From Actinomycetes bacterium (GTDB lineage Bacteria > Actinomycetota > Thermoleophilia > Gaiellales > Gaiellaceae), in NCBI GenBank assembly GCA_025964395.1, contig JAOPYY010000159.1:1-49124 (forward strand): DNA of 49,124 bases, in the 5' to 3' direction. Of this stretch, positions 1 to 49,124 are shown in pieces. A model generated the notes under the pieces. The model did no database searches. It was given only the letters and a program-made list of their open reading frames with translations, and was not told the DNA's origin. The translations under genes and the position numbers were made by a program. Positions within the stretch are counted from its first letter, which is position 1. Every line of letters starts with the position of its first letter.

Positions 1-624
1 GTGTTCATCGCCCGCGAGGACTACTGGAACAAGCGCTTCCAGGAGGCCGGCGTGCCGATCATCGGCGACGACATCAAGTCCCAGGTCGGCGCAACGATCA
101 CGCACCGCGTGCTCACCTCACTCTTCCGTGAGCGCGGCGTGCACCTCGACAAGACGATGCAGCTGAACGTCGGCGGCAACTCGGACTTCCTCAACATGCT
201 CGAGCGCGACCGCCTCGAGTCGAAGAAGATCTCGAAGACGAATGCCGTCACGTCGATGCTCGACTACGACATGGGCGCGAAGAACGTGCACGTCGGCCCG
301 TCCGACTACGTGCCGTGGCTGACCGACCGCAAGTGGGCGTACATCCGCCTCGAGGGGTCGAGCTTCGGCGACGTGCCGTTGAACGTCGAGCTCAAGCTCG
401 AGGTGTGGGACTCGCCAAACTCGGCCGGCATCGTGATCGATGCCGTCCGGCTCGCGAAGCTCGCGCTGAACAACGGGATCGCCGGGTCGCTCGAGGGCCC
501 GAGCTCCTACCTGATGAAGTCGCCGCCGCGGCAGATCCAGGACGACGACGCCGCAGAGCTCGTCGAGGAGTTCATCGAGCGTAATCGCCGCGAGGTCTCC
601 TCGCCGGCGCCCGCGCAGGTCTAG
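1..624 (+). CDS. ino1: myo-inositol-1-phosphate synthase, C-terminal part
   Basis: Converts glucose 6-phosphate to inositol 3-phosphate with NAD, the first step to inositol lipids and mycothiol-type thiols in actinobacteria. The visible 207 residues contain the family core [17 protein letters not shown] and the stretch [14 protein letters not shown], then KSDYVPWL-like and [17 protein letters not shown] segments that end the catalytic domain. The family is about 360 residues long, so the N-terminal Rossmann half lies before base 1 and the GTG at base 1 is only an internal valine. The ending is intact and is followed by a strong hairpin. Family call is firm. Confidence 0.93.
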
Positions 625-643
625 AAAACCGGTCGTCTCCTGG

Positions 644-677
644 AACGTCGAGAGCCGCGCGAGCGGCTCTCGGCGTT
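644..677 (+). terminator. hairpin after ino1
   Basis: A 15-pair inverted repeat with a GCGA tetraloop (arms 644-658 and 663-677, one T-G wobble) begins 20 bases after the ino1 stop. No long T-run follows. It probably ends the ino1 transcript. Confidence 0.65.
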
Positions 678-716
678 TCGTAGACTCCCCCGTCGTTCGA
701 GACAGGGGGACATCAA

Positions 717-1853
717 ATGAAGGCATCACACCCGCGCATCGCCGGGGCTTTTCTCATCGCGGTCGGGGTGGCTGCGATCGTCGTCGCCGCCGCGTTCGCC
801 AAGGGTCCGCCCACGAAAGAAGGACCGAAGCCGAACGGGCACGCAGTCGATCACGTCTTCGTGATCATGCTCGAGAACCACTCGTACTCGAGCGTGATCG
901 ACGACGCGAACGCGCCGTTCATCACGTCGCTCGCCCACAAGTACGCGCTGGCGCAGAACTACTACGGCGTGACGCATCCGAGCGAGCCGAACTACGTCGC
1001 GGCGATCTCGGGCTCCAACTGGGGCGTCAACGACGACCAGCCTACGAACGCCTACGACCATCTGAACATCGTCGACCAGCTCGAGCAGCACCATCTGAGC
1101 TGGGCCGCCTACATGGAGTCGATGCCGTCGGCCGGTTTTACCGGCGCACAGTCTCCGTCCAACGCGGCGCTCTACGTCAACAAGCACAACCCGTTCGTGC
1201 TGATGAACGACATCAGCTCGAACGCAAAGCGCATGGCGCTGATCAAGCCCTACACGAGCTTCGCCACCGAGATGAAGGCGAAGACGCTGCCGAACTTCGT
1301 GTGGATCTCGCCGAACCAGTGTCACGACATGCACGGCGGCGTCTACACGGCGGTCGCCTCCGACGGCAGCGACGGAACGCCCTGCCCGTACGGCTCGGCG
1401 AAGGACGACGCGAACGATGCCGCGTTGAAGCAGAAGGCCGATGCCTTCGTGAAGGGCGCGGTCGACACGATCACGGGGACGACGGCGTGGAAGACCGGCC
1501 GGACCGCGATCTTCATCGTCACCGACGAGAACGACTTCACCGGCAACGCGGCCACCGACGGCTGGGAGTCCGCGGACGGCTGCTGCGACTCTCCGAACCT
1601 CGGCAAGGGCACGCCGTTCCTCGGCTCGAATGGCCAGCCCGACGGTCACGTCTGGCAGGGAGGCGTCTACGGGGGCGGGAAGATCCCCGCAATCGTGATG
1701 ACCTCGAAGGGCAAAACGGCCTACACCAGCCAGAAGCCCTACAACCATTACTCGCTGCTCTCGACGCTCGAGTGGAACTGGAACCTCCCGACCATCGGCT
1801 ACGCCTCGGACACGATGCAGGTGCACCCGATGACCGAGTTCCTGACGAAGTAG
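717..1853 (+). CDS. secreted phosphoesterase (acid phosphatase / phospholipase C-like)
   Basis: Predicted exported phosphoesterase of the alkaline-phosphatase-like superfamily (PF04185 type), likely releasing phosphate from esters outside the cell. Residues 1-29 form a signal peptide (basic start, long Ala/Val core, AFA-K cleavage region). The mature part has the metal and nucleophile motif VIMLENHSYSS near residue 47, THPSEPNYVAAISG near 85, and FIVTDENDF near 265 for the second metal site. A run GGGGGA lies 9 bases before the ATG, and a TAGACT element at 681-686 could be its -10 box, giving a short leader. It ends at a perfect hairpin, so it is probably monocistronic. The substrate is not known. 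Confidence 0.87.
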   Translation: MKASHPRIAGAFLIAVGVAAIVVAAAFAKGPPTKEGPKPNGHAVDHVFVIMLENHSYSSVIDDANAPFITSLAHKYALAQNYYGVTHPSEPNYVAAISGSNWGVNDDQPTNAYDHLNIVDQLEQHHLSWAAYMESMPSAGFTGAQSPSNAALYVNKHNPFVLMNDISSNAKRMALIKPYTSFATEMKAKTLPNFVWISPNQCHDMHGGVYTAVASDGSDGTPCPYGSAKDDANDAALKQKADAFVKGAVDTITGTTAWKTGRTAIFIVTDENDFTGNAATDGWESADGCCDSPNLGKGTPFLGSNGQPDGHVWQGGVYGGGKIPAIVMTSKGKTAYTSQKPYNHYSLLSTLEWNWNLPTIGYASDTMQVHPMTEFLTK

Positions 1854-1861
1854 CGCTTCGC

Positions 1862-1891
1862 CTCGGGGCCGGGCGAACGCCCGGCCCCGAG
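1862..1891 (+). terminator. perfect 14-bp hairpin
   Basis: Arms CTCGGGGCCGGGCG (1862-1875) and its exact complement (1878-1891) are separated by AA. It lies 9 bases after the phosphoesterase stop and directly abuts the promoter of the next gene. Confidence 0.75.
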
Positions 1892-1897
1892 TACCCT
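1892..1897 (+). promoter_or_regulatory. -10 box, leaderless type
   Basis: TACCCT sits 7 bases before the ATG at 1905 and immediately follows the terminator, so transcription should begin at or next to the start codon. No -35 consensus is visible. Confidence 0.5.
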
Positions 1898-1904
1898 TGC
1901 TGGG

Positions 1905-3629
1905 ATGCGTATCTGCCTCGTGACGCCGTTTGCGTGGTCTCAGCCGCACGACGTCAACGAGCACGTCGCGGGAGTTGCAGGCGGATTGCGTGCGCTTGGT
2001 CACGAAGTGACGGTGATCGCGCCCTCAACCCGGGCCGCCGACCTGCTCGCTGGACGCCGGGCGTTGCTGCGAGGCGAGCAGGCCGATGTGATCGCGGTCG
2101 GGCCGGCGATCCCCGTCTCGCGCCGCTCCCAGCTCGGCGTTCCGGTCGGCGTGCAGGCGAACCTCCGCCAGGCCCTCGCGCAGGGCTCGTTCGACGTGGT
2201 GCACGGCTTCGAGCCGGGGCTGCCGTCGCTCTCCTACCTCGCGCTGCGCGACACCGACGCGCTCGCGGTCGCCACCTTCGTCTCGGCGAACCGGCTCGGG
2301 TATCCGCCCGCTCGCTCCCAGCGCGAGAAGCTGTTAGGGCGGCTCGATGCGCTGATCGCGCTCTCCGAGACGATGCGGGCGGCGGCCGAGGAGCGCTTCC
2401 CGGGCGACTACCGCGTCCTCTCCCCCGGTGTCGACACCGGCGTCTTCTTTCCCGCTGCGAAGCAGAAGCGCATCGTCGTCGAGCTGCGGCCGAACGAGCG
2501 TGAGGTCGCGCGCGGCGTGCTGCACGCGGTGCGGGAGCTGCCCGAGTGGGAAGTCGTGCTGCTCAGGACGCGCGCCCTGATCGGCCGGCCCGTGATCCCG
2601 CGCGATCTCGCCCCGCGCGTCCACCTGCGCACCGCGAAGGACGCCGCGTCGCGGGCCGCGCTGCTGAACGAGGCCGCGATCTTCGTCCCGGGAGTCGAAG
2701 GCCTGCGCCGCGTGACCCTCGAGGCGGCCGCCGCGGGCTGCGCGATCGCCCGGCCGCGCGGCGTGGAGACCCAGCCGGAACTCGCCGCGGCAGCGGCAGC
2801 CCGGCTCGCCGAGGACGAGGAGCTCCGCGAGCGCGAAGCGGCCGCCGCGCGGGCCGACGCCGAGGCGCAGACGTTCGACCACGTTGCCCGTGAGCTCGAG
2901 GCCGTCTACAACGCCCTCGGCACGCGGCGCCGCAGGGGCCGCCAGGCAGAGCCGCTTGCGGATCGGCCCTGGATCATCGCCGACCTGCACATGCACACCT
3001 CGTGGTCGCACGACTGCAGCATCGACGCGGCCGAGCTCGTCGACCATGCCGAAGCCGAGGGGCTCGGCGCGATCGCCGTCACCGACCACAACGTCTTCGG
3101 CGGCGCACTCGAGACGGTCGACTACGCGCGCAGCCGCGACCTGATCGTCATCCCCGGCGAGGAGGTGAAGACGGACAACCAGGGCGAGGTGATCGGCCTG
3201 TTCCTCGAGCGTGAGATCCCACGCGGGCTCAGCTTCGGCGACACGATCGCCGCGATCCGCGAGCAGGGCGGCCTCGTCTACGTCCCTCACCCTTTCGACC
3301 GGCTGCACGCGATCCCCGACCCGCGGACGCTCCATCGCCACCTGGCGGACATCGACGTGCTCGAGGTCTACAACGCGCGGCTGCTGTTCGAGGCCCACAA
3401 CGACGAGGCGCTCCGCTTCGCCCGGAAGTACAACCTGACCATGGGGGCAGGCTCCGACGCCCACGTCCTCCAGGGGGTCGGCACCGGGGCGCTCCGGATG
3501 CGCGCCTTCCAGGATCCGGAGGAGTTCCTCATCTCGCTGCGCACCGCCGAAGTCCTGCGTCGGCCGAAATCCCTCGCTTATCTTCAGTCGCTGAAGTGGG
3601 TTGCCCAAGTCAAGGAGCGGGTCCGCTAG
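1905..3629 (+). CDS. glycosyltransferase (GT4)-PHP metal hydrolase fusion
   Basis: A 574-residue two-domain protein. Residues 1-340 look like a family 4 glycosyltransferase: MRICLVTPFAWSQPHDVNEHV at the start, DVVHGFEPG, LIALSETMR, LSPGVDTGVF, and a short acceptor/donor region LEAAAAGCAIA near 275. Residues 355-574 form a PHP phosphoesterase domain with all usual metal ligands: DLHMHTSWSHD (H362, H364), VTDHN, IPGEEV, YVPHPFDR and GSDAH. The glycosyltransferase half lacks a clear EX7E motif and is compact, so its activity is less certain. A fused hydrolase suggests phosphate removal from a glycosylated or polyprenyl-phosphate product; that is inference. No signal peptide or membrane span is seen. 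Confidence 0.82.
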   Translation: MRICLVTPFAWSQPHDVNEHVAGVAGGLRALGHEVTVIAPSTRAADLLAGRRALLRGEQADVIAVGPAIPVSRRSQLGVPVGVQANLRQALAQGSFDVVHGFEPGLPSLSYLALRDTDALAVATFVSANRLGYPPARSQREKLLGRLDALIALSETMRAAAEERFPGDYRVLSPGVDTGVFFPAAKQKRIVVELRPNEREVARGVLHAVRELPEWEVVLLRTRALIGRPVIPRDLAPRVHLRTAKDAASRAALLNEAAIFVPGVEGLRRVTLEAAAAGCAIARPRGVETQPELAAAAAARLAEDEELREREAAAARADAEAQTFDHVARELEAVYNALGTRRRRGRQAEPLADRPWIIADLHMHTSWSHDCSIDAAELVDHAEAEGLGAIAVTDHNVFGGALETVDYARSRDLIVIPGEEVKTDNQGEVIGLFLEREIPRGLSFGDTIAAIREQGGLVYVPHPFDRLHAIPDPRTLHRHLADIDVLEVYNARLLFEAHNDEALRFARKYNLTMGAGSDAHVLQGVGTGALRMRAFQDPEEFLISLRTAEVLRRPKSLAYLQSLKWVAQVKERVR

Positions 3630-3678
3630 GAGAAGGTCCGCGGGGCCCGAAAGGTCCCCCTGCCGCGTGGGCTCCACC

Positions 3679-4254
3679 GTGACCACAGACGAGATCTATG
3701 AGCGCTATCTCCGCAAGGCGATCACCGAGATCAATCGCCTTTCGCACGAGATCGCGCAAGCCGCGGAAGGGGCTCCTACCGCGCTGCCCACAGGGCACCC
3801 GCTCGCGAACATCTTTCTCCTCAAGTACGGCCCCCAGGCCCAGGAGCTGCAGGAGGGCGTCGCCTTCCACGGCCGGGCCGGGAATGCGCTGATCAAGTCG
3901 CTCCAGCGCCTGCACGTCGACCCGATGGAGGTCTACGGGACGAATGCGGTCAAGTTCGCCGGTTGCGACCTCGAGCTCTCGGCGGAGTGGCTGCGCCGCG
4001 AGCTGCGGATCGTCGAGCCGAAGCTGGTCGTCGTGATGGGCGACGATGCGCTCGAGTTCCTGAACGGCATCGGGTTCCAGCTCGCGCAGCCGGTCGAGGA
4101 TAAGGTGGGCGAGCTACAGCGCTTCACGCCGACGATCGAAGCGCTGGCCGTCCCCGACATCGACTCATCCCTCGACGAGGCTCCTGCAAAGACTGCGTTT
4201 TGGAACGCGTTCAAGACCGTGGGCCCCTGGTGGGCCGCTTTGCCGCCCTACTAG
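3679..4254 (+). CDS. uracil-DNA glycosylase-like protein, degenerate
   Basis: About 190 residues resembling family 4 uracil-DNA glycosylases over EGVAFHGRAGNALIKSLQ and VYGTNAVKF, which match the family's GRPFVGRAG and VYVTNVVK blocks, and VVVMGDDALEFL, which matches the third strand. The catalytic first motif (GEAPG in active enzymes) reads LLKYGPQAQ, the iron-sulfur cysteines are absent, and the usual HPS motif near the end reads PDIDSS. It is therefore likely inactive as a glycosylase or altered in substrate. GTG 3667 and GTG 3679 are both possible starts; the earlier in-frame start at 3601 would lie inside the upstream gene. Its end overlaps the membrane protein gene. Confidence 0.62.
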   Translation: MTTDEIYERYLRKAITEINRLSHEIAQAAEGAPTALPTGHPLANIFLLKYGPQAQELQEGVAFHGRAGNALIKSLQRLHVDPMEVYGTNAVKFAGCDLELSAEWLRRELRIVEPKLVVVMGDDALEFLNGIGFQLAQPVEDKVGELQRFTPTIEALAVPDIDSSLDEAPAKTAFWNAFKTVGPWWAALPPY

Positions 4255-4949
4255 GGCTCTGGCTCCTCCTCGTCCTGTACTACGAGGCGGCGCCGCACCT
4301 CTGGGCGGCCTCCGTCTGGTGGGACGTGGCGTGGCTCGGCTTCGTCGTGATCCCGGCCGTGTTCGGGCTCGTGCTGCTTGCGCTGCCGCTCCGTGAGGCG
4401 CAGGGGCTGCTGCCGGTCGGGCTCGCCTTCGCGGTGCTCGCGGCGGTGCTCACGTATGCGGACGTCGACGTCTTCGCGAACTTCGCACGGCTCACCGCGT
4501 GCACGCTGCTCGGCTGGTGGTTCCTCAGCTACTTCGAGACGATCAGCTGGGTCGTGCTCGTGGCGGCGATCATCCCGTGGGTCGACGCGTACTCGGTGTG
4601 GCGCGGCCCGACGAAGCAGATCGTCGAGCATCACGCGAACGTGTTCGGGGTGCTCTCGTTCGCCTTCCCCGTCCCGGGCGAGCACGCAGCGGCGAACCTC
4701 GGCGTACCGGATCTCCTCTTCTTTGCGCTCTTCCTGGCCGCCGCCGCGCGCTTCGGCCTGCGCATCTACTGGACGTGGGTCACCCTCGTCGCAGCCCTCG
4801 GTCTGACGATCGCAGCAACGGTCTGGTGGAACCTCAGCGGCCTCCCCGCGCTCCCGGGCATCGCGATCGGCTTCCTGCTTCCGAACGCCGACCTCCTCTG
4901 GGCACGGCTCCGGCGCCCCGCCGGCGCGGCAGCCGAGCCCGGCGCCTGA
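4230..4949 (+). CDS. presenilin-like intramembrane aspartyl protease candidate
   Basis: A 239-residue membrane protein with eight or nine hydrophobic segments. Three motifs appear in the order expected of presenilin/signal-peptide-peptidase proteases: IIPWVDAYSVWRGPTKQIVE with Asp119 (presenilin has YD..AV..KGP...LVE), LGVPDLLFFALFLAAAA with Asp161 (presenilin has LGLGDFIFYSVLVG), and GLPALPGIAIGFLL with PALP at 206-209 (presenilin has LPALPISI). The usual GxGD reads GVPD, so the second glycine is proline. If active it would cleave membrane-spanning substrates. GTG 4230 overlaps the upstream gene by 25 bases; TTG 4200 is an alternative. The resemblance is from memory of the motifs and no alignment was run. 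Confidence 0.66.
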   Translation: MGRFAALLGLWLLLVLYYEAAPHLWAASVWWDVAWLGFVVIPAVFGLVLLALPLREAQGLLPVGLAFAVLAAVLTYADVDVFANFARLTACTLLGWWFLSYFETISWVVLVAAIIPWVDAYSVWRGPTKQIVEHHANVFGVLSFAFPVPGEHAAANLGVPDLLFFALFLAAAARFGLRIYWTWVTLVAALGLTIAATVWWNLSGLPALPGIAIGFLLPNADLLWARLRRPAGAAAEPGA

Positions 4950-4976
4950 CGCCCGGCTGAGGTCTCGGCCCCGGGC

Positions 4977-5426
4977 TCAGTCCCTGGCGCCCGGGGCTTC
5001 CGCGATCCGCTTGACGCGTGCCGGGAGCTTGCCGTTTGCGAGGTCGGCGAGCGTCACCGTCTCGAGGACGTTGCGCAGGCTCGCGCGCACCGCGATCCAA
5101 AGCTCCTGCAGGCTTTCGGCCGAGCCCGTGTATTCGAGGGCCATCGGTCGCGTTCCACGAACCGTCGCGAGCGGTCCGGCGACGGCTCGGATCACATCGG
5201 CCACGGTGATCTCGTCGGCTGGGCGGGCGAGGCGGAAGCCGCCTTCCGGGCCGCGTAAGGCATCGACGATCTCTTCCTTCTTCAGGTCGCGCAGGATGTT
5301 CTCGAGAAACGGCGCTGGGATGTTCTGCCGGTCCGCGATGTCCTCGCGCTTCACGATCGCGCCACCGGCAACGGCGAGCTCGATGACCGCTCGAATCGCA
5401 TAGTCCTCACGGGCTGTGATGCGCAC
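4977..5426 (-). CDS. Rrf2-family regulator, divergent to the sulfonate operon
   Basis: A 149-residue winged-helix repressor. The N-terminal ITAREDYAIRAVIELAV, the helix segment IPAPFLENILRDLKK and the wing GPEGGFRLARPADEITVADVIRAV are typical of Rrf2 proteins. There is no cysteine in the protein from the chosen start, so it cannot carry the cluster of IscR or NsrR and resembles CymR, the cysteine-metabolism regulator. GTG 5426 is chosen because the conserved domain begins there and AGGAAG lies 9 bases upstream. It is read away from the sulfonate operon, whose promoter region holds a palindrome. A second copy, similar along its whole length, follows the sulfate importer at 43 kb. Confidence 0.87.
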   Translation of the reverse strand: MRITAREDYAIRAVIELAVAGGAIVKREDIADRQNIPAPFLENILRDLKKEEIVDALRGPEGGFRLARPADEITVADVIRAVAGPLATVRGTRPMALEYTGSAESLQELWIAVRASLRNVLETVTLADLANGKLPARVKRIAEAPGARD

Positions 5427-5559
5427 GGCGCCATTCTTCCTGTTTGGGGAGCAGGACACGGTGTGACGCGCCGGCTGACTGCGTTACGGCGACGGAGCCG
5501 CACCAGGTGTCAGAGGTTGCTCTGCGGCTTGCCGCTATCGCATCCGCTGATCTCTGGTA

Positions 5560-5580
5560 TAAGTGAATTAAGTTGACTTA
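5560..5580. promoter_or_regulatory. palindromic operator candidate for the Rrf2 regulator
   Basis: In the 235-base divergent gap an AT-rich island carries arms TAAGTGAA (5560-5567) and TTGACTTA (5573-5580), which are complementary at 7 of 8 positions around a 5-base centre. A TANNNT element (TAAGTT, 5569-5574) lies inside it, so a bound repressor would block RNA polymerase. Assignment to Rrf2 is inference from position. Confidence 0.52.
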
Positions 5581-5661
5581 CTTGATCGTCAATAACGCGA
5601 ACTTCGAATTCTCCCGGCTCATTGAGAGCGACCTGCCCGACGTGCAAGGCCGGGAAGGCAG

Positions 5662-6243
5662 ATGACCACGGACGCGGCACCGGAGAGAGTTGGAATGCAC
5701 GTGCTCCTGATCGACGGGTCTCCGACAGGTGGTGGGCGCACGGGCGCGGCCCTGGCGGCAGTCGGTGCCGCCGCCGCGAAGCGGGGTGCGCGGGTCGAGC
5801 TGGTTGCGCTGGGAGATCACCAGATCGGCGGCATCGAACGGGCCGTCGCGCAACTGGCGGACGCCGATGCAATCGCCTTCGGCTCGCCCGTCTACCGCGC
5901 GACGGCGGCTGCCCCGCTGAAGCAGCTGATCGACGTCATCCCTCGCACGAACGGCGAAGACTGGGACTCTCCACTCGCGGGCAAAGCAGTTGGGATCGTC
6001 CACACCGGCGCCTCGCTGCATCACTTCCTGGCGTCGAATGTCCTGCGTGACGTGCTGGCCGGCTTCTTTGCTGCGCATGTCTTGCCGCCCGGCCTCTACG
6101 TGCCGCGTGAAGGGTTCGGAGAAGGAGCAGCGCTGCTCGGCCCCTACGCCGACCAGGCGCATCAGCTGGGCTCAGCGCTCGTCGAGCTCGCCGAGGTGCT
6201 GCGAACCAACGCCGTCCTCCGTTCGCTGAGGCCGCAGGCATGA
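5662..6243 (+). CDS. NADPH-dependent FMN reductase (SsuE-like)
   Basis: A 193-residue flavodoxin-fold reductase that would supply reduced FMN to the two monooxygenases downstream. The phosphate-binding loop reads LLIDGSPTGGGRTGAAL near residues 14-30, and the FMN-side motif FGSPVYRATAAAPLKQLID is near 73. GGGAAGG lies a few bases before the ATG. It is the first gene of the operon and overlaps the next gene by ATGA. SsuE is the closest functional match; MsuE-type proteins are equally possible. Confidence 0.85.
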   Translation: MTTDAAPERVGMHVLLIDGSPTGGGRTGAALAAVGAAAAKRGARVELVALGDHQIGGIERAVAQLADADAIAFGSPVYRATAAAPLKQLIDVIPRTNGEDWDSPLAGKAVGIVHTGASLHHFLASNVLRDVLAGFFAAHVLPPGLYVPREGFGEGAALLGPYADQAHQLGSALVELAEVLRTNAVLRSLRPQA

Positions 6244-6818
6244 CCGGCTCGGCAGCGGAGAGGCATGTCCACAGCGACGTGTTCCGCCAGGTCATGGGTA
6301 CGCTCGCGTCGGGAGTCGCCGTGGTCACGACCGTCGACACCGACGGCCGGCCGCGCGGCTTGACGACCACGGCAGTCACGAGCGTGTCGCTGGACCCCCC
6401 GCTCCTGCTCGTCTGCGTCGGAAGCCAGAGCAGGACGTTGCCGGCAATCCAGCGCGCCGGCCGCTTCACCGTGAACCTGCTCGACTCGACGTTCCCCGCG
6501 GTCGCACTTCACTTCGCATCGAGTCTCGACGACAAGTTCGCCGACATCGCCTGGCGAGCGGGCGCGAACGACTGCCCCGTCCTCCATGAGCACGCGCTCG
6601 CGTGGGCGGAATGCCACACAGAGCGCGAAGTCGACGCCGGCGATCACGTCGTCTTCGTCGGGCGTGTCCACGACGGCAACCTCGCCGGAACCGGCCGCCT
6701 GCCGCTCACGTACTTCCGCGGCCGCTACGGCGGCTGGTCGCCCTCCGACACAAGCCACGTCGCTGCGGTCCCACCGACCTCAGTCCACCTCGAATCCCAG
6801 AGGGGAGATGCACGATGA
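6240..6818 (+). CDS. flavin reductase-like FMN-binding protein (DszD/HpaC type)
   Basis: A 192-residue member of the flavin reductase domain family (PF01613). It shows VMGTLASGVAVVTTVD, RGLTTTAVTSVSLDPPLLLVCV and the late GRFTVNLL and DHVVFVGRVHDG blocks typical of HpaC, SnaC and DszD. These supply free reduced flavin to two-component oxygenases. It is unusual to have both this and an SsuE-type reductase in one operon, which fits the operon encoding two different flavin-dependent oxygenases. Translation is coupled by an ATGA overlap with the gene before and another with the permease after. Confidence 0.87.
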   Translation: MTGSAAERHVHSDVFRQVMGTLASGVAVVTTVDTDGRPRGLTTTAVTSVSLDPPLLLVCVGSQSRTLPAIQRAGRFTVNLLDSTFPAVALHFASSLDDKFADIAWRAGANDCPVLHEHALAWAECHTEREVDAGDHVVFVGRVHDGNLAGTGRLPLTYFRGRYGGWSPSDTSHVAAVPPTSVHLESQRGDAR

Positions 6819-7732
6819 CCGTCACCACCAATGTCGCTGTCGATGCACGTGGGGCGCTGTCCTCGCCGTCGGCTGCATCGACGAGCGAGCCCGAGTCGTT
6901 CATCGACACGGAGACGTTCGCGCCGCCAGCGGCGCCACGGCTGCCGCTTGCACTACGCCGCCTCCGGTCGCCGCTCGGCATCTACACGACTCCGCTCGTA
7001 CTGCTCGCTGCCTGGCAGGTGGCGAGCTCACTGGGCGCCCTTTCCGAGACGCTCGCCGCTTCCCCGGTGGAGGTCACGAAGGCGGCCGTCCATCTCTGGC
7101 AGGTCGGCGCGCCGTCGACCCTCGGGGAGGACCTGCGGGTATCGCTGACGCGTGCACTCGTCGGCTTGGTCATCGGGGCGAGCATAGGCGGAGTGGCAGC
7201 GACATTCGCCGGGCTGTCCCGCTTCGGGGAGCAACTCTTCAACGGTCCCGTGCAGATCCTGAACACGGTCCCGTTCCTCGCGCTCCTGCCGCTCATGATC
7301 ATCTGGTTCGGGATCGGCGAGATGTCGAAGGTTCTGCTCATCGCGATCGGCGCCGGCGTCCCGGTGTACATCAACCTCTTTGCGGGAATCCGCAGCGTCG
7401 ACCAGCGCCTCGTCGAGATGGCAGCGGCTGCGGGCGCCGGCCGCTGGAGGCTGATCCGACGTGTGCTGCTCCCGGGCGCGCTTCCCGGCGCGCTCGTCGG
7501 GCTCCGCTTCGCGCTCGCCTACAGCGTCCTCGGCCTCGTCGTCGCGGAGCAGATCAACGCGAGCTCGGGGCTCGGCTTCATGGTCACGCAGGCCCAGACG
7601 TACCAGCGGATCGACGAGATGTTCCTCGGGCTCGCGATCTACGCGATCCTCGGGCTGAGCGCCGACCAGGTCGTGCGCCTGCTCGAACGCGTGCTCCTGA
7701 CCTGGCGTCCGGCATTCGGAGGCGCACGGTGA
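6815..7732 (+). CDS. ssuC: sulfonate-type ABC transporter permease
   Basis: Inner-membrane permease of the nitrate/sulfonate/taurine (SsuC/TauC) class, 305 residues with six predicted spans after a 50-residue N-terminal tail. The ATPase-contact loop reads EMAAAAGAGRWRLIRRVLLPGALPGALVGLR, the EAA-type loop. ATG 6815 is chosen because GGGGAG lies 8 bases upstream and it overlaps the reductase stop by ATGA. The gene order reductase-permease-ATPase-binding protein-monooxygenases marks it as part of an organosulfur importer; the exact substrate cannot be read from sequence. Confidence 0.87.
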   Translation: MTVTTNVAVDARGALSSPSAASTSEPESFIDTETFAPPAAPRLPLALRRLRSPLGIYTTPLVLLAAWQVASSLGALSETLAASPVEVTKAAVHLWQVGAPSTLGEDLRVSLTRALVGLVIGASIGGVAATFAGLSRFGEQLFNGPVQILNTVPFLALLPLMIIWFGIGEMSKVLLIAIGAGVPVYINLFAGIRSVDQRLVEMAAAAGAGRWRLIRRVLLPGALPGALVGLRFALAYSVLGLVVAEQINASSGLGFMVTQAQTYQRIDEMFLGLAIYAILGLSADQVVRLLERVLLTWRPAFGGAR

Positions 7733-8511
7733 CCGCGCTCGCCGTCGCGCAGCCGGCCGGCGCCGCCAAGACCGCCGACGTGGCCGTGCGCGTCCACGGC
7801 CTTCTCCGGCGGTTCGGCGAGCGGACGGTGCTCGACGGTCTCGACCTCGAGCTCCGCCGCTCCGAATTCGTGATCCTGCTCGGCCAGTCCGGCTGCGGCA
7901 AGAGCACGCTGCTGCGCCTACTCGGCGGGCTGGACGTCCCGGACGGCGGCGAGGTGTCCGTGCCGAGACGGCGCGCGCTCGTCTTCCAGGAGCCGCGTCT
8001 CCTGCCGTGGCAGCGCGTCTGGCGCAACGTCACGATCGGGATCGACGCGCGCGACCCGCGACAAATCGCTCTCGGTGTGCTCGACGAGGTCGGCCTCCGC
8101 GATCACGCCGTCGCGTGGCCGAAGACTCTGTCGGGTGGCGCGGCGCAACGCGTCGCCCGCGCGCGGGCCCTCGTCGCCAAGCCGGCGCTCGTGCTGCTCG
8201 ACGAGCCGTTCGCCGCACTCGACGCGATCACGCGCCTGCGCATGCACGACCTCGTCCGCGCACTTCGCGCGCGCCATGACGCGACGATGCTGCTCGTTAC
8301 ACACGACGTCGACGAGGCGATCGCGCTCGGCGATCGCATCCTCGTCATGCGCGACGGGTGCATTGCGAGCAGCCACGACGTCGACCTGGACACGCACGAA
8401 CGCTTCCGCGGTGCAGATCGCGATCGCATTCGCGCCGCGCTGCTCCACGAGCTCGGTATCGGCGCAATCGGATCTGCACCAGGCCTATCAACACAAAGGA
8501 GAGAACAATGA
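7729..8511 (+). CDS. ssuB: sulfonate-type ABC transporter ATPase
   Basis: A 260-residue ATPase that drives the SsuC-type permease. Walker A GQSGCGKST is near residue 52, the Q-loop reads VFQEPRLLPW, the signature is LSGGAAQR (usually LSGGQQQR), Walker B is LVLLDEPFAALDA and the switch histidine is VTHDVDEA. The Q-loop LLPW is characteristic of SsuB/TauB proteins. Start GTG 7729 overlaps the permease stop by four bases. The signature has AA where most family members have QQ or MR; function should be retained since the LSGG core is intact. Confidence 0.9.
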   Translation: MTALAVAQPAGAAKTADVAVRVHGLLRRFGERTVLDGLDLELRRSEFVILLGQSGCGKSTLLRLLGGLDVPDGGEVSVPRRRALVFQEPRLLPWQRVWRNVTIGIDARDPRQIALGVLDEVGLRDHAVAWPKTLSGGAAQRVARARALVAKPALVLLDEPFAALDAITRLRMHDLVRALRARHDATMLLVTHDVDEAIALGDRILVMRDGCIASSHDVDLDTHERFRGADRDRIRAALLHELGIGAIGSAPGLSTQRREQ

Positions 8512-9521
8512 AGTTCGGCAAGGCATCCACGAATGGAAGGCGCCTGCTGCTGGCAGTCGCCCTCGCCGGCGCAATCGGCGCCGCGGTCCTCACGGCAACG
8601 GGGACATCAACGGCCGCAGGCAGTGCGAAGCCGACGTTCGTCATCGGACAGCAGTCGTCGGGAATCATCTCGCTGGTCAAGGACTCGCACGCGTTCGACG
8701 GAGCCCCGTACAACATCAAGTGGGCCGTCTTCCCGTTCGGGCCTCCCGAGGTCGAGGCGATCTCCGCCGGTCAAGTCGACGTCGGCACCGACATCGGCGA
8801 CGTTCCGCCGATCAACGGCGCGGCCAAGGACCTCGGGTTCAAGGTGGTCGCGGCGCTCGTGCCGCCGGACGCGAAGCAGGCCGGCAACTACCTGGTCGTG
8901 CCGAAGGGCTCCCCGATCAAGAAGCTCGCCGATCTCCGCGGCAAGAATGTCGGCGTCCCGTTCGGTAGCTCGGCGCACGGCTTCCTCCTCAACGCCGTGG
9001 CGAGCGTCGGCCTGTCGCCGACGAGCGTGCACTTCGTCAACCTTGTCCCGGCTGCGCTCGCCGCGGCCTTCACCGGCGGCAAGATCGACGCCGAGGCGAT
9101 CTGGAACCCGCAGGCGGCTGTCGACGTCGGACGCGGCGGTCGCGTGCTCCTGGCCGGGCATCCGCCGCTCGATCCGAACGTCGGCTTCGTCGTCGCCGCC
9201 ACCAAGAACGTCACCGATCCGACGCGCAAGGCGCTCCTGACCGACCTGCTGAAGCGGCTCGGCCGCGCATACCAGTACGGCAACACGCATCCGGCGGTCT
9301 GGGTCAAGGATGTCCAGAAGGAGACCGGCATCGACGAGAAGACCGCGAAGGTCGTCGTCGCGAACGGCAAGACGACGATCCGCTACGTGACGCCGTCGAT
9401 CCTCAAGGCGGAGCAGCAGCTGGCCGACGCGTTCTTGAACGCCAAGCAGATCACGAAGCGCGTCAACGTCACATCGATCGTCGTGAACATCCTCCCGCCC
9501 GGGTACACCGGGGAGTCGTAG
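8508..9521 (+). CDS. ssuA: sulfonate-type ABC substrate-binding protein
   Basis: Exported binding protein of 337 residues with a signal peptide (RRLLLAVALAGAIGAAVL, cleavage near TSTAAG) and no lipobox cysteine, so it is probably not a lipoprotein. The SsuA/THI5-like fold shows in FVIGQQSSGI, the region EVEAISAGQVDVGTDIGDVPPI, and LADLRGKNVGVPFGSSAHGFL, then GGKIDAEAIWNPQAA. AAAGGAGAG precedes ATG 8508, which overlaps the ATPase stop. It should capture an organosulfonate or related anion for import. Confidence 0.87.
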   Translation: MKFGKASTNGRRLLLAVALAGAIGAAVLTATGTSTAAGSAKPTFVIGQQSSGIISLVKDSHAFDGAPYNIKWAVFPFGPPEVEAISAGQVDVGTDIGDVPPINGAAKDLGFKVVAALVPPDAKQAGNYLVVPKGSPIKKLADLRGKNVGVPFGSSAHGFLLNAVASVGLSPTSVHFVNLVPAALAAAFTGGKIDAEAIWNPQAAVDVGRGGRVLLAGHPPLDPNVGFVVAATKNVTDPTRKALLTDLLKRLGRAYQYGNTHPAVWVKDVQKETGIDEKTAKVVVANGKTTIRYVTPSILKAEQQLADAFLNAKQITKRVNVTSIVVNILPPGYTGES

Positions 9522-9523
9522 CG

Positions 9524-10861
9524 ATGGGCCGCACGCTGCACCTCAACGCCTTCCTCATGAGCTCGGGCCACCACGAGGCAGCGTGGCGGCTTCCGGAGAG
9601 CGATCCGCACGCCGACCTCGACGTCGACCACTGGGTGCGCCTCGCGCGGATCGCCGAACGCGGCGCGCTGGACTCGCTCTTCCTCGCCGACAGCCCGTCC
9701 TTCTGGCACGGCGCGGAGTTCCGTCCGGTCGGTCAGCTCGACCCGTTCGTGTTGCTCAGTGTGCTCGCCGCGGCGACGACGCACATCGGTCTGATCGCAA
9801 CCGCGTCGACGACCTACAACGCACCGTACAACCTCGCCCGCCGCTTCGCGTCGCTCGACCACGTGAGCGGCGGGCGAGCCGGCTGGAACATCGTGACGAC
9901 GCCGGAGCGCAGCGCGGCGCAGAACTTCGGTCTCGGCGACCGGCCCGACCACGCCGATCGCTACGCACGGGCGACTGAGTTCCTCGACGTCACGCTGAAG
10001 CTCTGGGACAGCTGGGACGACGACGCCGTCCTCGCCGACAAGGCGAGTGGCCGCTTCGCAGCTCCCGGCCGGATCCACACGATCGACCACGAGGGCGAGT
10101 ACTACAGCGTGCGCGGTCCGTTGAACGTGCCCCGGTCGCCACAGGGACGGCCGCTGCTCGTTCAGGCCGGCTCGTCCGAGGACGGCAAGGACTTCGCAGC
10201 GAGGTATGCGGAGGCGGTATTCACGGCCCAGCCGACGATCGAGGATGCACAGGCGTTCTACTCCGACCTGAAACAGCGCGCAAAGCAGTTCGGCCGCGAC
10301 CCCAGCGACGTCAAGATCCTGCCGGGCATCGTCCCGGTACTTGGGGGCACCGTGGCCGAGGCGGAGGAGCGCGCACGGGAGCTCGAAGAGCTGATCGTGC
10401 CTGCCTACGGCCTGCAACAGCTCGTGGAGATACTCGAAGTTCCCATCGAGATCCTCGAGCTCGACAAACAGTTGCCCGACGAGATCGCCGGGACCCAGAA
10501 CGTCGAAGGCGCGCGGAGCCGTGCCGCACTCGTCGTCGCGCTCGCCCGCCGCGAACGGTTGACGGTTCGCCAGTTGATCGGCCGCCTGGGTGGCGGCCGC
10601 GGTCACTGGACGGTCGTTGGCACGCCCGAGCAGGTGGCGGACGCGCTCGCGACGTGGTTCCGCGAAGGTGCGGCCGACGGCTTCAACGTTATGGGGCCGG
10701 TGCTCCCGGCGTCGCTCGCCGACTTCGTCGAGCACGTCGTGCCGATCCTTCGCCGCCATGGGCTCGTCCGCAGCGAGTACGAAGGGACAACGTTGCGTGA
10801 CCACTACGGTCTCACGCGGCCCGCCGGCCGGTACCAGCTCGCCGAGACCGCTGCCGCGTGA
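9524..10861 (+). CDS. FMN-dependent monooxygenase, NtaA/SnaA/DszA family
   Basis: A 445-residue luciferase-like TIM-barrel monooxygenase. The family start LHLNAFLMSSGHHEAAWRLP, SLFLADSPSFW, LARRFASLDHVSGGRAGWNIVTT and GEYYSVRGPLNVPRSPQGRPLLVQAG are hallmarks of the NtaA/SnaA/DszA/SfnG group, which use free reduced FMN. Members split nitrilotriacetate, dibenzothiophene sulfone or dimethyl sulfone. In this operon a C-S cleaving role, such as on a sulfone or an aryl sulfonate, is the likeliest. It follows the binding protein by 2 bases and overlaps the next ATPase gene by GTGA. Confidence 0.88.
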   Translation: MGRTLHLNAFLMSSGHHEAAWRLPESDPHADLDVDHWVRLARIAERGALDSLFLADSPSFWHGAEFRPVGQLDPFVLLSVLAAATTHIGLIATASTTYNAPYNLARRFASLDHVSGGRAGWNIVTTPERSAAQNFGLGDRPDHADRYARATEFLDVTLKLWDSWDDDAVLADKASGRFAAPGRIHTIDHEGEYYSVRGPLNVPRSPQGRPLLVQAGSSEDGKDFAARYAEAVFTAQPTIEDAQAFYSDLKQRAKQFGRDPSDVKILPGIVPVLGGTVAEAEERARELEELIVPAYGLQQLVEILEVPIEILELDKQLPDEIAGTQNVEGARSRAALVVALARRERLTVRQLIGRLGGGRGHWTVVGTPEQVADALATWFREGAADGFNVMGPVLPASLADFVEHVVPILRRHGLVRSEYEGTTLRDHYGLTRPAGRYQLAETAAA

Positions 10862-11607
10862 GCGGTTCGGTGGCACTGGCCGTCCGCGGCCTGACGAAGA
10901 CCTACCGGGCCGGCTTCACCGCCGTCCGCGATCTCGATCTCGTGATCGCGGACGGCGCGTTCTTCGGTCTGCTCGGACCGAACGGCGCGGGCAAGACGAC
11001 GTTGATCGGCGCCGTCTGCAACCTCCTGCGCCCGACGGCGGGCGAGATCCGCGTCTTCGGCCACGACCATGGCTCGCGTGAGGCGCGCCGCCTCGTGGGT
11101 CTCGCCGAGCAGGACGTGACTCTCGACCGTTTCATCGACGCCGAGGAGATGCTCGTCTTCCAGGCCGGCTACTACGGTCTCAGCCGCCGCGACGCGTGGA
11201 AGCGCGCGCGTGAGCTCCTCGACCAGTTCGACCTGAGCGCAAAGGCGAAGAGCCGGCGCTCGGAGCTGTCGGGCGGCATGCAGCGACGGCTGCTGCTTGC
11301 CCGCGCCCTCGTGCACCAGCCTCGGCTCTTGATCCTCGACGAGCCCACCGCGGGTGCGGACGTCGAACTTCGTGCCGAGCTCTGGAGCTACATCCGGCGC
11401 CTGCACGGCGCCGGCACGACGGTGCTCCTGACAACCCACTATCTCGAAGAGGCGGAAGCGCTCTGCGACGAGATCGCGGTCCTGCGCGACGGCGCAATCG
11501 TCGCCCGCGGGAGTGCGGATGCGTTGCGGGAGCGCTTCGACGCGCGCGACATCGGCGAGCTCTACCTTCGCGTGCTCGAGAGCGCGCGCACGACGGCGGC
11601 CGCGTGA
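10858..11607 (+). CDS. ABC-2 type exporter ATPase inside the sulfonate operon
   Basis: A 249-residue ATPase of the DrrA/NodI class. Walker A GPNGAGKTT, signature LSGGMQRRL, Walker B LLILDEPTAGADVE and switch histidine LTTHYLEEAE are all intact. The helical region is that of ABC-2 exporters, not of SsuB importers. The gene is joined to the monooxygenase by a four-base overlap and to its permease by another, so it is translated with the sulfur genes. Its cargo is unknown; a toxic oxidation product is one possibility. Confidence 0.88.
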   Translation: MSGSVALAVRGLTKTYRAGFTAVRDLDLVIADGAFFGLLGPNGAGKTTLIGAVCNLLRPTAGEIRVFGHDHGSREARRLVGLAEQDVTLDRFIDAEEMLVFQAGYYGLSRRDAWKRARELLDQFDLSAKAKSRRSELSGGMQRRLLLARALVHQPRLLILDEPTAGADVELRAELWSYIRRLHGAGTTVLLTTHYLEEAEALCDEIAVLRDGAIVARGSADALRERFDARDIGELYLRVLESARTTAAA

Positions 11608-12407
11608 GCGCTGTCGCGCCGCATCCGGAAGCGGGGGCGTTTCGCGCTGCGCGGTCTCCGTTCCTCTGGCTGCTCGAGCGGGAGATCGTCCGCTTTCTCA
11701 AGCTCTGGCGGTTCGCGCTCGTCGGGCAGGTGCTCTCCGCGCTGCTCTTCGTCCTCGTCTTCGGCATCGCGCTCGCCGGGCGCATCGACGCGGTCGGCGG
11801 GGTTCCCTACAAGCGCTTCATTCTCCCCGGCCTTGTCGTGCAGGCGGTGTTCACCGTGGGCTTCGTCAACGGGACCACGAGCCTCTTCGAAGCGCGGCAC
11901 GACGGATACATCAACGCCGTGCTCGCGAGCCCGCTTCGCTGGTGGGAGATCAATCTCGCCCTGGTCGTCGGCAGCATCGTCCGCGAGGTCATTGTCGGTG
12001 CCGGCGTGCTCGCCCTCGCCGGGCCGTTCGTCGGGCTCGGCTTCTCGCGGCCGCTGGTCGCGGTCGGCGCACTCGTCGCGCTTCTCGTCACCGGCGCGCA
12101 GGTCGGCGTGCTTGCAGGCGCCTACGCGCGGTCGCTCGACGACATCTACTCGATCGAGTCGCTCGCCGTGCTTCCGCTCGGCTTCCTCAGCGGGATCTTC
12201 TATTCGGTCGATCGCCTCCCGGGCGTGTGGCGCACGCTGACGCACCTCGACCCGCTCTTCTACTTCGTCGAGGCGGCACGCATCGGCGTGCTTGGCACCG
12301 GCGACATCTCAGCCGGCGTCGCGCTCGCCGTCGCAGGCGGAATCGCGGCCGCGTTGACCGCGTGGTCGCTTCTTGTCTTCCGCTCCGCATCCACCCTCAA
12401 GCCCTGA
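11604..12407 (+). CDS. ABC-2 type exporter permease
   Basis: A 267-residue membrane protein with six predicted spans, the partner of the preceding ATPase. It shows the ABC-2 motif region FILPGLVVQAVFTVGFVNGTTSLFEARHDGYINAVLASPLRWWEI and the late LAVLPLGFLSGIFYSVDRLP with a following LTHLDPLFYFVEAAR. These are typical of NodJ/DrrB-like permeases. GTG 11604 overlaps the ATPase stop. It ends 13 bases before ssuD. Confidence 0.86.
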   Translation: MSAVAPHPEAGAFRAARSPFLWLLEREIVRFLKLWRFALVGQVLSALLFVLVFGIALAGRIDAVGGVPYKRFILPGLVVQAVFTVGFVNGTTSLFEARHDGYINAVLASPLRWWEINLALVVGSIVREVIVGAGVLALAGPFVGLGFSRPLVAVGALVALLVTGAQVGVLAGAYARSLDDIYSIESLAVLPLGFLSGIFYSVDRLPGVWRTLTHLDPLFYFVEAARIGVLGTGDISAGVALAVAGGIAAALTAWSLLVFRSASTLKP

Positions 12408-12420
12408 AGAAGGAGCACCC

Positions 12421-13581
12421 ATGCCCGTCACCCTGCACTGGTACCTCCCGACGAGCGGCGACGGCCGCACCTTGCTCACCGCAGACTCGCCGCTCCTCCA
12501 ACGTGACGAGTGGACGGAGGACGCGCCCGGGAGGATCGCCGACATCGACTACCTCGCGCAGATCGCACGTTCCGCCGAGCACATGGGCTTCGACGCCGCG
12601 CTGACTCCGACCGGGACCTGGTGCGCCGACGCTTGGCTCGTCACCGCCGCGCTCTCGCAGGTGACGAAGAGGCTCCGGTTCCTCGTCGCGTTCCGGCCGG
12701 GGCAGATCTCGCCGACACTTGCGGCGCAGCAGGCCGCGACCTTCCACCGGCTCTTCGGCGGACGCCTCCTGCTCAACATCGTGACGGGCGGGGACGAAGT
12801 CGAGCAGCGCCGGTTCGGCGACTACCTCGACAAGGACGAGCGCTACGCGAGGACCGACGAGTTCCTCGAAATCGTGCGCAGCGCGTGGACGGGCGAGCCT
12901 TTCAGCCTCGACGGGCGGCATCTGAGCGTCGACGGAGCCGTCGTCGCCGATCCGCCCGAGCCCCCGCCGGCGATTTACTTCGGCGGCTCCTCCGAGGCCG
13001 CGCTGCCGGTCGCCGCGCGGCACAGCGACGTCTACCTCACCTGGGGCGAGCCACCCGCTCAGGCCGCGGAGAAGATCGAGCGCGTGCGCCGACTCGCCGA
13101 GGCGCAGGGGCGGACGCTCAGGTTCGGCATCCGTCTTCACATCATCACGCGCGACACGTCCGAAGAGGCGTGGGCGGCGGCCGACCGCCTCCTCGACGGG
13201 CTCGGCGAGGCCGAGCTCGACGCGGCGCAGGCGCTCCTGCGCTCCTCCGGCTCGGAAGGCCAGCGCCGCATGCTCGCCCTGAACGGCGGCAACCGCGACC
13301 GGCTCGAGGTGTACCCGAACCTCTGGGCCGGCGTCGGACTCGTGCGCGGCGGCGCCGGCACCGCGCTCGTCGGAAGCCACGAGGAGGTCGCCGAACGGAT
13401 CGCCGAGTATCACGAGCACGGCTTCGACGAGTTCATCTTCTCCGGCTATCCGCACCTCGAAGAGATCTACAACGTCGGCGAAGGCGTGATGCCGATCCTC
13501 CGGCGCGCCGGTCTGCTAGAGGGAACGGCGCTGAAGCCGGTCGAGCACGATGTGCCGCTGAGTCGTTCCGGAAGGCGCTGA
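12421..13581 (+). CDS. ssuD: FMNH2-dependent alkanesulfonate monooxygenase
   Basis: Cleaves the C-S bond of alkanesulfonates, giving an aldehyde and sulfite for assimilation. The 386-residue protein follows SsuD throughout: TLHWYLPTSGDGR, the active-site region TPTGTWCADAW (SsuD has a cysteine here), VAFRPGQISPTLAAQQAAT, LLLNIVTGGD, IYFGGSSEAA, GIRLHIITRDT and the C-terminal LVGSHEEVAERIAEYHEHGFDEFIFSGYPHLEE. AAGGAG lies 8 bases before ATG 12421. It closes the operon and uses reduced FMN from the reductases at its start. Confidence 0.94.
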   Translation: MPVTLHWYLPTSGDGRTLLTADSPLLQRDEWTEDAPGRIADIDYLAQIARSAEHMGFDAALTPTGTWCADAWLVTAALSQVTKRLRFLVAFRPGQISPTLAAQQAATFHRLFGGRLLLNIVTGGDEVEQRRFGDYLDKDERYARTDEFLEIVRSAWTGEPFSLDGRHLSVDGAVVADPPEPPPAIYFGGSSEAALPVAARHSDVYLTWGEPPAQAAEKIERVRRLAEAQGRTLRFGIRLHIITRDTSEEAWAAADRLLDGLGEAELDAAQALLRSSGSEGQRRMLALNGGNRDRLEVYPNLWAGVGLVRGGAGTALVGSHEEVAERIAEYHEHGFDEFIFSGYPHLEEIYNVGEGVMPILRRAGLLEGTALKPVEHDVPLSRSGRR

Positions 13582-13588
13582 CGTCGAA

Positions 13589-14173
13589 ATGCACTCGACA
13601 TCCTCACCCGCGGTCGCTGCCTCATCGGCTTCGCTTCCGGATCGCGTCGAGCGCGCCGCAGAGGTTGCGATCTTCCTCGCGAGGCGCGGTCGTCAGGAGA
13701 TTCTCGTTGTCCACCGGTGCCCTCGTCTCGGCTCGTTCTGGCACGCAATCTCCGGGGCAGTCGAAGCGGGCGAGAGCGTCGAGGGCGCGGCGGTCCGTGA
13801 GCTGTGCGAGGAGACGGGGCTGGATGCGACAGAGACGTTGCCACTGTGCACACGAACGGAGTTCAGCTATCGCTTGAGACAGCCACCGTGGCCGATGCGT
13901 AAGAGCGTTCGTGTGTGCTGCTTCCTCCTCGACGTGCCCGACGCGTTCGAGCCGACGCTCGACTGGGAGCACGACGACCATCGATGGATTCCGACCGAGC
14001 TGGCGCCCCTGCAGCTCAGGTGGCCGACCCTGCGCGGCGCGTTGCTCGCACTACTCAGCCTTGCGGACGGTGCCGGAGCCGGCCGATCGTCTACCGCGGA
14101 GAGGTCACAACGCCCGGCATCGCTAGGAGCGCAGGCCAGGTTCGGTGACGGCCCGGATGTAGCGCTCGGCTGA
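13589..14173 (+). CDS. Nudix hydrolase
   Basis: A 194-residue Nudix-fold pyrophosphohydrolase. The Nudix box is complete: GAVEAGESVEGAAVRELCEE followed by TGL, matching GX5EX7REUXEEXGU. The flanking FLARRGRQEILVVHRCPRLGSFWHAI and the later WEHDDHRWIP suggest the dATP/DHNTP pyrophosphatase-like group. The last 25 residues are low in complexity and are read antisense to the end of the next gene, with which it overlaps by 51 bases. It begins 7 bases after ssuD, so it may be cotranscribed. Substrate unknown. Confidence 0.85.
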   Translation: MHSTSSPAVAASSASLPDRVERAAEVAIFLARRGRQEILVVHRCPRLGSFWHAISGAVEAGESVEGAAVRELCEETGLDATETLPLCTRTEFSYRLRQPPWPMRKSVRVCCFLLDVPDAFEPTLDWEHDDHRWIPTELAPLQLRWPTLRGALLALLSLADGAGAGRSSTAERSQRPASLGAQARFGDGPDVALG

Positions 14174-14932
14174 GCGGCGCACGATGTTGGAGCCGTCCGC
14201 CTCGATGAAGCGGTCGAACCACGCGCCGTAGATCGTGTCGAACTCGAACGGCGCGAGTGCATCCGCGATGTGCTGCACCTTCGAGATGGGCAGCGGGATC
14301 ATGTTCGGATACGAGTACATGAAGGTCACGTAGCGCCGGTCTGGGATCACCTGGACGATGTCGCCGCTGAGGAGCGCGCGACGTTCGCGCCAGTGCAGCA
14401 CCTGGCCGCCCTCGTAGTGGCCGCCGCAACGGATCAGCGTCAGCCCGCCGCCGAGCTCGTGCGTCTCGCCCTCCCAGAAGCGCACCGCAGGATCAGGGCG
14501 CAGCACCCACTTGCGCTCGGCCTCGTGCAGGTAGACGGGACAACCGAACGTGTGCGCCCACTCGACCATCGTCGAGTAGTAGTGCGGGTGCGAGATCGCG
14601 ATCGCCGCGACCCCGCCCTCCGCTCCGATGCGCTCGGAGATCTCGTCGTCGAGGTACGGCATGCAGTCCCACAGCACATTGCCGGCGCTGCTCTTCACGA
14701 GCAGCGCGCGCTGGCCGATCGCGAACGACGGCGTGCAGCCGATCCCGAGCAGACCGTGATCGTCGTGAATGTCCGCCTCGTGGCTGCCGAGCAACTCCTC
14801 GAACGTCAGCCAGCGCTGCCCCTCGTCGTGCGGAATGTACTGCCGCGGGTCCTCGCAGATCGGGCATGCCGCGGGCGGCTCGTCGCTCGGCGGGTACTGC
14901 GTCCCGCAGGCCTTGCAGAGGTAGGTGGTCAA
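14123..14932 (-). CDS. rubredoxin-like/metallo-beta-lactamase fusion protein
   Basis: A 269-residue protein with an N-terminal Cys4 domain (YLCKACGTQYP and AACPICED, residues 3-30) joined to a metallo-beta-lactamase fold. In the second domain the usual HxHxDH reads SHPHYYST, followed by PVYLHEAERKWV, IRCGGHYEGGQVLHW and LLSGDIVQVI, so one metal site is altered. The Cys4 domain may bind iron or zinc. TTG 14932 overlaps the stop of the rRNA methyltransferase (TTGA), and the conserved domain starts exactly there. Activity is unknown; the MBL half resembles widespread unassigned hydrolases. Confidence 0.72.
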   Translation of the reverse strand: MTTYLCKACGTQYPPSDEPPAACPICEDPRQYIPHDEGQRWLTFEELLGSHEADIHDDHGLLGIGCTPSFAIGQRALLVKSSAGNVLWDCMPYLDDEISERIGAEGGVAAIAISHPHYYSTMVEWAHTFGCPVYLHEAERKWVLRPDPAVRFWEGETHELGGGLTLIRCGGHYEGGQVLHWRERRALLSGDIVQVIPDRRYVTFMYSYPNMIPLPISKVQHIADALAPFEFDTIYGAWFDRFIEADGSNIVRRSAERYIRAVTEPGLRS

Positions 14933-16290
14933 CGCTCCAGAAGCGCGACGCACTCGACGTGCGGCGTGTGCGGGAACATGTCGACGGGACGCGCGCGGAC
15001 GAGCCGGTAGCCGTAGTCGTCCGACAGGCGCTTGAGGTCGCCGGCGAGCGTGGTCGGGTTGCACGAGACGTAGACAATGCGCGGCGCTGCGATCTCGCCC
15101 AGGCGCTTCAGCGCCTTCCCGGCGAGCCCGGCGCGCGGCGGATCGACGACGACCACGTCGGGGTCGCCTGCGCGCGTCCGCAGATCCGCGAGCACCTCGC
15201 CGACGTTGCCGGCGAAGAACGCCGTGTTGCCGATCGCGTTCAGCTCCTGGTTCTCAATCGCACAGGCGACGGACTCCTCGCTGATCTCGATCCCCCACAC
15301 CGTCATCGCGTCCTTCGCCATCGAGAGGCCGATCGTCCCGATGCCGCAGTAGAGGTCGTAGACCGTCTCTTTGCCGGTCAGCCCTGCGAACTCACGCGCG
15401 ATCGCGTAGAGCTTCTCCGCCATCTCCGTGTTCGTCTGCAGGAACGCGTTCGGCCGCACGCGGAAGCGCAAACCACCGATTTCCTCCTCGATCGCGTCCT
15501 CGCCCCAGATCAGCTCCGTCGGCAGCTCGGTCGTCTCGGAGACGCCCTCGTTGATCGACCAGTGAATCGACTTGACCTCGGGAATCGCGGTCAGCACCTC
15601 GATCAGGCGCTCCCGGTCGAAGCGCTCGCCGCGGTTCGTCACGAGCTGCACGAGCGCCTGGCCGGTGTTGCGGCCCTCGCGGATCATCAAGTGGCGGAGG
15701 TACCCCTCGTGCGTCTCCTGGTCGTACGCGGTCAGCTTCTCCTCGCGCGCCCATGCACGCATCGTGTTGCGGATCGCATTGCCGACATCGCTCGTCAGCC
15801 AGCACTTCTCGATCTCGAGCACCTCGTCCCAGCGCCCGGCTTTGTGCAAGCCCAGCGTGGGACCGTCCTCCAACTGCGTGAACGAGTACTCCATCTTGTT
15901 GCGGTAGTGGAACTGCGACGCGGCCGGGACGATCTCCTCGAGCGGCGCATCGGTCAGCCCTGCGATTCGCTGCAGCGAATCCGCGACCCACTGGTGCTTC
16001 GTCGTGACCTGCGCGTCGTAGGCCAGATCCTGGAACCGGCAGCCGCCGCACTCCGGATAGTGCGCGCACGGCGCCTCGACGCGCACCGGCCCGGGCGTGA
16101 CGATCTCGGTCGCGACCGCTTCCGCGTGACGGCGCTGCACCTTGGTCACGCGCGCCTTCACCGTGTCGCCCGGCAGGCCGCGGCGGACGAAGACGACGAA
16201 GCCGTCCAGGCGCGCGACGCCGTTCCCGCCGAAAGCGAGAGATTCGATCGAAAGCTCGAGCTCCTGGTCTCGCTGAACGGGGGCGGCCAC
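14929..16290 (-). CDS. 23S rRNA (uracil-5-)-methyltransferase, RlmD/RumA family
   Basis: Transfers a methyl group from S-adenosylmethionine to C5 of a uridine, most likely in 23S rRNA. The 453 residues have a TRAM domain (residues 9-65, with GxGxAR and VFVRRGLPGDTVKARV), an iron-sulfur site CAHYPECGGCRFQ plus EKCW, a SAM-binding YDLYCGIGTIGLSMA, DPPRAGL, the catalytic cysteine in YVSCNPTTLA and the general base in HTPHVECVALL. The cluster cysteines separate it from TrmA. A TAGCCT box 6 bases before the GTG suggests a leaderless message. Confidence 0.9.
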   Translation of the reverse strand: MAAPVQRDQELELSIESLAFGGNGVARLDGFVVFVRRGLPGDTVKARVTKVQRRHAEAVATEIVTPGPVRVEAPCAHYPECGGCRFQDLAYDAQVTTKHQWVADSLQRIAGLTDAPLEEIVPAASQFHYRNKMEYSFTQLEDGPTLGLHKAGRWDEVLEIEKCWLTSDVGNAIRNTMRAWAREEKLTAYDQETHEGYLRHLMIREGRNTGQALVQLVTNRGERFDRERLIEVLTAIPEVKSIHWSINEGVSETTELPTELIWGEDAIEEEIGGLRFRVRPNAFLQTNTEMAEKLYAIAREFAGLTGKETVYDLYCGIGTIGLSMAKDAMTVWGIEISEESVACAIENQELNAIGNTAFFAGNVGEVLADLRTRAGDPDVVVVDPPRAGLAGKALKRLGEIAAPRIVYVSCNPTTLAGDLKRLSDDYGYRLVRARPVDMFPHTPHVECVALLER

Positions 16291-16296
16291 GCCAGG

Positions 16297-16302
16297 AGGC
16301 TA
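16297..16302 (-). promoter_or_regulatory. -10 box of the rRNA methyltransferase gene, leaderless type
   Basis: Read on the minus strand, TAGCCT is followed by 6 bases and then the GTG at 16290. Confidence 0.5.
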
Positions 16303-16336
16303 GCGGGATCGTCCTGGACGGCTGCCGGGCTTGCCT

Positions 16337-16735
16337 CTACGCCAGGACGGTGACGTACACCGAGCGCGTCCGGGGACCGTCGAGCTCGCAGAAGAAGATG
16401 CCCTGCCACGTGCCGAGCGCGAGCTCGCCGTCGTCTCGCAGCGGGATCAGCACCTGCGGCCCCATCAGGGCGGCGCGGATGTGCGACGGCGCGTTCTCCT
16501 CGCCCTCCTCGATGTGCTGCCAACCCCAGCCCTCGGGGGCGATCTTCCCGAGCGCCATTTCGAAGTCCCGCGCGACGAGCGGGTCGGCGTGCTCGTTGAT
16601 CGTCAGGCCCGCCGTTGTGTGCGGGACATAGACGAGCACGGCCGCGCCGGAGGCCCCGCGAACGGCCTCGCGCACCTGCGAGGTGATGTCGAGCAGCTGC
16701 GAGTGCCGCTCGGTGGTGACCCTCAGCTCTTGCAC
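16337..16735 (-). CDS. YjbQ/UPF0047 family protein
   Basis: A compact 132-residue protein of the YjbQ family, sometimes named secondary thiamine-phosphate synthase because some members rescue thiE mutants. Family blocks seen are VLVYVPHTTAGLTINEHAD, WGWQHIEEGEENAPSHIRAA, LMGPQVLIPL and LALGTWQGIFFCELDGPR, including the conserved histidines. The true physiological role of this family is unsettled. GTG 16735 is chosen since the fold begins at QELRVTTERHS. Its start codon is only 21 bases from that of the divergent peptidase gene. Confidence 0.88.
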   Translation of the reverse strand: MQELRVTTERHSQLLDITSQVREAVRGASGAAVLVYVPHTTAGLTINEHADPLVARDFEMALGKIAPEGWGWQHIEEGEENAPSHIRAALMGPQVLIPLRDDGELALGTWQGIFFCELDGPRTRSVYVTVLA

Positions 16736-16742
16736 GGGGCCG

Positions 16743-16749
16743 TATCCTA
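16743..16749. promoter_or_regulatory. overlapping divergent -10 boxes
   Basis: TATCCT (16743-16748, plus strand) and TAGGAT (16749-16744, minus strand) share five bases. Each lies exactly 8 bases before a GTG start (16757 and 16735). Both transcripts would be leaderless and only one polymerase could bind at a time. Confidence 0.55.
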
Positions 16750-16756
16750 GGCACTT

Positions 16757-18238
16757 GTGTCCGCCGAACCGCCAAACAGTTCTCCCACACCCCGCGAGCT
16801 GGACCAGTTCCGCGACCAGGCCGACAGCTTCATCCGCGACCTCGACGAGGAGTACTACCTCCATTTCTCGGGGCAGAAGGAGACGCTGGACGTCGAGCAG
16901 GTCTACGAGCGCTACGAGGAGCTGACGAAGCTCGAGACCGCCCAGAAGCTGACCGGCGCGCCGACCGAGCTCTGGCGGTTCGCCTGTGAAGGGTTCCTCG
17001 GGAACCTCACGCGCGAGCACCAGGCGCGCCTCGCGCAAGCCGAGGCCGAGCTCGAGACGACGGTCGACGGAGAGACGATTCCGTACCGGATGCTGCGTGT
17101 CGCGATGTCGAACGAGCCCGACCGCGACAAGCGCAAGCGGCTCGAGGAGGCGCGGCTTCGGCTGCTCGACGAGCACCTGAACCCGATCTACCTCGACGCC
17201 GTGCAGATCGACCAGGAAGCCGTGCACCAACTCGATGCACCGAATTACTACGAGCTCTACAAGCGCTTCGGCTTCCGGCTCGACGAGGTCGCGGCGGAAT
17301 GCCAAGAGGTGCTCGACGACACAGAGCGCCTCTGGGAGCGCGAGGGCGACAAGCTCTTCCGCTCGCGGCTCGGTATCGGCCTCGACGAGGCACGGCCCTG
17401 GGACGTCGTGCGGCTCTTCCGCGCGCCCGAGCTCGACAAGCTCTACCCGAACGACCAGATGCTCCCCGCGCTCGAGCACACGCTCACCGACCTCGGCATC
17501 GACCTGCACGCGCAGGAGAACGTCCACCTCGACCTCGACGCACGCCCGAGCAAGTCGCCGCGCGCGTTTTGCGCGCCGATCGAGGTGCCGGGGAAGGTGA
17601 TGCTCGTCATCCAGCCGATCGGCGGCAAGGACGACTGGGAAGCGCTCTTCCATGAGGCCGGCCACACCGAGCACTACGCGCACACACGCGGCGACCTCCC
17701 GGTGGAAGCGCGCCGGCTCGGCGACATGGCGGTCACCGAGGGCTGGGCGATGCTGATGCAGCACCTCGTCACCGAGCCCGCGTGGCTGAACCGCCGCCTC
17801 GATGTCCCACGTGTCGAAGAGCTCGCACGCGACGGCGCCGTCTCGCTCCTCTACTTCGTGCGTCGCTACGCCGCGAAGCTGCTCTACGAGATCGAGTTCT
17901 TCCAGACGGAGGACATCCCGTCGATGCGCAACCGCTATGCGGAGATCCTCGGCGACTCGCTGAAGCTGCCCATCAACCCGGAGAGCTACCTCGACGACAT
18001 CGACGGCAGCTTCTACGTCACGGGCTACCTCCGCTCGTGGGCGTTCGAGGCGCAACTGCGCGAGTTCCTGCGCAGCGAGCTCGGGAACGACTGGTTCGCG
18101 AAGCGCGACGCGGGCGACCTGCTGCGCGAGTTGTGGTCACTCGGCCAGGGACCGACCGCGGACGAGCTGCTCCGCGACGTGACCGGCGCGAAGCTCGAGA
18201 TGGCGTCCGTCGCCGAACGCATCCGGGAAGGAATCTAG
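16757..18238 (+). CDS. M3-like zinc metallopeptidase
   Basis: A 493-residue soluble protein of the oligopeptidase/M3 type. The zinc motif is FHEAGHTEHYA (H299, E300, H303), with a third ligand in VTEGWAMLM about 30 residues later, and the substrate side FYVTGYLRSWAFEAQLREFL near residue 420. The N-terminal 250 residues are mostly helical, as in oligoendopeptidases, though the protein is shorter than the usual 550-700 residues. No signal peptide is present, so it should act on short peptides inside the cell. The specific subfamily is uncertain. Confidence 0.77.
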   Translation: MSAEPPNSSPTPRELDQFRDQADSFIRDLDEEYYLHFSGQKETLDVEQVYERYEELTKLETAQKLTGAPTELWRFACEGFLGNLTREHQARLAQAEAELETTVDGETIPYRMLRVAMSNEPDRDKRKRLEEARLRLLDEHLNPIYLDAVQIDQEAVHQLDAPNYYELYKRFGFRLDEVAAECQEVLDDTERLWEREGDKLFRSRLGIGLDEARPWDVVRLFRAPELDKLYPNDQMLPALEHTLTDLGIDLHAQENVHLDLDARPSKSPRAFCAPIEVPGKVMLVIQPIGGKDDWEALFHEAGHTEHYAHTRGDLPVEARRLGDMAVTEGWAMLMQHLVTEPAWLNRRLDVPRVEELARDGAVSLLYFVRRYAAKLLYEIEFFQTEDIPSMRNRYAEILGDSLKLPINPESYLDDIDGSFYVTGYLRSWAFEAQLREFLRSELGNDWFAKRDAGDLLRELWSLGQGPTADELLRDVTGAKLEMASVAERIREGI

Positions 18239-18258
18239 ACCGAACCGATTTAGCGGGT

Positions 18259-18275
18259 CGTGCGAATCACGCACG
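18259..18275 (+). other. small hairpin before the DUF4331 gene
   Basis: CGTGCG and CGCACG flank a 5-base loop in the 88-base gap. It could end the peptidase transcript or sit in the leader of the next gene; the stem is short and no T-run follows. Confidence 0.3.
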
Positions 18276-18326
18276 TTCACTTCGGAGGCTAAGAGCCGCC
18301 GGAGCCCACCAGCAGGAGGAAAGGCC

Positions 18327-19628
18327 ATGCGCAAGCCGGCAGTCGCCCTCGCGGCGGCAGCTCTGATCGCGGTCGCCCTGGTGGCCGCGCTCGTCCAAGG
18401 GCGCGGGCCGAGCAACGCGAAAGCCTCGAGTCACCGTGAGGCGCCGCTCGTCTCGGAAGACCCGTCCGCGGACAACACGGACCTGTACGCGTTCCGTTCA
18501 CCGGACAACCCGAACACGCTGACAATCGTCAGCAACTTCATTCCCGGTGAGGATCCCGCGGCGGGACCGAACTACTACACGTTCTCGCCGACTGCTCGGT
18601 ACGACATCTACGTCGACCGCAACGGCGACGGGCGTCCGGACGTCTCGTACTACCTCAAGTTCACGCGGAAGAACGGGCCGTTCTTCCTCGGCGACACCGC
18701 CCAGCCCTACACGGTGACGCGGGTTGCGAACGGCAAGTCGGAGGTGGTCGCGCACGGCTCGACACCGCCCGACAACATCGGCCCACGTTCGACGCCGGAC
18801 TACCACGCGACGGCACTCAAGGCTGTGACGCCGCTGGCAGGCGGCGGCCAGGTGTTCGCCGGCCAGCGTGACGATCCGTTCTTCGGGGATATCGGCGACA
18901 TCTTCGACCTGCTGGCGATCCGCAAGGGCACCGGCAATGACGGCGGCGGGAAGGACTTCTTCTCCGGCTATGCCGTGCACTCGATCGCGTTGCAGATCCC
19001 GATCTCGCAGGTCGACACCGCCTCGCACACGATCGGCATCTGGTCGGCCGCAGATAGGCGCGAGACGACGGTCGCGGGCAAGGGCGGTCGTGGACCGTGG
19101 GTGCAGGTATCGCGCCTCGGCAATCCGCTGATCAATGAGGTCGTGATCCCGACCGGGCTCAAGGACATGTGGAACCGCAGCAACCCGTCCCAGGACAAAC
19201 GCTTCGAGCAGTACTACAAGACGCCGATCCTGGCGGCCGTGATCAACAAGCTCTACAAGCTGGGCGCCCCCGAGACGAACCGCACCGATCTCGTGCAGGT
19301 GCTGCTGACCGGCATTCCAAAGGTCACGTTCACCGGCAACACGCCGGCCGACGAACTGCGCCTCAACCTGGCGGTGCCGGTCACGCCCGCCGACAAGGTC
19401 TCGCGGCTCGGCGTGCTCGGCGGCGACAACCAGGGCTGGCCGAACGGACGGCGGCTGGGCGACGACGTCATCGACATCGCGGAGCAGGCAGTCGGCGGGT
19501 TCCTCGTCGGCACGAAGCTGCCGCTCGGCGACGGCGTCAACGCCGGCGACACGAAGACGATGGACACGTTCCCGTATGTGGCCGATCCGCTCACCGGAGC
19601 GACCAACACGCACGGAGAGCAGAAGTAG
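18327..19628 (+). CDS. secreted DUF4331-domain protein
   Basis: A 433-residue exported protein with a signal peptide (MRKPAVALAAAALIAVALVAAL). The mature part begins KASSHREAPLVSEDPSADNT and continues with DLYAFRSPD, YDIYVDRNGDGRPDVSYYLKF and GIWSAADR, which are characteristic of DUF4331 proteins of unknown function. AGGAGG stands 9 bases before the ATG. It is the first of four genes that overlap by 1 to 4 bases and encode a TPR protein and two NicO-type metal transporters, so a link to metal handling at the cell surface is possible but unproven. Confidence 0.85.
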   Translation: MRKPAVALAAAALIAVALVAALVQGRGPSNAKASSHREAPLVSEDPSADNTDLYAFRSPDNPNTLTIVSNFIPGEDPAAGPNYYTFSPTARYDIYVDRNGDGRPDVSYYLKFTRKNGPFFLGDTAQPYTVTRVANGKSEVVAHGSTPPDNIGPRSTPDYHATALKAVTPLAGGGQVFAGQRDDPFFGDIGDIFDLLAIRKGTGNDGGGKDFFSGYAVHSIALQIPISQVDTASHTIGIWSAADRRETTVAGKGGRGPWVQVSRLGNPLINEVVIPTGLKDMWNRSNPSQDKRFEQYYKTPILAAVINKLYKLGAPETNRTDLVQVLLTGIPKVTFTGNTPADELRLNLAVPVTPADKVSRLGVLGGDNQGWPNGRRLGDDVIDIAEQAVGGFLVGTKLPLGDGVNAGDTKTMDTFPYVADPLTGATNTHGEQK

Positions 19629-20932
19629 TGATCGGGACGCGGCTCCTGGTCGGAGGGGCGGCGGCGGTCGTGACCGCCGTCGCCCTCCTCTTCGGCGGCC
19701 TGTCCGCCGGGGACATGTCCCGGGGACTGTCCCCGGGACATGTCTCGAGCGGACAGCTGGCCGCCGGGTTCGCCGCCGGCGACACGCAGTCGCTCGTGCT
19801 GCGCCTGCAGGACGGGCTGCGCGCCGACCCGTCGAACGTGCGCGGCCTCGACCTGCTCGGGCTCGCTTACCAGCAGCGCGCACGCGAGACCGGCGATCCG
19901 ACCTACTACGCGAAGTCGCAGGGCGTGCTGGACCGGGCGCTCGCGCTCGCGCCGCGCGACCTCGACGCCACGAGCGGGCTCGCCTCGCTCGAGCTTTCTC
20001 GCCACCGCTTCGCGCGCGCGCTCAGGCTCGGGCGAGACGCATTGGCGATCTCGCCGACGACGGCGCGCAACTACGGCGTCGTCGGTGACGCGCTCCTGGA
20101 GCTCGGCCGCTACCGCGCGTCGTTCCACGCGTTCGACAAGATGGTGAAGTTGAAGCCAGGCGTGTCGTCGTACGCGCGCGTCGCTTACGCCCGCGAGCTG
20201 CTCGGTCACCTCGACGGCGCACGCACGGCCTTGCTGCTCGCGCGTGACGCCGCCGCCGATGAGCGCGAGCCGTTCGCGTGGACCGAAACGCAGCTCGGCA
20301 AGCTCGAGCTCGGTCGGGGGCGGTTCGGCGCCGCCGGCGCCCATTTGCACTCGGCGCTGCGCACGTTCCCCGGATACGTCTACGCCCTCGACGCGCTCGC
20401 GCAGGTCGATGTCGCGCTCGGACAGCTCCGCGCGGCGACGGCACTCGAGCGGCGCGCCGTCGAGACGATTCCTCTGCCGCAATTTGTCGGCCTCTACGGC
20501 GACCTGCTGCACGTGACGGGCCATGAAGGGGCCGCGCGCGTGCAATACACGACCGAGGAGGCGATCCGGCGGCTGCTGCGCGCGAACGGCGTGCGCACCG
20601 ACCTCGAGACGGCGCTCTTCGACATCGACCACGGCATCCGCTTGCAACCCGCGCTCGTGCTCGCAAAGGCAGCGCAGCGCGCGCGACCGTCGATTGACGG
20701 CGACGACGTACTCGCCTGGGCGCTCGCGCGCAACGGCCGTTGTCGCGAGGCCCTCCACTACTCGCAGCGAGCCCTGCGCCTCGGTACGAAGGATGCGGCC
20801 AAGCTCTTCCACCGCGCAGAGATCGCACGCTGCCTCGGAGCAGACCCACGCCCGTGGGCCCGCCGCGCAGCGGCGCTCAACCCCCTGTTTTCGGTCCTCT
20901 GGGCCCCGACTCTGAGGAGGCTCGCCTCGTGA
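19628..20932 (+). CDS. membrane-anchored TPR-repeat protein
   Basis: A 434-residue protein with a hydrophobic anchor or signal at residues 5-25 (LLVGGAAAVVTAVALLFGG) followed by about eight TPR-like helical pairs, for example VRGLDLLGLAYQQRA, YVYALDALAQVDVALGQ and YGVVGDALLELGRYRASFHAF. It likely works as a scaffold outside the membrane. The segment after the anchor (Asp29 to Ser40) is encoded by a long palindrome that looks inserted. GTG 19628 shares one base with the stop of the DUF4331 gene. The longer frame that starts upstream is a shadow of that gene. Confidence 0.82.
   Translation: MIGTRLLVGGAAAVVTAVALLFGGLSAGDMSRGLSPGHVSSGQLAAGFAAGDTQSLVLRLQDGLRADPSNVRGLDLLGLAYQQRARETGDPTYYAKSQGVLDRALALAPRDLDATSGLASLELSRHRFARALRLGRDALAISPTTARNYGVVGDALLELGRYRASFHAFDKMVKLKPGVSSYARVAYARELLGHLDGARTALLLARDAAADEREPFAWTETQLGKLELGRGRFGAAGAHLHSALRTFPGYVYALDALAQVDVALGQLRAATALERRAVETIPLPQFVGLYGDLLHVTGHEGAARVQYTTEEAIRRLLRANGVRTDLETALFDIDHGIRLQPALVLAKAAQRARPSIDGDDVLAWALARNGRCREALHYSQRALRLGTKDAAKLFHRAEIARCLGADPRPWARRAAALNPLFSVLWAPTLRRLAS
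19693..19766. repeat. 74-base near-palindrome within the TPR gene
   Basis: The core 19712-19744 is a perfect 16-base inverted repeat (arm GACATGTCCCGGGGAC) around a single T. Outside it, CTGTCCG (19700-19706) pairs with CGGACAG (19750-19756) across a 5x5 mismatch, and CGGCGGCC (19693-19700) pairs with GGCCGCCG (19759-19766). It lies between the membrane anchor and the TPR domain, a place that tolerates insertions. It may be a mobile palindromic element. Confidence 0.8.
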
Positions 20933-22203
20933 AGCGCTTATTGCTGACCGCCGTCCTCTGCTACCTGCTCGTCCCCCCGGCGATCGCCTCGGCGCACCCG
21001 CTCGGCAACTTCACGATCAACCGCTTCGCGCGCGTCGAGATTGCAGGCGATCGGTTGTATGTCCGCTACGTGATCGACATGGCGGAGATCCCGACGCTGC
21101 AACACGTGCCGGTCCGCATCAGCGGCCTGCGCGTCACCGTCGACGGCCGGCCGACGATGCTGCGCGTCACGAAGACCGCGCTCGCGCATCCGCCCGGCGC
21201 GGCCGGGCTGCGCACGACGCGCTTCCAGGCGATCCTCGCCGGGCCGGTGGTAGAAACCGGCGCACGCGTCGCCGTCGACGACCGCAACTACGCAGACCGG
21301 ATCGGCTGGAAGGAGATCGTGTTCGGCGCCGAGACACGCTCCGTCTCGGACGAGCTGCGCGCGTACCCGAAAGACCTGCTCAGCAGCCCGCTCGACGTGG
21401 CGCGCGCGTCGGCGGAGCTCCGCCCATCGCATGACGGCCCGCCCACCTTGCTGGCGGGGAAGGCGCTGGCGGCGCCGGACCGCATCGCCGACTCGGGCTT
21501 CGCCTCGCTGGTCGGCCGGAGACACCTGAGCGCGCTCATGATCCTCGGCTCCCTGGCGCTGGCCGTCTTCTGGGGCGCGGCGCACGCGCTCTCGCCGGGG
21601 CACGGCAAGACGATCGTGTCGGCCTATCTCATCGGGTCGCGCGGCACACCGTGGCAGGCTGCGCTGCTCGGGTTGATCACGACCGCCACGCACACGGCGG
21701 GCGTGTTCGCGCTCGGCGGCGTGACGCTGCTCCTCTCCCAGTGGATCGTCCCCGACCGGCTCTACCCGTGGCTTGATCTGTCGGCCGGGCTGCTGGTCGT
21801 CGGCGTCGGCGCCGCGGTTCTCGTCGGCCGCGCGCGCCACGCCCGTGCGCACCGCCACGGCCACGGGCACCACCACCACCACCACGCCCACGAGCAGCGG
21901 AGCCTGCTCGCGGTCGGCATCTCCGGCGGGCTCCTGCCGTGCCCATCGGCCCTCGTCGTCCTGCTTGCGGCGATCTCGCTGCACCGCGTCGCGTTCGGGA
22001 TGCTGCTCGTCGTCGCGTTCAGCGTCGGCCTCGCGGTCACGATCACCGCGGTCGGGCTCGTCGCCGTGCTCGCAACGTCCGCCTTCGGTCGCCTCGACGG
22101 CCGCGGCCGCCTGCTGCGCGTGCTGCCGGCGCTGAGCGCCCTCGTCATCGTCCTCGCCGGCGTGGCCATGGTCGCGCGGGCTCTTCCGAAAGTGAGCATG
22201 TGA
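20929..22203 (+). CDS. NicO-type nickel/cobalt transporter with periplasmic domain
   Basis: A 424-residue membrane protein. After a signal peptide ending ASAHP it has an extracellular domain of about 170 residues (FTINRFARVEI onward), then six spans of the NicO fold. The metal motif HALSPGHGKTIVSAYLIG is in the first of these, and a His-rich loop with HGHGHHHHHHAH lies between spans 3 and 4, followed by GISGGLLPCPSALVVLL. RcnA-like members export and others import Ni or Co. GTG 20929 overlaps the TPR gene stop. Confidence 0.87.
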   Translation: MKRLLLTAVLCYLLVPPAIASAHPLGNFTINRFARVEIAGDRLYVRYVIDMAEIPTLQHVPVRISGLRVTVDGRPTMLRVTKTALAHPPGAAGLRTTRFQAILAGPVVETGARVAVDDRNYADRIGWKEIVFGAETRSVSDELRAYPKDLLSSPLDVARASAELRPSHDGPPTLLAGKALAAPDRIADSGFASLVGRRHLSALMILGSLALAVFWGAAHALSPGHGKTIVSAYLIGSRGTPWQAALLGLITTATHTAGVFALGGVTLLLSQWIVPDRLYPWLDLSAGLLVVGVGAAVLVGRARHARAHRHGHGHHHHHHAHEQRSLLAVGISGGLLPCPSALVVLLAAISLHRVAFGMLLVVAFSVGLAVTITAVGLVAVLATSAFGRLDGRGRLLRVLPALSALVIVLAGVAMVARALPKVSM

Positions 22204-22880
22204 TGTTCGGTCTCGACGACTGGCTCGTCCATTTCTCGGACGGGACCACCCTGCTGTTCGTGGTCGTGATCGCCGTGCTGCTCGGCTTGCGGCACGCGAC
22301 CGACCCCGACCATCTCGCCGCCGTGACGACACTCGTCACGAACGGCCGTGGCGGCGCAACGCGGCTCGGCCTGACGTGGGGCCTGGGACATGCCTCGTCG
22401 CTCATGCTCTTCGGCGTACCGATCGTGTTGTGGAAGGCGTACCTCCCCCCGCGCGTCGAGCAGAGCGCGGAGGTCACGATCGGCCTCGTGATCATGGCCC
22501 TCGCGCTGTGGCTGCTGCTGCGCTGGCGGCGCGGGGCGTTCGCGCACGACCATGCTCACCTGCGCGTGCCGCCGAGGCGAACGCCGTGGCAGGCCTACGG
22601 CATCGGCCTCGTGCACGGCGTCGCCGGCAGCGGCGGAGTGGGCGTGTTGCTGCTCGCGGCGATCCACAGCCAGACCGTCGCCCTGGTCGCGCTCGCCCTC
22701 TTCGCGGGCTGCACGGCAATCTCGATGGCGCTGCTCTCGACCGGGTTCGGCGCGATCCTCGGCCGTCCGGGTGCACAGCGTGCATTCGGCCGGATCGTGC
22801 CCGCCTTCGGCGCCTTCGGCCTCTGTTTCGGCACCTGGTACGCGCTCGGCGCGCTCGCGGTCGTCCCATACGCCCTCTGA
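22203..22880 (+). CDS. UreH/HupE-like NicO-family membrane protein
   Basis: A 225-residue protein with six predicted spans. The first metal motif reads GLRHATDPDHLAAVTTLV, close to the HX4DH of nickel permeases, and WGLGHASSLMLFG and GLVHGVAGSGGVGVLLL supply the second and third conserved blocks. A short His pair region AHDHAHL sits in the central loop. Its start overlaps the stop of the preceding NicO gene by one base, so two different NicO proteins are co-translated. Transport direction and metal cannot be told from sequence. Confidence 0.85.
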   Translation: MFGLDDWLVHFSDGTTLLFVVVIAVLLGLRHATDPDHLAAVTTLVTNGRGGATRLGLTWGLGHASSLMLFGVPIVLWKAYLPPRVEQSAEVTIGLVIMALALWLLLRWRRGAFAHDHAHLRVPPRRTPWQAYGIGLVHGVAGSGGVGVLLLAAIHSQTVALVALALFAGCTAISMALLSTGFGAILGRPGAQRAFGRIVPAFGAFGLCFGTWYALGALAVVPYAL

Positions 22881-22897
22881 GGCGATGGATGGGGTCG

Positions 22898-22903
22898 TAG
22901 GCT
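22898..22903 (+). promoter_or_regulatory. -10 box of the ECF sigma gene, leaderless type
   Basis: TAGGCT lies 6 bases before GTG 22910, after the end of the transporter gene. Confidence 0.5.
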
Positions 22904-22909
22904 TGACCC

Positions 22910-23446
22910 GTGCCGCGGACCGAGGAGGAACTGCTCGCCGCGATCGTGCGCGGCGACGAGCGAGCGCTCGCAGACCTTTACGACCGCTTCGGGCGCGTCG
23001 CTTACGGCCTCGCGCTGCGCGTCCTTCGCGACCCGGCGCTCGCGCAGGATGCGGTGCAGGATGCGTTCCTCAGTGCCTGGCGCACGGCCGCGTCATTCGA
23101 CGCGCGGCGCGGCAGCACCCAGACGTGGCTGCTGACGCTGGTGCACCGGCGCGCGGTCGACGTCGTGCGGCGCGAGGCGCGCCGGCACACCGAGCCGCTC
23201 GACGATCCGCCGCTCGCTTCCCTCGAGTCGACCGAAGAGGTGGCATCGGTGCGCGAGCAGCGGCGGGCAGTCCAGTCCGCGCTCGTCCAATTGCCCCCCG
23301 ACCAGCGCGAGGCGCTTGAGCTCTCCTACTACGGCGGCCTCACCCAGTCCGAGCTCGCCGAGCGGCTTGGAATCCCCCTCGGGACGGTCAAGAGCCGAGT
23401 GTTCGCGGGGCTTGCCAAACTGCGCGACCTGCTCGAGGCCGACTGA
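22910..23446 (+). CDS. ECF-type RNA polymerase sigma factor
   Basis: A 178-residue sigma-70 factor with region 2 (residues 8-75: LYDRFGRVAYGLALRVLRDPALAQDAVQDAFLSAW, RRGSTQTWLLTLVHRRAVDVVR) and region 4 (residues 118-170: LVQLPPDQREALELSYYGGLTQSELAERLGIPLGTVKSRVFAGLAKLRDLL). The WLLTLVHRRAVDVVR form is like SigK/SigJ. No anti-sigma gene follows it, which is unusual; the next gene is a rhomboid protease and overlaps its stop by one base. Confidence 0.93.
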   Translation: MPRTEEELLAAIVRGDERALADLYDRFGRVAYGLALRVLRDPALAQDAVQDAFLSAWRTAASFDARRGSTQTWLLTLVHRRAVDVVRREARRHTEPLDDPPLASLESTEEVASVREQRRAVQSALVQLPPDQREALELSYYGGLTQSELAERLGIPLGTVKSRVFAGLAKLRDLLEAD

Positions 23447-24141
23447 TGCTCCCGCTCTTCGACAACATCCCGACCCGCCGCTTCCCGCTCGTCACATACC
23501 TGCTGATCGCGGCGAACTTCGCGGTGTGGTTCTGGGAGCTCGGCGCACGTACGGGCCGAATCGACCGCTACGCGTTTTATCCGTGTGCGGTCAGCGGGCC
23601 GTGTGTCGGCGCTGCGCGCGACCATGTGCCGTGGCCCGAGGGGACGCTGACGTCGATGTTCATGCACGCGAGCTGGCTTCACATCCTCGGGAACATGCTC
23701 TTCCTCTTCATTTTCGGGAACAACGTGGAGGACGTGATGGGTCGCATCCGGTTCATCGTCTTCTACGTCGCGGGCGGCTTCGCCGCGGCGCTGACGCAGA
23801 CGCTCGTGACGCTGCATTGGTCGGGCGCGGCCGCGGCGAGCATCCCGAACGTCGGCGCGAGCGGCGCGATCGCGGCCGTGCTCGGCGCCTACCTCGTTCT
23901 GCTCCCGCACGCACGCGTGACCACGCTGCTCTTCGGTTTCCTGCCCTGGCGGCTCTCCGCCGGCTTCTTCCTGATCGTCTGGTTCTTGTTCCAGCTTTGG
24001 CAGTCGAACTTCTCGATCATCCACGCGGACCAGGGCGGCGGCGTCGCCTTCGCGGCGCACGTCGGCGGGTTCGTCTTCGGCGCCCTGGCGATCAAGGCAT
24101 TCCAGGTGCGTCCCCCGCTCGGGCCCCGGCTGCGCCGGTGA
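23446..24141 (+). CDS. rhomboid family intramembrane serine protease
   Basis: A 231-residue membrane protease with six predicted spans that cuts membrane proteins. The catalytic pair is visible: Ser139 in NVGASGAIAAVLGAY and His205 in AFAAHVGGFVFG. The N-terminal FPLVTYLLIAANFAVWFWE and the oxyanion-side ASWLHILGNMLFLFIFGNNVED match the family. Its gene overlaps the ECF sigma gene and the zinc peptidase gene (GTGA), so all three are made together. Confidence 0.92.
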   Translation: MLPLFDNIPTRRFPLVTYLLIAANFAVWFWELGARTGRIDRYAFYPCAVSGPCVGAARDHVPWPEGTLTSMFMHASWLHILGNMLFLFIFGNNVEDVMGRIRFIVFYVAGGFAAALTQTLVTLHWSGAAAASIPNVGASGAIAAVLGAYLVLLPHARVTTLLFGFLPWRLSAGFFLIVWFLFQLWQSNFSIIHADQGGGVAFAAHVGGFVFGALAIKAFQVRPPLGPRLRR

Positions 24142-24437
24142 GGTTCGAGGAACACGTGCGCCGCGCCCTGGACGAGATCCCGGCGGAGCTCGCGCAGGCC
24201 CTCGAGAACGTCGCCGTGGTCGTCGAAGAGGAGGCCCGGGACGATCCCGACCTCTTCGGCCTCTGGGAGTCGGCCGAGTACATGCCGGACAAGATCACGA
24301 TCTTCCGGAAGCCCCTCATGGAGGCGTTTCCCGACCCGCAGGAGCTGGAAAAGGAGATCCGGATCACCGTCCTCCACGAGCTCGCCCACTACTTTGGGAT
24401 GGACGAGGACCGTCTCGAAGACTTGGGGTATTCGTAG
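24138..24437 (+). CDS. small zincin-like metallopeptidase (PF06262 type)
   Basis: A 99-residue protein with the extended zinc motif VLHELAHYFGMDEDRL near its end, matching the HExxHxxGxxD of the DUF1025/zinicin-like family. The middle SAEYMPDKITIFRKPL is also conserved. Family members are small cytosolic proteins of unknown role. GTG 24138 overlaps the rhomboid stop by four bases. The C-terminus ends soon after the motif, which is normal for the family. Confidence 0.85.
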   Translation: MRFEEHVRRALDEIPAELAQALENVAVVVEEEARDDPDLFGLWESAEYMPDKITIFRKPLMEAFPDPQELEKEIRITVLHELAHYFGMDEDRLEDLGYS

Positions 24438-24465
24438 GAATATCCGTCACTCTGGGAGCGTTTGA

Positions 24466-24714
24466 ATGAACATGAGAACGCTGAACGAGATCAAAGAAGA
24501 GATCGACCGTCTCTCCGCCCGCCGCGGAGAGGTGATGCGTGCGCTGTCCGAGGGGTTCGACGCGACGCTCAAGACCGAGCACCTGGAGCTCGAAGAGCAG
24601 ATTGCAGAACTGTGGGACGAGCAGCGTCAGGCACGCGCCTTGCTGCGGTTCGGCGACCGAGACGTGATCATCCAGAAAGCCCGCCAAGAAGAGCGGCTTT
24701 CCCGCGCGGCCTAG
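24466..24714 (+). CDS. small coiled-coil hypothetical protein
   Basis: An 82-residue, highly charged protein with heptad-like LNEIKEEIDRLSARRGEVM and LELEEQIAELWDEQRQARALL, so probably a helical hairpin. GGGAG precedes ATG 24466 by about 10 bases; ATG 24472 is also possible. I do not recognise its family. A small role beside the peptidase, such as a chaperone or a regulator, cannot be judged. Confidence 0.7.
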   Translation: MNMRTLNEIKEEIDRLSARRGEVMRALSEGFDATLKTEHLELEEQIAELWDEQRQARALLRFGDRDVIIQKARQEERLSRAA

Positions 24715-24752
24715 CTCTGTAGCAAAACAGCCAGGCCCCGCATCCTCACCCG

Positions 24753-24777
24753 CGAGACGTCCCCCAGGGGCGTCTCG
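24753..24777 (+). terminator. hairpin between the coiled-coil gene and tRNA
   Basis: CGAGACG (24753-24759) pairs with CGTCTCG (24771-24777), and CCCC pairs with GGGG inside, with one bulged base. It is located 38 bases after the gene end and 39 bases before the tRNA. Confidence 0.6.
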
Positions 24778-24816
24778 TGCCGTTCAAAAGCGGAGCGCGG
24801 TACCATTGACGCGCTC

Positions 24817-24889
24817 GGGGCGTTAGCTCAGCTGGGAGAGCGCCGCCTTTGCAAGGCGGAGGTCATCGGTTCGATCCCGATACGCTCCA
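24817..24889 (+). tRNA. tRNA-Ala, anticodon TGC
   Basis: A complete 73-base cloverleaf: acceptor GGGGCGT/ACGCTCC with a G3-U70 wobble, which is the alanine identity element, D arm GCTC/GAGC, anticodon loop TTTGCAA with anticodon TGC, and T arm ATCGG-TTCGATC-CCGAT. Discriminator base is A. The CCA end is not encoded (ATCATC follows). TACCAT at 24801-24806 is a fitting -10 box. Confidence 0.96.
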
Positions 24890-24995
24890 TCATCATCGTC
24901 TTCTCGTCGACTTTCGCGATTTCCCGCCCGACCGGCTCGTTAGGTATCCGGAGCTAGGTGCCCGGAAGGGGTAAGCGGGCGAGCGCAATCCGCCC

Positions 24996-25001
24996 TACGG
25001 T
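24996..25001 (+). promoter_or_regulatory. -10 box of the flippase-like gene, leaderless type
   Basis: TACGGT lies 7 bases before ATG 25009. The in-frame start at 24958 is therefore less likely. Confidence 0.5.
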
Positions 25002-25008
25002 GTCCTGG

Positions 25009-25938
25009 ATGCCCTCGTTCGCTCGGCTGAAGAAACCGCTCGCATTCGCTGCCGCCTCGGCGCTCGGCCTCGTCGGTTTCCTCGCCGTGGCGAAGCTCGC
25101 CAAGGAGCCCTGGCCGCTCTTGCACGCCAACCTGTGGCTGGCCACGGCCGCTGTCCTGCTCGCCCTGGTCAGTTTGCTGATCCGCTTCGCGGGCTGGCAG
25201 CAGCTGTTCGCACGCGACGGACGGCCGGATCGGCCGACCTGTGTCGGTGCCGGATCCGCGGCCTCTGTCTCCTCGAACTTCCTGCCCGCCAAGCTCGACT
25301 ACGCGCTCAAGGTCTGGCTCGTGCACCGGCTCTCAGGCCGCCGCCTCTCGCTGAAGGCGGGCACCGTCTCGGTCTGCATGCTCGGCCTGGTCGATGCAGC
25401 TGCGCTGCTGCCGCCTGCTCTCGTCGGGGCGGTGCTCGCCCCCACGATGCAGGTACGGCTGCCCTTGCTCGCGGTCGTGGCGGTTGGGCTGGCGTCTACG
25501 GCGTTGATCCTCGCCGCGCCGCGGCTGCAGAGGCTGCTCCCGAGCGGCCGCGTGAAGCGCTTCAGCGGCAAGGTGGCTGGACAGCGGACGAGCTGGCGCG
25601 AGCAGCTCACCGCCTACTTGCTCCTCTCCGCCTCGCTCTGGACGCGCGTCAGTGCGCTGATCCTGCTCCTGCTCGCCCTCCACATCGAGCTCTCGCTGAG
25701 CGGTGCGCTCGTCTTCATCTGCCTGACCGCGGGATCGGCCTTCGTGCCGATTCCCTCCTTCTCGCTTGGTGCCGGAACGGTCGCGCTCTCCGCGCTCGGG
25801 ATCGGTGTGGAGTCGGCGGCCCGCTTTGCGCTCGCGGTCTCCCTGACCTCGTTGCTCGCCGCGCTCACGCTGACCGTCGCCGTGGCTGTCTTCTATGCGG
25901 CTCGCCAGCTACGCGGTCGGCGGCTCACGTACGCCTAG
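25009..25938 (+). CDS. lysylphosphatidylglycerol synthase-type membrane protein (UPF0104)
   Basis: A 309-residue integral membrane protein with about eight spans. LLIRFAGWQQLFAR, the block SSNFLPAKLDYALKVWLVHRLSG and the C-terminal GSAFVPIPSFSLGAGTVALSALG match the flippase-like half of MprF (LPG_synthase_TM, UPF0104). No aminoacyl-transfer domain is attached, so it is more likely a lipid flippase or glycolipid-related protein than a synthase. It stands alone downstream of tRNA-Ala. Confidence 0.75.
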   Translation: MPSFARLKKPLAFAAASALGLVGFLAVAKLAKEPWPLLHANLWLATAAVLLALVSLLIRFAGWQQLFARDGRPDRPTCVGAGSAASVSSNFLPAKLDYALKVWLVHRLSGRRLSLKAGTVSVCMLGLVDAAALLPPALVGAVLAPTMQVRLPLLAVVAVGLASTALILAAPRLQRLLPSGRVKRFSGKVAGQRTSWREQLTAYLLLSASLWTRVSALILLLLALHIELSLSGALVFICLTAGSAFVPIPSFSLGAGTVALSALGIGVESAARFALAVSLTSLLAALTLTVAVAVFYAARQLRGRRLTYA

Positions 25939-25946
25939 ACCCGCGC

Positions 25947-25952
25947 TACCGT
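25947..25952 (+). promoter_or_regulatory. -10 box of the small basic protein gene, leaderless type
   Basis: TACCGT lies 7 bases before GTG 25960, directly after the previous stop codon. Confidence 0.5.
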
Positions 25953-25959
25953 TCTGCTG

Positions 25960-26154
25960 GTGGGCGGTAAGAAGCGTCTGACACCGCAGGGCGTCGCAAG
26001 GATGCGCAAGCGCGAAGCATCCGTCGGGCTCGACCCGGAGGACGCAGCCGCGCAGTGGCTCGGCGAGCACGACGCACCACCGCCGCCGAAGACACCGAAG
26101 TCGGCGAAGAAGTCCGTGACGCTCCACCGCTTCAAGCAGCGACGCGGCGAGTGA
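25960..26154 (+). CDS. small basic hypothetical protein
   Basis: A 64-residue protein rich in lysine and arginine, with a proline-rich middle (APPPPKTPKSAKK) and the tail VTLHRFKQRRGE. I do not recognise it. Support for it being real is its own TACCGT box 7 bases before the start and a composition unlike a random frame. It might bind nucleic acid; this is a guess from charge alone. Confidence 0.58.
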   Translation: MGGKKRLTPQGVARMRKREASVGLDPEDAAAQWLGEHDAPPPPKTPKSAKKSVTLHRFKQRRGE

Positions 26155-26269
26155 CGAGCTTGACCCGCCGCTGAGCGCTTGGAGTGTCGCGCGTGGTCAA
26201 GCGGACGAGGCAATCGGCGCACGTGGTCACTTGGTTTTCGCAGGTCACCGCTGGGAGAGGGTGAGCCGA

Positions 26270-26962
26270 ATGAAACTGAACGACCTGCTGCGGATGGCCG
26301 CGCTCGCTGCGGTGACCGGCGGGTGCTTCGTGGCATCGGCCGTCGCGAGCGGGAACCTTGTCGTCAACGGCAGCTTCGAGAACGGCTATCCGGCTGTATC
26401 GAACGGGCCGGGGTGGCAGGCGGTCGGGTACCTGGGCTATCCGAGCGACCTGATCCCCGGCTGGACGCAGACCGGCGGTGGCGTCGACTGGCACCTCAGC
26501 CAGTCCGATCCGGAACCCGCCGCGCAGGACGGGAGCTACACGATCGACTTGATCGGAACCGACGCCGCAGGCGCGATCCAGCAGGACGTGCCGACGACGA
26601 CCGGCGGGCAGTACGCGCTGTCGTTCTACTACGCCGGGCATCCGCTCTGCATCGGCGGTGGAAGCGCCTCGGCGCTCGTCAGCGCGGGAACATCGTCGAC
26701 CGTCGTGACGTCAGGCGCAACCAACACCTACACGCCGGTGACGCTCAACTTCACCGGGACGGGTGCATCGACGCCAATCTCGTTCCAGAGCGACACGGCA
26801 TCCGGCTGCGGCGGAGTCCTGATCGACAACGTGTCCGCCGAGCAGATGCCCACGACGAAGGACCAGTGCAAGAAGGGCGGCTGGCGGAGCTACGGGATCT
26901 TCGAGAACCAGGGCGAGTGCGTGCGCTTCGTCGCCACCGGCGGCAAGCACACGCTGCGCTAG
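26270..26962 (+). CDS. secreted choice-of-anchor C / DUF642-like protein
   Basis: A 230-residue exported protein. A signal peptide (LRMAALAAVTGGCFVASAVAS) is followed by GNLVVNGSFENG, IPGWTQTGGGVDWH, AAQDGSYTIDLIGTDAAGAI and YALSFYYAGHP, the pattern of choice-of-anchor C or DUF642 carbohydrate-binding-like beta domains. The last 33 residues form a separate module with two cysteines, DQCKKGGWRSYG and NQGECVRFVATGGK, which I recall at the ends of many secreted proteins of this bacterial group. GGGAGAGG lies 9 bases before ATG 26270, so that start is preferred over those upstream. Confidence 0.75.
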   Translation: MKLNDLLRMAALAAVTGGCFVASAVASGNLVVNGSFENGYPAVSNGPGWQAVGYLGYPSDLIPGWTQTGGGVDWHLSQSDPEPAAQDGSYTIDLIGTDAAGAIQQDVPTTTGGQYALSFYYAGHPLCIGGGSASALVSAGTSSTVVTSGATNTYTPVTLNFTGTGASTPISFQSDTASGCGGVLIDNVSAEQMPTTKDQCKKGGWRSYGIFENQGECVRFVATGGKHTLR

Positions 26963-26979
26963 CAGGCCGGGTCTCTCCG

Positions 26980-27672
26980 TCAGGCCGCGGACGGCCCCCG
27001 GAGCACGATCTCGTCGTAGAGCGTCCGGTAGCCGAATCGCCGGTTCAGCGCGAGCATCCCTTCGAGCCGCACCTCGTTCGCCGTGCGCAGCGTCGTCACG
27101 CCGTTCGCTTTCGCCCACCTGATCTGTGCGCGCTTGATCGCACCCGCGATGCCGCGGCCGCGCGCGTCGCGTGCGACGGCCATGAACCCGTTCTTCCACT
27201 GGTCGTCCTCATGCTCGAGGTAGCCGTAGCCGAGCACGCGGTCGCCGTCGAGCGCGATGAAGTACGCCTCCGGCGGATTCGCGGCGAGCCCCCACTGGAA
27301 CCACGCGTCGCTGACCGTCGACTCGCTGCGCCCCGGCTGGTCCGGGTGCGCGATCTGTGCGAGCTCATAGAGCGCGGGCGCGAGATCGGGCCGCTCCGCG
27401 AACGTGACGAGCTCGAACGCCGGCGGATCCGGATCGGGAGCGGCCGCAACGTCGAGCTCCGAGATGACGTAGCGCCGCACCTCCTCGTAGCCGCGCGGCT
27501 CGAGAAACGCGACGACCTCCGGCGTACGGTCGGTCGTCCACACCTCGAGCCCGGTCTTCCCGAGCGCGCGCGCCTGCGTCGACGCCTCGCGCCAGCGCTC
27601 CTCGTCGATCTCGCGGAACCACACCTCGGCGTACGGGAGGTGCTCGAGACCCGGCATCAACGTGACGAGCAT
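26980..27672 (-). CDS. GNAT-family acetyltransferase, N-terminal half degenerate
   Basis: A 230-residue protein with two GNAT-like halves. The second half is complete: YFIALDGDRVLGYGYLEHE, the acetyl-CoA loop VARDARGRGIAGAIKRAQIRWA and the end LALNRRFGYRTLYDEIVL. The first half shows only its rear part (GLEVWTTDRTPEVVAFLEPRGYEEVRRY), so the gene may be cut short at its 5-prime end. ATG 27672 has GAGAG upstream; TTG 27690 is an alternative. A TAGTCT box is at 27701-27706. Beyond it lies the repeat-bearing gap. Confidence 0.78.
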   Translation of the reverse strand: MLVTLMPGLEHLPYAEVWFREIDEERWREASTQARALGKTGLEVWTTDRTPEVVAFLEPRGYEEVRRYVISELDVAAAPDPDPPAFELVTFAERPDLAPALYELAQIAHPDQPGRSESTVSDAWFQWGLAANPPEAYFIALDGDRVLGYGYLEHEDDQWKNGFMAVARDARGRGIAGAIKRAQIRWAKANGVTTLRTANEVRLEGMLALNRRFGYRTLYDEIVLRGPSAA

Positions 27673-27755
27673 TGACGCATTCTCTCGCAACGACGGTCGG
27701 AGACTACGGGCCGATTCGCACGCACCGAGCGGTCAGGTATCGCAGGGTCAAGTCC

Positions 27756-27782
27756 GGTGTCAGACACCCGCACGAAAGTGCG
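27756..27782 (+). repeat. 27-base structured repeat, copy 1
   Basis: GGTGTCAGACACC (6-base arms around one A) followed by CGCAC-GAAA-GTGCG, a 5-pair stem with a GNRA tetraloop. It is identical to copy 2 over all 27 bases. Confidence 0.85.
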
Positions 27783-27834
27783 CAGGAAGTGCCACAAGAT
27801 TGCGACCACGCGAGATGTCGTGCGTCGTCGTGCT

Positions 27835-27861
27835 GGTGTCAGACACCCGCACGAAAGTGCG
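27835..27861 (+). repeat. 27-base structured repeat, copy 2
   Basis: Exact second copy, 79 bases after the first. The sequence between and beyond them is unrelated, so the unit boundaries are sharp. Confidence 0.85.
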
Positions 27862-28044
27862 TCGCAAGCGTGACGAGGGTGTCTGCTTTTCGTGCTCCTC
27901 ATCGTCGGTCGGCTCGCGCTCGCCGTCGGCGGCTGGACCGTGCAGGGACTCCGCTGGGCAGCGTCCGGCGGGCGGGCGCGCGCGGTCCCGCAACCTGCTT
28001 GAGGCATTGCTTAACCCTGTTAATGATCGGTCCGGCGGTGCTGC

Positions 28045-28050
28045 TAGCTT
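28045..28050 (+). promoter_or_regulatory. -10 box of the ABC exporter, leaderless type
   Basis: TAGCTT lies 6 bases before GTG 28057. A short AT-rich patch (TTAACCCTGTTAATGATC) is 20-35 bases upstream. Confidence 0.5.
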
Positions 28051-28056
28051 GCCGAG

Positions 28057-29835
28057 GTGAGTAGGCGTTTTCTTTCCGTCGATCCTCCGGATCTGAGCCT
28101 CTGGCCGACGGCGAAAGGGCTCGCCAGGTTGTGGCGCGAGCAGTGGAAGATCGTGACCGTCGGTCTGGTGTGCGCGTTCGTCATGACCGGGCTGTCCTTG
28201 GCGATCCCGCTCGTCATCCAACGGGCGATCGACCATGCGATCGCGCCGAAGAGCGGACACCGCGCGGCGCTCTGGCCGTACCTCGCAGTCGTCGTCGTGC
28301 TGGCGATCGTGCGCTTCTTCGTCAACTTCACGCGCCGCTACGCGACCGCGCGCACCGGTGTGCGCGTCGAGGCGCGGATGCGCGAGTTGCTCTACCAGGC
28401 TTACCTCCGCTACCCGCGTGCGTTCTACGACCGGCACGCGACCGGCCAGGTCGTCTCGCGCGCGACGAACGACCTCTACCCCATCCGTTACTTCATCGGC
28501 TGGGGCATGACGCAGGGGATCCAGTCCGTGATGATGATCGTCGGGATCGCGATCGTCCTCTTCCTCGTGGACGTGAAGCTCGCCGCGCTCGCGCTCGTCG
28601 CGATGCCGTTCGTCGCCGTGCTGACGTTCATGTTCGGACGCAAGGTGATGCCGGTGTCACGCGAGGTGCAGCAACTGAAGGCCGACGTTACCGAGGCCGC
28701 AGACGAGGCCGTCGTCGGGATCGAGATGGTGCAGGCGTTCGGCCGCGAGGACGACGTCCAGGCGCGCTTCGGCGTGAAGGCACAGGCCGTGCGCGACGGC
28801 GTGCTGCGCCAGGCACGGATCGAAGCGGCGTTCCTGCCCGGGCTGCTCTTCCTGCCGACGCTCTCGATCGCCGCGGTCGTCTACTTCGGCGGCCGCGACG
28901 TGATCAACGGCGCGCTCACCTACGGCCAGTTCTTCCTCTTCTACCAACTGCTCCTGCAGCTCGTCTGGCCGCTCGAGGCGCTCGGGTGGATCCTCTCGCT
29001 CGGGCAGCGTGCGACCGCGTCCGCATCGCGCAGCTTCGCGTGGCTCCAGGGGATCGAAACGATTCCCGAGCCAAGCCAGCCGACATCGCTGCCCGCAGGG
29101 CCGCTGGGCGTGCGCTTCGAGGACGTCCACTTCTCCTACGGCAGCGGTTCCGAGGTGCTCTCCGGCATCCAGCTCGAGGTCGCGCCGGGCGAGGTGATCG
29201 CCGTGTGCGGCCCGACCGGTGCTGGGAAGACCTCGCTGCTGAACCTGCTGCCGCGCTTTTACGACCCAACGGACGGGCGCGTGCTGGTCGGCGGCGTGGA
29301 CGCGCGCGATCTGCCGATCGAGGACCTGCGAAACGCCGTCGCGATCGTCACGCAGAAGCCGATCCTCTTCTCGATCCCGCTGCGCGACAACCTGACCGCG
29401 GCGCGGCCCGATGCACCCTGGGACGAGGTCGTCGCGGCCTGCGAGGCCGCCGGCGTCGCGCACTTCGCGTCGGAGCTGCCTGACGGCTACGACACGCTGA
29501 TCGGCGAGCGCGGCGTCAACCTCTCCGGCGGGCAGCGCCAGCGCGTGGCGCTCGCGCGCGCGCTCGTCGCCGGCGCGCGCGTGGTCGTGCTCGACGACCC
29601 GATGTCGGCGGTCGACACGCAGACCGAGCGCCACCTCGTCGAGAACCTCAGGCCCGCGCTCGCGGGTCGCACGGTGCTGATCGCGACGCAGCGGCTCTCG
29701 ACCGTCGAGGTCGCAGACCGCGCGGTCGTCGTCGACGACGGCGTGATCGTCGAGTCGGGCACGCCCGACGAGCTGCTCGCGCGCGGAGGGCTCTTCGCAC
29801 AGCTCTTCGGCGAGGAGGTCAGCGCTGCCGCGTAA
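28057..29835 (+). CDS. heterodimeric ABC exporter, subunit with degenerate ATP site
   Basis: A 592-residue fused permease-ATPase with six spans (residues 30-310) and an ATPase domain (residues 345-592). Walker A GPTGAGKTS and signature NLSGGQRQR are intact. The catalytic glutamate after Walker B is aspartate (VVVLDDPMSAVD), and the switch histidine is glutamine (IATQRLSTV), as in the degenerate partner of TM287/288 or BmrCD exporters. It therefore needs the next gene product for hydrolysis. Multidrug or lipid export is likely; the cargo is not known. A MarR regulator gene lies 1.7 kb downstream in convergent orientation. Confidence 0.9.
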   Translation: MSRRFLSVDPPDLSLWPTAKGLARLWREQWKIVTVGLVCAFVMTGLSLAIPLVIQRAIDHAIAPKSGHRAALWPYLAVVVVLAIVRFFVNFTRRYATARTGVRVEARMRELLYQAYLRYPRAFYDRHATGQVVSRATNDLYPIRYFIGWGMTQGIQSVMMIVGIAIVLFLVDVKLAALALVAMPFVAVLTFMFGRKVMPVSREVQQLKADVTEAADEAVVGIEMVQAFGREDDVQARFGVKAQAVRDGVLRQARIEAAFLPGLLFLPTLSIAAVVYFGGRDVINGALTYGQFFLFYQLLLQLVWPLEALGWILSLGQRATASASRSFAWLQGIETIPEPSQPTSLPAGPLGVRFEDVHFSYGSGSEVLSGIQLEVAPGEVIAVCGPTGAGKTSLLNLLPRFYDPTDGRVLVGGVDARDLPIEDLRNAVAIVTQKPILFSIPLRDNLTAARPDAPWDEVVAACEAAGVAHFASELPDGYDTLIGERGVNLSGGQRQRVALARALVAGARVVVLDDPMSAVDTQTERHLVENLRPALAGRTVLIATQRLSTVEVADRAVVVDDGVIVESGTPDELLARGGLFAQLFGEEVSAAA

Positions 29836-31660
29836 CCAACGCACCGGCCTGACGCGCCTCGGGCGCTATCTGATCGGTCGCCGCAAGCGCGTCGCCCTGC
29901 TCGGGCTGCTCGGCGTCTGCTCGGCCTCCGCGCCTGTGGCCGCGCTGCTGATCGTGAAGGACGCGATCGACCACGGCATGCGTGCGCACGACAAGACACG
30001 GCTGGGAGTCGACGTCCTCGTGTACCTCGCGATCAACGGGCTCGCCTGGATCATGCAGACGTCGCTCGTCCGCGGCCTCGCGGGCGTCGGCCAGGACGTC
30101 GTGCTCGGCCTGCGTCAGGATCTCTTCGACCACCTGACGACGCTGTCGCTCCGCTACTTCTCGCAGCAGAAGGCGGGCTGGATCATCTCGCGCCTCACCT
30201 CCGACGTCGACGCGCTCTCCGACGTGCTTTCGCAGGGACTGACGACGCTCGTCGTCAACACGCTCACGCTGCTCGCCGCGATCGTCGGCCTATTCGTCCT
30301 CGACTGGCGGCTCGGGCTCGTCGCGCTCGTGATCCTGCCGCCGACCCTCGTGCTCACGCGCTGGTTCCAGGTGAAGTCGCACGCTGCGTTCCTGCGCGTG
30401 CGCGAGACGATCTCGGCGCTGACCGCGCAGATCGCCGAGTCGGTCTCCGGGATGGCCGTCATCCAGGCGTTCAACCGCGAGCGCGCGTTCCTCTCCGAGT
30501 TCGACAAGGCGAACGACGCCAACCGCGTTACGAACACCTACGCGCAATACCTCAACTCGATCTTCTTTCCCGCGGTCGAGCTGCTCGGCGTCGTCGCGAT
30601 GGTCGCAGTGCTGTGGGTGGGTGGCCGCATGCTCGGCCACGGGTCGCTGACGATCGGCACGCTCGTCTCGTCGGTCTTCTTGCTCAACCTCGTCTTCCAG
30701 CCGCTGCAGGAGCTCTCCGATCTCTACGGCCAGGTGCAGTCGGCCGGCGCGGCCATGGAGAAGATCACGACCGTGCTCGACACCGAAGCGGAGATCCACG
30801 ACGAGCCGAGCGCGATCCGCGCGCCGCGCATCGAGGGCGACCTCGTGCTCGACCGGGTCACGTTCTCGTACGGCAGAGACCCCGTGCTGCACGCGATCGA
30901 TGTCCATGTCAGGGCAGGACAGTGTCTCGCCCTCGTCGGCGAGTCCGGCGGCGGCAAGTCGACGACCGCGAAGCTCGTCGGGCGCTTCTACGACCCGGAC
31001 GAGGGTGCGATCCGTGTCGACGGCCACGACCTGCGCTCGCTCGAGCTGCGCACGTACCGCCGCCAGCTCGGCGTCGTCCTCCAGGATCCGTTCCTGTTCG
31101 CCGGCACGATCGCGGACAACATCCGCTTCGCACATCCCGACGCGACCGATGCCCAGGTCGAGGACGTCGCGCACGCAGTCGGCGTCGACCGCATCGCGCG
31201 CCGCTTCGACACCGGGCTGCAGCACGAGGTGCGCGAGGGCGGCGCGGGCCTGTCGGCCGGCGAGCGCCAGCTGATCTCGATCGCACGCGCGCTGCTTGCC
31301 GATCCGCGCATCCTGATCCTCGACGAGGCGACGTCCAACATCGACCGGCCGACGGAGATCCTGATCGAGCAGGCGCTCGACCGTCTGCTGCGCGGCCGCA
31401 CCTCGATCATCATCGCCCACCGCCTCGCAACCGTCCGCCGCGCGGACGAGATCCTCGTCATGGAGCACGGGCGCATCACGCAACAAGGCACGTTCGACGA
31501 CCTGCTCGCCGTCGAGGGGCCCTTCCGCCGGCTGGCGGCGCAGTTGAAGGACACCGCACTTAAGGGTGTGGGGGCTCAGCTACAGGCGGACGACGAGATG
31601 CCGGTGACCGGCAGCCGCGAGAGCAGCTCGGCGAGCGTCGCGAGCTCCGAGCCCGAGTAG
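29825..31660 (+). CDS. heterodimeric ABC exporter, catalytic subunit (CTG start)
   Basis: Partner of the preceding gene, about 611 residues. Walker A GESGGGKST, Walker B ILILDEATSNID and switch histidine IIAHRLATV are all canonical; the signature reads LSAGERQ. No ATG, GTG or TTG exists upstream of GTG 29936, yet starting there would delete the first membrane span (RKRVALLGLLGVCSASAPVAA). CTG 29825 has GGAGG 6 bases before it, overlaps the first gene by 11 bases and gives the normal length, so it is the best start. The last 30 residues are read antisense to the MarR gene. Confidence 0.82.
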   Translation: MPRNQRTGLTRLGRYLIGRRKRVALLGLLGVCSASAPVAALLIVKDAIDHGMRAHDKTRLGVDVLVYLAINGLAWIMQTSLVRGLAGVGQDVVLGLRQDLFDHLTTLSLRYFSQQKAGWIISRLTSDVDALSDVLSQGLTTLVVNTLTLLAAIVGLFVLDWRLGLVALVILPPTLVLTRWFQVKSHAAFLRVRETISALTAQIAESVSGMAVIQAFNRERAFLSEFDKANDANRVTNTYAQYLNSIFFPAVELLGVVAMVAVLWVGGRMLGHGSLTIGTLVSSVFLLNLVFQPLQELSDLYGQVQSAGAAMEKITTVLDTEAEIHDEPSAIRAPRIEGDLVLDRVTFSYGRDPVLHAIDVHVRAGQCLALVGESGGGKSTTAKLVGRFYDPDEGAIRVDGHDLRSLELRTYRRQLGVVLQDPFLFAGTIADNIRFAHPDATDAQVEDVAHAVGVDRIARRFDTGLQHEVREGGAGLSAGERQLISIARALLADPRILILDEATSNIDRPTEILIEQALDRLLRGRTSIIIAHRLATVRRADEILVMEHGRITQQGTFDDLLAVEGPFRRLAAQLKDTALKGVGAQLQADDEMPVTGSRESSSASVASSEPE

Positions 31661-32043
31661 CGCCCGAGGAACAGCTCGTCGATGCCGCGCAGGTGCGTGA
31701 CCGACGCTTCGCTCAGCTTCTGCGCGCCCTCGTCCGTCAGCTTCGCGTAGGACACGCGTGCATCCGACGAGCACGTCTGCTTGCAGACAAATCCCGCGCG
31801 CTCGAGCCCTTCGAGCAGCCGGGTGATCCCCGACGCCGTCAGAAGAATCGACTCTGCGAGGTCGACACGCCGCATCATCCCGGCCTCGGCATGTGACAGG
31901 TGCAACAGCACCTCATAGTCGTTCAGCGTCAGGCCGTGCTCGCGCTGGAGCTGCGCGGACAGCTCGCGCGTGATCGCCGAGTGCGACCGCAGGTAGGCGA
32001 TCCACGATTCGAGCCGCTGGGGAGGTGAAGAGATTTGGGTCAT
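31576..32043 (-). CDS. MarR-family regulator
   Basis: A 155-residue winged-helix regulator. The DNA-binding part reads LTLNDYEVLLHLSHAEAGMMRRVDLAESILLTASGITRLLEGLERAGFV, followed by the wing CSSDARVSYAKLTDEGAQKL. MarR proteins usually repress nearby efflux genes and respond to small ligands; here exporters lie on both sides. GAGGG is 7 bases before the ATG. Its 3-prime end overlaps the ABC exporter gene by 85 bases in convergent orientation. It is divergent from the ABC-2 exporter, with 61 bases between. Confidence 0.9.
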   Translation of the reverse strand: MTQISSPPQRLESWIAYLRSHSAITRELSAQLQREHGLTLNDYEVLLHLSHAEAGMMRRVDLAESILLTASGITRLLEGLERAGFVCKQTCSSDARVSYAKLTDEGAQKLSEASVTHLRGIDELFLGRYSGSELATLAELLSRLPVTGISSSACS

Positions 32044-32091
32044 AGTTGCGCCCTCAAGTGTAGCGCGGATCGCGGGGCCCAGGGACGTCGA

Positions 32092-32097
32092 TAGATT
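32092..32097 (+). promoter_or_regulatory. -10 box of the ABC-2 exporter operon, leaderless type
   Basis: TAGATT lies 7 bases before ATG 32105. ATAG (32091-32094) and CTAT (32101-32104) flank it as a short inverted repeat, a possible part of a MarR site. Confidence 0.5.
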
Positions 32098-32104
32098 CTC
32101 CTAT

Positions 32105-33079
32105 ATGGCCCGGTCTGACAAGGTTTCAAGGGACGCCGGAATCGAGGTGATCGGCCTCGTGCGGCGCTTCAAGGACGTCGAAGCCGTGGCCGGGATCGAC
32201 CTGACGATCAGCCCCGGCGAGATCTACGGCTTCCTCGGCCCGAACGGCGCCGGGAAATCGACCACGGTCCACATGCTCACGACCCTCCTCCCCCCTTCGG
32301 CCGGCCGGGCGACCGTCGCGGGCTTCGACGTCGTCAAGCAGGGCTCGAAGGTGCGCGCCTCGATCGGCGCCGCGCTCCAGGAAGCCGCGCTCGACCCCTT
32401 TCTGACGGGCCGCGAGCACCTGCGTCTCGGCGCCTCGCTGCACGGGATCCGCGGCACCGAGCGGAAGCAACTGATCGAGCGCCTGCTCGAGCGCGTCGGC
32501 CTCACCACCGCCGGCGACCGGAAGGTGCGCACGTACTCGGGCGGGATGAAGCGCCGGCTCGACCTCGCCCTCGCGCTCATCCACGACCCGTCGATCCTCT
32601 TCCTCGACGAGCCGACCACCGGGCTCGACCCGCAGAGCCGCTCGGCGCTCTGGACGGAGGTCGCCCGCCTCGCGCGCGAGGAGGGCGTAACCGTCTTCCT
32701 GACGACGCAGTACCTCGAGGAGGCCGACGTGCTCGCCGACCGCGTCGGGATCATCGACCACGGGCACATCGTCGCCGAGGGCACTCCTGGGGATCTGAAA
32801 GCACAGATCGGCAAGTCGACCGTGGAAGTCGTGCCCGAGAACCACGACGAGCTCGGCCGGTTGCGCGAGCTGCTATTGCGCTTCGGCGAGGAGACGGCGG
32901 CACGTCCCGGCGCGTTCGCCGTGCAGCTGAACGGCAAGGGCGAGCTGCCCTCGGTGATCCGCGCGCTCGACACCGAGAGCCTGCGCGCCGCGGAGATCAA
33001 CCTGCACCAGCCGACGCTCGACGACGTGTTCCTCGCGAAGACCGGCCGCACCCTCGAGGGCGCGGAAGAGCAGGCGTAA
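32105..33079 (+). CDS. ABC-2 exporter ATPase (DrrA type)
   Basis: A 324-residue ATPase with Walker A GPNGAGKST, signature TYSGGMKRRLDLA, Walker B ILFLDEPTTGLDP and switch region LTTQYLEEADVLADR, where glutamine replaces the usual histidine as in DrrA. A 90-residue C-terminal extension ends LHQPTLDDVFLAKTGRTLEG, the DrrA-type tail needed to bind its permease. Such systems export drugs or lipids. It is translated with two permeases through one-base and four-base overlaps. Confidence 0.9.
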   Translation: MARSDKVSRDAGIEVIGLVRRFKDVEAVAGIDLTISPGEIYGFLGPNGAGKSTTVHMLTTLLPPSAGRATVAGFDVVKQGSKVRASIGAALQEAALDPFLTGREHLRLGASLHGIRGTERKQLIERLLERVGLTTAGDRKVRTYSGGMKRRLDLALALIHDPSILFLDEPTTGLDPQSRSALWTEVARLAREEGVTVFLTTQYLEEADVLADRVGIIDHGHIVAEGTPGDLKAQIGKSTVEVVPENHDELGRLRELLLRFGEETAARPGAFAVQLNGKGELPSVIRALDTESLRAAEINLHQPTLDDVFLAKTGRTLEGAEEQA

Positions 33080-33855
33080 TGAGTGTGATCGCGCACCAGG
33101 TCGCGCTGATCGCGCAGCGCTCACTGGTGCGCACCGCGCGCCAGCCGGGTGTCTGGATCCCGCCGCTCACGTTCCCGCTGATCCTGATGGCGGTCAACTC
33201 GAACGGCCTGAAGGCGGCGACGCACCTCCCCGGTTTCCCGACGAACTCGTTCCTCGCGTTCTTCGTGCCGTTCTCGTTCATGCAGGGCGCGCTCTTTGCC
33301 TCCGCGATCGCCGGCACCGATCTCGCGCGTGACGTCGACACCGGCTTCCTGAACCGGCTCGCGCTGACGCCGGTGCGCGGCGCCGCGCTGCTGATCGGCC
33401 AGGTCGGCGGCGCCGTCGGTCTCGGGACAATCCAGGCGGTCGTCTACCTCGCGGTGGCCTTGCTGGCCGGCGTGCACATCGTCGCCGGCATCGGCGGCGC
33501 GGTCCTGATCCTGTTGCTGGCGATCCTCGTCGCGACAGGCTTCGGGACGCTCGGGTTGTGGATCGCCCTGCGCACCGGCTCCGGCGAAGGCGTGCAGTCG
33601 ACGTTCCCGCTGCTCTTCTTCCTGCTGCTGATCTCGAGCATGAACCTGCCGCGCAACCTGATCGAGGTCAACTGGTTCCGCGACCTCGCGACGATCAACC
33701 CGGTCAGCTACATGATCGAGGCGATGCGGTCGCTCGTGATCTCCGGGTGGGACACGCAGGCGCTCGTGCTCGGGTTCGGCTTCGCGTTGGCGCTGATCGG
33801 CATCTCGCTGCTTCTCTCGGCCCGTCAGCTGAAGGTCAGGATGTCTCGCACATGA
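33079..33855 (+). CDS. ABC-2 exporter permease, first
   Basis: A 258-residue DrrB-like permease with six spans. PLTFPLILMAVNSNGLKAA near the start, FVPFSFMQGALFASAIAGTDLARDVDTGFLNRLALTPVRG in the middle and LLISSMNLPRNLIEVNWFRDLATINPVSYMIEAMRSL at the end are the family pattern. ATG 33079 overlaps the ATPase stop by one base. It pairs with the next gene to form a heterodimer. Confidence 0.87.
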   Translation: MSVIAHQVALIAQRSLVRTARQPGVWIPPLTFPLILMAVNSNGLKAATHLPGFPTNSFLAFFVPFSFMQGALFASAIAGTDLARDVDTGFLNRLALTPVRGAALLIGQVGGAVGLGTIQAVVYLAVALLAGVHIVAGIGGAVLILLLAILVATGFGTLGLWIALRTGSGEGVQSTFPLLFFLLLISSMNLPRNLIEVNWFRDLATINPVSYMIEAMRSLVISGWDTQALVLGFGFALALIGISLLLSARQLKVRMSRT

Positions 33856-34613
33856 TCAGCGTGGCACTCGGCCTCGCGTACCGGCAACTCACGGTGCTGT
33901 TCAAGAACCCGTCGCTCTTCCTGCCGCCGATGCTCTTCCCGCTGATGAACTTCATGTCGTTCGCCGGCGGTCTCTCGCGGCTGCGCCACGTGCCGGGGTT
34001 CGACTTCCACAGCGGCTACACGGCGTTCACCTTCGTCTTCGTGCTGCTGCAGTCGGCCGCGTTCGGCGGTGTCTTCGCCGGGTTCGGGATCGCGCGCGAC
34101 TTCGAGTACGGCTTCGCACGCCGGCTCCTCGTCTCCGCTCCTCAGCGATCGGGCCTGATCCTCGGCTACGCACTGTCCGCGCTCACACGGTGGGCGATGA
34201 TCGCGATCGTCCTGACGACCGTCGCGCTGATCGGCGGCATGCAGGTCGGCGGCAACGGGATCGACCTGTTCGGGATGTACGCGCTGGCGATGATCTTCAA
34301 CATCGTCGGGCTGCTCTGGGCCTGCGGCGTCGCGATGCGCTTCCGCTCCATCCAGTCCGGGCCGTTGATGCAGACGCCTGTCTTCCTGCTGCTCTTCCTA
34401 TCGCCGGTCTACGTCCCCCTCTCGCTCCTGACCGGCTGGATCCACGGCGTCGCGCGCGTCAACCCGCTCACGTTCCTGCTCGAGGCCGGCCGGGGCTTCA
34501 TCGACGGCCACCCAACACAGCTGGCAGCTGCGTTCGGCGTCTCCGCGGCGCTCGTGGTCTTCTTCGCGTTCTGGGCCAGGACGGGCCTCGCACGCGCAGA
34601 GCGCGCCGGCTGA
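33852..34613 (+). CDS. ABC-2 exporter permease, second
   Basis: A 253-residue DrrB-like permease with six spans, paralogous to the one before (FLPPMLFPLMNFMSFAGGLSRL, AGFGIARDFEYGFARRLLVSAPQRSGLILGY, FLLLFLSPVYVPLSLLTGWIHGVARVNPLTFLLEAGR). ATG 33852 overlaps the first permease by ATGA. Two unequal permeases with one ATPase mean an asymmetric exporter. Confidence 0.87.
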   Translation: MISVALGLAYRQLTVLFKNPSLFLPPMLFPLMNFMSFAGGLSRLRHVPGFDFHSGYTAFTFVFVLLQSAAFGGVFAGFGIARDFEYGFARRLLVSAPQRSGLILGYALSALTRWAMIAIVLTTVALIGGMQVGGNGIDLFGMYALAMIFNIVGLLWACGVAMRFRSIQSGPLMQTPVFLLLFLSPVYVPLSLLTGWIHGVARVNPLTFLLEAGRGFIDGHPTQLAAAFGVSAALVVFFAFWARTGLARAERAG

Positions 34614-34651
34614 GGCCGGAGTAGGCTGAAGCACCCGGTCTGCGAGGTGCC

Positions 34652-35818
34652 ATGAGCATTGAGTTTGAGGGAGTTGCGACGCTATTCGACGAGCTACGCG
34701 CGAGGCTCGAAGAGGTGGCAGGTGACGACAACGTCCTTGCTGAGATGGTCGCGGCGTTGCAAGAAGCGGTCGCCCAACAGGCTCAGGTGGTCGACGAGAT
34801 TCTCCACCGACTCCCCGTCGGTGTCACGGTGACCGACCCGTCATTCCGCGTGACGCGGTTCAACCAGCGCGCCGGCGAGATCATTGGACAGATGATGGTG
34901 ACGACGGATTCGATGGACGAATGGGAGGTCGATCTCTTCCATCTCGACGGGACGCCCATGCAGTTCGCTGATCGCCCTGCCATCCGTGCGCTTGGTGGGG
35001 AAACGTCACGGAACGTCGAGTACGAGGCGCGCGACACGGAACGAGCTCCCTACATCGTCAACGCAAGCTCGACGCCGATCCGCGATGCGACGGGAAAGGT
35101 GATCCTCGCAGTCACCGTGTTCGACGACGTCACCGAGGGCCGGCGGCGCGCGGAGGCTGATCGCGAGTTTGTCGCGAACGCCGCGCACCAGATCCGCAGT
35201 CCGATCGCCGCCATCGCGAGCGCCTGCGGTGCATTGAGCGCCGGGGCGAAAGACGCCCCCGACGCCCGCGACCGCTTCCTCGAGCACATCGAGCGTGAGG
35301 TCGCGCGGATGGAGCAGCTCGCAGACGGCTTGCTGGCGCTGGCCCGCGCCGAGCGCGGTGACGTTCCCGCCCCGCTCTCGGAGATTGCACTCAAGCCGCT
35401 GCTCCAACGCGTGAGCGACGGCAGCGCGACCAAGGACGGAGTCGACCTCGAGGTGTACTGCCCGGACGACCTGACCGCATTCGCGAACGAGGCGCTGGTG
35501 ACCGAGGCTCTCGCCAACGTCGTCACGAACGCCGTGCAGCACACAACGCGAGGCACCGTTGTCCTGCGAGGGGAACAGGGGCGAGCCGGCGCGATCATCG
35601 AGGTCTGCGACGAGGGCCCGGGGATCGCCGATCAGGATCGCGAGCGCATCTTCGAACGGTTCTATCGGGGCCCCCGTCCGGCGACCGCCGGCGTCGGCCT
35701 CGGGCTTGCGATCGCCGCTGCTGCGACACGCGCGGCAGGCGGTAGCCTCGAGCTCGTGGACTCACCGGTCGGCGCGTGCTTCCGGTTCACCTTCACGCGA
35801 ACGGCGCGCGGAGGATGA
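34652..35818 (+). CDS. cytosolic PAS-domain histidine kinase
   Basis: A 388-residue sensor kinase with no membrane span. The N-terminal coiled segment (residues 5-45) leads to a PAS domain (ILHRLPVGVTVTDPSFRVTRFNQRAGEIIG, residues 49-165), then the phosphorylated box FVANAAHQIRSPIAAI with His179, where Gln replaces the usual Glu/Asp after His. The ATP domain has the N box (ALANVVTNAVQHT), CDEGPGIADQDRERIFERFYRG and GVGLGLAIAAAA. GAGGTG lies before the ATG. It overlaps its regulator gene by four bases. A soluble ligand or redox state is probably sensed. Confidence 0.9.
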   Translation: MSIEFEGVATLFDELRARLEEVAGDDNVLAEMVAALQEAVAQQAQVVDEILHRLPVGVTVTDPSFRVTRFNQRAGEIIGQMMVTTDSMDEWEVDLFHLDGTPMQFADRPAIRALGGETSRNVEYEARDTERAPYIVNASSTPIRDATGKVILAVTVFDDVTEGRRRAEADREFVANAAHQIRSPIAAIASACGALSAGAKDAPDARDRFLEHIEREVARMEQLADGLLALARAERGDVPAPLSEIALKPLLQRVSDGSATKDGVDLEVYCPDDLTAFANEALVTEALANVVTNAVQHTTRGTVVLRGEQGRAGAIIEVCDEGPGIADQDRERIFERFYRGPRPATAGVGLGLAIAAAATRAAGGSLELVDSPVGACFRFTFTRTARGG

Positions 35819-36495
35819 GCAACGTCCTCTTCGCGGACGACGAGCTGACGATCCGCGAAGCCGTCGCGTACGCCCTGCGAGTCGAGGGTGTCAAAGTCAA
35901 GACGTACGACACGGGAGGCGGGGCCCTCGACGCGGCCCGTGACAAGCACTTCGACCTCGTGATCCTCGACGTGATGCTGCCGGACATCTCGGGGCTCGAG
36001 GTCTGCCGGAGGATCCGTGCCTCGAGCAGTGTCCCGGTGATGCTGCTGACGGCACGGGACACCGAGGCCGACCTCGTCCTCGGCTTCGAAGCCGGCGGCG
36101 ACGACTACATCAAGAAGCCGTTCTCGATGACCGAGCTTGTAATCCGCGTACGGGCAATACTCCGGCGGCAGGAACTCGACCGGTCGATCGGGCAACGGAT
36201 CGTCAGCGTCGGCGACCTGAGCATCGATCTCGCACGGCACGAGGTCCGCGTGAACGGCGACCACGTCCGCCTGACGCCGACCGAGGTCCGGCTCCTGACA
36301 CTGCTTGCGGCCGAGGACCGTGCGTTTTCACGCCGTGAGATCCTCGAGCATGTGTGGGAGACGGTGTTCGTCCCCGACGAGCGCTCCTGCGACGTCCACG
36401 TCGCCAACCTGCGGCGCAAGATCGAGGACGATCCGGGCCATCCGAAGCGCGTCCTGACGGTTCGGGGCGTCGGCTACCGCCTCGGCGGACGATGA
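35815..36495 (+). CDS. OmpR/PhoB-family response regulator
   Basis: A 226-residue two-domain regulator. The receiver has the acidic pair FADDE, the phosphorylation site Asp52 in LVILDVMLPD, the Thr of LLTARD and the Lys of YIKKPF. The C-terminal winged helix reads RLTPTEVRLLTLLAAEDRAFSRREILEHVWE and ends VRGVGYRLGG. Its start overlaps the kinase stop (ATGA). The gap after it holds two TTCTTC repeats that could be its binding site. Confidence 0.93.
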   Translation: MSNVLFADDELTIREAVAYALRVEGVKVKTYDTGGGALDAARDKHFDLVILDVMLPDISGLEVCRRIRASSSVPVMLLTARDTEADLVLGFEAGGDDYIKKPFSMTELVIRVRAILRRQELDRSIGQRIVSVGDLSIDLARHEVRVNGDHVRLTPTEVRLLTLLAAEDRAFSRREILEHVWETVFVPDERSCDVHVANLRRKIEDDPGHPKRVLTVRGVGYRLGGR

Positions 36496-36496
36496 A

Positions 36497-36530
36497 GATT
36501 TCTTCACAGAACCTGTAGCAAGACTTCTTC
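36497..36530 (+). promoter_or_regulatory. direct repeat, possible response-regulator site
   Basis: GATTTCTTC (36497-36505) and GACTTCTTC (36522-36530) differ at one base and lie 25 bases apart, upstream of a TAGCGT -10 box. OmpR-type proteins bind direct repeats, but the 25-base period is wider than the usual 10-11. Confidence 0.3.
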
Positions 36531-36540
36531 GGCTGCCGGT

Positions 36541-36546
36541 TAGCGT
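36541..36546 (+). promoter_or_regulatory. -10 box of the thioredoxin-fold gene, leaderless type
   Basis: TAGCGT lies 6 bases before ATG 36553. Confidence 0.5.
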
Positions 36547-36552
36547 CGAAGC

Positions 36553-36876
36553 ATGGTGACGACACAGGCGACTCCGAAGGCCGCGCCCGCGCAGGATCAT
36601 GAGCGGCCGATCCTGATCTTCTTCACCTCGGACACGAACGGCCGCTGCCGCCGGGCGGAGGGATTCCTGGCACAGGTGCTCCAGCGCCGTCACAACCACG
36701 AGACGTTCGCCTTGCGCTTCGTCGAGCAGGGCGATCATCCCGAGCTGATCGACCGCTTCCAGGTCGAGACGACGCCGACGCTGATGGTGGTCGCGGACAA
36801 GGTCGTCCGCGGCAGGCTCGTCGAACCGCGCGGCTGCGAGGAGATCCAGGCGTTCCTCGCGCCATGGCTTCGTTAG
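36553..36876 (+). CDS. thioredoxin-fold protein with a single active-site cysteine
   Basis: A 107-residue thioredoxin-like protein. The first strand and active site read ILIFFTSDTNGRCRRAEGFLAQVL, so CxxC is reduced to one cysteine (TNGRC), and the cis-proline region is RFQVETTPTLMVVADKVVRGRL. A single cysteine would allow glutathionylation-like or monothiol chemistry, not disulfide reduction. It follows the PAS kinase/response regulator pair by 57 bases and has its own promoter, so it may be a target of that system. Confidence 0.75.
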   Translation: MVTTQATPKAAPAQDHERPILIFFTSDTNGRCRRAEGFLAQVLQRRHNHETFALRFVEQGDHPELIDRFQVETTPTLMVVADKVVRGRLVEPRGCEEIQAFLAPWLR

Positions 36877-37355
36877 ACCAGTTGCGCTAGACGCGGCCGA
36901 AGCCGGATGCCTGCGGGCGACGGCGCTCCCGCCGCATCACCTCGCCGCCGTTCGAATCGTTCCCGATCGCGGTGTCCCTCGACGGTGTGCAGGTCGTCGC
37001 CGGCAACGCTGACGACGATCCCGACGTGATCGGGCAGGCCGCCGTCCCAGTCGAAGATCACGAGATCGCCTGCACGCGGCTCCGTGACCCAGCGCCCGGT
37101 CGCCTTGAGCCAGGCGGCAAGCGTCGGGACATACGCAACGCCACGCGGACCGACTCCGGCGCCGTGCCAACCGCGGCAGAGGACGACGCCGGCGCCGACG
37201 TCGAAGCAATACGACGCGAAGATCGCGCACCAGGGCACACCGTCGGCGCCGAACCACCGCCCGAACATCGTGTGGTTCGAGCCGGGCGGCACCTCGCGCA
37301 CGCCCACATGCCGCAGCGCCTCGGCCAGCGCGCGCCGGCCCGGTGAAGCGCTCAT
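36873..37355 (-). CDS. CHAP-domain cysteine hydrolase-like protein
   Basis: A 160-residue protein with a CHAP/NlpC-like fold. Catalytic cysteine is in GVPWCAIFASYCFD near residue 43 and histidine in LPDHVGIVVSVAGDDLHTVEGH. Such domains cut cell-wall peptides. No signal peptide is visible from ATG 37355, so export would need another route. TACGGT 6 bases before this ATG supports the start. Its end overlaps that of the thioredoxin-fold gene by four bases. Confidence 0.78.
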   Translation of the reverse strand: MSASPGRRALAEALRHVGVREVPPGSNHTMFGRWFGADGVPWCAIFASYCFDVGAGVVLCRGWHGAGVGPRGVAYVPTLAAWLKATGRWVTEPRAGDLVIFDWDGGLPDHVGIVVSVAGDDLHTVEGHRDRERFERRRGDAAGAPSPAGIRLRPRLAQLV

Positions 37356-37361
37356 GCAATG

Positions 37362-37367
37362 ACCGTA
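37362..37367 (-). promoter_or_regulatory. -10 box of the CHAP gene, leaderless type
   Basis: On the minus strand TACGGT is followed by 6 bases and the ATG at 37355; TTGCGC is a possible -35 box 18 bases upstream. Confidence 0.5.
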
Positions 37368-37443
37368 CCGCCCCGGTTTGACAACGCGCAAGTGCACCGT
37401 CGTGAAGGTGCTGCGCGACGGCTCGCGCAAGGCGTTTGCCCTC

Positions 37444-38292
37444 CTATAAATCGCGGCGCTTGAACGCGGTCACCGCCGCGGCGAGCACGAACACGAGGTA
37501 GAGCACCGACCAGACGAGGAGCGGCGTTCCCGCGCGGTGCGAACCGCCGAACGGCCCGAGCTCGAGCACGAACTTCGCGAACCCGGTCGTGTTGACGGTC
37601 AGGCGGTGCAACGCATCTTCGTACAGCGCGTCGAACGGCACGAACCACCAGGCGATGCGCGAGATGTGCTGGAGTTTGTGCGAGTTGATCGCGTGCCCGA
37701 TCTCGCCGAGCAGCCCGGCCATCAAGCCGGCGCCGAAGACCATCAGCGTCCCGATCCCGTTCGCGATCGGCGAGAGGAAGACCGACCCGGCGAGCGCGAG
37801 CGAGGAGACGACGACGATCGCCGCCGCGAGCTCGATGCCCGGCGAGACGAGCCGATCCGGCGACCAACCACCTGCCCAGTACGTGATGCCGACGGACGCG
37901 AAGTAGACGGCGAGCACGTAGGCGACGCACACGCCCGCGGCGCCCGCAAAGCGCGCGAGCAGCAGTTGCGTGCGCCCGATCGGCCGCACGACTAGCGGCT
38001 GCAGCAGCCCCGCCTCCGCGTCACCGCGCACGACGTTCAGCGTCAGGAATACCGCGAGCACGGCGCCGAGGAACAGCGTCGCGAACATCGCAAGCCCGAA
38101 GACGATCGCTCCCGCGAGCTGTTCCGAGTTCAGGTTCCCCTGCCCCACACCGACGAAGCCGCGTGTGTCCTTGAACGCCTCGTGCGTGCCCCACGCGTAC
38201 AGCGAGAGGAAGAGCACCGTGAGCACCAGCACGACCGCGAACATCTTGCGGCGCAGGCTCTCGCGCAGCCCGTAAAGGATGATCGTCGTCAA
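37444..38292 (-). CDS. ABC-2 type (NosY-like) permease
   Basis: A 282-residue membrane protein with six predicted spans. ILYGLRESLRRKMFAVVLVLTVLFLSLY at the start and NVVRGDAEAGLLQPLVVRPIGRTQLLLARFAG in the middle match NosY-type permeases, which belong to the ABC-2 group. The start is TTG 38292, overlapping the stop of its ATPase (TTGA), so translation is coupled. Cargo unknown. Confidence 0.85.
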   Translation of the reverse strand: MTTIILYGLRESLRRKMFAVVLVLTVLFLSLYAWGTHEAFKDTRGFVGVGQGNLNSEQLAGAIVFGLAMFATLFLGAVLAVFLTLNVVRGDAEAGLLQPLVVRPIGRTQLLLARFAGAAGVCVAYVLAVYFASVGITYWAGGWSPDRLVSPGIELAAAIVVVSSLALAGSVFLSPIANGIGTLMVFGAGLMAGLLGEIGHAINSHKLQHISRIAWWFVPFDALYEDALHRLTVNTTGFAKFVLELGPFGGSHRAGTPLLVWSVLYLVFVLAAAVTAFKRRDL

Positions 38293-39119
38293 TCGACGAC
38301 CTCGAGATAGACGTCCTCGAGCGAGGACGCGACGACCCGCACCTCGTAGATCTCCTCACCGGCGGCGACAAGCTCTCGCACGATGCGCGGCACGTCCTCG
38401 CGCCGCGCGTCCTCGAAGACACGCGTGCCGGTCGCCGTCTCGACCTCCACCCCGCCTTGCCGTCGCAGCTGATCGGGCGTGCCGGCCGCGACGACGCGGC
38501 CGTGGTCGACGATCACTACGTGGTCGCAGACGAGCTCGACCTCGGAGAGCAGGTGCGAGTTGAGGAGCACCGAGGTCCCGCGGCGGCGCAGCTCCTCGAG
38601 CAGACCACGGACGACCCGGCGGCCCGCGGGATCGAGCGCGCTCGTCGGCTCATCGAGGAGGAGCAGCCGCGGCGACCCGACCAACGCTTGCGCAATGCCG
38701 AGCCGCTGTTGCATTCCCTTCGACATCGCCGCGACGCGCGTCGCGCGTGCGTGCGGCAACCCGACGAGCTCGAGCAGCTCCGTGCGCTCGGCCGCGCCTC
38801 CTGTCGAGCCGGCGAGCCGCTGGTGCAGCGTCAACAGCTCATCGGCGCTCATCCACGACGGGAAGCGGAAGAGCTCCGCGAGGTAGCCGAGCGACCGGCG
38901 CGCGGGCGGCGAGCCGGCGGGAGCACCGCAGACCTCCACGCTGCCGGCACTCGCGCGGACGAGCCCGCACGCGATCTTGACGAGCGTCGACTTGCCGGCG
39001 CCGTTCGGTCCGAGGAGGCCGACGAGCTGGCCCTCACCGACCTCGAGGTCGACGCCGCTCAGCGCCTCGGTCCGGCCGTAGCGCTTCTCCAGGCCTTTCG
39101 CGAGCAGCACGGGCGGCAC
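38289..39119 (-). CDS. ABC exporter ATPase (CcmA/NosF-like)
   Basis: A 276-residue ATPase. Walker A GPNGAGKST, signature MSKGMQQRLGIAQAL (lysine in place of the first glycine, as in NosF-like proteins), Walker B LLLLDEPTSALDP and switch histidine LNSHLLSEVE are seen. The tail SSLEDVYLEVVD is the DrrA-like end. The gene is divergent from the sulfate importer, from which it is separated by 66 bases. TAGGCT 6 bases before GTG 39119 gives a leaderless start. Confidence 0.9.
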   Translation of the reverse strand: MPPVLLAKGLEKRYGRTEALSGVDLEVGEGQLVGLLGPNGAGKSTLVKIACGLVRASAGSVEVCGAPAGSPPARRSLGYLAELFRFPSWMSADELLTLHQRLAGSTGGAAERTELLELVGLPHARATRVAAMSKGMQQRLGIAQALVGSPRLLLLDEPTSALDPAGRRVVRGLLEELRRRGTSVLLNSHLLSEVELVCDHVVIVDHGRVVAAGTPDQLRRQGGVEVETATGTRVFEDARREDVPRIVRELVAAGEEIYEVRVVASSLEDVYLEVVD

Positions 39120-39125
39120 AGAACG

Positions 39126-39131
39126 AGCCTA
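39126..39131 (-). promoter_or_regulatory. -10 box of the NosF-like ATPase gene, leaderless type
   Basis: On the minus strand TAGGCT is followed by 6 bases and GTG 39119. Confidence 0.5.
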
Positions 39132-39150
39132 CCCGCTCGTCGGTTCTTAT

Positions 39151-39179
39151 TTGACGTATGAGAGCTTCTTATGTATTTG
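39151..39179 (+). promoter_or_regulatory. putative promoter of the sulfate importer operon
   Basis: TTGACG (39151-39156) and TATTTG (39174-39179) are spaced 17 bases apart in an AT-rich patch and end 6 bases before ATG 39186. TATTTG is a weaker -10 than others in the window. TTGAC-TA is shared with the sulfonate operon palindrome. Confidence 0.38.
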
Positions 39180-39185
39180 TTCACC

Positions 39186-40190
39186 ATGCCTATGAACAAA
39201 GCCAAGAAAATCACCCTCCTCGCCGCGGTCTTCGCGGCCCTCGCCGTAGCGACCGCCGCGGCTGCCGGCACGAACATCTCGCTCGTCGGCTACTCCACCC
39301 CCAAGGCCGTGATGGGAAAGATCATCCAGGCCTGGCAGCAGACCCCCGCCGGCAAGGACACGTCGTTCAGCCAGTCCTTCGGCGCCTCCACCGACCAGGC
39401 CCGCGCGGTCGCGAACGGCCTGAAGGCCGACCTCGTCTTCCTCTCGACCGGCGACGACGTCAACCTCCTCGTCGACGCCGGCCTCGTCGACTCGAACTGG
39501 AACCACCAGGCCTACAACGGGATCGGCGCCGACACCGTCGTCGTCTTCGCGGTGCGCAACGGCAACCCGAAGCACATCAAGGGCTGGAACGACCTGATCC
39601 GCCCCGGCGTCCAAGTGCTTACCCCGAACCCGTTCAGCTCCGGCTCGGCGAAGTGGAACATCCTCGCCGCCTACGGCGCACAGCGCCGCCTCGGCAAGAC
39701 CGACAAGCAGGCAACCGCGTACTTGCAGGAGCTCTTCAAGCACGTCGTCTCCCAGGACACCTCCGGCCGCAACGCCACGAACACGTTCCTCAGCGGCAAG
39801 GGCGACGTCCTGCTCACCTACGAGAGCGAGGCGCTGAACGCGCGGCTCAACGGCCAGGACATCCAGTACGTCATCCCCCGCCAGTCGATGCTGATCGAGC
39901 TCCCGATCGCGGTGCTCAAGAACAACCCGAACAAGGACATCGCGAACAAGTTCATCCAGTTCGTGAAGCAGCCCGCCGCGCAGGATCTGTTCGCGCAGTA
40001 CGGCTTCCGGCCGGTCAACCCGACGGTCGCGAAGAAGTACACCGCGAAGTTCCCGGCGCGTCCGGGCATCTTCAAGGTCGACGACAAGATCATCGGCGGC
40101 TGGCGCCACGCCGACGATGTCTGGTTCGACCCGAACAAGGGCCGCATGGTCGGGATCGAACGTGCCATCGGAGGACCGACCACTGGCTGA
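39186..40190 (+). CDS. sulfate ABC transporter binding protein
   Basis: An exported 334-residue binding protein for sulfate (Sbp/CysP). A signal peptide (KKITLLAAVFAALAVATAAAAG) is followed by ISLVGYSTPKAVMGKIIQAW, FSQSFGASTDQARAVANGLKADLVFLST, NPFSSGSAKWNILAAYGA, GKGDVLLTYESEA and YGFRPVNPTV, the family's sulfate-binding signatures. No lipobox cysteine is present. ATG 39186 or 39192 are both possible; the in-frame ATG at 39171 would overlap the promoter. It opens the sulfate operon. Confidence 0.92.
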   Translation: MPMNKAKKITLLAAVFAALAVATAAAAGTNISLVGYSTPKAVMGKIIQAWQQTPAGKDTSFSQSFGASTDQARAVANGLKADLVFLSTGDDVNLLVDAGLVDSNWNHQAYNGIGADTVVVFAVRNGNPKHIKGWNDLIRPGVQVLTPNPFSSGSAKWNILAAYGAQRRLGKTDKQATAYLQELFKHVVSQDTSGRNATNTFLSGKGDVLLTYESEALNARLNGQDIQYVIPRQSMLIELPIAVLKNNPNKDIANKFIQFVKQPAAQDLFAQYGFRPVNPTVAKKYTAKFPARPGIFKVDDKIIGGWRHADDVWFDPNKGRMVGIERAIGGPTTG

Positions 40191-41028
40191 TACCGCGCAC
40201 GCGGGCCCTCTGTCCCGCAGATCACGACGCCACTCCAACGAGGGGGCCGCAGCCGCGGCCCTCTCGCTGGGTTTTACGACATCGTTCCTCTCCGTGATCG
40301 TGCTCCTCCCGATCGCGGCGCTCGTGTGGGCGTCGCAGAAGGACGGGCTACATCAGTTCTGGTCGGTCGCGACGTCGCCCGAGGCCATCGCCGCGCTCAA
40401 GCTCACGCTTGGCGCGTCGGTCGTGGTGTCGCTCGTCAGCGCCTTCTTCGGAACGATCACCGCGTGGGTGCTCGTCCGCGACGAGTTCCGCGGCAAGAGC
40501 ATTGTCAACGCGGTGATCGACCTGCCGTTTGCGCTGCCGACGATCGTCGCCAGCCTGACGTTGCTCGCGCTCTACGGTCCGCAGTCGCCGCTCGGGATCG
40601 ACATCTCGCTCACGCGGAAGGCGATCGTGCTCGCGCTGCTCTTCGTGACGCTGCCGTTCGTCGTGCGCACGGTGCAGCCGGTGCTGCTCGAGCTCGACCT
40701 CGAGGCGGAAGAAGCCGCGCGCTCCCTCGGCGCGAGCGAGCTCCGCGTCTTCCGAAGCATCGTGCTGCCGAACATCCTCCCCGGCATCCTGTCCGGCGTC
40801 GCGCTCGCGTTCGCGCGCGCGGTCGGTGAGATCGGCGCGCTCGTGCTGATCGCCGGCAACGTGCCGTTCAAGACCGAGGTCGCGTCGGTGTTCGTCTTCC
40901 TGCACATCCAGGGCGGCGACCAGGCAGGCGCCTCCGCGGTCGCGGTCGTGATGCTCGTCATCTCCTTCGCGCTGCTGCTCGCAATCGGCGGCCTGCGCTT
41001 TCTTGCGACGAGGCACGAGCGTGCGTAG
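40162..41028 (+). CDS. cysT: sulfate ABC transporter permease CysT
   Basis: A 288-residue permease with six spans. FTTSFLSVIVLLPIAALVW, VIDLPFALPTIVASLTLLALYG, the ATPase contact loop EEAARSLGASELRVFRSIVLPNILPGILSGVALAFARAVGEIGALVLIAGN match CysT/CysU. It overlaps the end of the binding-protein gene by 29 bases. GTG 40162 is chosen, but GGAGG at 40170-40174 is well placed for a CTG at 40183, which would remove seven residues. The longer frame from 40117 is less likely. Confidence 0.88.
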   Translation: MPSEDRPLADTAHAGPLSRRSRRHSNEGAAAAALSLGFTTSFLSVIVLLPIAALVWASQKDGLHQFWSVATSPEAIAALKLTLGASVVVSLVSAFFGTITAWVLVRDEFRGKSIVNAVIDLPFALPTIVASLTLLALYGPQSPLGIDISLTRKAIVLALLFVTLPFVVRTVQPVLLELDLEAEEAARSLGASELRVFRSIVLPNILPGILSGVALAFARAVGEIGALVLIAGNVPFKTEVASVFVFLHIQGGDQAGASAVAVVMLVISFALLLAIGGLRFLATRHERA

Positions 41029-41051
41029 GCTCGACGGAGCACGAGAAATAC

Positions 41052-41846
41052 ATGCGTAAGTACATCTTGCGCTTCCTCGCGCTGGGCTATCTGCTGGCGG
41101 TACTGCTGGGGCCGCTGTCGATGGTGTTCTTCCGGGCGTTCGACAAAGGCACCGGCGCGCTCTGGAAGACGCTGAGCGATCCGAACACGGTGCACGCGTT
41201 CAAGCTGACGCTGATCATCGCACTGATCGCGGTCCCGTTGAACGCGGTCTTCGGGGTGGTCTGCGCGCTCGCGATCGTGCGCCGCCGCTTCCCCGGCGCC
41301 GGCCTCGTCAACGCGATCGTCGACCTGCCGCTCGCCATCTCCCCCGTCGTCGTCGGCCTCTCGCTCTTCCTGCTCTACGGGCGCACCGGCTGGTTCGGGC
41401 CGTGGTTCGCACGGCACGGCATGCAGATCCTCTTCGCGCTGCCCTCGATGGTGATCGCGACGATCTTCGTGTCCCTTCCGTTCGTGGCACGCGAGGTGGT
41501 ACCGACGCTGCGCGAGATCGGCGATGAGCAGGAGCAGGCCGCGCGCACTCTCGGCGCATCGAGCTGGCAGACGTTCTGGCGGATCACCCTGCCGTCGATC
41601 CGCTGGGCGGTCATCTACGGCGTCGTGCTCACGACGGCCCGCTGCCTCGGTGAGTACGGCGCGGTCGCGGTCGTGTCTGGCAACATCGAAGGCAAGACGC
41701 AGACGGCGACCCTGCGCGTGCAGGACGCCTACGAGAACTTCAACCAGTCCGGCGCGTACGGAATCTCCCTCGTGCTCGCCGCCATCTCCGTCGTCGTCCT
41801 GATCACCATGACGGTACTGCGGCCCAAGGAGGAAGAGGCTCTGTGA
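41052..41846 (+). CDS. cysW: sulfate ABC transporter permease CysW
   Basis: A 264-residue partner permease with six spans. [49 protein letters not shown] and the loop [52 protein letters not shown] are typical of CysW. TGRTGWFG-type loops distinguish it from CysT. It lies between cysT and cysA, and its stop overlaps the cysA start. Confidence 0.92.
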
Positions 41847-42793
41847 GCATCGAGGTACGCAACGTGTCCAAGCGGTTCGGGAGCTTCCAGGCCCTGGACG
41901 ACGTCTCGCTTGACGTCGACGGCGGCGCGCTGACCGCGCTCCTCGGCCCGTCGGGCTCCGGCAAGTCGACCCTGCTCCGCATCATCGCGGGTCTCGAGTG
42001 GCCGGACAGCGGCGAGATCCACCTCGCCGGCGAGGACGCCACACCACTCACGACGCAGCAACGCGGTGTCGGCTTCGTCTTCCAGCACTACGCGGCGTTC
42101 AAGCACATGAGCGTGCGCGAGAACATCGCGTTCGGGCTGAAGATTCGCAAGCGTCCGAAGGACGAGGTGCGCTCGCGCGTCGACGAGCTCCTCGACCTCG
42201 TGCAGCTGCAGGGCTTCGGTGACCGCTATCCGGCGCAGCTCTCAGGGGGCCAGCGGCAGCGCATGGCGCTGGCCCGCGCGCTTGCACCGGAGCCGAAGGT
42301 GCTCCTGCTGGACGAGCCGTTCGGCGCCCTGGACGCGCGCGTGCGCGCGGAGCTTCGCGTCTGGCTGCGGCGGCTCCACGACGAGACCCACACGACCACC
42401 GTGTTCGTCACGCACGACCAGGAAGAGGCGATGGACGTCGCCGACAGCGTCGTCGTGATGAACAAGGGCCGCGTCGAGCAGGTCGCCGGCCCGCGTGAGC
42501 TCTACGACGCTCCCGCAAACGAGTTCGTGATGTCGTTCGTCGGACAGGCAACGCGGATCGACGACGCGTGGGTCCGCCCACACGACTTCGAGCTCGTGCT
42601 CGTGCCGAACGGCTCGACGCGCGAGGCGCAGGTCGAACGCGTCGTCCACCTCGGCTTCGAAGTCCGCGCCGAGCTCGTGCGCGACGACGGCGAGACCCTT
42701 GCCGTGCAACTGACGCGCGACCAGGCAGCGCAACTGGAACTGGAGCGCGGCCAGATCGTCTACGTCCGCCCCACCCACCAGACCACCTTTTAG
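41843..42793 (+). CDS. cysA: sulfate ABC transporter ATPase CysA
   Basis: A 316-residue ATPase. Walker [11 protein letters not shown]-loop [13 protein letters not shown] (characteristic of CysA), signature [15 protein letters not shown], Walker [14 protein letters not shown] and switch histidine [13 protein letters not shown] are intact. The C-terminal 75 residues form a TOBE-type regulatory domain ([17 protein letters not shown]). The start GTG 41843 overlaps cysW. Two tandem hairpins follow the stop. Confidence 0.94.
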
Positions 42794-42795
42794 TC

Positions 42796-42824
42796 CCGAA
42801 CTGAACCCGGTCGCCGGAGTTCGG
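42796..42824 (+). terminator. hairpin directly after cysA
   Basis: CCGAACT (42796-42802) pairs with AGTTCGG (42818-42824), and CCGG pairs with CCGG inside. It begins 3 bases after the cysA stop. Confidence 0.6.
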
Positions 42825-42832
42825 AAACTCGT

Positions 42833-42867
42833 GAACCTGGTTTCGCACACCCCGCGAAATCAGGTTC
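42833..42867. terminator. bidirectional hairpin between cysA and the second Rrf2 gene
   Basis: A 14-pair stem (GAACCTGGTTTCGC at 42833-42846 with GCGAAATCAGGTTC at 42854-42867) has a single G-U wobble and a 7-base loop. It can terminate transcripts of both convergent genes. No T-run is present. Confidence 0.7.
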
Positions 42868-42906
42868 ATCTATGTATGAGATGCGTCCTGTGCGCCGCCT
42901 CGCGGT

Positions 42907-43362
42907 TCAGTGCGGTGCCCAGGCGTCCGGGTCGGCGGCCAGGGCCTGGACCGACGCCGGCAGCTCGCCGCGGGCGAGGTCGGCGAGCGTCACCTGCTCG
43001 AGCACGCCGCGCAGGCTCGCGCGCACCGCGACCCACACATCGCGCAGCGGCGCGGCGCTGCCCTCGTAGCTGAGCTGCTCCGAGCGGACGCCGCGGACGT
43101 TCGCGAGTGGGCCGTCGACCGCGCGGATGATGTCCGCGAGACTGACCTCCTCGGCGGGACGCGCGAGCCAGTAGCCGCCGTCGGCGCCGCGCCGGCTGGC
43201 GACGAGGCCGGCGTTCCGGAGGTCGCCTAAGATGTTCTCGAGGAAGTTCGACGGGATGTCCTGCGCCTGTGCGATGCGGTCGCCCTTCACCGGGCCGTCG
43301 CCGGCGGCTGCCAGCTCCACCGCCGCCCGGATCGCGTAGTCCGCCTTCGCTGAGACCCTCAC
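42907..43362 (-). CDS. Rrf2-family regulator beside the sulfate importer
   Basis: A 151-residue winged-helix regulator, clearly a paralog of the one at 5 kb: both have ADYAIRA/EDYAIRA, FLENIL, GGxxLARPA, GPLAxVRG, WVAVRASLRGVLEQVTLADLA and a GxLP end. It also lacks cysteine. GTG 43362 begins the conserved domain. It converges on cysA and presumably controls sulfate import; the two regulators may respond to the same sulfur signal, such as O-acetylserine or a cysteine synthase complex as known for CymR. Confidence 0.87.
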   Translation of the reverse strand: MRVSAKADYAIRAAVELAAAGDGPVKGDRIAQAQDIPSNFLENILGDLRNAGLVASRRGADGGYWLARPAEEVSLADIIRAVDGPLANVRGVRSEQLSYEGSAAPLRDVWVAVRASLRGVLEQVTLADLARGELPASVQALAADPDAWAPH

Positions 43363-43397
43363 GCAACCATTCTGCCCTGCGCGGCGTTGCACCACTG

Positions 43398-43757
43398 ATG
43401 CGTCGGCTCCCCGTCCTTCTGATCGGCTTCGCGGCCGCCCTCGCGGCGGCCCTGATCGCGAACGCGGGCTCCACCGGGAAAACGGCCTTCCGGACGCCCG
43501 ACGCAGGCGCCGCGTGCAAGGTCTCGGGCCTGTCGCTCGTCTGCTCGTCCCTCGGGTCACCTGGCTCGGTCGAGCTGCGCGGAAGAGGCGGCGCTCAGGT
43601 CGTCAGCCGGCTCCCGTGGTGGGACGCCTCGACGCCCGTCCTGCACACCTGGCACCACGGCGCGATCTCCTGCCGCCTCGCCGGCAACGCAATCCTCTGC
43701 CGCAACGACTCGACCGCGATCCGCATCACCGCGGCCGGACTCTCCGTCGCGAGCTAG
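43398..43757 (+). CDS. small secreted hypothetical protein
   Basis: A 119-residue protein with a signal peptide (RLPVLLIGFAAALAAALIANAG) and four cysteines in the mature part (AACKVSG, VCSSLG, SCRLAG, LCRNDS), which may form two disulfides. I do not recognise the family. The start ATG 43398 lies 35 bases from the divergent Rrf2 start. It ends sharing the bases CTAG with the stop of the acetyltransferase gene. Confidence 0.68.
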   Translation: MRRLPVLLIGFAAALAAALIANAGSTGKTAFRTPDAGAACKVSGLSLVCSSLGSPGSVELRGRGGAQVVSRLPWWDASTPVLHTWHHGAISCRLAGNAILCRNDSTAIRITAAGLSVAS

Positions 43758-44509
43758 CGGTCGAACTCGTCGAGCAGGATCCTGATCTCGCACACCTCGC
43801 GGAAGCCGAGCTGCGCGAGGATCGGGCGTGACATCGGCCCGGCCTGCGTGACGAGCACCGGCGTCCCGCGCGCGACGGCGTCGTCCCAGCGCGCCGCGAC
43901 GAGCGCACGGTAGGCGCCGCGGCTCCGCGCCTCGGGAAGCGTCGAGCCGCCGAACAGCGAGACGCCGTGCTCGCCGAACGACGCGCTCGCGCGCGAGACG
44001 GGCTCGCCGTCCACGTACGCGAGGTAGACGACGTTGTTCGAATCCTGGTCGCGCGGCCGCGCCTCGGTCGGGACCGGGTCGCCGAACGCGATCGCGGCAA
44101 TCTGGTCGGCTACGAGATGCTCCTCATCGGTCTTGGCGCGCCGCACCTCGACGTCGTCGGGGCCAGGCCCGGGCGGCTCGGTCAGCACCATCCCGATCGC
44201 GAGCGCCGTTGGCTGGTCGTCGACTAGCCCGAGCGCGAGCAACCGGTCGACGAGCCCCTCAGGGGTCGCGTGTGAACCGACCTCCCACGTGCACGCGGCT
44301 CTCCCCTTCGCACGGAGGATGCCGTGGATCTCCTCCCGCACCTCGTCGATCTCCTCCGACCGCAGGCGGAACCGCTGCGCGACGTTCCAGTGCGGCTCGT
44401 CGCCGCGCCCCATCCAGAGGACGTAGCGGTCGTTGACGATCCGCTCGTCAGCCGGACCGAGCGGCGTATAGGTGTTCGCGTTCTCCGCGAGCTCGAGGAC
44501 CCAATCCAC
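43754..44509 (-). CDS. GNAT-family acetyltransferase
   Basis: A 251-residue protein. The C-terminal half carries the GNAT fold: VVYLAYVDGEPVSRASASFGEHGVSLFGGSTLPEARSRGAYRALVAARWDDAVARG, with the acetyl-CoA loop ARSRGAYRAL, and ends PILAQLGFREVCEIRILLDE. The N-terminal 110 residues (TYTPLGPADERIVNDRYVLWMG) are a degenerate copy. GTG 44518 is possible, but GTG 44509 is preceded at 7 bases by TAGGGT and is chosen. Substrate unknown. Confidence 0.83.
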   Translation of the reverse strand: MDWVLELAENANTYTPLGPADERIVNDRYVLWMGRGDEPHWNVAQRFRLRSEEIDEVREEIHGILRAKGRAACTWEVGSHATPEGLVDRLLALGLVDDQPTALAIGMVLTEPPGPGPDDVEVRRAKTDEEHLVADQIAAIAFGDPVPTEARPRDQDSNNVVYLAYVDGEPVSRASASFGEHGVSLFGGSTLPEARSRGAYRALVAARWDDAVARGTPVLVTQAGPMSRPILAQLGFREVCEIRILLDEFDR

Positions 44510-44516
44510 GGCCGCC

Positions 44517-44522
44517 ACCCTA
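44517..44522 (-). promoter_or_regulatory. -10 box of the acetyltransferase gene, leaderless type
   Basis: On the minus strand TAGGGT is followed by 7 bases and GTG 44509. Confidence 0.45.
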
Positions 44523-44531
44523 GCGACGCAG

Positions 44532-44537
44532 TAGATT
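44532..44537 (+). promoter_or_regulatory. -10 box of the cyclase gene, leaderless type
   Basis: TAGATT lies 6 bases before GTG 44544, within the 34-base gap to the divergent acetyltransferase. Confidence 0.5.
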
Positions 44538-44543
44538 CGTACC

Positions 44544-47501
44544 GTGTGGGCATGCGCATCCTGCGGTCAGGAGAATCCTGACGGCTTCAAGTTCTGCGGA
44601 AACTGCGGCGCGCCGCTCGAGGCGCCCCCCGCGCGCGAGGTGCGGAAGGTCGTGACGATCGTCTTCTGCGATCTCACGGGCTCGACCGCCCTCGGCGACC
44701 GCACCGATCCCGAAACGCTGCGCGCGACGATGCGCGGCTACTACGAGGAGATGCGCGCGATCCTCGAACGGCACGGCGGCACCGTCGAGAAGTTCGTCGG
44801 CGACGCGGTGATGGCCGTCTTCGGCGTCCCGGTGTCGCGTGAGGACGACGCGCTGCGCGCCGTGCGCGCCGCCTGGGAGATGCGCACTGCCGTCGGCGAG
44901 CTCGGGCTGCAAGCGCGGATCGGCGTCAACACCGGCGAAGTGGTCGCGGGGGAAGGCGACACGCTTGTCACCGGGGACGCCGTCAACGTCGCAGCGCGTC
45001 TGGAGCAGGCTGCGGAGGCCGGCGAGGTGCTGATCGGAACGGAGACGCACCGCCATGTTCGCGACGCGGCCACGGTCGAGCAGGTGCAGGTGACGGCGAG
45101 GGGCAAGCCTGAACCGATCGCGGCGCTGCGAATCCTCCAGCTCGACCTCGAGGCGAGCGGCGTTGCACGCCGGCTCGACACGCCGCTCGTCGGACGTGAG
45201 CGTGAGCTCGCACTCCTACGCCAGACCTATGACACCGCCGCGCGCGAGCAGTCCTGCCATCTCTTCACGCTCCTCGGCCCCGCCGGCGTCGGGAAGTCCC
45301 GACTCGTCGCAGAGCTGCTCGCCGGACTCGACGCCAAAGTCGTTCGTGGCCGCTGCCTTGATTACGGCGACGGGATCACCTTCTGGCCGGTGATCGAGGT
45401 GCTGAAGCAACTGGGCGCCGAGAGCGCGGTCGACGCAATCGCCACCGGGTCTGTCAGCTCCAACGAGCTCTTCCTCACCGTTCGCCGGGCGCTCGAGGAC
45501 GCTGCGCAGGACGGCCCGCTCGTTGTCGTGTTCGAGGACATCCACTGGGGCGAGCCGACATTCCTCGATCTGCTGGATCACATCAGCGACCTTTCGCGCG
45601 GCGCTCCGATCCTGCTGCTCTGCGTCGCGCGCCCGGAGCTGCTCGACGATCGCCCAGGCTGGGGCGGTGGCAAGTTGAATGCGACGTCGACGCTCTTGCA
45701 ACCGCTGACGTCCGCAGAGAGCAACGCGCTGCTCGACGGGCTCGACGCAGACGAGGTGGACGAGGAGATCCGCGCGCGCATCGTCGAGAGTGCTGCGGGC
45801 AATCCGTTGTTCGTCGAGGAGATGCTCGCACTCGCACTCGAAGGCGGAGACATCCACGCCCCGTCGACCATCCAGGCCCTCCTTCAGGCGCGCCTCGACC
45901 GTCTGGGCTCCGCGGAGCGCTCGGTGATGGAACGCGGTGCGGTACAGGGTGAGCTGTTCCATCGCGGCGCCGTTCAGGAGCTCGCAAACGGCGGCGGCGA
46001 GGGTCTGGACTCCCACCTCATCGGCCTCGTGCGCAAGGAGCTGATCCGCCCCGAACGCGGGCCGCTGCTCGACGACGACGCTTATCGCTTCCGCCACCTG
46101 CTGATTCGCGATGTCGCCTACGACGGCCTTCCGAAGGAGACGCGCGCCGACTTGCATCTGCGGTTCGCACACTGGGTGTCGGCTCACGCCCAGATCGTGG
46201 AGCTGGACGAGATCGTCGGGTACCACCTCGAGCAGGCTGCGCGCTATCGCAGTGAGCTCGGGCGTCCGGACGCGGAGATCGACCGCGAGGCGGCGGGGCG
46301 CCTGACGGCAGCCGGCGAGAGCGCCGTCGCGCGCGAGGATCTCCCGGCCGCCGAGAACCTCCTCGGGCGCGCGCTGGCGCTCCTCCCACCCGGCGAACCC
46401 GTGCGCGACCGGGCGCTGCACGCGCTGATCTCGGCGCTCATGTGGTCGAGCCCGTTCGAGCATGTGAACCAGCTGATCACAGAGCTCGAGGCGAGTTCCG
46501 ATCCCGTGATGCACATGAACGGCCGCATCGCCCGCGCGCAGCACCGGCTGCATTTCGACCCGGGCTACGGGGTCGAAGAGATGCGACAGGTCGCCGATGA
46601 GGCGAGGCACCTGTTCACCGAGATCGGCGACCACAGCGGGTTGAGCCACGTCTATCTCGTCCTCGCCAACGCGAGCTGGTTCGAAAGCCAAGGGCGCGCG
46701 ACCCTGGACTACGTGGTTCGGGCACGCGAGCACGCGATCCGCGGAGAGAGTCTGAACGTCCGCTTGTTGGCGCTCGCGATTGGACCGCTCACCCACGGAC
46801 CGCTGCTGCCGGACGAGGTGCGCGCTCGGCTCGACGAGCTCTTCGGCGACCACGAGAGCCGCTTCCTCACCCAGGGCCGCTTGATGACCGAGTCGATGCT
46901 CGAGCGACTCGAGGGGAACTTCGAGCGTTGCCTCGAGTACTGGAGGCAGGGAGACGAGATCCTCGGCGAGCTCGGCCTGGTGTTCCTTCGCCACGTCATG
47001 CATCAGGTGCCGGCCGAGTGCGCGTATGCGCAGGGCCGATATGAAGAGTCGGCCCGTTTCTACCGTGAAACCTACGACCGGCTCGGTTCAATGGGCGAGA
47101 CCGGGTTCCGCTCGACGGTCGCGATCGAGCTGGGCGAATCGCTCTATGCCGTCGGCGAGGATGCGGAGGCGGAGCGGCTCGCGATCGAGGGCGAGGCAAT
47201 GAGCAGTGCGGACGACCTGGTGAACTTCGCGCTCGGCCGCGGCCTGCGCGCGCGGATCCTCGCCGACAGGGGTGAGCTCGAAGCGGCGGAAGCACTCGCC
47301 CTCGACGCGATCGCGTACGCGAGGCGATCCGACTTCCCCCAGATCCACGCACGCGCGGGCGAGGCGCTGGCACGGGTCCGCCGAGCCCAGGGACGTACCG
47401 AGGAGAGCCGCTCACTCCTCGAAGAGGCGGCTCGCGCTCATGAACGCCGCGGCGATGTCGTGCTCGCCGAACGTGCACGGCAGCTACTGGTAAAGCTTTG
47501 A
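44544..47501 (+). CDS. class III nucleotide cyclase-AAA/STAND ATPase-TPR protein
   Basis: A 985-residue modular protein. Residues 4-21 form a zinc ribbon (CASC and CGNC). Residues 33-190 are a class III adenylate/guanylate cyclase with both metal aspartates (FCDLTGST, FVGDAVMAVFG), the base-contact Lys (EKFVGD), and the Asp, Asn and Arg of TGDAVNVAARLEQ, so it should be active on ATP. A P-loop ATPase follows (GPAGVGKSRLV near residue 245, Walker B VVVFEDIHWGEPT). From about residue 560 there are TPR-like helical repeats. This LuxR/MalT-like layout suggests a signal-gated cyclase. Confidence 0.92.
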   Translation: MWACASCGQENPDGFKFCGNCGAPLEAPPAREVRKVVTIVFCDLTGSTALGDRTDPETLRATMRGYYEEMRAILERHGGTVEKFVGDAVMAVFGVPVSREDDALRAVRAAWEMRTAVGELGLQARIGVNTGEVVAGEGDTLVTGDAVNVAARLEQAAEAGEVLIGTETHRHVRDAATVEQVQVTARGKPEPIAALRILQLDLEASGVARRLDTPLVGRERELALLRQTYDTAAREQSCHLFTLLGPAGVGKSRLVAELLAGLDAKVVRGRCLDYGDGITFWPVIEVLKQLGAESAVDAIATGSVSSNELFLTVRRALEDAAQDGPLVVVFEDIHWGEPTFLDLLDHISDLSRGAPILLLCVARPELLDDRPGWGGGKLNATSTLLQPLTSAESNALLDGLDADEVDEEIRARIVESAAGNPLFVEEMLALALEGGDIHAPSTIQALLQARLDRLGSAERSVMERGAVQGELFHRGAVQELANGGGEGLDSHLIGLVRKELIRPERGPLLDDDAYRFRHLLIRDVAYDGLPKETRADLHLRFAHWVSAHAQIVELDEIVGYHLEQAARYRSELGRPDAEIDREAAGRLTAAGESAVAREDLPAAENLLGRALALLPPGEPVRDRALHALISALMWSSPFEHVNQLITELEASSDPVMHMNGRIARAQHRLHFDPGYGVEEMRQVADEARHLFTEIGDHSGLSHVYLVLANASWFESQGRATLDYVVRAREHAIRGESLNVRLLALAIGPLTHGPLLPDEVRARLDELFGDHESRFLTQGRLMTESMLERLEGNFERCLEYWRQGDEILGELGLVFLRHVMHQVPAECAYAQGRYEESARFYRETYDRLGSMGETGFRSTVAIELGESLYAVGEDAEAERLAIEGEAMSSADDLVNFALGRGLRARILADRGELEAAEALALDAIAYARRSDFPQIHARAGEALARVRRAQGRTEESRSLLEEAARAHERRGDVVLAERARQLLVKL

Positions 47502-48029
47502 GCGCCAGGCGCTGCGGTAGACCTGCTTCACGTCCTCGACGGTCTTGACGTACGCGCGCGTCTCGGCGAACTGGATCGACTCGCCGTTCGCGCGCCACTT
47601 GTCGACGTTTCCCTGCCCCGCGTTATAGGCCGCGAGCACGAGCCGCTCGTTGCCGTACTTCTTGAACAGGTTGTCGAGGTACCACGCGCCATAGCGGATG
47701 TTGATCTCCGGGTTGTAGAGATCCTGGGTGTGGAACGCGCTGCCGTGCGTGCGGATCGCGATCCCGCGCGCCGTCTCGGGCGTGATCTGCATCAGCCCGA
47801 TCGCACCCGACGACGACTTCGCACCGGACCGCCACCGTGACTCCTGGTAGATCACGGCCGCAATCAGCGCCGGGTCGAGGCTGTGCCGCTGTGCATGCAC
47901 GCGTACGTATTCGGTGTAGCGGAGCGGATAGCGGAGGCGCTCGTACCAGGGCGGGCTCGTCAGGTCGACGACGGCGAACGTCACGGCGACGACCACGCCG
48001 AGTGCCACGAACCAGAGCAGCTTCCTCAC
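47484..48029 (-). CDS. lytic transglycosylase
   Basis: A 181-residue membrane-anchored enzyme (span VRKLLWFVALGVVVAVTFAVV at residues 1-21) with a soluble lytic transglycosylase domain: DPALIAAVIYQESRWRSGAKSSSGAIGLMQITPETARGIA, with the catalytic Glu in YQES, then YNPEINIRYGAWYLDNLFKKYG and LAAYNAGQGNVDKW. It cuts the glycan strands of peptidoglycan. GTG 48029 overlaps the coaE stop. Its 3-prime end overlaps the cyclase gene by 18 bases. Confidence 0.9.
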   Translation of the reverse strand: MRKLLWFVALGVVVAVTFAVVDLTSPPWYERLRYPLRYTEYVRVHAQRHSLDPALIAAVIYQESRWRSGAKSSSGAIGLMQITPETARGIAIRTHGSAFHTQDLYNPEINIRYGAWYLDNLFKKYGNERLVLAAYNAGQGNVDKWRANGESIQFAETRAYVKTVEDVKQVYRSAWRSKLYQ

Positions 48030-48607
48030 GAGAGCTCCGCCATCACCGACTTCACGAACGCGTCCAGCTCCTCCAGCGACCCCGTGTTCTTGAACGAGAA
48101 GTCGGCGCGCTCCACCTTCTCGGTGTCCGGGATCAGCCGCGTCTCGCGGTCGTCCGTCGCGACGACGGAGCGTGCCCTGCGCAGCTTCGTCGGTGCGGTG
48201 ATCACGACCACCTTGTCGAAGCGCGCGTCGCCGCCCGTCTCGTAGAGGAGCGGCACCTCGGTCACGGAGACGCGCGGCGCTTCGGGCAGCTCGGCGAGCT
48301 GCTCGCGCCACCGGAGGTACTCCGCCGAGACGAGCGGGTGGAGCAGCTCTTCGAGCCACGCCAGCGCCTCACGGTCGTTGAACACGACCGTTGCGAGCGC
48401 GCCGCGGTCGATCTCGCCCTCCGGCGACACGATGCCATGGCCCATCCGCGAGACGACAGCGTCGCGCACCTCGGGACGGCGGAGCAGGTGGTGGACGATC
48501 TCGTCGCTCGAGACCGTCGCCGCGCCGTTGCGCGCGAACGCCTTCAGCGCCTCGCTCTTGCCCGCTCCGATGCCGCCGGTGATCGCGACAGCGACCGGGC
48601 GGGTCAC
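48026..48607 (-). CDS. coaE: dephospho-CoA kinase
   Basis: Adds the 3-prime phosphate to dephospho-CoA, the last step of coenzyme A synthesis. The 193 residues have the P-loop AITGGIGAGKSEAL, SSDEIVHHLL for the substrate base, RGALATVVFNDREALAWLEELLHPLV and VTEVPLLYETGGDARFDKVVVITAP. It is next to rpsA as in many actinobacteria and overlaps it by four bases (GTGA). Confidence 0.93.
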   Translation of the reverse strand: MTRPVAVAITGGIGAGKSEALKAFARNGAATVSSDEIVHHLLRRPEVRDAVVSRMGHGIVSPEGEIDRGALATVVFNDREALAWLEELLHPLVSAEYLRWREQLAELPEAPRVSVTEVPLLYETGGDARFDKVVVITAPTKLRRARSVVATDDRETRLIPDTEKVERADFSFKNTGSLEELDAFVKSVMAELS

Positions 48608-49124
48608 TTCTCGGGAGTGGAGGCTTCCGGCTCTTCTGCGGCGGGAGCGGCTTCCGCTTCCGGCTCCGCAGCGTCGTCGGACGCTTCCTCGGCCGGCGCA
48701 ACGCCGGCACCCGTCGCGTCGGCCTCGGCCGACGGCGACTGTTCGACCACGGTCTCCGCCTCGGCCTCGACCTCTGCCTCGACCTCGGCGCTCGGCGCCT
48801 CTTCGATCACGGTCTCCGCCTCGGGCTCTGCCTCGACGTCGGGGCTCGGCGCCTCGAACGACGCGTCGAGCGCTGTGTCTTCAGCGTCCGGAGCCTCTTC
48901 GGCCTCGCCCTCGACCGTGACGGGCGCTTCGGCAAAGACTTCCTCGGAGAGATCGATCGTCGGCCGCGGCTGCGTGTGCACCGACTCGCCGCCGTCTGCG
49001 CGCGGCTGCACCGGATCGGTGTCCTCGACGCGCTTCAGGGAGAGCGAGAGGCGGCGGCGCTCGCCGTCGACCTCGATGATCTTCACGTTGACCGGCTGGC
49101 CCTGCGAGACGACCTCGCGCGGGT
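48604..49124 (-). CDS. rpsA: 30S ribosomal protein S1, C-terminal part
   Basis: Partial: the start lies beyond the right edge. The end of the last S1 domain reads REVVSQGQPVNVKIIEVDGE and RRRLSLSLKRVE. After it comes a tail of about 125 residues that is almost purely Ala, Glu, Pro and Asp, with loose repeats such as EAEAETVIEEAPSAEVEAE and EAEAETVVEQSPSAEADA. S1 brings mRNA to the ribosome. A long acidic tail is known in some actinobacterial S1 proteins, though its role is not. Confidence 0.9.
   Translation of the reverse strand, partial: PREVVSQGQPVNVKIIEVDGERRRLSLSLKRVEDTDPVQPRADGGESVHTQPRPTIDLSEEVFAEAPVTVEGEAEEAPDAEDTALDASFEAPSPDVEAEPEAETVIEEAPSAEVEAEVEAEAETVVEQSPSAEADATGAGVAPAEEASDDAAEPEAEAAPAAEEPEASTPEK

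Follow-up and report, generated by a model that had tools for sequence, protein, structure and literature searches.

The ssuEADCB genes form the alkanesulfonate operon of Escherichia coli, and the ytm operon of Bacillus subtilis carries the YtnJ and MoxC monooxygenases. To our knowledge, the ytm operon has an importer of another class and lacks an ABC-2 pair. The disposal of carbon after C-S cleavage has rarely been pinned to a gene in sulfur-scavenging bacteria, and in fuel biodesulfurisation the build-up of product is a recognised concern. One study reports that NtaA-class genes are induced with sulfonates as sole sulfur source (PMC7661421). In a table of another, a DrrA-type ATPase whose level rose on dibenzothiophene carries the label 'probable 2-HBP efflux' (PMC8557817).

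In the present study we describe a locus from the Gaiellaceae (assembly GCA_025964395.1) in which an ABC-2 ATPase and permease lie inside an operon of sulfonate-type genes. The window is the whole stretch analysed, 49,124 nucleotides of contig JAOPYY010000159.1. Our literature search, which covered few subscription journals, found no description of the gene module reported below.

Gene content of the window operon

Nine genes run on the plus strand from 5662 to 13581, with a regulator gene divergent from them. The features are as follows.

4977..5459, minus strand: Rrf2-family regulator (IscR/CymR-like), divergent and upstream of the operon; TIGR00738, 112.5 bits (cut-off 73.3)
5662..6243, plus strand: NADPH-dependent FMN reductase, SsuE/MsuE-like; PF03358, 75 bits
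6240..6818, plus strand: flavin reductase of the HpaC/HsaB class; PF01613, 151 bits
6815..7732, plus strand: SsuC-like importer permease; PRK11365, 210.9 bits, below cut-off
7729..8511, plus strand: SsuB-like importer ATPase; PRK11247, 210.8 bits, below cut-off
8508..9521, plus strand: SsuA-like substrate-binding protein, ATG at 8508; TIGR01728, 150.7 bits (cut-off 163.5)
9524..10861, plus strand: FMNH2-dependent monooxygenase of the NtaA/DmoA/DszA class; TIGR03860, 572.5 bits, above the cut-off of 279.7
10858..11607, plus strand: predicted exporter ATPase (DrrA-like), GTG start; PF00005, 105.9 bits
11604..12407, plus strand: predicted ABC-2 exporter permease, GTG start; PF01061, 96.0 bits (cut-off 26.9)
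12421..13581, plus strand: SsuD-like alkanesulfonate monooxygenase; PRK00719, 456 bits (cut-off 510)

The SsuA, SsuB and SsuC models are the best-named ones for the importer genes, yet all score below cut-off and indicate class resemblance only. The SsuD protein likewise falls short of its equivalog model (TIGR03565, 446.9 bits against 518.2), and the FMN reductase is far below that of SsuE (50.9 against 164). Because these scores lie under curated equivalog cut-offs, SsuA, SsuD and the other names are used here as class names that imply no substrate. The SsuA-like protein matches a sulphonate-binding protein of known structure (PDB 2x26) at 104 bits. Relatives of the NtaA-class enzyme in the PDB include 3sdo, YtnJ (347 bits), MoxC, DszA, EDTA monooxygenase and dimethyl-sulfide monooxygenase.

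The initial annotation had placed an export-class ATPase and permease between a DszA-type monooxygenase and ssuD, and the coordinates, Pfam families and fold matches bear this out. Walker A, LSGG and Walker B residues of the ATPase are invariant in an 11-row alignment (A2), so that the catalytic motifs are kept. The best named models for the pair are DrrA/DrrB and PRK15066, and membership of the DrrAB subfamily is not reached by either protein (DrrA, the best NCBIfam model for the ATPase, 241 bits with a cut-off of 312; DrrB 85 bits against 223). A structure model of the permease (mean pLDDT 82.6) retrieved KpsM (E 5e-7), Wzm, TarG and ABCG exporters with Foldseek, indicating a type V fold. 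From the residues and the modelled fold, the pair is predicted to be an export-class ABC-2 transporter working outwards.

The exporter genes had been described as joined by four-base overlaps. They are present between the NtaA-class gene and the ATPase (GTGA at 10858-10861) and between ATPase and permease (GTGA at 11604-11607), and absent between permease and ssuD, where a 13-base gap with an AAGGAG-like site separates the permease stop from the ATG at 12421. The genes of the operon are probably co-transcribed.

The Rrf2 regulator possibly senses sulfur status. Elsewhere in the window, at 39171-42793 (plus strand) and 42907-43560 (minus strand), lie all components of a sulfate importer (binding protein, CysT, CysW and CysA) and a second Rrf2 regulator, a paralogue 58% identical to the first. 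The window thus contains two sulfur-uptake operons, each adjoined by one of the paralogous regulators. At 32123-34493, two ABC-2 permease matches come after another ATPase of the DrrA-like kind.

Conservation and descent of the exporter with the sulfonate genes

One genome per species was scanned for the permease, which yielded 22 loci, and 17 of them retain the order ssuC-ssuB-ssuA-NtaA-ATPase-permease, referred to here as the module. These 17 belong to Mycobacterium/Mycolicibacterium, Streptomyces and Actinacidiphila. A family search added one further full module (L112 in genome G898), giving 18 core loci besides the window; L113 and L114 (judged by length to be the contigs of L012 and L020) and L139 (from the genome of L021) were left out of this count as duplicates. 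Both ssuC and ssuB are present in 18/18 core loci. Short gene overlaps are commonplace in GC-rich operons, but the recurrence of the gene order, together with a 4-base ATPase-permease overlap in 16 of the 18 core loci, indicates that these joints exceed chance. In 15/18, the NtaA and ATPase frames allow an overlap of 4, 8 or 14 bases. The overlap counts used the nearest in-frame start and are biased towards small distances.

The conserved unit consists of ssuCBA, the NtaA-class gene and the exporter, and is frequently preceded by a TauD-like gene or followed by a flavoprotein gene. No match to ssuD was obtained in any of the 18 other core loci, and conservation of the order monooxygenase-ABC2-ssuD, with its exporter-ssuD junction, is therefore rejected. 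The inventory of an importer, two oxygenases, two flavin reductases and an exporter describes the window operon accurately and does not extend elsewhere: neither ssuD nor the two reductases are conserved among the core loci, so they are best regarded as additions specific to the window. The TauD-like gene lies 5' of ssuC in six Streptomycetaceae exporter loci and in L112. Of the 18 core loci, 8 have a complete or nearly complete gene for a fumarate-reductase-like flavoprotein 3' of the permease, and a further 3 have it in fragments. Examples directly adjoining the permease are at L001:10801-12393 and L010:10802-12699, with a small ferredoxin-like protein following in L010. The window operon has neither gene, and a search of its genome (88.8% complete) for the flavoprotein gave a best match of just 26%.

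The remaining loci of the scan differ in setting. Sister exporter pairs in three Mycobacterium loci (L013, L017, L018) lie in large organosulfur islands with several other NtaA-class genes, SfnB-like genes and rhodanese genes; the L013 island also holds an oligopeptide-type importer. The L014 pair, of the wider clade, adjoins a sugar-type importer and has no NtaA or SsuA match beside it. The L022 permease is 29% identical to that of the window and is not close kin. Plasmid records gave no match in a permease search.

Wider relatives of the pair, taken with their flanks from the window's class and a phylum sample (permease about 32-47% identical), served as controls. In a permease tree of 59 rows, the 18 core loci and the window form one group (support 93/94) with the window basal. 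The module label requires 1 change on this tree, against 16.4 in shuffles, and 0/500 shuffles were as low. It was found in 0/37 rows of other permease relatives, 36 of which came from genome searches and included several loci cut by contig ends (e.g. L057, L064, L066, L123). Near the 36 control pairs of the tree there was no NtaA or SsuA match; in one control (L124), an SsuD homologue lies on the opposite strand at a distance of about 4.4 kb. Across 17 complete gene sets, permease and ATPase distances follow the NtaA and SsuA/B/C distances (r 0.87-0.94), and over all six proteins the correlations range from 0.87 to 0.97. These comparisons show that exporter and core share descent. The claim that the exporter belongs with the sulfur genes is thus upheld by the module loci and by the single tree group of the linked pairs. 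The same two results rule out a chance insertion confined to the window's genome, the circumstance under which the link was to be judged accidental.

The close form of the module is rare. It was found in 1/394 genomes of the class of G497 (G497 itself), in 4/249 of the family of G497 and in 2/251 of the family of G496. In a set of 121 relatives of the window, the window's own genome was the sole one to score >300 bits, and NtaA-class genes above cut-off occurred in 5/121. The phylum sample likewise gave nothing >300 bits except the window, probably owing to how the group is drawn. All these figures are lower bounds, since scoring in the large searches was confined to 6-10 candidates per genome.

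Cores without an exporter and the candidate role of the pump

The module NtaA profile was run against 200 Streptomycetaceae genomes, of which 9 match at 862-906 bits, with the next at about 700. The exporter accompanies 2/9 of these core-type NtaA copies (G497, G504) and is absent from 7/9, so that a strict link between pump and core is too simple. Five of the seven exporter-less loci have the entire TauD-ssuCBA-NtaA core and two have NtaA alone in view, one of these at a contig end. No pump remnants were found near the seven, the ATPase matches there being ssuB. The flavoprotein gene of the exporter loci (11/18 including fragments) is present in 0/7 of them. Three (L136, L137, L138) have an FMN-reductase-like gene, named by eye, 3' of NtaA in the usual place of the exporter.

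The exporter label requires 5 changes in each core tree (NtaA; ssuB+ssuC), and at least 3 changes are forced by well-supported branches. In the NtaA tree the window joins the core at support 94, on a branch that is not starred, while the NtaA nearest to that of the window in identity belongs to an exporter-less type (67%, L143); the ssuB+ssuC tree lacks resolution for the placement of the window. Given these changes and the basal position of the window and G898, the most fitting history is an old association followed by several losses. In L020 the ATPase frame appears broken and the flavoprotein is fragmented, which is consistent with loss still under way. The exporter may also have been regained by transfer within Streptomycetaceae. 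The occurrence of the core without the exporter indicates that desulfonation itself does not require the pump.

An evenly balanced case can be made that the operon scavenges sulfur from an organosulfonate or similar oxidised organosulfur compound and that the ABC-2 pair exports a polar sulfur-free remnant or side product. The SsuABC-like proteins would bring in the compound. The SsuE/MsuE-like reductase would supply FMNH2, and the NtaA-class enzyme, a probable desulfonating enzyme, would split the C-S bond, aided in the window by SsuD and the two flavin reductases. Sulfite so released would enter assimilation, and the pair would then expel the polar remnant, or a dead-end side product, which is not used as carbon. 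We infer this order of steps, from import through cleavage and assimilation to export, from the classes of the genes. A polar product without sulfur is the best reading of the cargo. Sulfite is an unlikely cargo, since it is the product the cell wants, as is a small aldehyde, which would diffuse out. The persistence of the core without its exporter fits an accessory disposal step better than a role in uptake or catalysis. Also in favour are the recurrence of the module, the single tree group, the parallel protein distances, the overlaps, the exporter fold matches, the reported induction of NtaA-class genes on sulfonates (PMC7661421) and the efflux role listed for a possibly related DrrA-type ATPase (PMC8557817). 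Against product export, the pump is missing beside the majority of core-type NtaA copies sampled in Streptomycetaceae, the L014 pair adjoins a sugar-type importer and has no NtaA or SsuA match, and desulfonation often yields small products that may diffuse out of the cell.

Three other roles were weighed. Return of excess or non-cleavable sulfonates, or of toxic analogues, imported by the SsuABC-like proteins is unlikely, if well worth keeping in mind: conservation of the module, the tree group and the overlaps apply to it equally, and such a pump would also be dispensable, matching the exporter-less cores. The pair overlaps the monooxygenase and not the importer genes, however, which hints at the product side without being decisive. 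That the cargo is itself a sulfur compound, either sulfite overflow or a metabolite built from scavenged sulfur, seems improbable. The wider organosulfur islands of the sister pairs speak for it, but the operon resembles a starvation-type scavenging set, in which losing sulfur would make little sense, and the sulfite exporters known so far are of the TauE/SafE type. We give very little weight to a general drug-type exporter, DrrAB-like and in the operon by accident. This would agree with the best named models and with the wide spread of related pairs that have no sulfur link, but the association covers the whole group, down to the basal window, and the overlaps are retained.

Returning to product export, we tentatively propose, with rather more doubt than belief, that a product exporter was inherited with the ssuCBA-NtaA core in Mycobacteriaceae, Streptomycetaceae and the window's lineage, that the carbon skeleton is spilled to the community, and that the pump is lost from hosts that can use the product. 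If true, a dedicated exporter would allow cells to take nothing but the sulfur from sulfonates. The pump is conserved and encoded in the operon, and some natural relatives lack it, which opens the disposal question to direct testing.

Comparison with known systems

The window operon shares with ssuEADCB the classes of importer, FMN reductase and FMNH2-dependent monooxygenase. It differs in its extra NtaA-class enzyme and ABC-2 export pair, and in that several of its proteins score below equivalog cut-offs. The likeness to the ytm operon lies in YtnJ, which is among the close relatives of the NtaA-class enzyme in the PDB. The ABC-2 ATPase and permease families of DrrAB, YadGH and NodIJ match the pair, whereas pairs of the window type form a separate sequence group linked to sulfonate genes. 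As in Dsz/4S desulfurisation, sulfur would be removed while the carbon skeleton remains, and DszA belongs to the class of the NtaA-class enzyme. For the Dsz/4S pathway of R. qingshengii IGTS8, an efflux role for a DrrA-type ATPase was proposed from proteomics (PMC8557817); in the window, the candidate pump is encoded within the operon.
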